This document shows positions 1 to 64,000 of a DNA stretch of 64,000 nt, piece after piece. Within the stretch, counting starts at the first letter, position 1. Every line of letters starts with the position of its first letter. Position numbers and translations under genes: made by a program. This stretch comes from Brachionus manjavacas (lineage: Eukaryota; Rotifera; Eurotatoria; Ploima; Brachionidae), in contig JAHQIY010000010.1 of NCBI GenBank assembly GCA_019054805.1, forward strand, positions 2,959,501-3,023,500, given 5' to 3'. The notes beneath the pieces were generated by a model. That model worked only from the letters and a program-made list of their open reading frames with translations, made no database searches and was not told the origin of the DNA.

Positions 1-1640
1 AAGTTAAAATTAAAATTATATTTTTTTTGGAAATGTCAATAATACTTTGAATATTTTTATTCACTTAATTTTTTTAGATTTTTTAATTATTATTAATTTA
101 TTAATGGAAAATAAATCTAAATCCAAATGTCCAAAAAATATTTAATTTTAATTTTAACTTAAAAAAGACCAAATAAATTTAAGGTAAAAATGTATTCATG
201 AAATAAAAATCTTTCTAAATAAAATTTTCAAATTTACTTGATTAGACGTAACTTTTAAATTTTACTAGGAAATTATTTAAAATTAAAATTTTTAATTTTT
301 TCTCTTATTTGACTAATCGTTGCCAAAATATCAAATTTTACATAACAAAATTAACTTTCAATTCAAACTCAATCAATGTCTACATCAAATCCATTATTGA
401 GAATTGGCTGGAAAAATCGATAATCAGAAAATCAAAACTATCAAAATAGAAACGTAAACGTGATGAACCAAAAAAAAAATTTTCTTTTTTCCTATTTCTA
501 CAATGATTTTATTCTACTTTTCAAAAATAATAATTTTTACAAAAATATTTTTCCTACTCCAAAAAAAAAACTTTCTATGTGCTTCTTTGATAATGTCCTT
601 TTTATCTGAATTCGGTTTTTTAAATTTTCTCCCCTAATTTTCATTTCATCACTTGATATTATTTGTCTCTATTCAGCTTTGCAACATTATTAATGATTAA
701 AATTTATGCTTATTTTATTTTATAGATAAAAAAAAATAAAATAATATATAAAAATAAAAATTAAAATAAAAAGGTAACAATTATATGCCCAATAAAAGTC
801 TTCATATATTTATTATTTCGGAATAATGGTTCATTTAAAAATTATTTTTTTTCAGTGGGTCCAAAATAAAGCATAATTTTGAGGTACTGCGCTTGTCTCA
901 AAGAAAAGCAAAGAAAATTTTTCCTTTTTCCATGACACTATTTTATTTTTTTATTTGGCATTGATTCTGCTTAGCTCCCAAAAAAATGTATTTATCGCTT
1001 ACTTTTTTTGAAATTTACACAACACTTTTTATATTTATGATATAGAAACTTTTTTATTTTTCTGCTTTTTTACTGCTTATTTTACTATTAACGAAATGGC
1101 TTATATTTTTTGTAGTAGAAAAAATATTTTTTTTTAGTAGAAAAAATATTTTTTTTTAGTAGAAAAAATATTTTTGATTAATGAAAAAATAAATTTCACT
1201 ATAGAAAAAAAATTATCCTTGTTCTCACCTTTATCGATTAAGAAAACTATCACTTAAAACTAATTGACAAATAACTTATTAAAACTTTATTAATAGCTTT
1301 AATTAAATATAAAATGAGTATAAAAAAGCATTAAATTAGTAAAAAATTAGTATCAATAAAAGATAAAATCATCCCCACCGTTGCTGGACTTCTCATGCTT
1401 ACTCCTAGATAATAATTTTATTTTATATTTCTTTTTTTTTGTTTTTTGAAACATTTTATTTAAGCTTGGCAAAGGAGCGAAAGCTCGAGCCAATATTTAT
1501 TTATTTATTATTTATTTAAATAAAGACGTTTATCCAGTATCAATAAAACTTAATAAAAAAAAATGTTTCAAAATACTCAAGTAACAATTTATAAACAAGA
1601 CAAACCACACTAACACAAAAATTAAAATGATCTATTGATT
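1..1640. other. AT-rich stretch without a recognisable gene
   Basis: No frame gives a protein I recognise on either strand. The stretch holds homopolymer tracts, a short 22-bp tandem repeat near 1114, and at about 1461-1495 one arm of the dispersed GAGC-type foldback motif (AGGAGCGAAAGCTCGAGCC) that recurs elsewhere in the window. Confidence 0.6.
1114..1180. repeat. 22-bp tandem repeat, three copies
   Basis: The unit AGTAGAAAAAATATTTTTTT is repeated three times with a 22-bp period. It is a local slippage-type satellite in a gene-free stretch. Confidence 0.8.
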
Positions 1641-1649
1641 CCAACAAAT

Positions 1650-2225
1650 ACCAAAGTCAAAGTTATTTCAATGTATTTTAATGAAAACAAAAAAGCAAAA
1701 GAAATTAGTCGATGGCTTAGAAAAAACCTTAATGATGTGTTTGTATAAATAAGCGAGCTTTAAATCAATAACCTGATACACAGACAAAAAAAAGACCAAA
1801 TACAAGTTGATCCTGGTCAAAGCATTAATGCATTAAAATCATGGACTGAAAGTGTCAGTATTATCCCCGAAGGATATGATGACATTAGTTGTTTCAAAAT
1901 TGATGATCAAACCAGATAATGTCAACTTTCGAATTTTTATGACTACAAAGAGACTTATTTCTCTAACAAAAAAAGCAAATCACGTCGCGGCGGACACTAC
2001 ACACAAACTCAATTAGATCAATTCTCCAGTACTTCTCTGTGGCACAACCGACAACGCGAAAGCGTTTCATCCTTTTGGAATATTACTCTCAAAAACTGAG
2101 ACTCATGAAGATTATGAGTTCATGTTTAGTTCTATCAAAAATCTTTCTAAACAACTATTAGATTTCGACTTTGATATTCATACACTGTTGGCTGATGATG
2201 CAATAAAAATAACAAATGGGTAAAC
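1650..2225 (+). pseudogene. MULE-type transposase core fragment
   Basis: Conceptual translation across frame breaks gives KANHVAADTTHKLN followed by GTTDNAKAFHPFGILLS, then KTETHEDYEFMFSSIK and LLADDAIKITNG. This is the order seen in the MULE transposase domain: the first catalytic Asp in the A-D-x-T block, then the 'fhp.g..l...E...dy.f.f' block, then the A-D-D/G-A block with the second Asp. Stops interrupt it at several places, so it is dead. The matching C-terminal part of a MULE transposase lies on the same strand at 4364-4752, and the first EF-hand gene sits between them. Confidence 0.72.
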
Positions 2226-2890
2226 GGAAGACCTAGAAAAAACTAACATTTTTTTTTCTATTTTCTCAAGTATTTTTTCTACATTTAAAAATATACGAAA
2301 ATAAAAATTCTATAAAAAATAAATATTTTTTCTTCTACAAGAAATATAAGCCTAACGAAATTCGGTTATTATTGCACAATTATGAACCAGAGATAACGGT
2401 AAGAAAAAAATAAAAAGCTATTATACCATCTAATTTCTTAAGCAAAATTTCCATTCATTTCAGAATAAAAAAGCTATTAAATAATGGTAGAATTTCTTTT
2501 CGTCAGCAATTACATTATTTAGTTTATTCTAAGTTGCTAAATTTTGTTTTTAAATTGATATAATTGTGGAAAAAACATAAAGAAAATAATAGCAAAGTTA
2601 TTTAACTTTTATATATATTTTTTTGGATAAATTTCGCTGATGGACTTCTTCGAGTTTTTCAAATTCAGGTACGAATTCATAAAATTTATTAGACAAAAAA
2701 GTTTAATTAGCAATAAAAAAAGAGATAAAAATAATTTTTTTATAAAAAATTTATTTAACTGCATAAAATTTTGTCTAGATTGAGAAAAAAATTAAAAATT
2801 AAAAACAAGATAATTTTTCTAACATTTATTGCTAAAATTACAATGATGAAATCTAGGCTCAATTGAAAAAAAAAAAATTATACACACTTT
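2226..2890. other. AT-rich gap between MULE fragment and EF-hand gene
   Basis: No coding sequence or structured element recognised. It includes the 3' flank of the minus-strand EF-hand gene. No confident polyadenylation signal can be singled out in such AT-rich sequence. Confidence 0.5.
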
Positions 2891-3453
2891 TCAATAATTT
2901 TGATTCAAAACAACAGCAATGAATTCTTTTTTATTTATTCTGTTGTCTCTGTCTTTGTCAACAGCCTGAAGCATTTTCTGTACATCTGATTTTGTGATGT
3001 TTCCTTTGAAACGTGCCATTACTATCAGCAACTCTTCTTCGCTTATGTATCCGCTTTTATCTAAATTAAAATTTAAAAAAATAATGAAAATGTTAAATAA
3101 AATTTTAGTTAAAAAAACCTTGATCGAAAGTGTCAAAAGCTGCTTCGAGCTCAGCGGGTGTTGGCTCGCGAAAAAACTGATCTGCCATCACTTTCACAAA
3201 TTCGTTGAAATCAACGCTTCCACTTCCATCTTTGTCCATTAATCCCATAAGCTCATTTACTTGTCTATCTCCCACTTTGATTCCAAGCGATTCGCACACT
3301 TTTTTCAATTCCTTGACACAAATCGAGCCTGAATCATCACCATCAAATAAACTGAAGCAATTTTTAAGTTCTTTGAGTTGGGTTTGATTTAGCCTCTGAA
3401 AATCAAACTTAAAATTGTGTCATTAGACCAGTTGTTACACTTACTTGACTCAT
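2891..3453 (-). CDS. Four-EF-hand Ca2+-binding protein (troponin C/calmodulin-like), copy 1
   Basis: Three exons: 3445-3453 (Met-Ser-Gln only), 3119-3395 and 2891-3060, with introns of 49 and 58 bp (donors GTAAGT and GTTTTT, both acceptors AG). They join in frame to a protein of about 151 aa. Four EF-hand loops are visible in order: DGDDSGSICVKE, DKDGSGSVDFNE, DQDKSGYISEEE and DKDRDNRINKKE. Each has the position-1 Asp and position-12 Glu; the fourth has Asn where Gly is usual at position 6. The third loop is split by the second intron, so the gene reads properly only when spliced. Length and the FREPTPAELEAAFD linker suit the troponin C/calmodulin superfamily, acting as a cytosolic Ca2+ sensor, possibly on muscle thin filaments. 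A paralogue with the same exon plan lies at 9926-10477. Confidence 0.9.
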
Positions 3454-4363
3454 TTTAACCAAAAATAGCGTTTTTAATTTGGAATTTTTATTTCAACTCG
3501 CAAAATATTTGTTTTCTAGAGGTAATAGAAAATTTCTAAAAAAAAATTTGATTTTGTCATAAATTATAATTGAGTTTTTGAATGAAAATTTTTAATAATT
3601 AAAGTTATTGTTTAATCCTCGATCAATAGACTTGATTACCATGGTAACAAAATTTGGAAGATTTTGTCACATGTCTCTCTGTGTTCTTATTTGATTACAA
3701 ATAAAAAATAAAATTTTTCATTAAATATCAAATAATAAATAGTTTGCATTGAAGTTTAATCTATGCAATATGTGTAATCTTGATTTTTTTCTAAAAAATA
3801 ATTTAAAATCATAATTTTTAAATTAAATAACTATTAAAGGGATTTTTTTTTAAAACACCTTAAAATTCTGTTTACCATATAAACAAACACAATACATTGC
3901 ACTTTAAGGCCTACTTTAAATATCAGAATCAATTATTTTTATTTTTTAACATTCCTTCTTTTTTGCTAATAAAAGTTTTGTATTCAGTTTTCTATTTAAA
4001 AATTTAATAAAGAAAAAAAATTTAAATATGGCTTATATTTTCCAAAGGAGCAATTTTATATCATTTTATATCTAATATTTTATTTTAGAGAAGCAAGTCG
4101 AATATTATCAAATTAATTCAATTATAGCAGCTTTATTTATTGCAAACAGGAGCACAATTAATTTTTGAGAATCAAAAATAAATTGATAAGTTTTTACTCA
4201 TTAATTTTGTAATTAACTTATTTTCGATAAAAAAAAACTAATTATAATGTTGACAAATTTTACTAAATCTATAAATTCTGGAGATAACTGGCTTATCCAA
4301 ATCAAAATTGAAAATGTCTGAATTTATTGAATCTGAAGAGTCATCATCAACATCTATTATCTA
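3454..4363. other. AT-rich upstream region of EF-hand gene 1
   Basis: Probably contains the promoter of the minus-strand EF-hand gene, but no core element can be told apart from the AT-rich background. No other gene seen. Confidence 0.5.
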
Positions 4364-4752
4364 TTGTCATTAAAATGGACTCAACTTAACAACCCAAATA
4401 TTCAAGCGTTTTTTGAGTATTTCGAGGAGCAATGGATGTCGGAATACACGATCGGATGGTTCGAAGCGTATGCTGAGGGTTATCCTAGTACAAACAACGG
4501 GATAGAATCGATGAATAACACTATCAAAAAAAATGCAACTTTACGAGAGCGTTTACCGCTTAGAGACTTTGTTAGAGTGATGGATCAATTGATCGAAACG
4601 TGGTCGAAAGATAGAAATCCAAGTTTTCAAACAACGACAAAGTTTAAATCAATGCCAGAGATATTTAGTAGTTACTCAATCGACTTCTAATACTAATGCA
4701 TCGCAAAAAAGAGGACGAGGTCGTCCAAAAAAAACAGTTTCGGTTCAATAAG
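4364..4752 (+). pseudogene. MULE-type transposase C-terminus with AT-hook tail
   Basis: The open frame to 4690 carries the MULE C-terminal signature: a Trp-rich stretch ending GWFEAYAEGYPSTNNGIES, then IKKNATLRERLPLRDF. The Glu of NGIES is the expected third catalytic acid. In a second frame the tail continues as SQKRGRGRPKKTVSVQ, an AT-hook (GRGRP core) typical of DNA-binding transposases, so a frameshift lies near 4665-4690. The upstream part, with the first two catalytic acids, is missing from this segment. The fragment at 1650-2225 may supply it, with the EF-hand gene in between. Confidence 0.75.
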
Positions 4753-4984
4753 AAAGTGAGAAATCAAAAAATAAAACAAATAATCTAAATTAGTTAATTG
4801 AATAATTGGAATTTGCCTTTTTATATTATATTTGTTTCTTTTTATTTTTTTCTATTAATAAAAATATTTTTGCTCCTAATTGCTTCTTTTTTTTGCTAAA
4901 AAATAATAAAAAATCTGCTCCTCGAAAATATAAAAATTGCTTCTACAATAATTATTTTCCTTTAAATATTTTCAATTTAAAGAG

Positions 4985-5060
4985 ATTATTTTTAAGTATT
5001 ATCAGACATGCTTTTAAGTCACAAGTCTTAAGTCAAAGTAATGACTTGGGTTAAATTTTT
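4985..5060. repeat. Solo end of the AAGTC-rich foldback element
   Basis: The sequence CTTTTAAGTCACAAGTCTTAA followed by GTCAAAGTAATGACTT matches the terminal repeat of the complete foldback element at 6055-6420. Only one end is present, so this is a truncated copy. Confidence 0.65.
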
Positions 5061-5114
5061 TTTCTTTCAAATACCATATGCGCCAAAATAATGGAAATAT
5101 TTAAGGTAATTGGT

Positions 5115-5960
5115 TTTTACCAGAAGATTTGTTTTTTGTTGATCGAGGTTTCCGAGATTCTCTTGAATTTTTAAAAGCTACAATTAAACCGAAAATGAAA
5201 TAAAAGTGAAACCTCAACATAGTACTTAAGAATTAAATAGTTCAAGGCTTATAACTAAAATTGGATGGGTTATAGAAGCAGCAAATGGAAGGTTAAAAAG
5301 GTGGAAATATTAAAGCAACATTGAACCAAATCGTGATATTAAAACTTTAGAAAAAGATTACAAATTTGTTTGTGCATTAATTAACAAGTATAGGCCTCAA
5401 CTTGCTTCTATAACTGATTCTGAAAAATTGATCTATATAAACAAATGGTTGAGAAGGTTAATGAGGAAAACACACTAATACGCGAAGTATCCAAAAATAA
5501 AATTGTAAATATAAATGAGCTTGGATTTCCAAAGCTGACTGAAGATTATATTAAGTCTTTAAGCTTTGGGATATATCAAATGAAACAGTGTATACCGTAG
5601 TCAATAACATATCTTAGCCCAAAAGCGGATTATGTATGTGAATTGCTTCATAAGTTTCAAGCAATAATTTGTGTAAAATTTAAATCCAGGTTTTCGTCAT
5701 ATACTGCTCACAATACGTGAATTAGATTATCTTCTATTTCATCAGTGGATCCTATTTTAGAGTGGTATTGTGATTGTAAAGGTGGTGCAAGGTTTTTTGG
5801 TGCTTGTACACATGTAAAAAATGTGGTTTCTTGGATTTGGAATTTATAAAATATAAAAATTTTTGCCAAAGAGCGAAAGTTTTGAAAACTTTTGTTTAGA
5901 TTGTGATCGTGATGATTTAGAGGATAATTATTCTTCTTAAATATAAAATGAAAATCAAAG
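5115..5960 (+). pseudogene. DDE-type transposase with C-terminal SWIM zinc finger, decayed
   Basis: Broken frames translate to LPEDLFFVDRGFRDSLEFLK (an Asp block of the DDE_4-like transposase type), then WVIEAANGRLKRWKY and DIKTLEKDYKFVCALINKYRP, as expected around the last acidic residue. Near 5765-5850 comes WYCDCKGGARFFGACTHVKN, a SWIM zinc finger with CxC...CxH ligands. This domain order is known from animal transposon-derived proteins. Multiple stops and frameshifts (the first near 5200) make it a pseudogene. The SWIM finger directs DNA or protein contact in the families where it is known. Confidence 0.7.
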
Positions 5961-6054
5961 AATATCTGATGGAGTATAAAATAAATTATTTAAAAATAAA
6001 ATTTTTAAGTTGAAGATCTCTTATTTTTGAGTTAGAAAAACGAATATTATAGCT

Positions 6055-6420
6055 CAAGAATATTAAAATCAGACTTGTTTTTGAGTCACAGTTTTAAGTC
6101 TGAGTAACAAAAATTTAAGTCAAAGTTATGACTTAAAATTTTTTTTTTTTTTTAAGTCAAAGTCATGATTACAATTTTTTTTAATTAAGTCAAAGCCAAT
6201 GTCCTAAATTTTTTTCATTTTTTTAGTGAAGTTTAGTCGAGTCAACTAATTTTCTGATTTTAAAACTAAACTTTTTTTGGATTAAAATAAAAAATCATAT
6301 TTATTTTTTAGTTTAAAAATCAGATAATTAGTTCACTTGACTAAACTTCACTAAAAAAAAAATTTTAAGTCATTGACTTGACTTGACTTAAGACTTGTGA
6401 CTTAAAAACAACTCTGATTA
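6055..6420. mobile_element. Foldback MITE with AAGTC-rich inverted arms
   Basis: The two halves are inverted copies: TTTTTTAGTGAAGTTTAGTC near 6225-6240 pairs with GACTAAACTTCACTAAAAAA near 6335-6356. The outer arms carry repeated AAGTC/GACTT words (TTGTTTTTAAGTCACAAGTC at the right end in reverse complement). It has no coding capacity. Other partial ends of the family lie at 4985-5060 and near 29795-29835. Confidence 0.75.
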
Positions 6421-7549
6421 AAATAAATGGTTTCTTGATTCAAATGCAAAAATCTAAGGAAAGGAATTAGGCAGCATTTGCATTTTTACTATGTCTTAGA
6501 CACTCAAATAGGTTGCGGAGAACTTTTTTTTCAGGTCGACGGTCCAATAACATGAGGCTACTGGGGGTCTTAAACAGGTACATAATCTATTTTTTGTTTT
6601 TTCAGGACAGTAAGATAAATTATTAGTGAAAAACCTAACTAGTAATTTTTTTGAATTCCTCTTTTATTTCTGAACATGCTTAAAAAAATTATTTAAGTAA
6701 TAAGCCTAGTTTGACTTTATTAACTTTTGAAAGAATAGTCCGATTTCAAAATTTTTGGCATATTTGGTTTCAGCTCGTCGAGATCTTTAAAAAGAAATCA
6801 TGAAATTAAAAAATTGGATTTTATCTAAACTTCCCCGTATCCTTCTAATATTAAATATTTGTTTTCATACAAGAACACTGTTTTTTCAAAGTTTTCTTAT
6901 GAAAGCGTTTATCCCAGAGCCAATTACCACCATGAGAAAACAATCTTTCACTCGGAACGCTCGTTACCGGAGCAGCCAGAACAACACTTGCCAAAATTTG
7001 AAATATCGGATACCTATAAATATTTTTGTCACAAAAAACATCTTCATTCTTATCATTTTTTATTATTCTTATTATTTTTTTTATGTCAAAAATGTCTTCA
7101 TCTATTTCCTCAGTTTCTAAATCTGAATCAAAATTAAATTCTTTAAAATTGAATTAAAAAACAAAGATTTAATTTTTATCTGTAGTTTTTTTTGCCTTGA
7201 TTTCTTTTTGTAATTTCGCGATTAATTTTTTGATTATTTGTGTTTTCCATTTAAAGTTATCAAAACATTGACAAGTTAGGCAAGAATAGCTAAAGTTGAG
7301 GCAAGAGGTCCAGATATCTGAACTGAGTCTTAAAATATCAACTAAAAAAATTTAATTAAAATTTCTTGTTTTTTTTTTCAGTAAATTTTTATTCAAAATT
7401 AAATTTATTTTTTTTTCTTGACTGTAGCCTAAAGTTCTAAAAAGAATAAAAAATATCTTAGAATGAATGAGAATTTTCAACAATCGAAAAAATTAAAAAA
7501 AAATTAAAAGACCAAAGTTAACTATCTGATTTTTTTTTGTTCTATATTA
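6421..7549. other. Unassigned stretch
   Basis: Includes a less AT-rich patch at 6510-6580 with no recognisable product. The open frames around 6800-7140 look like chance AT-rich frames with no family resemblance. Confidence 0.45.
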
Positions 7550-8046
7550 TCTGGGCACTGGTACGTTTCATTGCAATTTTTTTCATAGAAGATTTTTCAT
7601 TACATTTTTTTCATCGCAATTATTTTAATTATTTTGCTCATAGCAAGCTTCATCGCAAGTTTTTCATAGCATTATTTTTTCAAAAAAATATATAGTACAT
7701 TTATTGATATATATAAATATAAAAATTGACAAATATGTTTTGAAATTATTTTTAAAAAAAAACTATTAATTGAAAAAACTAAACAATTATTAAGATAAAA
7801 TTATCTAACCAATTCATGAATTTGCCTCTTTGATATTTATTTTGATTTTTTTTGATTTTTTCGTCCTTTTCCGACTCTTTTTTCTTCCGCATGCTTTTTC
7901 AAGTTGTTATATGCAAATTAGAATTTCAAAAAGTTACTATGAAAAATTTAGTTTTTGAAAAGCTGACTTTAAAAAGCTAACTATGAAAAGCTAGCTATTA
8001 AAAAAATTGCTATGAAAAAATTACGATGAAACGATTGACTCCTATT
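7550..8046. mobile_element. MITE with repetitive terminal inverted repeats (CATAGCAA words)
   Basis: The left end CGTTTCATTGCAATTTTTTT matches the reverse complement of the right end, CGTTTCATCGTAATTTTTTC. Both arms are built of repeated TTTTTCATAGCAA or TTTCATCGCAA words, so the whole unit could fold back. About 490 bp, no coding sequence. Confidence 0.72.
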
Positions 8047-8284
8047 ATCTGATGAATATTTTTCCTTGTTTTTTAGCAATTTTTATCCCGTGATTTACCT
8101 CTAAATGATAGTCGAGTTTTATTTTTGCCATAGTCTTTTGATAATATTTGATAATGTTATAATTTTTACATTCTAAATGTACGACATTAACTTTTTGTGT
8201 TATGCCATCTTCCTCGAAAAAAATTCTTCCATTCTCTTGAAAATTCGGATCCCTAGAAAATGTTTGTTCAACATGAAAACTCAT
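8045..8284 (-). CDS. Unrecognised 79-codon open frame (possible exon or fragment)
   Basis: An open frame with balanced composition (VNVVHLECKNYNIIKYYQKT and so on) starts at 8284 and ends exactly at the edge of the neighbouring MITE. I recognise no domain. Its end at the MITE border suggests a coding sequence truncated by the insertion, but it could be chance. No splice partner was identified. Confidence 0.25.
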   Translation of the reverse strand: MSFHVEQTFSRDPNFQENGRIFFEEDGITQKVNVVHLECKNYNIIKYYQKTMAKIKLDYHLEVNHGIKIAKKQGKIFIR

Positions 8285-8429
8285 AGTGGTGCTTGCTTTT
8301 TCAATTTGTCTTTTTTGATTTCCTTTTGACTCTCAATTTTTTTTTCATATATTTTAATTTTAAATCAATATTTTTTCTATATTTTATTTGGTGAAGTCAA
8401 TAAAAGCAACACTTTTCAACATATATTTT

Positions 8430-8720
8430 CAACTTCCACTTGAGGAGCCATTTTTCTAGTTCGCTTAAGTATTTGTTCATCAAATTTCTAGATTTCCTTA
8501 TTTCTTAAAAATGTAGAATGTGATCAAGTCATCAGCAAAAAGAAGAGAGTATTCACAATTTGTTTTATCTCTTTTAGGAATATCATTGAAAAAAATAATA
8601 AAAAGAAAAGTTCTAATTAGCGAGCCTTGAGGAACACCTGCAGGAAAATGGTATTCTTCACTTATGTGACCTTTACTTTAAATGATCTTGAGTTTAAAAA
8701 TGAATATATTTCTTTTAGGG
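8430..8720 (-). pseudogene. Non-LTR reverse transcriptase fragment
   Basis: Minus-strand translation, with frameshifts, contains GVPQGS, FINDIPK-like and [15 protein letters not shown] blocks: motifs 4-5 of a LINE RT, including the F-A-D-D catalytic motif. It is the same family as fragments at 12815-13090 and 34840-35090, all truncated around the same part of the RT domain. Confidence 0.75.
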
Positions 8721-9019
8721 ATGTATGTTTTTGATCTACATAAATAATTAATTGAATAATATAAAATAATAAAAAATTATCAAAAATAATTTTTTGGAAA
8801 ATAAAAAAAAATAATTGATTTCTATAATTAACAAACGATATACATAGCTAATTAAAATAAGATTTACTCATTTTTGGTTATTTAAATTAATCTTTTAGTC
8901 ATCAATTTTAATTAAATTATTTCTAAAATTAATTTTTTGATTGATTAAACCTATTAACCAAAAAAATATTTTTAAAAAATTTTTTGCTTTGGAGAATTTA
9001 ATTAATATTGATTCAAACA

Positions 9020-9270
9020 AAAAAAATAACTATGGAATCGTCAGACGAATTCGAGCAATTGAGCACATATTTTTCAGCCACAATGTCAAGCGGAAATATG
9101 TTTACTTTACAACAGTCACAACGTTAAGTTATCGCTATTTAATAATGGTAATCAGCACACACATGAACAACATATAATCGGTATATCAGCTAGATTGAAT
9201 TTGGTAAAAATACTGATAGAAGCTAAAAATGTCCCTAAAGGCGAGAAGCGATTAATTATGAAGATATTAA
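9020..9270 (+). pseudogene. Possible FLYWCH-type MULE N-terminal fragment
   Basis: A broken frame gives SLFNNGNQHTHEQHIIGI and then LNLVKILIEAKNVPKGEKRL. The His-x-His after a polar loop resembles the end of FLYWCH zinc fingers that precede MULE transposase domains. The Cys ligands are not convincingly visible, so this is tentative. Confidence 0.3.
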
Positions 9271-9925
9271 TTTTGTAATTTTTTTCTATATTAATTTCAA
9301 TATTCAAAAAATTTTATTTTTTTAACAAATCATTTAATTTATTTAATAGTATACAATACAATTTTTTAAGATATAAAAACATTATTTTCGGTTATCATAA
9401 ATATTTTTATGTCAATCAAAAAAATATTATTCGAAAAAATTTTTATGTAGATCAAAAAAAATTATCCCTTCCTTTTATATAATCAAATGTTGAATATCTT
9501 AACTTTTTTTAGTTAAATTTTTTTTTTTAATCAAAAGGAGCTATAGCTGGCCACAATTTAACAAAAAAATAAAACTGCAAAAAATTATTGAAGTCTAAAA
9601 CACTTGAATCTCCGATATTTCAATTACACTTTTTTAGAAAGATACTTGATTAAAAAATTCAGAAATAAATTTAATTATTATTTAATTATTTATTGCCATT
9701 GTAATAACGATGACATAAATTGATTTAATTGAAATGTCATGATAAATTATTTAATTTTATAAAATTTCAAGACTTTAATCTTAGTAAAAGCATTGTGACA
9801 AACATCATTTTTGAATTTTTATTAAAATTTCAAAATACCAACTTAAAAAATAAAAAAATTATTTAAATAGAAAATATTTACCACACACATATTTAATTTA
9901 GCTAGCATTAAAAAAAATATTTTGT
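9271..9925. other. AT-rich spacer
   Basis: Nothing recognisable on either strand beyond poly-A/T runs and a GAGC-like motif near 9535. Confidence 0.5.
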
Positions 9926-10477
9926 CTAAATTTTTTTTTTTATCACATCAATAAACTCCTGTTTATTTATTTTGTTATCTCTGTCTTTATCAACAGACTG
10001 AATCATCTTTTGTACATCAGCTTTAGCAATGTTTCCTTTAAAGCGGCTCATGGCTATTAAAAGCTCTTCCTCGCTTATGTAGCCACTTTTATCTAGAAAA
10101 TTTAAATTAAAAAATAAAAAAATACATCAAAAAACCGAAACCTTTATCAAAATAATCAAAAGCTGCTTCGAGCTCACCTTGAGTTGGCTCGCGAAAAAAC
10201 TGTTCTGCCATTACACTCACAAATTCTTTAAAATCAACACTGCCGCTTCCATCAGTGTCCATTAAACTCATGAGCTCATTTGCCTCTCTATCCGAGACCT
10301 TGATTCTGAGTGAATCGCATAATTTTTTCAATTCTCTCACAGATATTGAGCCTGATTTGTCCACATCGAACAAATTGAAGCACTCTTTTAATTCTTTTAA
10401 TTGATTTTGGCTTAACTTCTTTAAAAAAAAAATTATTTTTTCTTTTAAAGCCTTTTTTTAACAATTACTTGGCTCAT
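9926..10477 (-). CDS. Four-EF-hand Ca2+-binding protein (troponin C/calmodulin-like), copy 2
   Basis: Exons 10469-10477 (Met-Ser-Gln), 10142-10418 and 9926-10092, with introns of 50 and 49 bp, give about 150 aa. The EF-hand loops are DVDKSGSISVRE, DTDGSGSVDFKE, DKDKSGYISEEE and DKDRDNKINKQE, all with Asp-1 and Glu-12. Exon 2 is exactly 277 bp, as in copy 1, and both introns sit at the same codon positions and phases, so the two genes arose by duplication. The C-terminus ends in a lysine run (IKKKI) where copy 1 ends NQNY. The upstream exon encodes only three residues, an arrangement easily missed by gene finders. Cytosolic Ca2+ sensor, probably troponin-C-like. Confidence 0.9.
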
Positions 10478-10799
10478 TTTACCAAATGAATTTTCTACTT
10501 ACAGCTTTAACAAGTCTTTAAATACTTTTTTGATTTGAATAAAAACTTTCAAATTAAAATCAATTTCTAATTTGGCTTTGAATGAAAATTTGTAATTGTG
10601 TTTAACAAGAACAAACATTTAAAAAGCTTACGATCAGGCACTTTGCCGATCAATAAACCTTGTTGCCATGACAAGTCAATTAAAAAAAAGACGATTATTT
10701 ATGCTAGAGAATCTTCATTTTGAGGAGAAAAAAAAAAAAAAATTTAATTAAATTTATTTATAATTTAAAAATTTACAAAAATATCTGAAAAAAAACTAA

Positions 10800-11292
10800 C
10801 TAATTTGATGCAGTCAAAGATTGGAGACTTTGATTGATTAGGTCGCTAGAAATACTTGAATTTTCGTCAAAATCCTCGATAATGATCAAGCCAGTGTCGG
10901 TTTTGGGCCTGGCTTTTTCTCTAAAATCAATCTTAAAACTTGGAATTTTTACATTTCCGCCAAGAGGTATATGATTGGCTTTTTCCAATGAGCCTATTTT
11001 GCTTCTGGCTTGCCAATTTAGTTTGTAGTTTGTAATTTTTACATTGCCACCAGGAGGCACATAGTTCGCTTTTTCCAAAGAGCCTATCTTTGGTTTAGCT
11101 TCCCAATTACAAGGCTTGGATTCGATCTTGGATGTAAAAAAATTAGAATTTTTTTGGCATTTAATTTAAAGGTAATGTGGCCTTTAAACTGCTAAAACTT
11201 ACGGACACTTGGCCACCACCAGGCTCATAATTATACTTTTCAAATGAGCCTATTTTTGATTTTGCCTCCCAATTTATTGGCTTTGCCTCAAT
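10800..11292 (-). CDS. Tau/MAP2-family microtubule-binding protein, 3' exons (repeats 2-4 and tail)
   Basis: Two exons, 11203-11292 (90 bp) and 10800-11126 (327 bp), separated by a 76-bp intron with GTAAGT donor; both junctions are phase 0. They encode three tau-type repeats: KSKIGSFEKYNYEPGGGQV, KPKIGSLEKANYVPPGGNVK and RSKIGSLEKANHIPLGGNVK. A tail follows with an acidic and Ser-rich stretch (IIIEDFDENSS) ending SLTASN, as at the C-terminus of the tau/MAP2/MAP4 family. These repeats bind and stabilise microtubules. The 5' exon carrying repeat 1 lies at 21811-22320. An AG acceptor at 11293 and a GTAAGT donor at 21810, both phase 0, would splice them into a protein of about 308 aa across a 10.5-kb intron. 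That join is inferred. Confidence 0.88.
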
Positions 11293-11689
11293 CTTTGGGT
11301 AAATTGTTAAAAATTATAAAAAAGCATCTTAATTGAAGATAAAAATAATGATCTGATCATTTTTTTTATTTATCCTTGCTTGTGTCACCCAATTATCAAC
11401 GTTAGATTAATTGTTATTTTTTTTTATTCATTCTTTTTCTATAATATTTACTGTTTCTTTTCTAGTATTCATTTAAAGAGCAAGAGAATATGTAAAACTA
11501 ATTTTTTTGGAACAAAATTTTTTTTTAATAAGTTATTAATAAATTAATAAATAATTAAATTTTAAAGGACCATGATAAGCTATCTTTTTAGTTGTAATTG
11601 TAAAAAAGAAATTTTATTGTAGATTTGATTTTTTTCACATTTTTTTATGTATAAAAATCATATTTCAATTTTACCATGGATCTTAATTA

Positions 11690-12300
11690 AAAAAGGGAAT
11701 ATTATTTCAGCACAATCAATTTCTGATTAGCACAATGAAAAAAACATTCAACACAATTCGATTTCTTCTCAGCACAAAAATTATAAAAAAAAAACATTAT
11801 CAAATTTTGAAAATAATTCTTAAAGGAAATTTTTTATTAACACAAAAATATTTATAATAAAATAATTTTTTTTTTAATTTTAAATTTTATTTAATGATAT
11901 TTATGAGTGGAAGTTAGGTAAATAAAGTAAATTTCGAAGCTTAAAGAAAAGAAATTAAAAAAATTGGTCTCTAAAAAACCATTTTCCCGCATTTTTTGCT
12001 CTACCTCTTTTAGGTTTATTGAGAAATTGGCCCTTTTTTTAAACAGTTCTTTTAATGTCAATAAATGTACACAATATCCTGATTTAGTGAAAAACTTGCA
12101 AGAAAATTTCTTACTGTAAAGCTCAACTTTATAATAGTTCTTGAATAAATTTTTTTAAAATTTTTGTGATTAATTTTTTTTTTAAATAATTTTCTGTGTT
12201 GAATGCATTTATTTCATTTTTAATTTTTGTGTTGAGAAGAAATCATTTTGAGCTGAGCGTTTTGAAATTGTGTTGAATAGTTTTTTGTGTTAAAAAGGGA
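11690..12300. mobile_element. MITE with CAACACAA-repeat inverted arms
   Basis: The left arm (CAGCACAATCAATTTC, then CAACACAATTCGATTTCTTC) and the right arm in reverse complement (CAACACAATTTC, then GATTTCTTCTCAACACAAAA) share the same repeated words. The arms are about 100 bp around an AT-rich core of roughly 400 bp, with no coding. It lies in the proposed large tau-like intron. Confidence 0.68.
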
Positions 12301-12814
12301 GACCCATTAAAAAATAAATAAATAGTATATTATACCACTAATTTAATAAAACAACCACGAAACAAATTGAAATAACTAATTAATTACAAAGAAAGATTTA
12401 TCAATTATAAAACCTAGGGTAATATGGTTACGACTCCATTTTTTGTTTAAATAAAGTTTTGTTTGATCAACCAAAGGAATAAAAGTGGTAAAATTTTTGC
12501 TCAAATTTTATTTTTCAGAGTGGATCAAAACTTTTTTAATGTGCAATTTAATTTTAAATGCATGTTTTAAAAATTTCAGAAATTTAAAAATAAAGCTTCA
12601 AAATGTTATAAAAAAATATGCATTTAAAGATATTCCAATCAAATTTGAAAATTGAAATTTGATCAAAAATTTGACTTAGCCATAACAGGTTAATTTTGAG
12701 AAAAATTTTATCCCCCGGAACTTGATTTATTTTTAGCTCTCAATTTTAATCTCATATTGTTAATTTAAGCCAAAATTTTAAATAAAAAATTATTTTTTAA
12801 AGAAGACTATAAAC

Positions 12815-13090
12815 GACAAGTATTTGTTTATCAAATTTCTAGATTTCCTTATTTCTTAAAAATGTAGAATGTGATCAAGTCATCAGCAAAAAGAAGAGAG
12901 TATTCACAATTTGTTTTATCTTTTTTAGGAATATCATTGATAAAAATACTAAAAAGTAATGGACTTATTACCGAGCCTTGAGGAACACCTACAGTAATAT
13001 GGTATTCATCACTTAAACGACCATTAACATTAAATGATCTAGAGTCTGAGAATGAATTGATCCAATGAATTAGATAAGGGGAAAGTTATG
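12815..13090 (-). pseudogene. Non-LTR reverse transcriptase fragment
   Basis: The frame reads through WINSFSDSRSFNVNGRLSDE, GVPQGSVISPLLFSIFINDI and [26 protein letters not shown] motifs 4 and 5 with intact FADD. It is cut off on both sides. Very similar to 8430-8720 and 34840-35090. Confidence 0.82.
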
Positions 13091-13257
13091 ACACTACAAT
13101 ATTACTGTATTTTCCGCAAATTTTAATTAAATTACCAAATATTTGATTACCTAACTAACTGGATTTGATCCTTTCTAAGCTCTAGGACATTTAAGGTAAA
13201 TTTGAATGGCCATTTGACCGATGAATACCAAATAACTCCATGTGTCCTTCTCAGTAA

Positions 13258-13655
13258 TTATTATTAGTTTTAGTAGTAGTAGTATAATCTTCAGCTTAGA
13301 GGTTATCTAAGCATAGCTCTAAAGGGCTGTAGCCCTTTTTTTTCGCCATCCAACTATCAAGCTTCGCTTTAAAACTATTTAGGCTCTTTGCATTTACTAC
13401 ATCTTCCGGGAGCTTATTTCATTCATTTTAGACTCTATTTGTAAAATAGTCAAATCTCGGAAAACAGTTCTTTATTTTTTCACGAGTAAGACAATAGCTA
13501 TTTCTCCTCAACTCATATCTCCGGCCACCAGGTTTCTTGTTAAGACTGTATTGATTCCTTTATTAAATTCAATTTGTTCATAATTGTTTACCGATTTGAA
13601 CATCTGGATTAGATCACCTCTTAATCTTCTTGTTTTCAAGTTACTTAAATCTAAC
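13258..13655 (-). pseudogene. CR1-like LINE 3' terminus
   Basis: Minus-strand frames give TRRLRGDLIQMFKSVNNYEQ, then RRYELRRNSYCLTREK, then LPEDVVNAKSLNSFKAKLDS and a stop. This order (R-GDLIQ-FK, conserved basic block, W/N-LPe.vv.a.slnsFK..LD) marks the C-terminal end of CR1/L2-type RT proteins. A TAC/TAA-type microsatellite tail (13265-13290) follows. Frameshifts make it a dead 5'-truncated copy. Its opposite-strand neighbour, the plus-strand LINE, starts at its 5' edge. Confidence 0.75.
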
Positions 13656-15342
13656 CTTAACAAACAAATTCAAAAGCGAGAATTGGGATACATTTCTTAA
13701 GTCTCTTGGGCCTAATCCAAACTCTTCCCGTCCTTTTTGGAAAAAAGTTAATTCGTTTAAAAAAAACTCCTCCGGCAATGTTATCCCCAAACTGGTCCTC
13801 AATTCAAAAGAGTTTAACACAGATTCCGAAAAAGGTACACTTTTTAAAGAGATTATTGGGGAAACCTTTACTCAAGAAAGAAATGATTCCTTCGACAATG
13901 ACTTTCGAGACATGGTCGAAGTTTTTGTATCAAATAAGGATTATCTGAAAGGCAATCATTATTTGAATGCCGAAAAGTCTTTTCCTAAAATCACAATTGA
14001 AGAGCTAAAAAAAAGCATTAGAAAACTAAAAGACGAGTCAGCCCCTGGACCTGACAACTTATGTAACCGTATGTTGAAAAATCTCCCTGACCCGTTCATA
14101 ATCGGTCTAGAGAGTTTTTTCAACCTCTGTCTAGCTACATCCGAAATCCCAGATGCTTGGAAAACATCTAAAATAACAATGATCCCCAAAAAAAAAGTTA
14201 GTTCTGACCCGTCTAAATACCGCCCAATTAGTGTCACTAGCTGTCTTGGAAAAGTTCTTGAAAAGATTATTACAAGTAGGCTTTACAATTTCCTTGAAAA
14301 CAAGAGTCTTATCTGCAAGGAACAGTCTGGCTTTAGGCAGCATCGACGTACCTCCGACAATTTGGTGTTTTTAACTCAAAAGGTCTCTGAAACTTTAGTT
14401 AGAAAGAAAAAAGTATGTTCCCTCTTCTTCGACATCTCTAAGGCGTTTGACAAGGTATGGCACAGTGGATTAATCTACAAACTTACCAAAATTGGGGCCC
14501 CTCTCTACATTCTGGAGTGGGTGGTTAACTTTTTAAAAAATCGAAGTTTTTTTGTGAAAGTAAATAACTTTGTCTCGGATTCAGGTTCCATAGTTACTGG
14601 AGTTCCCCAGGGTGCAGTTATTAGTCCTTTACTCTTTACTATTTTTATTAATGATATCCCCAAGCAGGACCAAAAAAAACACTCATATTCCTTGTTATTT
14701 GCCGATGACCTGGTGACCTTTTTTGTTTTTAAAAAGTATGGGAACATTACTAACATTATAAATAACTATCTTAAAAAATTGCAGCTGTGGCTACAAAAAT
14801 GAAGGCTAAAGATGTCCCCAGAAAAATGTAGCTAAATTCTTTAACTTGGTAATCCGTCAAAAAACATTAAGCTAAGTCTAAAACTATTTGGAAAACAAAT
14901 ACCCTACACTGACTCCCCAGTCTTCCTTGGAATAAAATTTGACCAAAGTCTTTGTTTCAACTCCCATGTTGAACTCATTCGTTCTAGATGTCATGATCGC
15001 GTAAATTTAATAAAAATTTTGTCACACAGATCGTAGAAGTTAAATAAAACTTTTATTTAACTTCTACGAACTTCTACGGTTTTGAAAACCTTAATTGGAG
15101 TCTATAATGCACTTATAGGTTCCATTATAGACTATAGTTTTTTCATCTTATCCCGTGTCTCCCAGACAAACATTCAAAAACTGGAAGTAATTCAAAATAC
15201 ATGTTTTAAATCAATCTATCACTTACCTAATGACACACCTTCTATCCAACTTTCTGGCCTTCTCAAGGACCAAAAGGTTGATAGAATTGAGTCTAGACTC
15301 AGAATTCTGCTCGAAAAATACATAAAAAAGTTTAATATGTGA
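13630..15342 (+). pseudogene. LINE reverse transcriptase (RT plus C-terminal domain), disrupted
   Basis: An open frame of 390 codons (to 14802) contains the whole RT core in order: ESAPGPDNLCNRML, WKTSKITMIPKKK with YRPISV, QSGFRQHRRTSDNL, LFFDISKAFDKVWH (first catalytic Asp), GVPQGAVISPLLFTIFINDI and LLFADDLVTFF (catalytic Asp pair). It ends at a TGA where the family has a Trp codon (LWLQK, then RLKMSPEKC in the same frame), so a nonsense mutation separates fingers/palm from the thumb region. A palindrome at 15031-15069 then breaks the frame, and the C-terminal part continues at 15082-15342 (VYNALIGSIIDYSFF). Family resemblance is to jockey/CR1-group RTs. The start Met at 13630 is not the true start. 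Confidence 0.88.
15031..15078. repeat. Perfect 19-bp palindrome with 1-nt loop plus a third partial copy
   Basis: TCGTAGAAGTTAAATAAAA is followed by one C and then its exact reverse complement (15051-15069). ACTTCTACG (15070-15078) repeats the end once more. It interrupts the LINE RT coding frame. Confidence 0.95.
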
Positions 15343-15889
15343 AAACACACTCATTACTTCACTCATACAGGATTATATTGATGTTTTTGTTGAAAGCTCA
15401 AGAAGTTCTGAACTTAAAACCCTTCTTTGTAAAGTCTCAAATGAGCTATTTCAATGGACAACTGTTTTTCTGTAACATTTCCGTTTTCTTTTTCAACTTC
15501 TAATGTCATTTTATTAATTTAATTAATTCAACACAACTTTTTATATGGACACTTTTTTAAAATTTTAAATACCAAAGGCGAAAGGAGTTCCATTACTCAA
15601 AGCCTTTATTTCTTTTGAAATATTAAATAAACTATTAACAACAACGTTGTTGATAATCCAAGTTACGCATTTCTGGAATCAACTTCGTTGAACTCTCTCA
15701 AGTTCATTTATGTCTTTTTCTGTATAAGGACCCAAGCACTGAAAGCATATTACTCATTTATTTAGTATAAATATTAATAAAATCCCCCAAAGAAACAAAT
15801 AATGAATACTTTACATTTTTTTCTATCTGTAATCTTAACTCTTATTTCGACCTAAAAATTTAAACAGTTTTTCTTTTTGCAGTACTTTT

Positions 15890-15985
15890 ATATGTGTAAT
15901 GTGCAAGAGCTACCATAGGTGACCTCCTAGCAGGCTACCTCCGCAAGCTAGTCTTGCTGTAGCTTATATATATTATTATTATTAT
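15890..15985. repeat. LINE/SINE 3'-end-type repeat ending in (ATT)n
   Basis: The segment from GAGCTACCATAGG to the (ATT)n run resembles, in reverse complement, 35695-35805 (sharing GCTTGCGAAG-like and CTATGGTA words next to an AT-repeat tail). Two dispersed copies in opposite orientation with a microsatellite end indicate a retroelement 3' end. Confidence 0.55.
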
Positions 15986-15987
15986 TA

Positions 15988-16512
15988 CTCTCTGCTTTTC
16001 GCAGATGATCTAGTTACATTCTTCATTTATAACAAAAAGGGGAACCTTGAAAAAAAGATAAAAAATAAACCAACGAACTAGAACAATGGCTTATTAAATG
16101 CAAAATGAAGATATCAGTTGAAAAGTCGTGTTCAGTAGTCTTTTCTAGGTACAAAACAGAGAGTGATAATCTAAAACTAAAAATTTATGGAAACAGAATA
16201 ATGAGCCAAAAAGAAATCAAGTTTCTTGGTATAAAATTTGATTCTTAATTAAATTTTAATATATTAGTAGACCAAATTAAAGAACGCTGCAACAAAAGGC
16301 TAAATATTATTAAGATATTGTCAAACAAAAAATGGGGTCTCAATCAAAACACACTAGGAAATTTATATAAATCTTTAGTCGGATCAATTTTAGACTATTC
16401 TTTTCTTTGCTTGAATTCATTTTCAGAAAATATTATCACAAGACTACAAGCAATTAAGAATTCAACAGTCAGAACTGTCCTTAAGTTAAAATATGATACT
16501 CCTTCCGGGTAA
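15988..16512 (+). pseudogene. LINE RT 3' half (FADD motif to C-terminus)
   Basis: Starts at [20 protein letters not shown] and, across several frame breaks, continues through MKISVEKSCSVVFSRYK, LKIYGNRI, KEIKFLGIKFDS and LYKSLVGSILDYSFLCLNSF to KLKYDTPSG. It is the same subfamily as 41740-42534, closely similar over the shared part. The upstream RT motifs are missing and it is joined directly to the (ATT)n repeat. Confidence 0.82.
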
Positions 16513-17044
16513 TCATTCATTATGACAAATTCAAAATAACAGGATTTATTTTGACATGTTCAAAATGTTTGATACAAAAATAACAGAAAAAAATTTGACG
16601 AAGTTTATTTAGAATAGTAAAAAAAATGTTTGGCTAATTATTCAATTAATTAATTGAAATCAATATTCAATTATTAAAGGTATATTTTTTTAAAAAACTC
16701 ATTTTTTTTTCTTGATTAAATTCATTCAAAATATCACCAATTTTTTTTTTCAAAAATTAAGTATTTGTTTGAGCGCTTGTTAGATTCGTCAGTTGAAAGG
16801 ATAATATTATGATTTGAAAAAAAATTAATTTAAATAAAGCCTTGTCACAAAGAAATATGGCACATTTAAAATATTGTCTAATTTAACAAGTCAAAATAAT
16901 TTTTGTCTTATTAAACAGTAGCAATATTATTAATCTCTTACTAAATTGTATTTTTCCTAAAAGACCAAGGCTTTGTCTAACCTATTTTTCACAGTCAATT
17001 GGTGATGAGAATAATAATCTAGAACTAACTAGAGAACTCTTAAG

Positions 17045-17215
17045 AAGACATATCGACTTAAGCTTGCCAATTTCAGCAATATCCTAATGGATTAGAGAAA
17101 AAGGTGCTTCAAAAATTGTCTGAAAATTTTGCAAACTTAACCTCGTGATCTGGTATCTGATAAAGAAGAGAAAGAAATGGAAGAAGAAACTTTGTCTCCA
17201 GTCTAAAGAATTAAT
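17045..17215 (+). repeat. LINE-associated repeat shared with 38940-39115
   Basis: The sequence around AGGTGCTTCAAAAATTGTCT and then AGAATTAATTCAGATATT is also found near 38990-39115 with the same spacing. In both places the translation contains LQKLSENFA. It may be part of an upstream ORF of the LINE family, because the second copy sits just before an RT fragment. No domain recognised. Confidence 0.55.
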
Positions 17216-18106
17216 TCAGATATTTCCACTACCAGCTAAGCTGTAATTGATTATAATGATAAAAGATTCGAAAATATCTAGAAATTTAAAAATATGAAAC
17301 TCGCATTTATTAAAAAAAAATTTTAATTTCCAAATATATAGATTAAAAATGTTCGTAGAATTTTATTAAATTGATTTTTTAGAGGAAAAATTTCAAAATT
17401 TTATTTTTAAAAGAAAATATATTAGTGTCATTTATTTATATTAATTAGTCAACATAAAAATTAGTCAATTGAATGTATGAATCGTAAATTAAAAGTAATA
17501 GTTGTCATTTTAAGTAATTAGTTATCACATAATAAAATTAAATGTTATAAAGTAAAGAGTCATTAAAAAAAAATTTAAGTTACATTAATTTTATTGACGT
17601 TTAATCAAAATAAATGACGCTTTAATATGCGGCCTTTTTAAAATAGTTTTTTTCTGACTATCACCTCATTTTTGCAGATTAAGATATATTTTTCAATTTC
17701 ACAATAAATCTTATTTTCTTCGGCTTTATCTATGCGGCCAAAACACTACTTGAAGTGATTCAAAATATGTGTTTGTTTGTTGGTTCGAAGACAAACAATG
17801 AAAGTATTTTAATTTTAGATCACAAAGTTTAGAATTTAAACCTTTCAACCTTTTCTCTGAAATTTTTTGAGCCTTGAACCCTTCACTATTTTAGAGATAA
17901 CTTTAAAAAAAATTTTTTGCTTAAAAAAAAGCGAACATAAGGGAAAAAACTGGGTCTAGGTGAGTTTCTGGGTCTTGCCCGAAATGTTATCAGGTAATAA
18001 CTTAAAATGTTATCTTTAGGTAACCTACTGGTTATGTTATTCAGGCGGATAACATAAACGTTAAGTTTTAGTTACGTTGCCAGATAAACTTAATAGAAAG
18101 TATGTA

Positions 18107-18894
18107 CAGTACAGTCCGTTTATAACGAACACGCTTTTAGTGTAAATTCGTTTTAAACGAAAATAAATTCTATATTTGGCAGAACAAGAATCTTTTCAAT
18201 GTAATTTCTTATGGATATAACGAAGTTCGGATATTACGAAAATTCGGTTATTACGAATCACTTTTTAACAAATATTAGTGAATTTCTCTTGGTTTATAAC
18301 GTAGTTAGGAAAAAAAATATTTTTAGTTTCTTTGTTTTTGTTTGATTTTAAAGAATAAGTATTCCGCATATGTACAATTTCATGATTATGCGAATATTGA
18401 TCAAGATCTGGCCATACATCAAGAAAAAACAGACGACGAAATAGTCAATTTAATTAATAAAAAAAACGTACAATCGAAGGAAGTTGTAAATGAGTCAAGT
18501 GATGACGAATCAGATAACGAATCGTCAAATGTTATCGAATCATTTGATGACGAAAATATATCAAACCAACAAGCTTTAAAATTAATTGATCAATTAAGAA
18601 AACATCTTTCAAAATCTACACACAATTTTGAATCGTCTATTGAAAATTTATAAAGCATTGAAACCGAAATTTAAGGCTTATTGGTCAAACAAAAAACAAT
18701 ATTGGATTATTTTATAAAATAATTTTTTGATTTCTGATTTATGAATTATGATTTATTGTACTAGATTATGCTTTTTAAATTAATAAAAACTTAAAAAATA
18801 ACATTATTTTCTCTTTTTTGGATATAACGAAATTCGTTTATTACGAACTGCTTTTGGAATCCCACAGTGACTTCGTTATAACCGTACTTCACTG
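18107..18894 (+). mobile_element. Pogo/Tigger-type DNA transposon, internally deleted
   Basis: Terminal inverted repeats CAGTACAGTCCGTTTATAAC (left) and CAGTGAAGTACGGTTATAAC (right, reverse complement) are flanked by TA on both sides (18105-18106 and 18895-18896). CAGT...ACTG ends with TA duplication are the hallmark of Tc1/mariner/pogo elements. Subterminal TTACGAA words recur inside. The only coding left is a transposase C-terminus (18342-18653). Length 788 bp; it sits in the proposed large tau-like intron. Confidence 0.88.
18342..18653 (+). pseudogene. Pogo/Tigger transposase C-terminal remnant
   Basis: The frame has AIHQEKTDDEIVNLI, an acidic Ser/Asp/Glu-rich stretch (SSDDESDNESS), and QQALKLIDQLRKHLSK before a stop. 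Pogo/Tigger transposases end in this way: a 'l.d.eIv..v' helix, an acidic patch, then 'al..l..Lr.yL.q'. The N-terminal CENP-B-like HTH and the DDE core are absent, deleted between the TIRs. Confidence 0.8.
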
Positions 18895-18899
18895 TATAT

Positions 18900-20295
18900 T
18901 TTTTGTTGTCATTTAAAAAATATGTTATCAGAATAACATAAATGATATCAGATAGATATTATTTCAATTTTTAATAACCAAACAAAACATCCAGTTGTTA
19001 TTTATTTATTACTGTTTCTAAATTTGTAAATATATCAAATATAAGAGCAATACTAAGTTTTCTTTATCAATTCCGATGCTACCTAAATGTCTCAATTTAT
19101 AGTATAAGTTTGATACCATATCTCTCCCAATAATTTAATGAAATTTTAAATCTAAGGGAGAAATGGTCTTACCCATCGTTAACTGACTGGCCCTACATTT
19201 GATTAAAGCCAAAATTTATTTTTATGTTTATCTGTACCGAGCTAATGCTCCTTCATAATAAAAAATACATAGAAAAAAAAAAATTATTTTAAATTGAAAA
19301 CTTTATGTTGAAAAAGAGAGACAAAAAAGTTACTATGAAAAATAGTTTAATGTAAAAAGTTTGATCTTTTTGTTGCCTTTAATTTCAATAATGATAATTA
19401 TTATAGTATATACGGCCTGAAACGAACAAGGGGTAATGACGATAAGTGTTTTTTGATCTCACATAACTTTTTTTTGAAAAGTTTTTTTTTGCGCAAATAA
19501 AAAATGACAATTTTCTATTTTCTTTTCTACAAATTAATCAATTGATCTATCCCATTATATATTTTTTTAAATTGATTGTAAAAATAACCCCATAAATAAA
19601 AAAGATACCGCTTGCGAAAAAAAATTCTTGAAAAAATTTTTTTAATTAAATAATAAATAATAGAAAAAATGTAAATGATGGAATTTAAATTAATTTGATT
19701 TCGATTTTTTTAATATACTCATCTTTTATTTGTTTTTTCTATTTTATCACTTTTACCCCAACTATTAACAAACCTCATTCCTTTTAAATGTATTTTTTTT
19801 ATATTTTTTTATTTTAATAAATTTTTTTTTCAAAATTGACCGTAAATGTTTAAATTTTTTAAATCTTATCAAATAATACCAATCCAATTAAATTTCCACC
19901 CCCTAGACCTCTTTGAATAAAAGAAATATCGAATTTATCCCATTTTACTATATAGATTCAAGCAACAGAACAAGCCCTTCACACAAATACTGGACATCTT
20001 TTGATAAGTTTAGACATATTGCCTGGAATCTAGATCCTCAAAACAATTTCGAACTCATCTTCTTAATTAAAATAAAATCATAATTTTCATCTGTTTATCT
20101 TGTAAGGTAGAGGATTAAACTCACATAAAAAAAAGTGATAAACAAAAAAAACACAACATAAATATGAAAATGAAAGTTGAACATATTGGAGGAGAGAAAA
20201 AAAACAAAAAGTTAAGCATTATTTTTTGAAAAAGTTAAAAAAACATAAATTGTTTCTTCAATAGTGAAAAAAACATTAGTTGATTCAACTGGTAT
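18900..20295. other. AT-rich stretch in proposed tau-like intron
   Basis: No coding recognised. A dispersed foldback arm, CTGTACCGAGCTAATGCTCC, lies near 19230-19250; its relatives form the complete element at 23749-23990. Confidence 0.5.
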
Positions 20296-20299
20296 AAAA

Positions 20300-20660
20300 A
20301 CATGAGTTTATTTTTCATCTGTTAACAGTATCGAAGGTCTTAGCGATCATGTAATGGGAAAGACTTACAAAGACATTGACTTACAAAACTTTCCAAATGA
20401 CCAACCGTTCTAATTTGGTGTAGACATTAACGACGGCAGTGAAGAAACCCACTTTCATCTTGGTTTTACTTCTAAGCAGTTGTTGTCACACATCAAAATA
20501 GGCTCAACTTTCCATGCAGACTGTACTTTAAAGGTCGTTTTCCTCTTATAATGTTTGGTGCGACAGATATTAAGCGTAAATTCTTTTCTATATGGTTAAT
20601 GATTGCCTCTAGTGAACAAGAAAATGAATTACGACTAGAATGTTTATTGTTGTAGTTCTC
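20300..20660 (+). pseudogene. MULE-type transposase fragment, second subfamily
   Basis: Frames across stops read KQLLSHIKIGSTFHADCTLK, then PLIMFGATDIKRKFFSIWLM and IASSEQENEL. This matches the MULE core block (H-A-D-x-T-f-K, then yPl...G..D....f.p....l.s.E). It differs from the MULE remnant at 1650-2225, so two lineages are present. Decayed. Confidence 0.65.
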
Positions 20661-21750
20661 TAAATAACCACAACACCAACTCTAGCCAAATTTCAAGTCT
20701 ATAGTTACACAGTGCAATACTATGATCTCATGCGCTCAGTTAGTCGCTAGTATTTAACGCTGTGTATAACTAGAAAAAGACGTGATCATTCCTACTATTG
20801 TTAGAATTATTTTTTTGTAGTATTTTTTCTTTTCTTTATTATTATTTGTTCAGACTAGAGGTGGCCTTTTATTATTAAAGTTGTTATTATTATTTGATTT
20901 ATTTTCTTTATTATTTGTGTTATAACCGCAAGCCACCAGATCCTAACAGATCCGGACAAACACGTCTGATAAAACAAGGTTTATAACATTTTGTTTTTAA
21001 TTCACTTTTTTACTTTGATAAATAAAATTGACTCATGTTATCCTAGCAGTTATACAATATTTCTATATGTTTTTTTCACGTTTCATTAAATTAAAATAAA
21101 ATTTATATGTCTATCTCTTTGTTTATGATTTTTTAACTCATTTTACGTGAAATTCAACCTACACCGGCTTTAAATAATTTCAAAAATTTTTATCACTTTT
21201 TTTAATTATCAAAACTTAACACGGGGCTGAAAGGGAGGTTAATTACCATTCATGGGTAAAAACAGATGTTTTTTTTCAGAATTAAGTTTCTGAGAGTTTA
21301 GGAAAAAAGAATGATTACACAATGGAGTTGGGTATTCGATATATCTTGATTTGAAACCTTCTCTATATTCTTCCACCAGTCTGACGATCTGAATGACTCA
21401 ATCCTGCCCTGAAAAGGCAAAATTTTTGTAAAGATTTTTTTTTGCATCTTTACTTCTCTTTTGTAGATAAGGTTTCATATTCTCTCTACAGTTTTTGCAA
21501 AAATTGTTTGTACATTGCCTAACAGGCAGTACAAGCTCTAATTTAAGCATATCTTGATAAAATTTAAGCAGAAATGAGTCCTCGACCCTTTTTTTAAAAT
21601 TATGATTATTTAATCATTTTTATTCTCCTTTTATTTTCAAAATATTGTTTAAATTTTTAATTTTCAAAGTTTAAATTTTGATGAATGATTATTTTTAAAT
21701 TTCAAATAAAATTTAAGTTAACAGCCTTGATAACATAAACAGCAGGGTCT
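20661..21750. other. Unassigned region, retroelement 3'-end-like near 20780-20985
   Basis: Contains TTATT-rich runs and a GC-richer piece (CCGCAAGCCACCAGATCC near 20928) that looks like the untranslated end of a retroelement but is not assigned. The rest to 21750 has no recognisable gene. Confidence 0.35.
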
Positions 21751-21810
21751 CTAAAGATAACATTTCGAGCTAAGCCCCAATTTACAATTAAAAAAAAATT
21801 TCCAACTTAC

Positions 21811-22320
21811 AACCACATTTCCTCCACCAGGCACATAATTTGCTTTGTCAAGACTGTTAATTTTTGATTTGACATTTTTGAGCTCTACCTTTTGACTAAA
21901 TATTTTAACATTGCTAGCTCTAGGCCTGTGCTTGACAACATAGCGGACCTTTTTGTCCGATTTGTCGCTGAACATGCTCAGATTTTCGGTGCTAGGCTGG
22001 GTGCTAAGCGACCTTGTTTTGTTGAGCAAAGAGGACGAATTGGACAGAGAGACCGCTCTTGTTTGCGCGCTATTTACTCGGTCTACGCGGCTGTTCCGAT
22101 TGTTGTGAGTCTCTTGGCTCGACCCTGTTCGAGAAGAGTGTGCCGATGAATCTTGATTTTTTTTCACTTGTTGCTGTTTCAAAAGAACGCCAAAGCGCGG
22201 TATCTTTGACATTTGTCTACTTTCCTTTAGGCCAGTCGAGTTCAGCTGACTGATCAAGTCGAATATCTTGTTGGCCTCGCTCACAGGCTCAGCATTGCTG
22301 TCTTCGCTCAGCTCGCTCAT
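21811..22320 (-). CDS. Tau/MAP2-family microtubule-binding protein, 5' exon (N-terminus and repeat 1)
   Basis: Starts MSELSEDSNAEP at 22320. It encodes an acidic start, then a basic, Ser/Thr/Gln-rich projection-type region (SRTGSSQETHNNRNS, then RSLSTQPSTENLS), a basic segment (KKVRYVVKHRPRASNVK), and the first tau repeat KSKINSLDKANYVPGGGNVV, directly before a GTAAGT donor at 21805-21810. The exon is exactly 170 codons, phase 0. Repeats 2-4 and the C-terminus are at 10800-11292 on the same strand. Together they form a small four-repeat tau/MAP-like protein that would decorate microtubules. G+C is visibly higher here than in the surroundings, as expected for a constrained exon. Additional exons inside the gap cannot be excluded. 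Confidence 0.88.
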
Positions 22321-22763
22321 TTTTCTAATCTAAACAAATGCCTTATTTTAGTTAAAGAGTGTCTGGGCGAGTTGAAGATGTGTCGAAAGTAGTTCAATCA
22401 ATCAGTCGTTTCAAGCAGATGGGGATGAAATGAAAAAGCTTAAATGTTTATTTTGTTTTTTATCTGGAATAGAAATTTTCTCTAATTTGCTCTTCAATTA
22501 GAAAGTAAAAATTGAATCCTTTGAAAAAATGCATTTGTAAACTAGATAGTTGAGTAAATGTTTTAATTTTCCAGTTGACAGACTCTGTCACGCGGCCTTA
22601 ATTGCTTTATAATAGCATTATGGCTTTCCAGTCATAATGAGCTTTGTTCTATGCTATTTTTTCAATTAGGTAGTACAATACTAGAGCTCGTTATTTGAAG
22701 ATATTAAGGACCAAAGCATTTCTTAAATTTTGTTTTTTTAGTCTTTTTGAATACTTTCTAGGC

Positions 22764-22952
22764 TTAACTTTCGTCAAAATTGTTGTTTATGCTAATGGTC
22801 GGAATGAAGAAAGCTTTTCGGCACTGTTGATAAGTATTTGGCCAAATACCACCAACAAATGACATTGGAATTTGACCTTTGGCTCTAAATGCCTCTACTT
22901 TTATCTGTTCACCTTTTTTTGCTTTGTTTTCGAGCAAAATAATTCTAATCAT
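22764..22952 (-). CDS. Small unrecognised open frame
   Basis: 62 codons reading NKAKKGEQIKVEAFRAKGQI, then PMSFVGGIWPNTYQQCRKAF. Amino-acid composition is balanced rather than Lys/Asn/Phe-dominated, unlike the chance frames nearby, so it may be an exon or a fragment of a mobile-element protein. No domain recognised and no splice partners found. Confidence 0.25.
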   Translation of the reverse strand: MIRIILLENKAKKGEQIKVEAFRAKGQIPMSFVGGIWPNTYQQCRKAFFIPTISINNNFDES

Positions 22953-23745
22953 CCAAAGAATATTTCAGAAGCTTTCTATTCTGTAGTGAAAAAAATAATT
23001 TGCATGAATTTTTGTCTGATAGAAAAGGAAAAAATTGAAAATTGAAAAAAAAAAAATTTTCGCTACAGCGGCTCAAAGTGTTTTTTAATTTTCAAAAGTA
23101 TGCTTCGGTCCGATGAGAATATCTTTTGCAAACATTTGAAGATTTAAAAATTACACACTATCTTGTTGAGCAAAAAATTCTCAACTAGAAGATAATTTTT
23201 TTTCAAAAAAAATTTAGTCTCGAGATTTTTTCAAAAAAAGCGGAAATTTTACCCATTTATTTGTTTTTTTATATCTAGTCCCAGGGGACCCACTGACCCC
23301 AAATGAGATATACAAATTCTGAAATTGTTGGTTTTACTTTTTTATTTTCTCTTTTATTTCTCTTAAAAAAAGTGTTCAAATAAGGCATTTTAAAAAAATT
23401 GAAAAAAATAAAGTTTTTTGTTTTTTGAAGTTTTTAATCAAAATGTGTTTATGTATAAGTCTTACTTTTAAAAAAAATTACAAGTTTTTAACAAAATTTT
23501 AAGTAATTGAGTTATCTCGTTATTTACCAAATTATTAAAGGTAATGTAATTAAATATTTCATCAATTCAAAACATTGTTTGAAATTCTCAAATGTTCTTT
23601 AGAAATTAATTATTTTATTTATCTAAAATTGTTTATCTTTTGAATTTGAGGAAAAATTAAGTGTATAGGAAAAAAGTTATAAACACTAATTTGTAGAGTT
23701 TTTTTTTCTTCTAAAATTTGATATATCACACTCGGCATTAAAATA
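22953..23745. other. AT-rich spacer
   Basis: No gene recognised. A short less AT-rich patch near 23275-23320 is unassigned. Confidence 0.5.
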
Positions 23746-23748
23746 TTT

Positions 23749-23990
23749 TTATTTATTTGTTTCTGTACCGAGCTAAAGCTCCTTCAGATTAAGAAAAAAA
23801 ATTTAAGCTAAATAAGATAAAATGAAATAAAAAAGATTAAAATTAGGTGTATAGAAATAGAAATAAAATTAAAATATTTCAATAATATTTCTTTAATCCT
23901 TTTGACTTTATTTTAATTTATTTTATTATTTTATTTTTATTTTTTAATTCTGAGGGAGCCCAAGCTCAAGCTCGGTACAGAACAACAAAA
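23749..23990. mobile_element. Foldback MITE of the CCGAGCT family
   Basis: The left arm TTTCTGTACCGAGCTAAAGC (continuing TCCTTCAGA) pairs with the right arm AAGCTCAAGCTCGGTACAGA (preceded by TCTGAGGGAGCCC) as its near reverse complement, around an AT-rich core of about 150 bp. Single arms or decayed copies occur near 1461, 19230, 37524 and 40277, so this is a family. Confidence 0.78.
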
Positions 23991-24129
23991 TAAAACGATG
24001 ACATTCAGTAAATTTTTAAATAAGTCAATCATCATTCGAAAGAGACCATTTTAGAGGAGTGAGGAAACGAAAAATTGAATGATGCCGACGAACATAGGTA
24101 TGATGTGATCAAACCAGCTGATCAAATCA

Positions 24130-25210
24130 AGAAACGACCGCGTTTCACATAAGCTGTTAAAAATTAAACCAAAGAGTTATGGGTTTACTGGTAACCTTTT
24201 GGCATGGCTCGAAAACTTTCTACATGATAGAAAGCAGAATTAATTGTCCCTATTATATCCTAGTGGATGGGCGCTCATATCCTTTTCAAGTACCTTTTTG
24301 AGCAACGGCTCCGATCTGACTCAGAGGCTACTGCATCGAGTTGATCATCCACACCGCAATTATTACCCATGCGAAACTGGTCCCCCTATTTTTATTAAGA
24401 AAGATGTTTAAACATTCGTATTACAGAGATATTTTGAAGGTTTTTTTCACCCTCGGCAGGTTTTGAACCCTTGATCCTCTGCTTACATGATTAACACGCA
24501 AACCATTCGGCTATACGGGCTCAGAAAGTATTAATTGGTCAGTACGAATCTGATTGGGTTAATGTGCTAAGCGGGGTCCCACAGGATTCAGTGCTTAGTT
24601 CGCTACTATTCTTGATCTTCATAAATGACTTGCCGGAACTTGTAAGTCATTTTTGTAAGCCGTTTGTGGATAACAGCAAATTGATCAGTGTCATTAGAAA
24701 TACTAGAGATCAAATGCTTATACAAGAGGACATTGACAAGATGCTTGAATGGTCGAAGCGCTGGAGAATGGAGTTCAATGAGTCTAAGTGTAAAGTAATG
24801 TATTGGCAACTCGAATTTTAGTAAACTAGGAATATCAATGGTAAATGCGAATGATATCAGAGTTGAATTAGCTGAGACTCCTACTAAGCGCGACCTTGGT
24901 GTAATGGTGAACAACAAACTCAAATGGAATGATAAAATTGATAGCTGTGTTAAAAAACCCAACAACATGCTTGGAATGATCAAGAAAACATTTGTGTATT
25001 GAGATGCCCAATCATTCTTGCAACTTTACAAAACATAAGTTAAACCGCATCTAGAATACTGTGTGGCTGCCTGGAATCCTTACTTAAAAAAGAATATATT
25101 TAAACTAAAACCAGTTCTAAGACGAGCAACGAAATTAGTTCCACAAATTAGAAATTTGAATTATGAGTCAAGGCTAGCTAATCTGGTATTAGAAATTCCA
25201 AATTAACTAA
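24130..25210 (+). pseudogene. CR1-like LINE reverse transcriptase, interrupted by a SINE
   Basis: Before the insertion: GFTGNLLAWLENFLHDRK. After it: IGQYESDWVNVLSGVPQDSV, LLFLIFINDLPELV, then a mutated catalytic motif FVDN where FADD is expected, DIDKMLEWSKRWRMEFNESK, and, after a frameshift near 24820, ETPTKRDLGVMVNNKLKWND and VKPHLEYCVAAWNPYLKK. The 'LGV.v...L.w' and 'kp.LEYcv.aWnPylkk' blocks are typical of the CR1/L2 group. Catalytic loss, stops and the SINE show it is dead. Upstream RT motifs are missing. Confidence 0.85.
24247..24522 (-). mobile_element. tRNA-derived SINE inserted in the CR1-like RT
   Basis: On the minus strand it begins GCCCGTATAGCCGAATGG, containing an A-box-like TAGCCGAATGG (24503-24513), followed at the expected distance by the B-box GGGTTCAAAACC (24459-24470). 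These are the internal RNA polymerase III promoter elements of a tRNA. An unrelated body of about 200 bp follows. The flanks carry a target-site duplication, AGAAAGCAGAATTAATTG (24229-24246) versus AGAAAGTATTAATTG (24523-24537), and the host RT frame resumes after it. The acceptor stem does not pair well, so it is a SINE head rather than a functional tRNA gene. Confidence 0.78.
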
Positions 25211-25253
25211 AAGAATTTAAAGCCTACTGTTGCGGGACTACGTTAGTTTTTCT

Positions 25254-25514
25254 GCTTTGTTAATTTAGTTAAACTAAATTGAACGTACAATATAAACTAT
25301 TATTATTTTTGTTGACGAGGTAAAGGAATTGCTAACACTTTGTCGAAAAAAAACTGCTAAAAGTTTACAGCTTCAACCGTCTGATTTTGTTTTAGACGAA
25401 GAACTAGAAATCGAAGATAATGTTCCCTCTCCTAGCAAACGTGCTTTTGTTTTGCCGGCAAAAATTTCTAAATCTTCGGCAATTGATATCAATAAAAACA
25501 CGTGTAAAACTTGA
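25254..25514 (+). CDS. Small unrecognised open frame
   Basis: The frame from 25329 reads KSLQLQPSDFVLDEELEIED, then NVPSPSKRAFVLPAKISKSS. Composition is protein-like and codon use less AT-extreme than the flanks, but no domain is recognised. Probably a transposon-protein or exon fragment. Confidence 0.22.
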
Positions 25515-25769
25515 GGTACTCAACTAAAAAAAAACACTTCTATTAAATTGTATTAACAAATGCAAACAAATTTAAATTTTTACTAATAAAGTTAATTACT
25601 CTTTCTGTTTTATTTTTATTATTTTTTTGCTATTCTAATAAAATTATGGTGTTGCAATTAATTTTGTTGATAAAAAATAAAAAGTAAAAAGTAAAAAATA
25701 AAACTCGATTTAATAAATAAATACATGATTAGTTAAAAATACCTAATTTTGTTTTTTTTTACTTTTTTA

Positions 25770-26460
25770 TGGTATGAAAATATTCAGACTCTTTATAAAG
25801 GTTTTCTAGTGTGCTAATACATAGACCATATTTTTTGTTAGATAAAATCTTAATTAAATTTAAGCCTGAGTTACACCGGTTTTTAATTTCGCCAACCATT
25901 GAGTTGAAGTTTAATTTACAATCAAATTTAATCCCTAGAAATTTAATTTATTTTTGATTTTGAATTTTATTTCCATTTAACTTAAGATCAAAAACAGGAG
26001 GCTCTTTATTGTATTTTGACAAGATCACTAAAAATAACTTTTCATCTGAAATTTTCATTTTCCATTTGAAAAGACATTTTTCTAATTCACCTAAGTATTT
26101 ATTCATCTTACTTTCTAATTTTCCATATTTCTTATAAATAAAAAATGCGACTAGATCATGGGCAAAAAGAAGAGACTATTCTTTGTTGGTCTTATTTCTT
26201 TTAGGAATATCATTGATAAATATGCCGAATAACAAGGAACTAATAACTGACTCTTGAGGGACACCTGCTGTAATTAGATATTCATCACTTAGGTTGTTAC
26301 TAACGCTTACTCTGAATTTTCTCGAATCGAGAAAAGAGTTTATCCAGTGCACTAGATAGTGTGGAATATTCATTTTGATAAGCTTAAAAATTAGACCATC
26401 ATGCCACACTCGATCAAATGCTTTCGCAATGTCGAAAAATGAGGCAGTGACTTTTTTCTT
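25770..26460 (-). pseudogene. LINE RT fragment, motif 3 to C-terminus
   Basis: Minus strand: MWHDGLIFKLIKMNIPHYLV, GVPQESVISSLLFGIFINDI, a catalytic motif reading FAHD instead of FADD, then LFKWKMKISDEKL, KEPPVFDLKLNGNKI, IKFLGIKFDCKLNFNSMVGE and LIKILSNKKYGLC. It is the same jockey-like family as 13630-15342 but diverged. A stop at 26176 and the altered active site show it is inactive. It abuts the Tc1 remnant at its 5' edge. Confidence 0.82.
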
Positions 26461-26530
26461 TCTACTAAAAGATTTAACTCCATTTTTCCTTTCAAAATAA
26501 CTTTACCAAAAAATTTTTATTTTGTCAAAA

Positions 26531-27030
26531 ATGGGTAAAAAAAATGTGTCAAGCCCACTAAAATGGCAGATCGTGGGTCTACTACAAAGTGGAGACAAAA
26601 AGCAAAATGAGATAGCCAAGCTTTTAGGCATATGTGTCTCTTAAACTAAAAAACGATATGAAGAGACTAGTACTGTGTCTGTTCGAAGTCGTTCTGGTAG
26701 ACCTCGGAAGCTAACTTTTAGGGATGAAAAGTACATTTTTAGAGAGATTAGAAAATACCCTGCATCTAGCTATCAAAAACTCGCCACTGATTTTAATTCT
26801 AAGACTCAAGGGTTTAGGATAAATAATAAGATTTCTCCAAAAAAAAAGGTTTAGAGCCTCATAGAGCGGTCAGAAATCCTCTTCTTAACATAAAAGATAG
26901 ACAGATAAGTGGTGTACAAAGACTTTACAGTTGATACAGAACAGTTAATGATTTGTCCAGAGTTATTCTCAGTGACGAGTCCAATTTTGAAGTCTTTAAT
27001 CGTAAATTAAGAGTAATAATAATAAAAAAT
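26531..27030 (+). pseudogene. Tc1-type transposase, N-terminal and first catalytic half
   Basis: Begins MGKKNVSSPLKWQIVGLLQS with a helix-turn-helix (QNEIAKLLGICVS), then RSRSGRPRKLTFRDEKYIFR with the GRPR linker that separates the two paired-type DNA-binding subdomains of Tc1 transposases, then REIRKYPASSYQKLATDF. After a frameshift near 26850 it continues toward ILSDESNFEVFNRKLRV, the block around a catalytic Asp. In-frame stops (for example near 26644) and a missing C-terminus make it a pseudogene. Confidence 0.82.
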
Positions 27031-27639
27031 ACAACTCTTATCTTTTATCCTTGATAAAGAAGCATAATGTCCCTTAAACACTATATAAATAAAATGAAAA
27101 ATAAGTTTACCAAAATTCTAAAATCATTTCGGCTCGTCATAAATAGCAAGCAAGTCAGAGTTCGAAGCAAAAGTCAAGCAATTCAAGAAGAATTTAGACA
27201 AAAGATTATGGCTAGATTTTGAAGATTTTTAAAGAACTTTCTAATAAAATTTGGATTGTTGAGCTTAATAAACAAAGTTTGATGAAAAGTTATTGTACCT
27301 GCTGTATTTTTTCAAAAGAATTAATTTTTCAAACATATTATTTTTTCTACAATTCGTTTCAACTTGTGTAATGTACCAGTTCAAGCTAAAAAATTCCCTA
27401 AAATTCTAAAATAAAAAAAGGTTGTATTTAAAAAGCAAAATAATTGTGATTTTTAAGTTTTTTTTAATATATTTTATTTTTAGTTAAAAATATATTTTTT
27501 TGTCTTAAAATTAATTTTTTTGTAAAATAAAATAAAAAAAGCTTTTATTGTCTTATTCATTATTTTTTTTGTTGCACGATTTAGCTTTTTTGATATTCAA
27601 AAATCCTAGAAAAAAAGATCACTAAGTACTTAAGTGAAC
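27031..27639. other. AT-rich spacer
   Basis: A short frame near 27090-27222 (KFTKILKSFRLVINSKQVRV) is unassigned. No structured element recognised. Confidence 0.4.
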
Positions 27640-27860
27640 TAGAATAGTTGCTTTGCAAGTCGAAAATGAAGATGTCAATTTGAAAGTCTTGTTCGATGGT
27701 CTATTCAAAATTTGACAAGGAAAAGACTGATCTAAACTTAAAAATATATGGAAATAAAATTTTTAGAATTTTTAGACAAAATTTCTTGGTGTAAAATTTG
27801 ATTTTAAATTAAATCTTGATTCAATGATAGATGAAATTAAAGCTCATTTATAACTCAATT
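27640..27860 (+). pseudogene. LINE RT tail fragment
   Basis: Broken frames match the conserved post-FADD segment of the jockey-like family: KSCSMVYSKFDKEKTDLNLK, then IYGNKI and FLGVKFDFKLNLDSMIDEIK. Truncated on both sides. Confidence 0.6.
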
Positions 27861-28139
27861 TTATGGAATAATTATCGAGATTGATAAACTGCCTAGAAAG
27901 CGTTGACGTAAGCCTTCAATCAAATTAATTTAAGGTACTGCAAATGATATATATAATAAAAGATTAAATAAGCAAAAAAAATAATATCATAAGTATTGAT
28001 TAAATTGGCTGACAAGAGTTAATTACAAATAAATTTGCCTATTGCTTTTTTATCTTGAGTTATTTGAGTGACAGACTCGTAAGTCCATTTTCATTAATAC
28101 TGAAAAAGATAGAGAAATAATTGAACATTTTTTTTAATA

Positions 28140-28680
28140 AAAAAATCAATGCAGATTTGATGAGCCTGCTAGCATTAAAGAGATAGCCTTTGTCCTTAAA
28201 AGTTTAAAAGTAGAGGCCTCTTCAGTACCTAATTTAAAAAAATTTAATTTAAAAAATTTAAATAAAATTATTCATCTTTTTGGTTCAGGTTTTCGAGAAA
28301 GTATTACCAAAGCATGGAAATCTGCTAACATTAAAATTTTTTAACACAAGATTCAGCTAATTACCGAAAAATCAGTATGACAAGCTGTTGGAACTTATAA
28401 GTCTACTCAGGGTTATATAATTATTTAAAAGAAAACTCATTACTAATTCAGGAACAATCAGGTCTAAGAAAACATATACGAAGCGCTGATAATCTTTTCT
28501 TCCTTATTCAAAAAATTGTAGAACCATTCAATAGAAAGAAAAAATTTGTTTCTTTTTTTTGATGTCTCCAAAGCGTTTGACAGGGCTTGACATGATGGTC
28601 TTATTCATAGACTCAAGATTTAAAGTAGATGTAAATGGTCATGTAAGTGATTAATACCATATTACTGCAGGTTTCTCTGA
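28140..28680 (+). pseudogene. LINE RT fragment, motifs 1-4, heavily decayed
   Basis: Frames give LFGSGFRESITKAWKSANIK, GLRKHIRSADNLFFLIQK and FDVSKAFDRA followed by HDGLIHRL, with several stops and indels; then a short GHVSD piece that looks like the segment before motif 4. The order is right for RT, but an internal deletion joins non-adjacent parts. Confidence 0.68.
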
Positions 28681-28769
28681 AGACCTTTTGAAATTGTTTT
28701 TATTTATTTACGTGGAAATAGATGTACCTTTAGATTTTGGTATTTTTTGATAAATTTGTGGTTAAGACC

Positions 28770-29010
28770 GGTTCGATCTGTACACCATGCTCAGAAGATA
28801 ACTTAAGTGGCTTAAAAATGTTTCAGACAGTATCCCTAAAGTCGCATGCTTCTGGACACCACAAGGAAAGAGAAATCTGGGAAGATAAGAGATGATAAAC
28901 AGCTTAAAGAGATAAAACTCACATGGGGTAAGCAAAAATTGACGCCATGGACATACTAGAATGGAAGGGAAGTGTTCAAAAGCCTAATGCTACACTTGGA
29001 GTTGAAGTTA
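28770..29010 (+). pseudogene. RTE-like LINE C-terminal fragment
   Basis: VACFWTPQGKRNLGR followed by a Trp-containing block resembles the conserved RTE/craniofacial-type tail (W-x-P-x-GkRk-GRP, then tWr...). Only the final part of the ORF remains and stops interrupt it, so it is a third LINE clade in this window. Confidence 0.5.
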
Positions 29011-29029
29011 GTAGAAGAATAAATTTGCC

Positions 29030-30480
29030 TTTTACAATCCTTTTGTGTAAAAATAATTTTATTTAATTAATTACAAAACAAATTATTCTTATGCAATAAT
29101 ATCTTTTAATCATCACCCGGTTCATTTCGAGATGTTAGAGTAAAAAATGAGTAGCTTAGTTATATCAATAGTTTTAGAATTAATCAAGTTTTGGAAGATA
29201 CTTGAATTAAATTTTACAAAACAAATGACTGAGCTACTTCAAGAAGAAGGGTTTAGGTAAGCATGAAAAAATAAAATTTTCGAAATCATCAAATTTTCTT
29301 TTAATTTAAATCTTGCTTTTTGAAATAAAAAAGAGACTTTTTTGAGTTTTTTTCTAAATTAAGAATAAAGAAACTTTCAATTAAATTATAAAAGTTTTAA
29401 GTTTTTTTTTGAATAACCCAAATATCCATCATTTAACATGTCTTTACATGATATACATTTATCAATGCTTTTCTATGTAAAATTAAAAGGAACTGTTCAT
29501 CATGAATAAAATACTATTAAAACTAAAAAATCAAAATCTATTAATTATTAATTATTTTATATTTTTGATTATCTATATCTCAAATTTAGCTGAATTGAAA
29601 GGTTTATTGATCCATTAGCTTTGACTGCTAGGTACAGATGGACAAAAAAATTAACTAGTCACATTATTTTCTTATTAAAAGCAAGACTCATTGTCACACA
29701 AAATTTAATCATTATTAATCATAATTCAGGATGGCACAAATTCCAAATACACACTTTAATTTTAAATCTTTAACAAATGACTTTTATTCGGAGTTGTTTT
29801 CAAGTCTTAAGTCAAGACAATGACTATAAATTAATTATTTAATAACTTTTGAAATTAACCTGAAAAAATATCAAATCAGCAAATATTTAGATTAGGCTTT
29901 TTTCCAACTCGATTCATTTACTGAATAGTCTTATTATAAAAAATTTTATTCTTTTTGACCTGTATGCTTTATATCGCTCTGTAAACTGATGTTTATGGCA
30001 GATTTTACATTTGATTAATTATTTTATTTAAAAAAATTAGTCAAAAATTTTGTCAAAAAAAGCATTCAAACATTTTTATTCTTAAAGACAGTGAGAAACG
30101 GCTAGTCATGAACCAGAATATCTTGGTCTGCTCGTGGCCGTATCCTATTTTTTCTCCAAAAGTCATTCAAATTATTATTACTACTTCAATTCACATTTAG
30201 ATACAAGTAATTTTTACCCAACCTTATTTTAATACAAAACTCAAAACAGGTCAAATTAATGAATCAGTCAGCGAAGTCAGAGTGCATACGCTCTCTCATT
30301 AAATTAAAAAAAAATTTACTTTATTAAATAAATTAATTTTTTAATTCAAATTTAAATAATAGTTTGACTTTGTATTCCTGTAGTTTGGAACAGATCTTCT
30401 ATGCTTTCAGTCGCATGAGAGAAACAAATAATCTAAATTTTAGAAATGAAAAGTCTAAAAAATCCTTACCTAAAACTAAT
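29030..30480. other. AT-rich stretch
   Basis: No gene recognised. A partial arm of the AAGTC-rich foldback family lies near 29795-29835 (GAGTTGTTTTCAAGTCTTAA). Confidence 0.45.
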
Positions 30481-30486
30481 GTATTA

Positions 30487-31344
30487 AAGTCGAACCTCGG
30501 TATATTACCGGATTATGAGCAAAAAATTATATATAAAGAGCTCGAAAAAACTTTTCACATGAAATAAATAATTTTTCATTTTTTAAAAAAACACAAAAAC
30601 ACAAAAAATTTTTTTTTTTTTTTTAATTTTTTTTTTTACTTCTCCTTAAAGGAGGTTAATTCAATTCAATAAATAAATAAATAAAAAGAAAGATTAAAAA
30701 AATTTGATCAAACAATTAATTTCCGATAACGAGCAAGAAATTTGTTTTTTCTCACTTTAAAATTAAAAAAAAACAATTAACTTATTGTCTTTTTATAGAT
30801 TTAAAAGAATTATTGATAGTAGCTTTATTCAAAAATGCCAAAAATAGCGATCAAAAAAAAAAGAAAGTGTATCTCGCTTTAGACTAAACTCGAAATAATA
30901 AATAAACATAGCAGTCAAAAAGTAACTACCATTTTACTCGCAAAAGAATATGGAACTAGCAAAATAATATCAACGATTCTTTCCTCAAAGTCAAAAGTTT
31001 TAAAGCATTATGAAAAAAACTTATGCGGTCCTAAAAATAAAAAAACTAAATTGTTCAGCTACTATGATTTCGATAAATCAGTGTAAACTCTTTTTTTTGA
31101 ATAAAAAGGAAGATTATTCAAACATCGTTGATTTTTATTCAATGTTAGAAATATTGTAATCAAAAAAATTCAAAACAAAACAAACATCTATTTCTGATAT
31201 TTTCAAATAATTTTTATTTTGTTAACCATTTTTTTATTTTTGTTTAATGTCCATCTTTTTTAATGGGATTTCGAAACAACAAGTTTCGATAAAACGAGCA
31301 GAAGAATTTTCGCCCGACTAGCTCGTTATATCAAGGTTCGACTG
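30487..31344 (+). mobile_element. Pogo-type DNA transposon, second family, internally deleted
   Basis: The left end AAGTCGAACCTCGGTATA and the right end in reverse complement CAGTCGAACCTTGATATA form imperfect TIRs bounded by TA (30485-30486 and 31345-31346). Inside is a CENP-B-type HTH remnant at 30835-31086, the N-terminal part of a pogo transposase. The TIRs differ from those of the element at 18107-18894, so two pogo families are present, one keeping an N-terminus and one a C-terminus. Confidence 0.78.
30835..31086 (+). pseudogene. CENP-B/pogo-type HTH of a transposase, with a stop
   Basis: MPKIAIKKKRKCISL, a TAG stop, then TKLEIINKHSSQKVTTILLA, KEYGTSKIISTILSSKSKVL and KHYEKNLCGPKNKK. 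This matches the CENP-B N-terminal domain of pogo-like transposases (basic start, 'l..KleII...e.g.k...iak.yGis.sTis.Il..k..i'). The DDE domain is deleted. Confidence 0.78.
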
Positions 31345-31349
31345 TATTT

Positions 31350-33320
31350 CTAATTCTAGCTTAATATTTTAATTCTCAACTTAATGGAATTGAATTTTTT
31401 TATTAAAAAATTAAGTCATGATGTAAAAATTCCAAATAACGTCTAACATAGAATTAAAAGAGATATTGAAGTTGATAATTAACTAAAAAAGTTTTTCATT
31501 AGATTTTAAAATTAATCTTTGAATTAATTTAAAAAATTTTAATCTTACATCTATTACTATTATGTTGATTCAAAAAATTAAAGTTAAAAAAAAATTAAAC
31601 AAATTTTAAAGATCGATTTTTAAATTTAAAATTAATGAACTGATCTTTTGTAAAGTTTATTTTGAAATTGTTCATTGTTTTGTTTCAAAAGTATTTGTAA
31701 AAAGTTACTTTGCAATTATTTAAATTAATTCAAAGATATTTTAATATCTAAAGATAAACTTTTTGAGTTGTTCATTAAAGTTATGAATAAAAAAACTTTT
31801 GGTATTATTTACCCAAACTTAAAAAGTTTAAAAACTTGATCAATTAGTCCGGAACAGAATTAAGTCATTTCTGATGATTTTTATCTAAAAAATAAAATGT
31901 TTTTTTTTTTAATTTTAAAATTAATAAAAATATAGTAAATGCGACCAATTTTAGTAATAAAAAAAACAAATTTGAAATTAAATTTGACAACCAAAGGAAT
32001 GAAAATTGGAAAAATAAAAACTAAATAAATAGAATTAATTGTTTCATTCTAAGATTATGCTTTTGAAAAAAGTTTATCCAAAAGTTGATTTAATTGAAGA
32101 ATTTATAATTTTATAATTTTTAAATATGTTCTTCTTCATACTCGGAATCAGTCTAAGTTGTAATTAATCTCAAAAGTTATAATAAACCACTTTTGTGCTG
32201 ATAAAAAATTTAAATTTTGAAGAAGAAGACAATATAAAAAAATAAAAACACACAATAATTTTTTAATTAATTCAATTTTTTTTAATAAAAAAATAAATGA
32301 GGGACTAACTTCGTTAGCTCCTCTACTGTTTGATTAGCACTGATTAAACAACTTAGTGCTAAGTTAGTCCTTAACATTTAATTTTTGAATTTTTAAAAAT
32401 TAATGATTTATCTTTATGAATTTTCATCAAAACTTTCCAAAAATTATAACATAAATTTTTTTTTCATTGATTTCCATTGACAAAAATAAGCCTTTTATAC
32501 TCGATGATGAAACAACATGAAACCAAATATGTTTCACTAAATTCAACAAAAAAAGATTTATTTTCTTAACAAGGAAATATTAATGATCAAATAAAATATC
32601 AATATTTTGAAATTTTTTTTATTTTTGCCTCTATGATCTTTTCTAATTAGAATTTTTATGCAATTTTTAAGCTTATTTTATTTAAATGTTAAAATCTCGT
32701 TCTCATTGCATCATAATCAATTTGAGTTTATATTTATTGGCAAAAAATTCTTTAAAATTGTTCTTTAAACTAGACTGTTAAATGAAACTTAGTTTGTTTC
32801 ACTTTTAACAACTTACATAAAAATCTGTAGTACAAAATCCATAGTTTTAAAAATTTAAATTTTTTATGAAAATTCACAATGTCCATCTTTATTAAAAAAA
32901 AATAAAAAGATTCTAAATTGCAAACTTTTATTATTACTATGAATTTAATAAACACCAAAAGGCGATTTAAAAAAACTTAAAAAAAGTCTGATTTAAAATT
33001 TAATTTTTTTTGATTGCTTTGTTATTTTATTTTTTATCCTCTAATAAAAATGTTAAACCATTCATTAACTCTCTCATTAAAAACCTCAACCCTCAAATCC
33101 CATTTAATTGTAAATTGATCGAAATTTTCTAATTATTTTTTTGAAGTTAAGTTCATGGAATCAATTAGGAATTTATCAATTCAATGGCAGTAATTACACG
33201 AGAAAAATATAAAAATAAAAATTTAAACAAACTAATTAACTAATGTGGTTTTGTTTTAAAAGAAAATTATGTTTTACTTATCTGATTTTTTTAGATTATT
33301 TGAAATAAATAGTGGACTCA
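31350..33320. other. AT-rich stretch with one hairpin
   Basis: About 2 kb of very AT-rich sequence with no recognisable coding. The one structured item is the inverted repeat at 32302-32370. Confidence 0.5.
32302..32370. repeat. Nested inverted repeat
   Basis: GGACTAACTT (32302-32311) pairs exactly with AAGTTAGTCC (32361-32370), and an inner pair TAGCAC/GTGCTA lies in between, giving a two-step hairpin. Possibly a tiny MITE or its terminus. Confidence 0.6.
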
Positions 33321-34059
33321 AAATAAATAAACTAGTGCTATGATTTTAATTATTGAAGAAATAATGTTATACATTTTGGAACAGATTATGATTCCTGGAT
33401 GAGCAACATTGAACAAAGAACAAAGCTATTCATTACAACTTCTGCCAGCTCTAAGAAGCTTTCTTTAATTGCTTAGAAACCATTAAACAACTTGATGAAT
33501 TTTTTCCATCACTTTTTTGGTAAATCAAAAAAAATTTCTTCTTTTTTTAATGGAATTTTGCAACAACGAGCTTATGGATTTCTTTCCAAACTGAATTCTT
33601 GTATTAAAAACTGGTAATTACAAACTAAAACAACAAAATTATGAAAATTCTAAAAAGCTCTTTTTTAAAAAATTCAAATTCTAGATTTTATTTCAAATAT
33701 TTATATCAAGCAAATATTCTTTTTTAAACGAAAACTTTCAAAATTATCTAATAATGATTGTATAACTAAAGCTCTCGTATTTTTAGTAGATTTGTTGAGG
33801 CCAACATGCAAAGATCCTCTCTGTTTTCTAATTTCACACTCTTTGAGTCGACTATGTCATCTTTTTTGCAGAGATTTTAAAATTTAAAAGCATTGAGTGC
33901 TTCTGCAATAAAATCAAAAATTCCTTAATCAGTGGTCGTGGTAGTTGTTCTAACATCTAACATATACAATGGCTGAACCCAACAAAAAATATTTTTTTTA
34001 TTAATAACGAATTGATAATTATGGTCCGGTTTACTCCTTTCATAAAATTCTCAAAATTT

Positions 34060-34290
34060 CTTAAAAGGTATAATTCATCTTTTTAACTTAAGCCTTGAAC
34101 AAGGTAGTATCCCCAATGCATGGTGAACTGAAAAATTACTAAAAAGTCATCCCAAACACATTGTCATTTAATTATTAACCAAAATGAATGACAAGTTGCC
34201 TTGGAAAACTGCTTAAACGCATTATCGATTTTAGGCCTTATTGTTTTTTAGAGCATAATCTTCTACTAATTCAGTAAGAAACACCGGAAA
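34060..34290 (+). pseudogene. Very decayed LINE RT fragment
   Basis: Frames with many stops read IHLFNLSLEQGSIPNAW, then material matching the segment before 'YRPIS' and a LICKEQSG-like region (LLLIQ near 34262). Same order as motifs 1-2 in 13630-14802. Flanked on the left by an unassigned stretch from about 33320. Confidence 0.45.
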
Positions 34291-34644
34291 AGAGTATTCA
34301 GTTATGACTCTGACTAAAGAGTTTCTAAGTGTAGTAAAGTTTAGATCCCATTTTTTGTTTGACAAAAGTTTTATTAAGTTGAATTTTTAACTAAAACTTT
34401 TAGTCCTAATATTGATCTAATTAATACCCAAAAATAGAGAATTAAATATAATCTTAAATTGTTAAGTACACAAAATTAAACGTGAACTGCAAAATCTAAT
34501 TTCACCAAACATTTAGGATGAAGGTTTATTTTGAGTGGAATTTTTTGCCAAAAAACTTGATTTTTTGGCTCTCAATTTTGTTTTCAAATGTTTTTAATTT
34601 TAAGTCAAAGATAATAATTTAATATTATTTTTAGAGAAGACTGT

Positions 34645-34830
34645 CTACATTCCAAATCTGGTGGAAAGAAGAAAAAGAGGTGATCTAATTCAATTATACA
34701 AGTTCATGCATGGAATAGAATTGGTTGAAAAAAGCAACAATTTCAATGTCACAAAAACCAAGGAATAGGTCACTGCTTCAAATATCACAAAGAAATTTCG
34801 AGGCTCCAACATAGAGATAACTTTTACCAA
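34645..34830 (+). pseudogene. CR1-like LINE C-terminal fragment
   Basis: VYIPNLVERRKRGDLIQLYK then FMHGIELVEKSNNFNV matches the R(R)-GDLIQ-(L/M)(Y/F)K block at the RT C-terminus, also seen at 13258-13655 (minus) and 46534-46962 (plus). It is followed directly by an opposite-strand RT fragment. Confidence 0.68.
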
Positions 34831-34839
34831 TCACACCTA

Positions 34840-35090
34840 AACCATTTTTCTAATTCGTCCAGACATCTGTTTACCATATTCTATAGATTTAATTTTTTCT
34901 TAAAAATGTAAAATGTGATTAAATCATCAGCAAAAAGAAGAGAGTATTCACTTTTTGTTTTATCTCTTTTAAGTATATCATTGATAAAAATACTAAATAG
35001 TAAAAGGCCTTGAAAGACACTTGCAGACCACCATACATGACCATTTACATTTACTCTAAATGATATACGGTTAGTATATTTTTTAAACGA
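34840..35090 (-). pseudogene. Non-LTR RT fragment (motifs 4-5)
   Basis: Minus-strand frames show SIFINDILKRDKT and [16 protein letters not shown], near-identical in layout to 12815-13090 and 8430-8720. It is truncated and in reverse orientation to the adjacent CR1-like fragment. Confidence 0.7.
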
Positions 35091-35399
35091 TATTCCTAAA
35101 ATAAATAAAAAATAAATAAAACTTCCTTCTTTTTGTAGACAACCTTCATTCTTTAATTTTATTTATAAGAAGCAGAATAATTTAGAATATAAGATCAAAA
35201 ATGCTTTAATGAATTTGAGCTAGAGTTGTTAAAAAGCTCCAAATTTAAGTCCAAGTCCGAACTTTTAATTTTTTTCAGAAGTCCTGCCAAATGAATTATT
35301 TACTGTTGCAGGTAGTTATTGAAGCGGCCTATTAAATAAGAACCTAAAATTTGGACTCCTTTTTTATAAAAATCTAGACTCAAATTTTTTTTTTCTTAA

Positions 35400-36005
35400 C
35401 TTGAAGCTTGTGGAATCGGAAAATGAAGATATCAGCTGAAAAGTCTTGTTCGATGGTCTTTTAAAATAATTATTCTCCTAGGTCGATTGCTGGTGGATTT
35501 CCTCGCAAAATTAAAAAATGGGAAAAAAATTGATCACAAAAGAGAGCACAAAATGCATAATAATTATTTAAATTAAAAAATATTAACATCATAATTAAAT
35601 ATTTTATTCAATTTTTTAGTAACACTAAAACTCTGTTTTTTTTATTACATTTTATTTTTTTTACATCGGCTTTAAGTCGTTCATTGAAATAAAATAATTA
35701 TATAATAATAATAATATAAGTTACAACAAACTAGCAAGCTAGGCTTGCGAAGATGGGAAACAGTTGGATCCCATCTATGGTAACTGTGGTATGTACGCTT
35801 AATCAGTAAAATCCATTATGTGAGTATATAATTAGTTAAAAATGATTATATATTATTAATTAAAAGATGATGATAATGTTTGAAGAGGAAGAAGTGTGTC
35901 GTGGATAACTGGTTGGCTTTAGGTAATTTTGTCGTTAAATAATTTTCAAAATAAAACAAGGAAAAGGCTGATTCAAACTTAAAAATCTATGGAAATAAAA
36001 TCATT
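35400..36005 (+). pseudogene. LINE RT tail split by a roughly 470-bp insertion
   Basis: The left part (35405-35463) reads KMKISAEKSCSMVF and the right part (35945-36005) continues the same family with NLKIYGNKIIK in another frame. The two are adjacent in intact copies (compare 41870-41970), so the 35467-35940 segment is an insertion. It contains the (AAT)n-associated repeat at 35695-35805. Confidence 0.6.
35695..35805 (-). repeat. Second copy of the (ATT)n-ended repeat
   Basis: Starts with (AATAATA)n and TATAAGTTACAACAAACTAGC, and includes GCTTGCGAAG and CATCTATGGTAACTG. In reverse complement it aligns with 15890-15985. A microsatellite-ended retroelement 3' terminus is the simplest reading. 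Confidence 0.55.
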
Positions 36006-36486
36006 AAGAGACCAAATTTCGGCATTTTGAAGTTTATTATTTTTGTTGACCAATTTTTGATTCTCTAAATGACCTAACCAAGTTTTAACTATGAAATAAA
36101 TTGTTATTTATTGTACATTTTTGGATTTAACATTCTATGTTAAATAAAAAGGTGGACTCTGCAATATCAAAATGTACATTGCAGAGTGCAGACCATCTAA
36201 ATGACACAATTTTAAGTGAGTTGTCTTTTGCAGAGTCTAGCAGAGTTTGCCTTTAGATTTGACTATATATTTAATGAAAGAAAAATGTTTTATTTTAGAG
36301 AACGAATATATTTAAATTTTTTTTAAACAATTGAAATTTTAACATTTTAAATTATTTAAAAAAATTTTAAATTTCTATTTATTTCTTAAAATTAATATCT
36401 GATGATCTTGAATATTTCTAAGCTGAAATGTATTTTGAAACCTTGATATTTGTATATTAAGATCCTACAAGAAAAAACAAAAAATC

Positions 36487-37124
36487 TTAAGACTAGAAGC
36501 ACCAAAAAAAATAAAATAATAGAAGCACCAAACGGGGTCAAATGACTCTATTTAAAATTAAAAATCTTTAAAGCTTTATTCGAAAAAAAAATATATTAAA
36601 TTAATCATATATCAATTTTAAATCATTTAATAAAAAAAAAGATTCCTATAAAAATTATTTCTCACATTTTTTACAAATAATCACACGTTCCGTGGTACAT
36701 TGTCCCCATACTGATTTATTACAGTTTGTACAGATTAAATTAGTTTTATTATTGTTGCAGAGGCGAATTTGACACTAATTTAATTAATTACTAATTATTA
36801 ATTTTACTAATTTTACACGCTTTTGGAGAACTGTTTTCTTGATCATCTAAACTTTGGGCTCTTTTACGTATACTAACAAAGCTTTCGAATTGAATAAAAT
36901 TTCAATAGGAGTCATTTGACCCTTTTTGGTGCTTCTAGTAGTATAAAGTCAATTTAAAAAAACAGAAGCATCATGTGAATATGTTAATATAAAATTTTTA
37001 AAATTTAACTTTATTTAATGCTAAATTTTATAATTTCAAGTTTTAATCTTTTCAGACTATTGAATTATAACTTAGTAAAAAATCAAAAAGAGTCATTTTG
37101 ACACCTTGATGCTTCTAGTGTTAA
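36487..37124 (-). mobile_element. piggyBac-like element with TTAA flanks and nested TIRs
   Basis: TTAA (36487-36490) followed by GACTAGAAGCACC, and at the right end, in reverse complement, TTAACACTAGAAGCATC then AAAATGACTC. TTAA targets and short TIRs beginning near ACTAGAAGC fit the piggyBac superfamily. Extra TIR copies occur at 36520-36547 (AGAAGCACCAAACGGGGTCA) and at 36906-36938 (inverted), so ends are nested or duplicated. Inside, 36655-36757 encodes a transposase C-terminus. The element is about 630 bp and non-autonomous. Confidence 0.8.
36655..36757 (-). pseudogene. piggyBac transposase C-terminal zinc-finger remnant
   Basis: Reads LCNNNKTNLICTNCNKSVWG, then QCTTERVIICKKCEK and a stop: a cysteine-rich C-terminal finger (C-x8-C-x2-C, then C-x2-C) like the one closing piggyBac-family transposases. 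The catalytic domain is absent. Confidence 0.68.
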
Positions 37125-38818
37125 ACAAATCTTAAAGAGTAAAAAATTTTAGCTAAGTTCTCAGATTCTGTTCTTAGCATCATTTAAATTGTTATAATCT
37201 CGAATTAATAGAACTTAAGGATCTTAATCAAGAATTTAAAAATATATTTAAAACAAATTTATTTTTTTTATTCTTAAGAAATTTACTAGATCTTAAATTT
37301 GAGCTTATCATAATTTAAAATCAAGATTTTATTTGTAATTTTTTCAGATTAGCAGCTGATCTTATTCTCAATCTCATCTTATAAAATCCTTTATCCAATT
37401 TAAGATTCATCTCCTGGATTCTATTTAAGCATGTGTCACATGTAATTCTCTATCTAAATAAAAACTCTTTTTAATTTTCTTTTCTTTTTATTTTAACTGA
37501 TTTAAATTTAAATTTTATATTTTATTCTGAAGGAGCTCTAGCTCGAAAACAAATCATTAAATAAAATAAATAATATTTAAATGGTACCCGCTTGGTATAA
37601 AAGCAACTCGACACAAATAATACTCTCAGAGTGACAGACCTCCAAGACAGCATACTTGCAACATTCAATTCTTTTCATTCAGAACATTCATGAATCGCTG
37701 GGAATTGAAATTTCAGAAAAAAAGATTCAATAGATTACAAAAAAAAATTTTGTAAAGAAAGGGACAACTACTGCACCTAAATACAAATATCTTAAAAACG
37801 GCAACTTGAAGTTCATGATCAAAACTCAGTAGATTAAAATATTTTTTAGTTGAACACAAAATGTTTATTATCTTAATTAAATAAAAAAAATATTTTTTAT
37901 TGATCCCAATTGATCCTTATTTTACTTTATTAAAATATTTATTTGAAAATTTTTAAGACAAATTTAAAGTCCACATTAAAGCATCCAAATTATTACATTA
38001 AATGATATTTACAGCGAAACAAAGTTAAATTTTGTATTGCAAAACAAAGTAACTTTATAATATTTAAGAGACGTCGCTTTTAAATATCTAAACTCAATTG
38101 TGAAAACCTTATTTGCTTTAACTTTTAATATTACTAAATGAGAGATATATTTTTATATTCAAGTCACTGGTTAGTGAAATAAATATTCTTTTATTTATCC
38201 TTGCTTGTGCCACCCAATTGATCACGCGACAAAAGTATAAAATTTATTAAAGAAAACACTGCTTAGCTGGACAGACATCACTTGCCCATGTGAGAATTGA
38301 TTGAAAAATTATTTGAATTTATTGTGTGATGGTTTCATCTGATTTAAAGTAGACTGCTCAAGTAAATAAAGTAAAGCGCACCAAAGTAAAGGAATGTTTA
38401 CGTATGTCAGTAGAAGTAAGAATAAATTCAATGGATATGGCTGCTTCAGCAACACACTGCTACAAAGCAGCAATGAGCTCAGATATTTGTGTTAGGATGT
38501 CGCAGTAAGAACTACTAACTAACTAACTAACTATTCAATTGTAGTGGCATATCGACTTAAACTTGCTGTCAGTCAGACCATGTTTTGGCAATGGTCTGCG
38601 TAAAGCAAAAACAAATAATGACAAAATAAAATTTTTTATTGTAAAAAATAAGTCATAAAAAATTAGATAAAGTTAGAAAAAAACAAATCAAGATAATTTA
38701 ATTATTTACATTTTTAAAATTTAATTGAATCTGTTTCAGATTAATCGGTTGCTCAAAAACCTTATCTTCAAACTTATTTAGAAGTCTAACATATTCTCCG
38801 TAGTACCTTTTTTTCTCT
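37125..38818. other. AT-rich stretch with scattered unassigned pieces
   Basis: A broken frame near 37690-37835 (IHESLGIEISEKKIQ) is unassigned. At 38188-38222 the word TATCCTTGCTTGTGCCACCC also occurs at 11369-11390, marking a dispersed repeat border. The patch 38340-38510 has balanced composition, a frame containing AASATHCYKAAMSS, and ends in an (AACT)n tail at 38510-38533, which looks like a retroelement 3' end. Confidence 0.4.
38510..38533. repeat. (AACT)n microsatellite
   Basis: Five tandem ACTA/AACT units immediately after a piece of non-AT-rich sequence. A short tandem-repeat tail of this kind often ends RTE or CR1 LINEs. Confidence 0.75.
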
Positions 38819-39115
38819 ATGCCGAATAAACTATTAAATTTTTTTTTTCATCGACAAAATCAAAACAAAAACTGTTGTTCATCTAACCTAAATAGGAGTA
38901 AAATTAACTTGACAAAATCAAGGTTGACAGCATCGAGTTCTGACTGTAACAAATTTCAACAATGTCCTAATGGCTTACAGAAAGAGGTGCTTCAAAAATT
39001 GTCTGAAAATTTTGCAACCTCAACCTTCTGAACAGGTTTCTGATGAATAAGAGAACGAAATCAAAGAAGAGACTCAGTATCCAGTAAAAAGAATTAATTC
39101 AGATATTCATCAATC
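38819..39115 (+). pseudogene. Putative upstream ORF fragment of the LINE family
   Basis: An open frame of 70 codons (KLLNFFFHRQNQNKNCCSS, then FQQCPNGLQKEVLQKLSENF) and its downstream 60 bp recur in part at 17045-17215. Because it lies directly before an RT fragment of the jockey-like family, it may be ORF1 or linker sequence. No domain recognised. Confidence 0.4.
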
Positions 39116-39141
39116 ACATTAGATCGATAGATTTTAAAAAA

Positions 39142-39720
39142 TTGATAAATATAAAATACTTTATTAATGATGTTCCCAAAACTGATCTTTCGAACAAAAA
39201 TTACTCACTCCTTTTTGCTGATGATCTGATTACATTCTTCATTTTTAAAGAGACAGGAAGAATTGTAAGAGAAATAAATAGAACCATGGCTATTCAAATA
39301 AAAGATGAAAATTTGCCCAAATAAATGAAGCTACATAATCTTCACAAAAATAAGATATTTAATTATACCTTTAGGCTTCAGTTATTCAACAGAACTTTTC
39401 TCTATTCTAAAGAAAATGCATGAATTCAAAAATTTGGAAGCTCAATCATAATACACTAGCTAGTCTGTACATAGCACTTGTTGGCTCAATTCTGGATTAA
39501 AATTTTCCATGTCTTAACTCATTCTCCGAACCAGGTTTACAAAAGTAACAAGTTATTCAAAATACTGCTGTTAGATGCATTCTAAAACTTTCTCTGAATC
39601 ATTATTCTATGAAGCAGAAAATTAATTAAATATTAGTAGAATTGACCACAGATTAAAAATTTTTTTTGAAAATTACCTGCGTAATGCTCTTGATTTTTCA
39701 TTTCTAATAGACTAATAGAC
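39142..39720 (+). pseudogene. LINE RT fragment, FADD motif to C-terminus
   Basis: Contains YFINDVPKTDLSNKNYSLLF then ADDLITFFIFKETG (catalytic Asp pair present), then after deletions and frameshifts NTLASLYIALVGSILD and LNSFSEPGLQK with VIQNTAVRCILKL. It is the same subfamily as 15988-16512 and 41740-42534, with an internal deletion between the palm and the C-terminal block. Confidence 0.75.
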
Positions 39721-41690
39721 TTGCTTGGGAGTATCAAAGAGGCTTCGATTCTAGATTTAATACAAATCCCACTCCTTTATATAGCTGCTACCTAATTATA
39801 CAAAAATTTTCTTTTTGTATAATTATGACTCTTAAGATCTTATTTGTGTTTTTGGTTTTTTTTTCTGATTCTCATGTTATTTTTATTCATTTATTTTGCC
39901 AACTCCATTTATTTCTTAGCTAAACAGTTCTTTACTTATTATTTTGGTCTCTCATCCTTTCATTAATAAATATATTGTAGTATGGTGACATGATCCGACT
40001 ATAGATATAACTTGTTACTTAAATAGAAAAGAGATTCAGTTGTTATTTCTAAACTTATTTTAAATAAAGTGTTTAACTAAATACTAAGCTTATTATTCAC
40101 ACACTCGGCCTGTACTACAATATTAAAAATAAAATTTTAAAATATTTTAAAACCGTTTTAATTATTTTATTTTAATTTTTTTTTCTTTAAAAGCACCTGT
40201 CATTGCTTTTTCAATTTTTCCTTTATAGTCTTCTATCATTTTATATTTTAACTTTATTTTATTTTATTGTTTTTATAATCTGAAGAAGCTTTAGTTAGGC
40301 ACAGATAACCAAGTAAATAATAAAAAAATATAATACTTAAAAATCGAGGTAAACAAATGCTTCTATATATTTTCAATCATTTATCTATAATGCGCTGAAA
40401 TTTTTGACCTTTTGGATTTAGAAAAAAAAATTTTTTATTAATTATAAATTTTAAGTTATAGTCCGGTTTACTCCCTGTATTACAAATATTAAACAAAAAA
40501 TATTCAATTCTTTTCACCATTTTCTATTGAAAAAATTTAAAAAAACTGTCCATTATTTTATTTATTTTCTAAATTAAATTTGGCTCAAATTTCTTCTTTG
40601 ATACAAGACAGACATAAAGTGGTCAATTGTGCTAGTAGTAGCTGGCGGCGAGTTGTCTGTAAAGTTAGAATAATTGCTCTCTAGAATAGCAGTACAAAGC
40701 TTGATGAATAGCAGTCAAGTCAAGGCATCACTTAATTTTCACAAAGACGCAATTCTTTTGTTTACCACTCCTTTACTCTAAACAGATAAATCACATTGTT
40801 TAGAAGCTGAGCTGCATGTAGATTTCTTCTATCCAAATCTAGTAAATATTTATAAAGCCTGAACTATTTACGGCTTCCCACAGACAATCTAGGTCTATCA
40901 GTTAATTAACAACACAGAGCTGTCGGACAAGAGCTACTACAAAGTGAAATGAAAATCTTGTGAACAAGACCATAGTTATTAGCTATACTCTGACCCATTT
41001 TCATTAGGATTATCTATTCGACTTGCATTCAAAGTCTACTGGACTAGAGTGTTTTTTCTAATCCGGGTAAAGTTACCAATAAATAAGGCATTTGGAAAAT
41101 TATTCATTTAACCTTTTTCTAATTGATTTGAAGTTAAATTTTAAATTAGCGTCTAATTATGAATAACTAGAGGGTTGCATAAGAGCCGGGTCCTACTGAG
41201 CTAGAGAGTTTTTGTTTCTCGTTTCTAGAGCAAACGTGAATGAAAAATATCGATTTTTGAAAGAACCCAATTTGTTTCATTTACGGAATTAATATCCTAA
41301 CAAGAGAGCTTTTCTACAAAACCAATAGCAATACAAATCAGAGAAATTATAATTAAAGAATATTGATTTGCTCATTGATTAGAGATATTTTGTACACCTA
41401 ATACATATTTGCGTTCAATTCGAATAGCAGCTTTTTTTGTTTGTTAGAGACATTATGAATAAATTAATTATGTAAGGTTTAGAGATGGATTTCAATCGAT
41501 TTTTTGGCTGCTGCCAAAAATAACATATCAAGCAAATTATTCTAGATTATTGTCAAGTTGTTGTCAATACCGGAACTAAATGGAATTAAAATCAATTTTG
41601 TAACTCTTGTAGACAAGAGCTTGATCTTATTGATTGAATAAAAGCAAGTTATTTTAACAAGTAAGATGAATTGCAATAAATTGATATTTG
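39721..41690. other. Gene-free region with moderately AT-rich patches
   Basis: Around 40610-41070 the composition is more balanced than elsewhere, but no frame or RNA family is recognised. A GAGC-type foldback arm lies near 40277-40305. Otherwise nothing. Confidence 0.4.
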
Positions 41691-43270
41691 AAAAAAAATG
41701 TTTGTATTAATGACATCTCCAAAAGAAACAAAACAAATAATGAACACTCTCTGCTTTTCGTAGATGATCTGGTTACATTCTTCATTCATTTATAACAAAA
41801 AGAGGAACCTAGAAAATAAGATTAATAAATACACCAACGAACTAGAACAATGGCTTATTAAATGGAAAATGAAGATATCAGTTGAAAAGTGGTGTTCAGT
41901 AGTCTTCTCTAAGTACAAAAAAGAGAGTGATAATCTAAACTTAAAAATTTATGGAAACAGAATAGAGAGACAAAAAGAAATCAAGTTTCTTGGTATTAAA
42001 TTTGATTCTAAATTAAATTTTAATATATTAGTAGACGAAATTAAAGAACGCTGCACCTAAAGGCTAAATATTATTAAGATACTGTCAAATAAAAAATGGG
42101 GTCTTACTCAAAACGCACAATTGAAGAAATTTATATAAATCTTTGGTCGGATCAATTTTAGACTATTCTTTTCCTTGCTTGAATTCATTTTCAGAAAATA
42201 ATATCAAAAAACTACAAAAAATTCAGAATTCAGCAGCCAGATCTATCCTAAGTTAAAATATGGTACTCCCTCTAACATGGTGCATCATGAAGCTTTTAAT
42301 AAACTTAAATTACTAGCAGTCCCGGATCGGCTTTTTAAGTTGAGTGAGAGATATGTTGAGACAGGACTGAGTAATTCTATTCCATTAATTGTCAGACTGG
42401 TGGAGGAATACAAAGAAGGTTTCGAATCAACCCTACTTCTTTGTGTAATTGCTACCTTACTATTTCCTCTTTTTTTCCTGAAGCTTCAACTTTATAAACA
42501 TGTGTCACATGATGTCGCATGTAGACTTTATTAGATCAAGATGTATTGATCGTATTAACGTCTTTAAAATTCTGGCTCAAAATTATTGATTTAAGTTTTT
42601 TCATTCCTTTTCGGCAATGTAAAATATTAGTACAAAAATTACAGTTGAAAAAGTAAAAGCGCTATTATTTTTCCCTGATTGTGCAAAATTAGTTCTGCTT
42701 ACTGTTCAATGTTGTTCAAATTTGTACAAACGAATACCAAGCTCTACAAAACTCTGCATTTTTCTGTAAAATGCACACCATCAAAAAAATTTGTACAATA
42801 TTGCATTGTTTACAGAACCATTTTTTCAGCTTGAAAGCATTGAAGTTCGTCTAACTAAACTATTTATAAAATTTCAATAATTTCAAAAAAACACTAATAA
42901 TTGAATAAATCACAGACTATATAGTGACAGTGCTTTTGTTAATAGCTCATGACTCCGTAAGAAAACCCATTATGTAATTTATTGAATGAATTCAGTGAAA
43001 GGTTAAATGAGAAGGGATTATCACTCTGATTTTCGACCTTTTTCTTTATTTATTTTTTTTATCATTTAAAATAAAAACAAAAAAAAACTTGCTACCGTTT
43101 TTTCCAGTAACTTACTAATTTAGTTTTTTTTTCTACTTTATTTATCAAAATTTTTAAGTTTACTTTAATCATCTAAAAATTTTATTTTGTTCTTATCTAT
43201 TGGCGGAAGGGGTTTTATTACTCAAAGTCATTTCAAATTTAATAAAACTATTTAAAAAAAAAAAAAAATA
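41690..43270 (+). mobile_element. Jockey-like LINE copy, 5' truncated, with 3' UTR and poly(A)
   Basis: Frames run from FLLFVDDLVTFF-type sequence at 41745 (second position Val instead of Ala) through a 98-codon open stretch 41764-42060 (NELEQWLIKWKMKISVEKWC, NLKIYGNRIERQKEIKFLGI), then DYSFPCLNSFSENN and an 85-codon C-terminal frame at 42277-42534. Downstream, 43197-43260 matches the 3' UTR of the 13630-15640 element (GGCGGAAGGGGTTTTATTAC) and ends in a poly(A) run at 43255-43269. A stop at 42058 (TAA) and indels near 42110 and 42255 inactivate it. Confidence 0.78.
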
Positions 43271-45290
43271 GAAACAAATTTTATTTGAAAACTGCATTAC
43301 CATGTCGTGATAAAGTTCTGGAATGTCATCCAAACCCTAATATTTGGGCTGGTAGTTTGAAATGTAACTTTCTGTCACAAGTCATTCCTTTCAATCAATG
43401 CATTTAGTTTATGCTAATAAAAAAAAAAGATAAACTACTGAAATCAGAGCTTTATATGCGAATAACCTGACGTGATTCCTTTTTTTTAAAGAATAAATTA
43501 TGGTTTTTTGCTGGTTCTTCGCAATCAATAAGTGATCAATAAATTTTTCTTTTTAGTTAGATGAAGTATTACTCTTTGATCTTAAACTTGAAAATTTAAT
43601 AAGTGTTAAAGCTGAAATTAAGCTATTTTTTATTTAAAAAAAATAAATATACTAAATATAAATTATAATAAGTTTTATTCTAAAAAATTTCAATTTATGA
43701 AATATGATTAAATTTTTTTTTTAATAAACTAATTATTTAATTAATAAGAGAATTTAATAATATTTTTCAAAAAATCATACTTATATAGAATAGAATTTGT
43801 CGAATTTTGACAAAAAAATTAAAAAATCTTTTAAATCAGATCGATATTTATTTTTATTAAAAAAGAGTTTTACAAACAAAATCTAAGTTCTTGTTTCTTT
43901 TATTACTCACAACCCAGCAAGTGCTGAAACATAGTTAAAAAAAGCCTAGGATGATAAAATGAAATAATGTTAATTAACTTTATAAATAAAAAATTCAAAG
44001 TCTGCTAAATTATAACTTATTATTAATATACGCTATTTTAACAAAAACTCGTCTAAATTAGAAGTCGGTGCAGCTAGTCGCGGTCCGAGGCAGAGTCTTA
44101 GTTTAGGGTAAACAGAAAGTAAGAGTATTTTTAAGAGTCTTAGCTTTAAATTAGGGGATTATTTTTTATTAAAATTAGCCGTGAGGAAAATTATGGGTCT
44201 TTATTTATTATAAAAAAATTTGAAAAAATGAGGTTTTAGAGTTAGGAATATTTTAAAGATTAAGACGCTTTCATATTTTTAAAAATATTTTCATAAAAAA
44301 CTTTATTTTACTTTTTTATCAATGACTTTGTCAATGAAAAATATTCCAGTCATGTCGTTAATCTTAAATTAAAATTGATTTGCTCATCTTTTTAAACTTT
44401 TTTAAAATTCACTACAATGACTATTAAATTTAACTCAATATTATCTAAAATTAAAAAAAAATAAAATAAAATTTTTATCAAAATTTTAGTGTCAAAAAAA
44501 TCATCTTCAAAAAAGCTTGAAATTTCTACTATTATTAACTTACATTTTTTTATGTATTAACAAATTATTTACCTAGAGTTCGTCCATTAGGTTAAAATTA
44601 AACAAAAATTCTTTTGAAATAGAAATTTTTGCATTTGATTTCGATCCATAAGTAATATGTGAATTTCAAAAAAATTATCAACTAAAATATATGGGCTTAA
44701 CTCAACCTCTTTTTGGAAAATTCTCTCCATTTTTGCTACTTTATTCGGACTATAATTAATTAAAAAAAAATTAAAAAGTTCCTTCATCATCTTAGGATAA
44801 AATTGTGTCTGAAGAACAGCGATTGCTATCTATCGAATATTTCTTTATATACTGAGAAGAAAAGAGCAACTTATTTTGGACTTAATTTTTCAAATGAATA
44901 TTGTTTTTTTCTTGAAAAATCAATTTGGTAAATTGAATAAAAGATAGTTTATTTATAAAAATATATTCTGACAGCTATTAACTCAATAAATCATTCGAAG
45001 CCATTTGAAAAAGAATTTTGGAAGCTTCGCTATTTTCATTAAAACAAAGTTTATCGACTAAATTTTTTTTTGTTTGAAATTTAGGATTGTATAGTGAAAA
45101 TGAAAGTATTTGATTTGATTATGTGACAAACGAGATTAGTTTCATTCAAAATTCAAGAAAATTCAATCTTTAATTAGTGTCAATTTGCCATGTGCATTTC
45201 AATAAATTTTAAAATTCATTCATTACAATATTAATCAATCACAGATCGTAGATAGCAAAAGAGTGATATTGATTGTATATAAAACATCTC
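43271..45290. other. AT-rich stretch
   Basis: No gene recognised. A small GC-richer island near 44062-44100 (GCAGCTAGTCGCGGTCCGAG) stands out but is unassigned. Confidence 0.45.
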
Positions 45291-45299
45291 CGAAATAAT

Positions 45300-46015
45300 T
45301 GCAATCGTAGCCCTTGAATAAAGAATAAATGGCACAATTCTCAAAGTCAAAATTGTATTCCAGTATTACAAAACATACTGTCGACTTATCTTATCCTTCG
45401 GATGTGAAGTACTAAAAATTAATCAAAAAGACCAAAGAAAGCTAGATATAAACGAAGGAACCATAATCAATAGAATTATGGGTTTCGAAAAGAGAGCCAA
45501 AACATCCAAACTTATGCATACCCTAGAATTGGAAACAACTGAAATGATGCTACTAAAACATAACGATATTTTCTGTTAAGGCTGATGGTCAATAAATTTA
45601 CAAAAGAACTTGTCAATTGTCTATTAAAATAATTATTGAAAAACGGAAAAAATACTAGTAAGAAATCGGTCCTCAGTGAATTAAACGAAATACTAGGAAG
45701 TGAAAATGAAAGCATAGAAAACCTAGAAGATCTCGAAGAAAAAATAAAAGTTAAAATCAAAAAAATTTTCTTAAACAATCGAGAATGTACGAGTCAATAA
45801 AATAAATAAAAAAACTCAAGAAAAATCCTATATTTATTTACCAAATTGCAAATTAAAATTTTTTTTTAACAATCGAATTTGAAAAATTAATTCTAGTAGT
45901 TCTTTTAATTCAATTAAATCACGTGACTAACACAAAGCAACAAAACCTTCCTTTTTATTTTTTTTCTTTATATATTCCCAAGGTGTTTACTGAATAAATA
46001 TTATTATTATTATTT
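45300..46015 (+). pseudogene. LINE RT C-terminal fragment of another clade, with (ATT)n tail
   Basis: The frame gives YYKTYCRLILSFGCEVLKIN, TIINRIMGFEKRAKTSKLMH and LELETTEMMLLKHNDIFC, then after a break LSELNEILGSENESIENLED. The 'yk....r..l.yGcEvl' and 'im....R.ks..l...L.i' blocks are the C-terminal region of an RTE/CRE-like type of LINE, unlike the jockey-like copies here. It ends near an (ATT)n run at 46000-46015. Confidence 0.62.
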
Positions 46016-46533
46016 TAAAGCATCTGCGAAATAATTTATACCCGTTGAATCGTATCAAAGAAATCATTCTCAAATGAAATAATACCTAAAATAATGGATA
46101 AAAGGGAGAAAAAATTATCAACTTGAATTTTGTTTTTATAAATCAGTTTTATTTTTAGGGTATTCAATTTCATGAATACACATTTTCATACAAAATAGAT
46201 GCTCACATCGAGTTTAAGTTACAAAATACATAACTCTCATTTCTTATGGTTGGACTAATAATGGGCAAGAATATCTCGGTTTTCAAAATTGCAAAATAAT
46301 ATTTTTATTTTTGTGATTTTAGAAAACCAGAAAATAGAAGATTGTACCCCTAACTCCCAAAAAACTCTGTAATTGAATTATTGCGGCGTTAAAAAATAAA
46401 TCTAACCATGAACTTAATTCGCCAATTTATCGAGTAAAAACAATATTATTAATTTTTAGTCTAATAAAAACTCCACTCTTAGGCAGCATGTATAATGAAG
46501 TTATGCGGTTTAGAGCATTAGCAAGCTGAAGAG

Positions 46534-46962
46534 TTGTCAAAAAATTATTTTAGGGATGTGGAAATATGGGCCTCACTTTATCGCACCTACATTCGTCCGC
46601 ATCTGGAGTTTTCAGTGTCCGCTTGGAACCCGTTTCTTAGAAGAGATATTAACACTCTTGAAAAAGTCCAGAGAAGAGTAACAAGAGTCCCCACTGCTTT
46701 GAAAGGTATGGAGTACAAAAGCAGACTTGAGAGAATGGGTCTCACATCTCTGGAGACAAGACAACAACGTGGTGACTTAATCCAACTTTTCAAAGTCAAC
46801 AAGTGCAAAGACGACATAACGTGGTACAACAAGCCTAATTGGTCAGCTCCGAGAGGCACGAAGAGAAGTCAACTAAGACGTGAGATCGTGGCATCTTGTC
46901 AGCAAAGACACAACTACTACTACTACTACTACTACAAGGAAGTGAAGTGTTGTTGTAAATGA
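46534..46962 (+). pseudogene. CR1-like LINE RT C-terminus, least decayed copy
   Basis: 142 open codons: YRTYIRPHLEFSVSAWNPFL, RRDINTLEKVQRRVTRVPTA, LERMGLTSLETRQQRGDLIQ, LFKVNKCKDDITWYNKPNWS and SQLRREIVASCQQRHNYYYY. These are the thumb and conserved tail of CR1/L2-like RTs. The frame runs without a stop, so this insertion is younger than its relatives at 13258, 24130 and 34645. A (TAC)n run at 46910-46935 replaces the normal end, so the true C-terminus is lost or is a microsatellite tail. Confidence 0.8.
46910..46935. repeat. (TAC)n microsatellite
   Basis: Eight or so tandem TAC units, read in frame as a tyrosine run by the LINE fragment. Confidence 0.9.
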
Positions 46963-47796
46963 TTTCTTGTTTTAAAAACTCAACATGACATGGACATGAG
47001 CCAGATCTCAAATAATAAAAACCAAGTTGAAACAAAATACCAAATTCATCACAAGTTTCAACTGATTCAAGAACGCCTCAATTTCGACACAGTAAAATTT
47101 TTATTCGATTTTCAATTTAATAATAATAATAATAATCGAGAGATAAATTAAGGAACTAAAATGAAAGTTACACAGACGAAACTGAGGTACAAGACGAATA
47201 CGAGAGATTATACAGATTGATGAATAATGTAGATTTAAAGAAATTCAACAAATTTTTCATAAATAAGAAATTAGAAATTTGCTCTTTTTGCTCAAAAATT
47301 TTAAATTCGCAATTTTATTGCATTGCTTATTTGCAATAATTTTAAATTGAAAATTGAAGGCTTTAAAAGTTAAAAAAACTGTTTAAAATTTCACTGCAGT
47401 TAAATTGCGCATTTAAATTTTTGAGGAGGTCTAAAAAAATGCTCCTTTAATTTTCAAGAATAACCATGAAAGTTAATTAAAAAATAATCTTAAGTTAATA
47501 TTGCAAGCATTTTCATATTTTAAATTAAACTCTTTAGTGTAATAGAATGAGTTTAATTTTATTTTGAATCTGAAAAATATATTGAAAATTCTTTTTAAAT
47601 TTTTAAATAATTCATTTATTTATTTTTTCCCGAGAAAATGCTCATTCAGACTAGAAACATATGAAAAAACTAAAAATATAGTTAAATAATATAAAATTAA
47701 ATAAATAAAAAAAAATAAAAATGAGCATTAAAAAGAAAAAAAAAACATAAATAATTCATTTTGATTAAATTTTATATCTAATTATTAAAAAACTTG

Positions 47797-48400
47797 ATCT
47801 TGTCGATTAGGTGAACCATAGTTCACTTATTATCCGAAATATTTTGTTCTCAGGTTTTGTGAGCTATTGGTTCACTCAATTTTTTGTTCAAAATAGAATT
47901 AGACGAAAGATTTTTAGATTATGCGAACAAATTGAATAAAGCTCAAAATTATAAAGAATGCCTTATTCTCGAAACTGATATAAAGATTAGTTAATAGTTT
48001 TTTAGGTTTTTTTTTTGGAGGAGCTTTAGAAATAGCATTTGCTATGATCTGGTTTACTTGGTATTAATCTTTCCATAATCCCAAATTAATATAATACATT
48101 TCCTTAAACCTAAATGCGCTCTCTTCTTAAATCTTTGCCTTTCATCATAAATAATAAAAGTTAAAGAAAATTAAAATAAATTGTTCACCCTTAAAGAGTT
48201 TGACTTTGGGGAACATAGATTCGTCTTATTTTCCTACTCCGACCAACTTTAAATTTTCAATTTAATTATTTTTTCTATCTTATTTTTTATCATTACATTA
48301 GCTTTTTTAAATTAGGTGAACTAATAGTTCATAAAACCTGAGAACAAGAATTGTTCCAGTAACAGGTGAACCATAGTTTACCTAACTGACTAAGACCCGA
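47797..48400. mobile_element. TIR element/MITE with GTTCAC-type ends
   Basis: The left end TTAGGTGAACCATAGTTCAC, then TTGTTCTCAGGTTTTGTGAG and CTATTGGTTCAC. The right end in reverse complement TTAGGTAAACTATGGTTCAC, then TTGTTCTCAGGTTTTATGAA and CTATTAGTTCAC. These are imperfect TIRs of about 85 bp around an AT-rich core of 420 bp, with no coding. Within each arm GGTGAAC/GTTCAC is itself an inverted word. Confidence 0.82.
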
Positions 48401-50105
48401 AAAACTTTGTCTTCTTCTTTTAAAATTTTGACTTAAGTTACAATTTACTTTGGTTTGGTGCATTTTAGAAAATTTATTAAAAATGGAAAACAGAGAGTAG
48501 ATAGTTTTTTAAAATATAAATATTATTTTTAAGGATCGTCATATCACAAATCCCAAGTCAAATTTTTTAACAAAAAAACTAAGTTTTTCATGCTTAACCT
48601 GGAATAATTAAACTTCATTTATTTTTTAATTTCTATCTTAAAGTTTACAAATGAAGATTTTAGAAGAGTCAATTAAAGATCTTTTTTAATAAAAATAAAG
48701 ATTTGTTTATTAAAAAAATTTTATCTTTAAACAAAAAACCAACAAAGTTTTTTTAAAATACATCGATAATATAATTATGAATATGAACTTCAAGATACTT
48801 TAAAAAATACTTAAATTCGCTAAAAAGTAAAATTTTAAAAATGAAAATGCTTGAAATATTCACTTGAAATTGGTTTGGTGCATTTTTTGTGTTTGAATTT
48901 TGTAATTCAAACAAAAAAAATTAAAAAGATTAAAAAGAATTCGTAAGATAATTTTCTAAGATTCTTTAAGATTATGCAAGATTTCACATGAATATTTTCT
49001 GACTCAGGTAAGATTGGATCAATGCGTCTCTTGATTAAATTTTTTTCAACAAACTAAAAAAATCACTTTTGTTTAATTAATAGAAAATATTTTCTGTTTA
49101 AATAAATTTTTTCATGAAAAACTAATAAAGTTTAATTTAGGATTTAAATCATGATGCATTGATTTTCCAACACTCTCTGTAAATGTCGAGTACTTGTTGG
49201 TGATAAAAAGAGCTAAAATCCAGAACATTTTCAGTCAAATAATTATTTCAAATATTTGTTTTTGTTAATATCTTTTCTATAATCTCTCTTGATTTCACAT
49301 TCGAGCATATGTTCCTATCATAAACAAAAAAACTTTTTTCTTTAATTTCTTTAATGAATTTTTTTTGAAAAAAAAGACTTTAAAATTAAAAAATAATAGC
49401 TCAATCAGACAACATTTAAAAATTTGGCTTTTTAATTAAATAGCTTTTTTAGAAAAATCCACTAATAATCCTTCATTAGAAAAAAACACAAATAAGAATT
49501 TCTTTATTTTGAAGCTAAAGCTTATTCTAAATAAAATTTTGAAAAATAACAATAAAAGAACTAAATGCTTATTTTTATTTGTTTTGGATAAATGAGAATA
49601 TTGATCCAAATGGCTTTAAAAAAACATATTTTTTTAGTTGTTACTTAAAGAGCCAGAACCAGCCAGAGTATTCAATTATTATTTGATAGAGTTCTTTTTA
49701 AATTAAGCTTTTGTTTAGAATAATTAAATTTAAAGCTAAACTATGAATTAGCGCAGTGCGCTTAAAAATAATTTTAGCATTTATAGCATTAAAAATTGAA
49801 GTTTTTATAAGGAATTAAAAATTTTGGGAAAAAATAGCGATAAATTTTAAATTTAGTATTCATTAACAGTATTTAGGTTTATAAATGATTCCAAGCATTT
49901 AAACCATATTACAATCGATCCTCGATATAAGGAGGGCATTGTGAATTTTCTTTCAAAAATTCCAATACAAAAATAAAATATCAAGCTAATGAGTAAATTT
50001 TTGTTTTTTTTGAAAAATACAAATTTAATCTGGTGAAACATTATTTGTTTCATCATTCTTCAAAATTTTAAATATTGAAGTTGATTATTGATTTGATTTT
50101 TGATA
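48401..50105. other. AT-rich stretch
   Basis: No gene recognised. A phrase GGTTTGGTGCATTTT occurs twice (near 48452 and 48871), about 420 bp apart, perhaps the ends of an unclassified repeat. Confidence 0.45.
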
Positions 50106-50109
50106 AAAT

Positions 50110-50230
50110 TGATATTATTTTGGAAGTTAAGTTAATGTTTAGTTATAATTGCTATAAAAAAAAAATATTTTATTATTTTATTGCAGATTAATATAAACTA
50201 GCATTAACTTGACTACCAAAATAAATTTAA
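50110..50230. repeat. Short inverted repeat, possible mini-MITE
   Basis: ATTATTTTGGAAGTTAAGTT at the left pairs with the reverse complement of the right end, ATTTATTTTGGTAGTCAAGT, around a 65-bp AT core. Confidence 0.55.
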
Positions 50231-50877
50231 AGAGACTATTGATAGTTTTTTATTGAATTATTAAAGAATAATAAACAGAACATATATTTAATTGTCTTAG
50301 ATTATTTTTTTCAGCTTTTCTGGTTCGATTTGTAAAAGAATAAAGGAGACTTATAAACCTGAATATCAGTAATATTGAAATTTCAATTTCACTAATCTTA
50401 ATATCAATTAGTAAATTTAACTTTTTCGATATTCAAATTCAATATATGCATAATTTGAATATTAAAATAAAAATTAAACAATTGAGTATTTATTTGAATG
50501 CATCACTTAAAACAGGAAAGTCATGTACGTACGAAGAAATTCAAGTTTTCTTTTGAGTCCATATGCAACTTTTAAATAATCATTTTGATTCTTATTGATG
50601 ATTTTAAATTATCTAAAGACTGAGCAACGCAAATGTCAACAAGATATAACATTTTTACAATTTCACGTCAAAATTTGAAAAAAGAATTTAATAAGCTTCA
50701 ATTTTTAAGCAACTAAAATATTGAAGAAGCTATTCACGTAAATGAAATTTTTTAATAAAATTACTCCAAATAATAGTTAAAAAACGCGCGTTTTTAATCA
50801 ATAAATTAATTCACAAATTGACTTTCAATTATCAATTTGATATTGAAATTAAATCCGACTTATGATACCTTATGAAA

Positions 50878-51155
50878 GAGTTCAGATCCTTAGGGTATGG
50901 CCAACATGAGAGTACGGGGGTACTTAAATTATTACATGGGGTTCGCGGGGAAAGTCACTCCAATAGTGAACCTTTTCCTAAAAATGACCATGCTTACCTG
51001 AGAATATTGGTGGCATATGAATCTGTTCCTTAGTATGGACAGACTCAAATTTAAGAAATTCCCCAGGAATAAGGAAGTCAGGTTCGCGGTCGCCTATGTG
51101 CGTGGCCAACCACCAACAATCCGGAAGACGCGCCTTCAAGGCACATATCACCATC
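50878..51155. other. Structured GC-richer island of unknown nature
   Basis: About 275 bp with markedly higher G+C than the flanks and several short hairpins (AGTACCCCCGTACT and TCACTATTGGAGTGA on the minus strand). GGTTCGCGG and TGGCCAAC each occur twice. On the minus strand an open frame of roughly 50 codons (LKARLPDCWWLATHIGDREP, then DFLIPGEFLKFESV) runs into a strong 5' splice-like site, CTCAG/GTAAGC, near 51000. It could be an exon, a non-coding RNA or a SINE; none is proven. It lies about 600 bp downstream of the 51.7-63.2 kb gene cassette. Confidence 0.4.
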
Positions 51156-51714
51156 AATAAATTTAATTTTTCCTTAAAAGTTAATTAAATGAATTTTAAA
51201 AAAATTAATAAAAAAATATTTATTTAAATATAAAAATTTTTATTTTTGTGAAAATTCAAACAAATTTACAATAAATGTATCTTTTTATTGTTGGTGAAAT
51301 AACTTTGAACTTTTTCACCTGTGAATGAATTCGTATGGTAGAATGATTGATAATTCTATAAAAAGCTACAAAATCCAAAATTTTAGTAATTCGAACGAAA
51401 ACGACGTTGATGTCCTGAAAATGAATCCTTTTCAAATTTTGTGCGGCTGTTAAATTTTGAACATAAAGTTTTTTTTGAAACCTTTGAGGTTTTTTAGATC
51501 ATTATTTGATAATTCCTTATAACAAATTTACATCGCACTACTCAATGAAATGAAATCAGATCCAAGAATCAAAATCATTTTATAAAAACATGAATTTTGT
51601 TGCATTTTAAAAAAAATCAAGCTTCTCTTTTAACAAATTCATTCAAAGGTGATCTTATTTAAAGTTTTCTCACTAAAAATAAAAACAAAACTAAAGAAAT
51701 GAATAGAAAAAAAA

Positions 51715-54700
51715 TTAATTTTTAAACGATTTTTCAGAAAACCATTTCTTGAACTTAACACAGTGATCGGCTCTATCAGTCACATAGACTTTATTAAACG
51801 ATTTCGGATGTCGGTAGAAAAGTCCTTTTCTAGGGCCTTCAAAGACCTTTTGACCAAAATGGGCACCGTGAATATTATATCGCCCAACATGTGGCCCATC
51901 ACCATTAAATGAATTATTTGAAACATTCTTTTTAAAGATTTTGATTACAAAAAATTATAAAAATAAATAAATTTCAGACCTGTTTAATTCTTGATGACTT
52001 CTTACTTTTTCATCCGATTCCGAGTCACTGGTTGAAGTAAGACTTTCAAGTTTTCGTTTTGAAAACTTTGAATATATTTTAGAGTCAGCAAACGCTACTC
52101 TTTTCTTAAAAGTAACTAATTTATTAAATTTAAAAATAAAATAAAAGCTAAAACCTTGCTGGTCTTTGGAGCACAAACAGGATTTACATCTGATTCATAA
52201 TAATCTGACATTATTGAATCATTTCCAATTTTTGATTCTGTATCATTGTCAGATTCGTCCGAATTACTGGTATATATGTTTGCTTGAGCTCTCATTTTGA
52301 CAGATGATTGTTGTGTATCTAAATTGAATTAAAAATTATTTAATTATTTGCTTTTAAAAATTTACTAGATGATTTTACCTTTCTCCTCGATCATTTGGTT
52401 AACTAGCTTAGTGTATTCTGCAATTCTATTTTCTAAGTCAACAATTTTTTTATCTTTTGATTCATTGATTTTCCGTAAATTTTCTGAATTCTTGGGATTA
52501 AGGGGACAGTTTGCACCACTTTAAATGATAATTTTTTCTCTCAATAAAATAAAAATTTATAATTTATCTTACGAAAAATGCTTTTTTCTTCCAACAATTG
52601 AGTTCCCAATCCCGCCGCAAATTTTATATGGACACAAAATACTATTATCAAGTTGAAGTATTTTTATACCGTTTGAATGAATGTTCTCAGGAATATTAAA
52701 ACTTTTTTTTAACTCAAGTAGTTCTCTTTTTAAAATCGAAATTTCTTGTCTTAATAAAAAAAATTAAGATACTAAAATATATTTATTTGATATTTTACGT
52801 TTCTTTTTCATCTTTATTTATTCTAAAGTTAAATCTTTTTGCCTCTTCTGATAACTTTAAATATTTTTGACTAAGCGACAAGCTAAAAATTAGAAGTTTT
52901 TAAGATATTTAACAAACTACAGGAAAAATTTATTACTTCTTTTCATTTAATCTACCAATTTCGATGTTAAAATCATTTTTATTACGCTTGTTTTCAAATT
53001 TTAAGTCGTCTTTGATTAAAAGCAATTTTTGCTTTTCTTTTGAGATTTGAGATAAATCCTGAGACTTTTCGACGGAAATTTCTTTTGATTTTATTTCTTT
53101 CAAAGCAAGTAATTTTGTCTGAATCTCATCAAACTCGATTTTCAATTGATTGAATGTAGCTTCCCTTCAAAAAATATTTAAAAAAAAAAATTATTTAGAA
53201 TTTTAGATAGTTACTTTTCTTTTCTCAATATATCAGAATTTTCTGTATCTGTGTAGAGAGAATTGATTTTTTCTTCGAGTTTAAATATCTCTTCGTTTTT
53301 AAAAGCCAATTCAAAATTTCTAAAATAAGAATTTAACTAACATAAGGATATAAAAATATATTTTAAAATTTACTTGTCAGTTTCATTTTGAATTTTGAAA
53401 TTTGACAGTAATCTCTTGTTGTCTTCTAGAGTACTTTCTATGCTCTGACATTTTGTTTCTAATGCATCATAGTCATTTTTCAATTGATTGAATGTAGCTT
53501 CACTTCAAAAAATATTTAAAAAAAAAATTATTTAGAATTTTAGAAAGTTACTTTTCTTTTCTCAATATATCAGAATTTTCTATATCTGTGTAGAGAGAAT
53601 TGATTTTTTCTTCGAGTTTAAATATCTCTTCGTTTTTAAAAGCCAATTCAAAATTTCTAAAATAAGAATTTAACTAACATAAGGATATAAAAATATATTT
53701 TAAAATTTACTTGTCAGTTTCATTTTGAATTTTGATATTTGACAGTAATCTCTTGTTGTCTTCTACAGTACTTTCTATGCTCTGACATTTTGTTTCTAAT
53801 GCATCATAGTCATTTTTCAATTGATTGAATGTAGCTTCACTTCAAAAAATATTTAAAAAAAAAATTATTTAGAATTTTAGAAAGTTACTTTTCTTTTCTC
53901 AATATATCAGAATTTTCTATTTCTGTGTAGAGAGAATTGATTTTTTCTTCGAGTTTAAATATCTCTTCGTTTTTAAAAGCCAATTCAAAATTTCTAAAAT
54001 AAGAATTTAACTAACATAAGGATATAAAAATATATTTTAAAATTTACTTGTCAGTTTTTAATGTTCTTTCTTCATCAAAATTTTTTTCGTTTTCATATTT
54101 ATTTAAATTTTCAATTTTGTTTTCCATTTCGATTATCATGTCTTTTGAGTTTCTGATTTCATCGAATTTTCTAATACAAATTATAATAGAATGATTATTA
54201 AATTTTACAAATCTGATATTTACTCGTTAAGTTCCATGTTAATTCGCAATATTTCTTTCTCAAGACGATCAATTTCATCTTTGTAATTTTTGATTGTGGA
54301 TTGATGGTATTCTTTCTCAATTTCGGTCTTTTGATTTGCAGTCCTTTCCGATTCATGAAGTTTTGTTTTTAATTTTGTATTTTCTATCTCATATTCAATT
54401 AGCCGATCGATTTCCTTTTTTTTAAATTTTTTAGAAATTTTTTATTAAAATGTTTAAAATTATTACTTTCTTCCATAAAGGACAATTTTCTAACGTAAAA
54501 TGATTCAGATGATTCGTCCCATTCTTGTTAACATTACCGTAGTTTTTGCATTTTTTATACTGGCAAGTCCTTTTTCTGTTTTCCACTTTTAATTTCAAGT
54601 TTTCCATTGTCAATTTTTCAATTTGACATTCGAAGTCTTTAAATCTATCATTTAGACTTAAGTTTTCAGCGGTAATTTTTTCCCTTAAAATAAATATTTT

Positions 54701-55584
54701 GAAAGGCAATATAATTGATGTTTTTTATACTTTTGACTAAGTCGATCCTGTAATTCTTTTATTTTGAGATTCAACTTTTCTTCACCTATTTCATTAAATC
54801 TGATCAGTTCTTCAAAATATTTTACTCTTTTGTCACAGGACAGCTTAATAAAAATATTTTTTAAATGATTATTATTAATAAAAAAATCAAGAAATACTTT
54901 GAGGGCTTCAAATTCTTCTGAACGTAGTAAAATTGACTTCTGATGATCATCCTTCATGTCTTCAATCTTATCGTTTAAAGAAATGCATTCTTCTTCTTTA
55001 ACTTCTAATGCGTAAAGAAGCTCCTCTATTTTTGCTCGCAATCTAGGATCTTCAATTGGGCGAATTTCGTTTTCATCTATTTCTTCGAATTCAAGTGAAC
55101 GATTTAAGGGAGTAGAAGAACGTGGATGATTGCCCTTTTTTAGATAATATTATATTATTTTTAAGTAAATTTTAATTTGGAATAAGCTATAATTTAAAAA
55201 TTAAAAAAAAAAACAAATTACATCTTCATTAATGTCAACCACATGTTCCATTATGTTTTTAACTGATGAAACTAAGGTATTAGTGACATTTTGAACAGTT
55301 TCAAATGACTTATTCTAAAATAAAAAAAATTATTGTTTTTTTAATTGCGATTTTTAAATTTTAAATACCAATGCCTTTTGCATAAATGAATTCTTCGGAC
55401 TGTTTTGATACTTCGCTATTGCTTTAGAAGCACCATTTAATTGAAAAATATTGTTATTTGCCACTCCTCTTATTTTGTTTGAAGTTGAAATAACAAATGC
55501 TTTAATGTTTTTTGAATTCTTTAATTCATCAAGGAAATTAAAAGAATCAGTCTCTGTGAAACAACGCTTATTTTCAGCAGCCAT
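51715..55584 (-). CDS. Cassette gene A: multi-exon coiled-coil protein with two MYT1-like C2HC zinc fingers
   Basis: About 19 exons with introns of 45-75 bp, roughly 950 aa by my join. Start Met at 55584 (exon 1 55369-55584, then 55222-55314, 54898-55134, 54731-54843, 54467-54683 and so on). Most of the protein is Glu/Lys/Leu-rich coiled coil (AKIEELLYALEVKEEECISL). Finger 1 (about 54490-54600) reads CQYKKCKNYGNVNKN, then H and ENCPL; finger 2 (split by an intron near 52570) reads CPYKICGGIGNSIVGRKKHF, then CPL. Both follow the C-x4-C...H...CPL layout of MYT1-type C2HC fingers. Three tandem copies of an exon pair lie at 53165-54060. The last exon (51715-51935) has GPRKGLFYR followed by KVYV, resembling a short basic adaptor motif seen in large viral and transposon proteins. 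No host family recognised. Exon borders in the middle are approximate. Confidence 0.72.
53165..54060 (-). repeat. Tandem duplication of a two-exon/two-intron unit (about 338 bp)
   Basis: Units begin at 53165, 53503 and 53840 (periods 338 and 337). Each holds one exon reading NFELAFKNEEIFKLEEKINS and one reading EATFNQLKNDYDALETKCQS, plus both introns, and they are nearly identical even in the introns. The duplication preserves splice phase, so the coiled coil is lengthened in frame. High intron identity means it is recent. Confidence 0.88.
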
Positions 55585-56171
55585 CTCAGTATTGCTTGAG
55601 TTTTTAATTAGTAATTTAGATATCTAAAGTAAATTAAAAAGAAATATATAATTTAAAAATTAATTAATTCAAAAAGTAAAATAATTCATTAACTTTTGTT
55701 CAAATGGTCAAAAATTTGCCCTGCAGATCAAACAGAATTTAATAAACGTTGTTTATTTTTTAAAAAATAAAAATTTTTAATTTTTCCTTGATTTTTCTAG
55801 AAATTAATCTAAAAAAGAAATTTGAACAAGTGATAATAAAATTAATAATTTTTAAATAAATTCTGAATTTAAACTTCAATTTTTGTAAAAAAAATGTCCT
55901 ATAGAATATTTTTATCAAAAATTGCTAAGGAGCTTTCATATTTGGCATCAGGAACAAACAATCGATCACTTTGCTGACCTCTTTATAAAATGAATCAATA
56001 TTGTAATTTGTAATTATTAATTTCAGATTTATCTATAGTAAGATTTTCAAAATTTTAATTACAAAGCTTCGCAAAAAGCTTTTTCTTTTTATAAATAAAA
56101 ATAAAAATATAATTTTATGATTTTTATTAAAGTTTTTAAACCAAAAACAAGAAAAAACAATAAATTAAACT

Positions 56172-59100
56172 TTATTTACAGAGAGGACATTTGAAATTAT
56201 TTAAATTGGAGAAATAATTTTCTAAACATTTAATATGATATTTATGGAAGCAACTATTTGATTTTAAAAAATTGAATTCCGTCAATTTAGAGCTACAAAA
56301 TGAACAAAAATTATTTTCGGAATATTTTCTAATTTTGCCATTGATTTTAAGCCGTAAAAACTCTAAAGAATCATTGTCATTTCTAAATATTAAATCGTTT
56401 TCTTCTATTAGTCGGCTTAAAATTTCGCAAACAAAAACACCACAATTCGAAGAATCAATTTGATATGAATGTTCCGGTAAAGCTAGTTTCCATTTTCGCT
56501 TTTTCAAAAATTGAAATTTTTTGCAAAAAAAACTTAAATTTAATTTTAGAAAATATTTTTAAATATCATTCTCAAAGTTTAATTACCACCATTCTTCAAA
56601 TAACTTTGATTGTTTATATGTTGTATTTCCATGTTTGTCTAATATTTTATAATTTTTTTTGGGATCAATTAAATAAAACTTATTTGCATTGAAATCAATA
56701 AACATTAGTATCCAATGATTTCCGTTTTCGTTTATGAATCCATAAGCAGCAGCACACTTTTCAAACTAATCAATAATTAAAAATAATTTTCAAATTAGTG
56801 CTTAATTTTAAAATTTTACTTTATATTCATTGGAAAACTTTTTCAAAACCATTATTAAACATAGAAGTAGCATGAAAAGAATTTATTAATGATATTTTTT
56901 TTAGATTCTTTTACCAGACAAAGTCCATATGTTTCTAAAACCTTTAAATCAAATTGAAAAAATTCAAATAGAAAAAATAAAATATTACGCTATCGTTTAA
57001 CCATCGATTTAATAAAAGATCTTTAACTTCAGAATATCTCAAATAAAATTCGTCGACTTTGTAGTAGAAAAGATTGTCGATATTTATTTTCTTTTCTTGT
57101 TTATCTAAATTATATCATTTAATAAATATTTTAAAATAATTAATGAAGTTGATTTACCTTCCATTGAGTTAACTTCTTTCGCCAAGCTTTTGATTGAAAA
57201 ATTTCCAATTGTATCTAATGCCGTATCTACTTTCAATATTTTCCGTTTAAAATCCTCAGAAAACGGATCGTTAAATTCGTTAAACAGCTCCTTTCTTAAG
57301 TCAGTTTTTTCTATAATAACTTTTTCGATTTCATCCTTGAATTTTTTATTTTCGTAAAAATCCAATCTAAAACTTCTTGTAAAGTATTGAGCATCTTTTT
57401 TATTATTTTCTCTCATGGCCCACATTTCTTTATCCTTTTCACTATATGAAAATTTTTCTTTAGATTCAAAAAATGCATTAAATTTATCCTCATACAATGT
57501 TTCGTAAAGATGAGAAAGATAGAAATAGTATGGGGTCGCCAATTCATTGCTATATAAAAGTCTTTGACCTCTAATTCGCTTATTTACTTTTAGAATGGAA
57601 TTTTTTAAAAATTTAAACCATGATTCAACATAGTTATTTGATAGACGATTTTTATCGGGTAAAACTTTATTTATCAATAGGCCAGACCATAAAGGAACAA
57701 GATGTAGTTTTTTTTTTATGATATTAAAAAGACTAGGAAAAAATAAATCATTTTTCTCAAATGAGTTTTCTGTTTCCATTTCTTGCGAATCTTGTAGAAG
57801 ATTATCAAAAAATGACGTAAATGGAGAATCTTTCGCAAAGTTCACAGATTTTTCAATTGATTGATATAAAAATAGTTTGCTTTCATTTAAATTTTCTTTA
57901 TTTTTTTCTTTTTGTTTTTTGTCAATTTCTGGAGATATTGTTTCACAAACGTTTTTGAACCAATCACTATTTCTATCGAGTAAAGCTGTATTTATTTTTA
58001 TCATGCTTTCGAAATATTGATTATCCTTATATCTACGTGAAAAAATATTTTTTATGCACATTAAATTAATGCAAAAGTCGTCTAAACATTTTGATGTTTG
58101 AAGAATTGAAAAAGAGAAAATGAAACTCTTTCTTAACAAAATTTTATTTTCTTTTGCATGTTTTAGCTCTAAATCAGTTGCATCGATTATATTTTTAGAA
58201 AATGTGTTGAGCAAAGATAGATAACCGTTTTACCTAGCTTTCTAAGATCAATAGTTTCTTTTTTTACTAAAATAGAGTGGCAAATAGTTAAATATTCTAA
58301 CATTTCCATTTGATTAAATGCAAACATGCATCCATGAAGATTTGCCCATGAAAAATCTGTGACCAAAATAGCTGGTTTTTTAAAAAAACTGTATCGCTTA
58401 GCCTCCAGGAGAATTTTCGATAATTTTAGTCCAATACTTACGTTGTCATTTTGACTGCTTACAAAGTCCCCTATAGAAACCATTTTGTGCCGTACAAAAT
58501 CGTGAGCAACTAAGCTATGTAATAAAATATTTTTTTGGCCACCATATTTAACCATAACGTTACCGGTCGAATCAAAAAACCAAACTGGATTCATACTTTC
58601 AATTATCGCCCACATTTTTACCTAACAAAATTTAGAAATTAAATACTCTTTGTTGGCAAAAATTTTTACTTGAATTTCAGAAAACATCACAAAACCTATC
58701 GGATTTGATTCAATATCGTGAATAAAACCTTGTGTCCCTTTTTTATAGTTACGAAGAAAGTAGTCAAAAAACAATTTAGTTGCATCAGAATCAATCCTCA
58801 TTTCGTTACTTAATTGAAATCGATGTTTGAAAAGGCTTTTTAATTTTCTTGCATTCTCATATGATATATTGGTCGTATCTTGTTCATCTAAAAAAATGAA
58901 TTAATTTGTTAAAGAAGATTTAAATTTGAAGAAAATTACTGAAAAAAGCTCTCTCAGATAAGAAGTTTTGAACTCCTTTTGCCGTAATTTCGCTTTGTAT
59001 TAAACTTCGTTTCTCCCCTTTTAACTGCAATTTAGGAATCGTAACATTTTCTGAGCAGTTTTTTCCATTCCAATCAAAACAAAAGGTAATTCCACAATTT

Positions 59101-59639
59101 GCTACAGGTTTTGTTTTAATAAATCCATCAAATTCGTTTTTACAAGTAATACATTTAATTCTTCCACGCCAATAAAAATGACCAGGGAGTAAGATTTTTG
59201 ATGTGGTAAAAGAATTATTGGTATTTAATTTAAAGCTACATTTAATTCCAACATTCTTGAGTTTCTTTGAAATCATTTGATTTGCTGAAGCCAAAAATCT
59301 CGGTCGTGTTGATTTTGAAATACACTGCTGCATATTACGCCACTCGACATTATTGAAATAAATTTGAATTTTATTGTCGGTTATCAAACCTGAGGCGTTT
59401 TGATGAGAGAAGGCTTTTGATAATACTTTCGTCCTGAAATGACCATCGTTTCTTTTCCATTTTGTATAAATATTCACAGGAGCTGTTTCACTAGTAGAAC
59501 CATAAATATCCGCAATTTTTTTAAAATGGCTTTCTCCTCGAAATCCTCCCTCAAGATCAGTTAGATTATGACTCATCATATAATCTGCTGTTACAAGTAC
59601 TAATTTCTCAGAATCATCGAAATTAACTGATTTTGGCAT
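56172..59639 (-). pseudogene. Cassette gene B: transposase-like protein fused to Ulp1/C48 protease and RING finger
   Basis: Exons: 58940-59639, 58670-58887, 57158-58621, 56989-57104, about 56830-56941, 56587-56765, 56172-56532. N-terminal part: Cys-rich block (IKCITCKNEF, NCGITFC). Exon 3: WFFDSTGNVMVKYGG, then PAILVTDFSWANLHGCM and later NNYVESWFKFLKN, which give D, D and E in the order of an RNase-H-fold DDE transposase. Then an Ulp1-type protease: LLLNRWLNDS, ENGNHWILMFIDF (His), FYLIDPK (Asp) and YQIDSSNCGVFVCEIL (Gln and Cys), followed by a RING-like C-terminus (CSFCSSKL, CFHKYHIKCL, CPLC). The frame breaks in exon 3 at an A5 run (58192-58196), where one base appears lost, and again near an A8 run at 56895-56902. 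So it is a pseudogene, unless these are sequencing errors or unrecognised splicing. Confidence 0.75.
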
Positions 59640-59897
59640 TTTTTAATATATTCGTCTCTAAGCGGGAACTCTAATTAAATAGAAGTAAAATAAAATTATA
59701 AAAGAAGCTTATTTATGAGCTTTTTGAAATAAATGTTCTCCATGAATAGGAAATTAGCTTAAAAGTGAACATTTTTATTAACAAAAAACAAATATGGTCA
59801 AATATATTATAAAAAATTTAAGGCTTTTTGAATAATTTATTTCAATAGGTTGGGTATAAACAAAATTTTTATTAAATTACTTTATTAAAATTTAATA

Positions 59898-60479
59898 TTA
59901 GTTTAAACAAATGCTTAATTTTAAAAAATTTATGTAAGAATTTTCGAAATCTGCTAGATAGTTTTCGACTATATTCTCCACAGAAATGCTTTCGCAATTA
60001 TGAGAAGACACTGCAATATTCGCCATTACATCACAAATATCGTTTATATCTTCTTCAATTTCTTTTATTTTTTTTTCATCCAATTGTTGATTGGAAAAAA
60101 TAAATGTTTGAATTATTGAGTTGCCTTGTTCAGAAAAGATAATTTCCTGAGTGTCAGATTCATAATGAAAGGCTGCTTTCAGTAAATTTCCAATATCGAT
60201 TGGCGATGGAAATGCGTCAAAATGAATTTTAATTTCATTTTCGTCAAACTGTCCTTGATAGTTATTTTTCCTGATATTCGACGAAATTGGATGCGTATGC
60301 CATGAAATTAGTTCATCGGATATAGGAAAAATTTGAATTGATTCCAGGAACAGTGTTTCTGGACTTCCGTTCTGAATATTGGTAATATTTCCGGTATCTT
60401 TTTCGAAAACACCACCCATTTCATAGGAAAAATGCATTGTTTGTGGATCATTAATTATATTAGATATATGGATGGACAT
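59898..60479 (-). CDS. Cassette gene C: JAMM/MPN-like metalloprotease-like protein
   Basis: Single exon, 193 aa, starting MSIHISNIIND at 60479. The residues of a JAMM zinc-metalloprotease are in order: Glu20 in YEMGGVFEKD, His61 and His63 in SWHTHP, Ser92 and Asp95 in FPSPIDIGNLL. The gap between HxH and SxxD is longer than the usual seven residues (about 28), so it is a divergent member. JAMM enzymes remove ubiquitin-like modifiers or cut proteins using Zn2+. The C-terminal third is acidic and Asn/Glu-rich. It lies 258 bp upstream of gene B, on the same strand; a partly duplicated sequence (TTAGATATATGGATGGA) surrounds the start codon. Function within the cassette is inferred. Confidence 0.6.
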   Translation of the reverse strand: MSIHISNIINDPQTMHFSYEMGGVFEKDTGNITNIQNGSPETLFLESIQIFPISDELISWHTHPISSNIRKNNYQGQFDENEIKIHFDAFPSPIDIGNLLKAAFHYESDTQEIIFSEQGNSIIQTFIFSNQQLDEKKIKEIEEDINDICDVMANIAVSSHNCESISVENIVENYLADFENSYINFLKLSICLN

Positions 60480-60559
60480 TTTTGGTTTGTTAGATATATG
60501 GATGGAAATTTCTAATTTTCTAAAAATAATGTAGAATAATTAAAAATTGAATATATTGA

Positions 60560-61235
60560 ATTCAAAAACAACAAAATTTATTTGAATTTTCCTGGATTTA
60601 AAAAAAATTGATTTATTATTTTATTAAATAAATACCTAAATGACTCTTTATCCAACAAAAAATAAATCAAAAAATTTTAAAAATCGAAGAATTTCAAATT
60701 TATTTTAACTCAATTAATAAATTTCAATTTTTATATCAATAATTTTACAATTTTAATCTGATAGTTCACAAATTAATAATCAAAATTCACTGAAAATCAA
60801 AATAAAGAAGCTTCAAAATTAGTCCGAAAGATTCAAAACATTATTTTTACATTACGAATTGAATAATTTTTAAAAGTATTTAATTTAGATGCGTAAAATT
60901 AATTTAAAAAACAAACTTGATTTTTTCAGAATTTAAAAAAAGTGATTTATTATTTTATTAAATAAATGCCTAAATGACTCTTTATCCAACAAAAAATAAA
61001 TCAAAAAATTTTAAAAATCGAAGAATTTCAAATTTATTTTAACTCAATTAATAAATTTCAATTTTTATATTTATAATTTTACAATTTTAATTCTATAATT
61101 CACAAAGGAAAAAACTATATTTACTGAAAATCAAAATAAAGAAGCTTCAAAATTAGTCCAACAAAACTAAATTCACTGAAAATCAAAATAAAAAAGCTTC
61201 AAAATTAGTCCAACAACAATTTGATCCCTTTACAT
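60560..61235. repeat. Tandem direct repeat upstream of gene C (period about 334 bp)
   Basis: CCTAAATGACTCTTTATCCA with over 100 bp of shared flank appears at 60635 and again at 60969. In addition, a 50-bp unit with AAGCTTCAAAATTAGTCC occurs three times (near 60808, 61140 and 61193). No coding. It separates genes C and D and may include their promoters. Confidence 0.8.
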
Positions 61236-61377
61236 ACATAAAAAATGAAATAATTGAGTCGTTTCAGTTGTTAAACCGAAATAATAAAGAAAAAAGGTAA
61301 ATAAATTAGAATGTTTTATTTCTTTTAAATTTTAAATCAATATTTTTAAATAAATGTTCGAAATTCGATTAAATAAA

Positions 61378-63207
61378 TTATTTCCTTTTCTTTTTTTTTG
61401 TTTTCGGTCCTTGATTATCTAGCGTGAAAATATCATTAGCAAGTTGATTTTCATCTTCATTCAAATTTTCTGCTAAAAAATCACACTCGGCATCGTCTTT
61501 GTTTGGATGTACTGAGTGTTCGATACGATCTGGAATCTTTTCACCTTTTGATTTAAAATAATCATTGATCATTGAGGGTGCGAAAATACGACTTAAAGTC
61601 TCCCATGACCTTAAAAAAGATTTAAATATTATGTCCTAAATAAAGCGTGTTTTACTCTTCATATTTCTCATCTTTTAAATTCCGCCATGCAAGCAAAAGT
61701 TCCATTTTTTTTGTTTCATCATTTATCTGATGATTTAGAATTTGATCAAACTTTAAATTAAAAAAAGGAAAATTGAATTTAAAATAAGGAATTTTAAAAA
61801 ATTATCTAAAATTACATAATATTCTATATTATGAATATCGTATTTGGTCTTATCCTTAAACTCTTCCTCCAAATGTTTAATTGCTTCAAAAGTTTCAATA
61901 GGAAAATAGGCTTCGATAGATTTGCCGTCTGGCTGACTGGATTTTCGGTCTGTTCGACCAGATTTGCCGTGTGGTTGACTAGATTTTCTGCCTGTTTGAC
62001 CAGATTTTCGGTCTGTTCGACCAGATTTTCGCTCTAATCGACCAGATTTGCCGTCAGTTTGACCAGATTTTCGGTCTGTTTGACCAGATTTTCCTTCTGG
62101 TTGACTATATTTTCTGCCTGGTTGACTAGATTTTCGGTCTGTTCGACCAGATTTGCCGTCTGTTCGACCAGATTTGCCGTCAGTTTGACCAGATTTGCCG
62201 TCAGTTTGACCAGATTTGCCGTCTTTTTGACCAGATTTGCCGTCTGTTTGACCAGATTTTCCGTCTGGTTGACTAGATTTGCCGTCTTTTTGACCAGATT
62301 TGCCGTCTGTTTGACCAGATTTTCCGTCTAGTTGACTAGATTTATTCTCTGGTTGACTAGATTTTTTCTCTGGTTGACTAGATTTTCCGTCTGGTTGACT
62401 AGATTTATTCTCTGGTTGACTAGATTTTTTCTCTGTTTGACTAGATTTGCCGTCTGGTTGACTAGATTTTCCGTCTGGTTGACTAGATTTTTTCTCTGGT
62501 TGACTAGATTTTTTCTCTGGTTGACTAGATTTGCCGTCTGGTTGACTAGATTTTCCGTCTGGTTGACTAGATTTTCCGTCTGGTTGACTAGATTTTCCGT
62601 CTGGTTGGCCAGATTTACCGTCTTGTAACTGCTTTGGTTTTTTCTGTGAGAGCGTCCCAAATAACTCATTTGAAAGCTTTGAAATGGTAATGGTTGAACA
62701 AGTTTTGTCTGGTTGACCAATTCTCGCATTTTTGTCAAATCGGATAAATTGTCATGTTGACCAGGTCTCTTGACTTTTGCATCATTTTTTAAGACTTGTG
62801 TTCCAGAATTTTGATGTTTGCTTGCGCTTGTATCATTTTTTCTCTCCATTAGCTCTTTCTTTTGCTCCAACATAGTATCAAAATAGTCAAAGACAAGATT
62901 CTTATAAAAAGTTTCAATTTTTGTTTCATCGTTTTCGATTTCGAATTGTTCAAATATGTAATCAAAAATGACGTTATCTGCAAAAGCTTCCTCGACAGAT
63001 TTAAAATTTGGAACAAGTTGTGATTCTTAATATTAGTATTGAAATACATTTAATGTCATTCATTTAAAATAAATTATTGTTCTTACCTTTTGATAAAATT
63101 TTAAATTCAGCGGTGGAATAAAGCGTTTTCTTAATGATTGAATACAAAACTTGGGCTCTCTTCAAACAGCTTTTTGATCGATTGTTATTCAAATCGCTTT
63201 TTGACTT
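61378..63207 (-). CDS. Cassette gene D: repeat-rich protein, 5' incomplete
   Basis: Visible exons: 63087-63207, 61816-63025, 61656-61750 and 61378-61609, with introns of 45-65 bp and phases that agree. The N-terminal part (RAQVLYSIIKKTLYSTAEFK, then NVIFDYIFEQFEIENDETKI) is followed by about 33 seven-residue repeats, then YFPIETFEAIKHLEEEFKDK, LLLAWRNLKDEKYEESWETL and a Lys-rich tail (KTKKKKRK), a possible nuclear signal. The downstream frame requires the repeats to be read as SSQPDGK-type units, open along the whole array. The upstream frame instead reads them as NLVNQTE and meets stops at 62328 and 62038. A one-base shift near the A5 run at about 62735-62739 would reconcile them. No domain recognised. 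The first exon(s) lie upstream, beyond or behind the LINE array at 63250. Confidence 0.55.
61935..62627 (-). repeat. Coding minisatellite, about 33 copies of 21 bp
   Basis: Units of the type GACTAGATTTTCCGTCTGGTT (plus strand, less one base per 20 shown) are stacked with no indels, so every frame keeps phase for 693 bp. Sequence variants (Asp/Glu, Gln/Lys/Thr changes) are interspersed, as in an expanding array inside an exon. It encodes a hydrophilic heptapeptide in the frame that stays open. Confidence 0.95.
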
Positions 63208-63249
63208 CTAAAATTATTCGAAATAAAAATAAATAAAAAATCAAAGACT

Positions 63250-64000
63250 TAAATCTATATATTTATTTCTTTTTTTTGCGTTAATAGCCTTGGATATTCC
63301 ATGGCAAAAAAGCTTTATTTTTTTAATTGTCTCATGAAAATTAGATTATCTATGAAAAACTCCTTCTTAATTTTCCTTATTTGGTTGTTCATAAATATGC
63401 CTTGGACATTCCAAGACATTATTTTGAAATACCTGTTGAGTGTTTGAACGCTTAATTTTTTGTAAAAATTTATATACCTAGATTCTGATATATTTATTTC
63501 TTTTTTTTGCGTTAATAGCCTTGGATATTCCATGGCAAAAAAGCTTTAAGTTTTTTAATTGTCTCATGATAATTAGATTATCTATGAAAAAATCCTTCTT
63601 AATTTTCCTTATTTGGTTGTTCATAAATATGCCTTGGACATTCAATGACATTATTTTGAAATACCTGTTGAGTGTTTGAACGCTTAATTTTTTGTAAAAA
63701 TTTATATACCTAGATTCTGATATATTTATTTCTTTTTTTTGCGTTAATAGCCTTGGATATTCCATGGCAAAAAGCTTTAAGTTTTTTAATTGTCTCATGA
63801 TAATTAGATTATCAATGAAAAAATCCTTCTTAATTTTCCTTATTTGGTTGTTCATAAATATGCCTTGGACATTCCATGACATTATTTTGAAATACCTGTT
63901 GAGTGTTTGAACGCTTAATTTTTTGTAAAAATTTATATACCTAGATTCTGATATATTTATTTCTTTTTTTTGCGTTAATAGCCTTGGATATTCCATGGCA
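63250..64000 (-). pseudogene. Tandem array of a LINE endonuclease N-terminus (about 231 bp unit)
   Basis: Units begin near 63252, 63481, 63713 and 63944 and run off the window edge. Each encodes YINFYKKLSVQTLNRYFKIM then SWNVQGIFMNNQIRKIKK. The S-W-N-V-Q-G-I block is the first motif of the APE-type endonuclease that starts many LINE ORF2 proteins. A 231-bp unit is 77 codons, so most junctions stay in frame. Only the start of the endonuclease is amplified; catalytic residues further on are absent. One copy has L-N-V-Q-G instead of W-N-V-Q-G. Confidence 0.8.

Follow-up and report, generated by a model that had tools for sequence, protein, structure and literature searches.

In the 64,000-nucleotide stretch of Brachionus manjavacas DNA analysed here (hereafter the window), four adjacent genes very probably belong to an autonomous-type four-gene MULE DNA transposon of 22.5 kb that carries multi-kilobase host gene segments beside its right end. 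So read, the element belongs to a known transposon superfamily in which its size and complexity are unusual; it carries a transposase, probable protein-modifying enzymes and about 6 kb of a host gene. Inverted termini, exact 9-bp target duplications and left flanks that differ from copy to copy together argue that the whole unit has transposed.

Ends, extent and copies

The element on the contig of the window (C10) measures 22,522 bp and extends from window position 49935 to C10:3031956, which lies 8,456 bases beyond the end of the window. Its features in the window other than the genes are the following.

49926..49934, no strand: left target site duplication, 9 bp, TATAAGGAG; its right counterpart lies beyond the window, at C10:3031957-3031965
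49935..64000, minus strand: in-window part of the 22,522-bp element, from copy comparison; runs on to C10:3031956
49935..49978, plus strand: left terminal inverted repeat, GGCATTGTGAATTTTC...; its partner is GGCAATGTGAAATTTC... on the opposite strand at C10:3031956 (window-equivalent 72456)
63257..64000, no strand: 231-bp tandem array within the element, extending beyond the window end

When the C10 termini are aligned, the inverted repeats prove imperfect (37 of 48 alignment columns match), and the target duplication TATAAGGAG is exact (9/9). A second copy, of 22,160 bp on C22, is enclosed by a different duplication, AAATTTTCT, again exact at 9/9. The C24 copy spans 25,219 bp; its left end is eroded, and the flanks checked show no simple target duplication. 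The base at which the left end starts, 49935, is identical in 7 of the 12 loci fetched, with unrelated flanks; besides the eroded C24 copy, the remaining four match only internally. Allowing three mismatches at most, the left-terminal motif gave 153 forward and 147 reverse matches, and the reversed control gave 0. Paired terminal-motif matches served to select four short elements that share these ends; they are flanked by duplications of 8, 9, 9 and 9 bp, of which three are exact and one (9-bp) agrees at 8/9. The right-end motif was first found in C11, where it occurs exactly twice, and is also exact at C10:3031956, C22:760853 and C24:37671; C14 and C32 are absent from its matches. Window-equivalent position 65632 was considered as the right terminus and rejected, as two groups of copies continue beyond it with different shared sequence, one common to C10, C22 and C24 and another to five loci on C11, C14 and C32.

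Copy searches, whose locus counts are lower bounds, placed the transposase, the coiled-coil gene and the repeat-gene DNA together at at least six loci, termed family A (C10, C11, C14, C22, C24 and C32; 6/6 for each component), with left flanks unrelated to one another. The JAMM-like gene is present at five of the six, and a 28-residue remnant of it persists in C24. Family B carries a transposase about 40% identical to that of family A, with the JAMM-like gene at most about 2 kb away at 10/10 loci (also a lower bound), and none of the 108 matches listed for the coiled-coil gene falls at family-B loci. C11 contains nested copies and C14 a second, partial one, and for four of the six family-A loci a contig end is 36-78 kb away.

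The preliminary description of this DNA had proposed a large undescribed DNA transposon at 51715..63207, and had named further copies, terminal inverted repeats and target-site duplications as what to look for. The mobile unit stands: rather than being single-copy or never found together, its genes co-occur at at least six loci with unrelated left flanks, and both terminal features were found, the duplication being an exact 9-bp one in two copies. The proposed span was too short, with both ends lying outside it and the unit about twice as long. Nor is the class undescribed, since the transposase looks like that of the known MULE superfamily, for which Ulp1-fused members are on record; passages of PMC2836005 place Ulp1 in hydra, lancelet and plant Mutator elements.

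The four genes and their products

A search of the window for Rfam families and tRNA returned none, and the protein-coding features were modelled as listed here.

55584-52155, minus strand: coiled-coil protein with two MYT1-like C2HC fingers, 852 aa, 17 modelled exons
53139..54057, minus strand: 337-bp tandem unit, 2.7 copies, every unit adding a coiled-coil exon pair (78 aa)
59639-56172, minus strand: transposase gene (zinc-finger-like N-terminal part, MULE-type DDE core, Ulp1 protease, RING-like finger), 7 exons
59639-58940, 58887-58670, 58621-57158, 57104-56989, 56941-56861, 56765-56587 and 56532-56172, minus strand: transposase exons
59898..60479, minus strand: JAMM-like protein, 193 aa, with E / HTHP / PSPID, one exon
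61378..63207, minus strand: repeat-protein gene, a 21-bp array followed by a putative chromodomain-like C terminus; middle frame and 5' exon(s) only partly modelled

Four adjacent minus-strand genes had been described beforehand and all were recovered, with short introns in the transposase and coiled-coil models, and the assignments made to their products survive to different degrees. The repeat protein was found as described, its 21-bp unit being repeated 33.7 times at 61917-62623, and gained a C terminus that resembles a chromodomain in a weak profile match (E 2.9e-4; 21.1 bits vs the 25.1 cut-off). The coiled-coil protein is an open model of 852 aa without a stop, interrupted by 16 introns of 47-87 nt and uncertain at the end of its last exon; its two MYT1-type fingers were recognised by eye from their spacing, and the Pfam zf-C2HC match stays below cut-off (E 0.021, 15.3 vs 32.3 bits). 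In the C24 copy, eight matches to one exon of the 337-bp tandem unit were found. For the fusion of transposase, Ulp1 and RING finger, the DDE core is present and Ulp1 exceeds its cut-off, and the RING hits remain below theirs with eight ligands visible. The JAMM-like neighbour keeps its E, HTHP and PSPID motif, and among Pfam, NCBIfam and PDB sequences none names it JAMM.

The transposase gene has six GT..AG introns of 47-95 nt. Its frame in the window is broken by one base in exon 3, where a run of A lacks one base that the five other loci have; a different single-base homopolymer break occurs in C11 and C24, the matches in C14, C22 and C32 are split between frames, and no unbroken frame was seen among the six family-A loci. 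Either recent decay or assembly error would explain these breaks. A profile search reached 95 proteins, several named Brachionus and some named MULE transposase domain-containing, and the alignment comprised 74 of 97 fetched relatives. These conserve D95 (63/63), D167 (70/71), C214 (71/72), H217 (72/73) and E400 (66/66), that is, a DDE core with C-x2-H between the second D and the E. Pfam MULE (PF10551) was the family matched by most relatives, 14/74 at E <= 0.1 with a best value of 1.5e-5; the first member of the query alignment reached E 0.033 (15.1 bits vs the 27.6 cut-off), and the window transposase exon by itself gave no match to this profile. OTU was found in 8/74, and some relatives carry OTU in the place of Ulp1. 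The Ulp1 part of the window protein (Peptidase_C48) scores 33.0 bits, above the Pfam cut-off of 20.7, and contains NHW, LIDP and YQIDSSNCG, which we take to be the H, D, Q and C residues of Ulp1. Among RING profiles the best was zf-rbx1 (E 7.6e-5, 23.3 vs 31 bits), a relative on C9 reaching 26.0 vs 27.3, and the eight residues visible in the window protein are presumably the RING metal ligands. The B. plicatilis protein P0004 is 97.7% identical over 213 residues, on which basis the host is probably a rotifer of the Brachionus plicatilis complex. The predicted structure of the transposase, at pLDDT 43.5, was not usable. Judged by its sequence, with DDE and C-x2-H, the protein looks like a MULE-type transposase to which Ulp1 and a RING-like finger are fused.

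The nearest competing classification assigns this transposase to KDZ (Kyakuja-Dileera-Zisupton). That group too carries Ulp1-like domains, as partners of a DDE transposase, and because Ulp1 fusion and a DDE core with a zinc-binding motif occur in both KDZ and MULE, these traits fit either, while the single-member MULE scores are weak. We nevertheless consider KDZ membership improbable: MULE was the most frequently matched family, no KDZ profile appears among the 25 families listed, of 27 matched by the relatives, and exact 9-bp duplications with GG- termini fit MULE, for which passages of PMC6446971 give target duplications of 8-11 bp.

The JAMM-like gene lies in a 736-bp stretch (59848-60583) common to families A and B at 92-93% DNA identity, and the similarity ends there. 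Because its DNA is about 93% identical in families with transposases only about 40% identical, the gene has moved between them as a module, by recombination or capture. Between families A and B its synonymous excess was not significant (p 0.074). The JAMM identity is a motif-level assignment. After shuffling of the protein, H.HP..S..D appeared in 249/200,000 sequences and a stricter form in 7/200,000, both patterns having been written after the protein was inspected, and the 31 residues from the second H to the D presumably exceed the spacing of the classical JAMM motif. A search for relatives in the protein database gave 85 candidates, none at E <= 1, and one in viral contigs gave 18 pattern matches and no relative; Foldseek returned no fold match for a predicted structure too poor for fold judgement (pLDDT 36.8).

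Comparison of window positions 53794-60825 with the C14 copy, counting the first seven coiled-coil exons, the transposase and the JAMM-like gene as coding, gave differences at 24/4,891 coding and 33/2,141 other columns (Fisher p 1.7e-5), with 8 coding and 27 other indel columns (p 1.5e-8). This bears on a composite origin, in which unrelated genes and elements would have nested once in a transposase-only MULE that was then multiplied by segmental duplication. Duplications are common near contig ends, where four of the six family-A loci lie, and the nested copies in C11, the second partial copy in C14 and the right-hand sequence shared by C10, C22 and C24 past 65632 would also suit such a history. 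We give it little chance, however, given that seven loci have left flanks which diverge right at the terminal base, that two copies have different exact 9-bp duplications enclosing the whole unit, that the JAMM-like gene accompanies the transposase at all ten family-B loci too, and that coding columns are the better conserved. A multicopy host gene cluster, with which the introns and the intact coiled-coil and JAMM-like genes would agree, was rejected as next to impossible, being contradicted by inverted termini, exact target duplications, hundreds of terminal-motif matches and variable flanks.

Host-like cargo beside the right end

In this probable four-gene MULE transposon, a cargo segment of about 6 kb occupies the interval between the fixed internal junction at 65632 and a shared right end of about 518 bp, which is 99.2% identical between C10 and C11. 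The C10 cargo is 6,308 bp long, and its sequence was read for 1.9 kb plus 0.6 kb. At its start lies the coding sequence of a kinesin-like coiled coil, for which the KIF21A-like match (E 2.7e-4) stays below cut-off and the PDB gave no match. This segment is 99-100% identical among C10, C22 and C24, 98% at C6:2022233 and 96-97% at C16:1049123-1050964, and is partly an interspersed repeat; the C16 locus, which is without annotation here, is its likely source by sequence identity. The cargo of C11, C14 and C32 encodes MAM domains instead (E 2.4e-94, four stretches) and is 90-92% identical to C9:1028010-1032816, likewise a locus without annotation here and the likely source. With two cargos at one junction and likely source genes in the same genome, the capture mechanism becomes readable from sequence.

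Host gene sequence inside the element ends, with a source copy elsewhere, is a trait of Pack-MULEs that this element shares. The cargo-bearing copy here also carries a transposase gene (frame broken), unlike the non-autonomous Pack-MULE type. The host-like cargo lies beyond the part of the DNA covered by the preliminary description.

Known relatives and a possible mechanism

The rotifer element resembles the Ulp1-MULEs of hydra, lancelet and plants (Arabidopsis KIU/VANC) in its MULE-type DDE, inverted termini, target duplications within 8-11 bp (9 bp in C10 and C22) and Ulp1, and the plant VANC-type elements also in having accessory genes; excerpts of PMC13317346 describe VANC/KIU elements as MULEs paired with Ulp1 and anti-silencing. 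It differs in the position of Ulp1 behind the DDE core, in the RING-like finger at the end, and in its additional JAMM-like, C2HC coiled-coil and chromodomain-like repeat genes. At 22.5 kb it also contrasts with complete arthropod MULEs, which measure 1.4-10.0 kb in a survey of 4,268 genomes as given in portions of PMC13359780. Pack-MULEs and animal Pack-TIRs are alike in moving host gene DNA along within transposon ends. Passages of PMC8277862 report no Pack-MULE in 100 animal reference genomes, refer to Ssk-FB4 as a Drosophila Pack-MULE and give a median captured size of 224 bp, against about 6 kb here in a transposase-bearing copy; in the excerpts of the literature searched, animal Pack-MULEs are nearly unknown and captured pieces short. 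Ginger1 transposases are likewise DDE enzymes with either OTU or Ulp1 at the C terminus, in some cases together with a PHD finger, but their DDE is of the integrase type with a GPY/F motif, and the elements measure 2.6-7.1 kb (passages of PMC2836005). Teratorn and Terminons are comparable as large many-gene mobile units (excerpts of PMC6431247), whereas the rotifer element is neither a retroelement nor fused to a virus; in the part read, no gene for a polymerase or capsid was recognised. Excerpts of two papers on rotifer repeats (PMC6555955, PMC8447722) do not mention Mutator, the literature listings obtained for JAB/MPN/JAMM with transposons contain no such element, and the gene set and cargo size were not found in the literature searched. 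Ulp1-MULEs and animal Pack-TIRs are already known; the host-like cargo between a fixed junction and a shared right end is an observation added by this analysis.

By analogy with its superfamily, the transposase would bind the terminal repeats and cut and paste with a 9-bp stagger. The cargo may have entered as DNA, introns included, most likely via repair synthesis (gap filling or template switching) that would start from a break inside the right end; we infer this route because the cargo is DNA in nature and its sources are distant. The swap of cargo at one junction suggests a recurring break or replacement of cargo by recombination. The targets of Ulp1, the RING-like finger and the JAMM-like protein might be SUMO/ubiquitin marks on proteins that act at the element in repair or silencing, and the C2HC coiled-coil and chromodomain-like proteins could tether these modifier enzymes to DNA and chromatin. 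Such roles are extrapolated from protein families, in the case of the RING-like, JAMM-like, C2HC and chromodomain-like parts via matches that are weak or at motif level. A link between ubiquitin-type proteases and transposition was proposed earlier (passages of PMC2836005).

Within one tractable animal, the element links the recruitment of SUMO/ubiquitin proteases by unrelated DNA transposons, host gene capture and the exchange of accessory genes between families; the traded JAMM-like gene suggests a function that the element values above its own transposase lineage. A bolder proposal, which we put forward tentatively and with more doubt than conviction, is that of a giant animal MULE lineage with a full ubiquitin/SUMO tool set, made up of Ulp1 or OTU, RING-like and JAMM-like parts, and with chromatin tethers, in which the JAMM-like gene would be traded between families as an anti-silencing module and multi-exon host gene segments loaded and unloaded at one docking junction, making these elements rotifer gene shuttles.

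On C11, one copy lies inside the MAM cargo, and exactly 10 bp (query 3336-3345) are common to the two sides of its target. This may represent a self-insertion, although its two junctions sit in different copies of a nested array.

Leader shared by the two families

A 22-nt leader, AGAGTTCCCGCTTAGAGACGAA, lies at window positions 59651-59672 and is present at the loci of the related family B too, with a splice-acceptor-like TTAG 5′ of it. In family A, to which the element in the window belongs, this leader is found immediately upstream of the transposase start, whereas in family B it lies upstream of the JAMM-like gene.

Related sequences outside the window

Close to its start, contig C11 carries an array of element copies (16656-45176). 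They are inserted into the MAM cargo, a host-like MAM-domain segment, at one shared position and in opposite orientation, and the array represents either true nesting or an assembly artefact. On contig C27 (231688-257447), three coil-gene relatives occur together with sequence that matches the left part of the element; the matches listed in the JAMM-like search included none on this contig. One B. plicatilis protein record (P0001) joins dynein heavy-chain sequence to the transposase of this element, perhaps a further host-gene fusion or else a gene-model artefact.

Other features of the window

13630-14802, plus strand: non-LTR retrotransposon reverse transcriptase-like open frame, 390 aa, read by eye
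21751-22320, minus strand: open frame containing the tau/MAP-like stretch NVKSKINSLDKANYVPGGGNV, read by eye
32508-32668, minus strand: match to the element's right-terminal region (72%)

The tau/MAP-like frame is probably a host microtubule-binding gene, and the right-terminal match may be a related short non-autonomous element.
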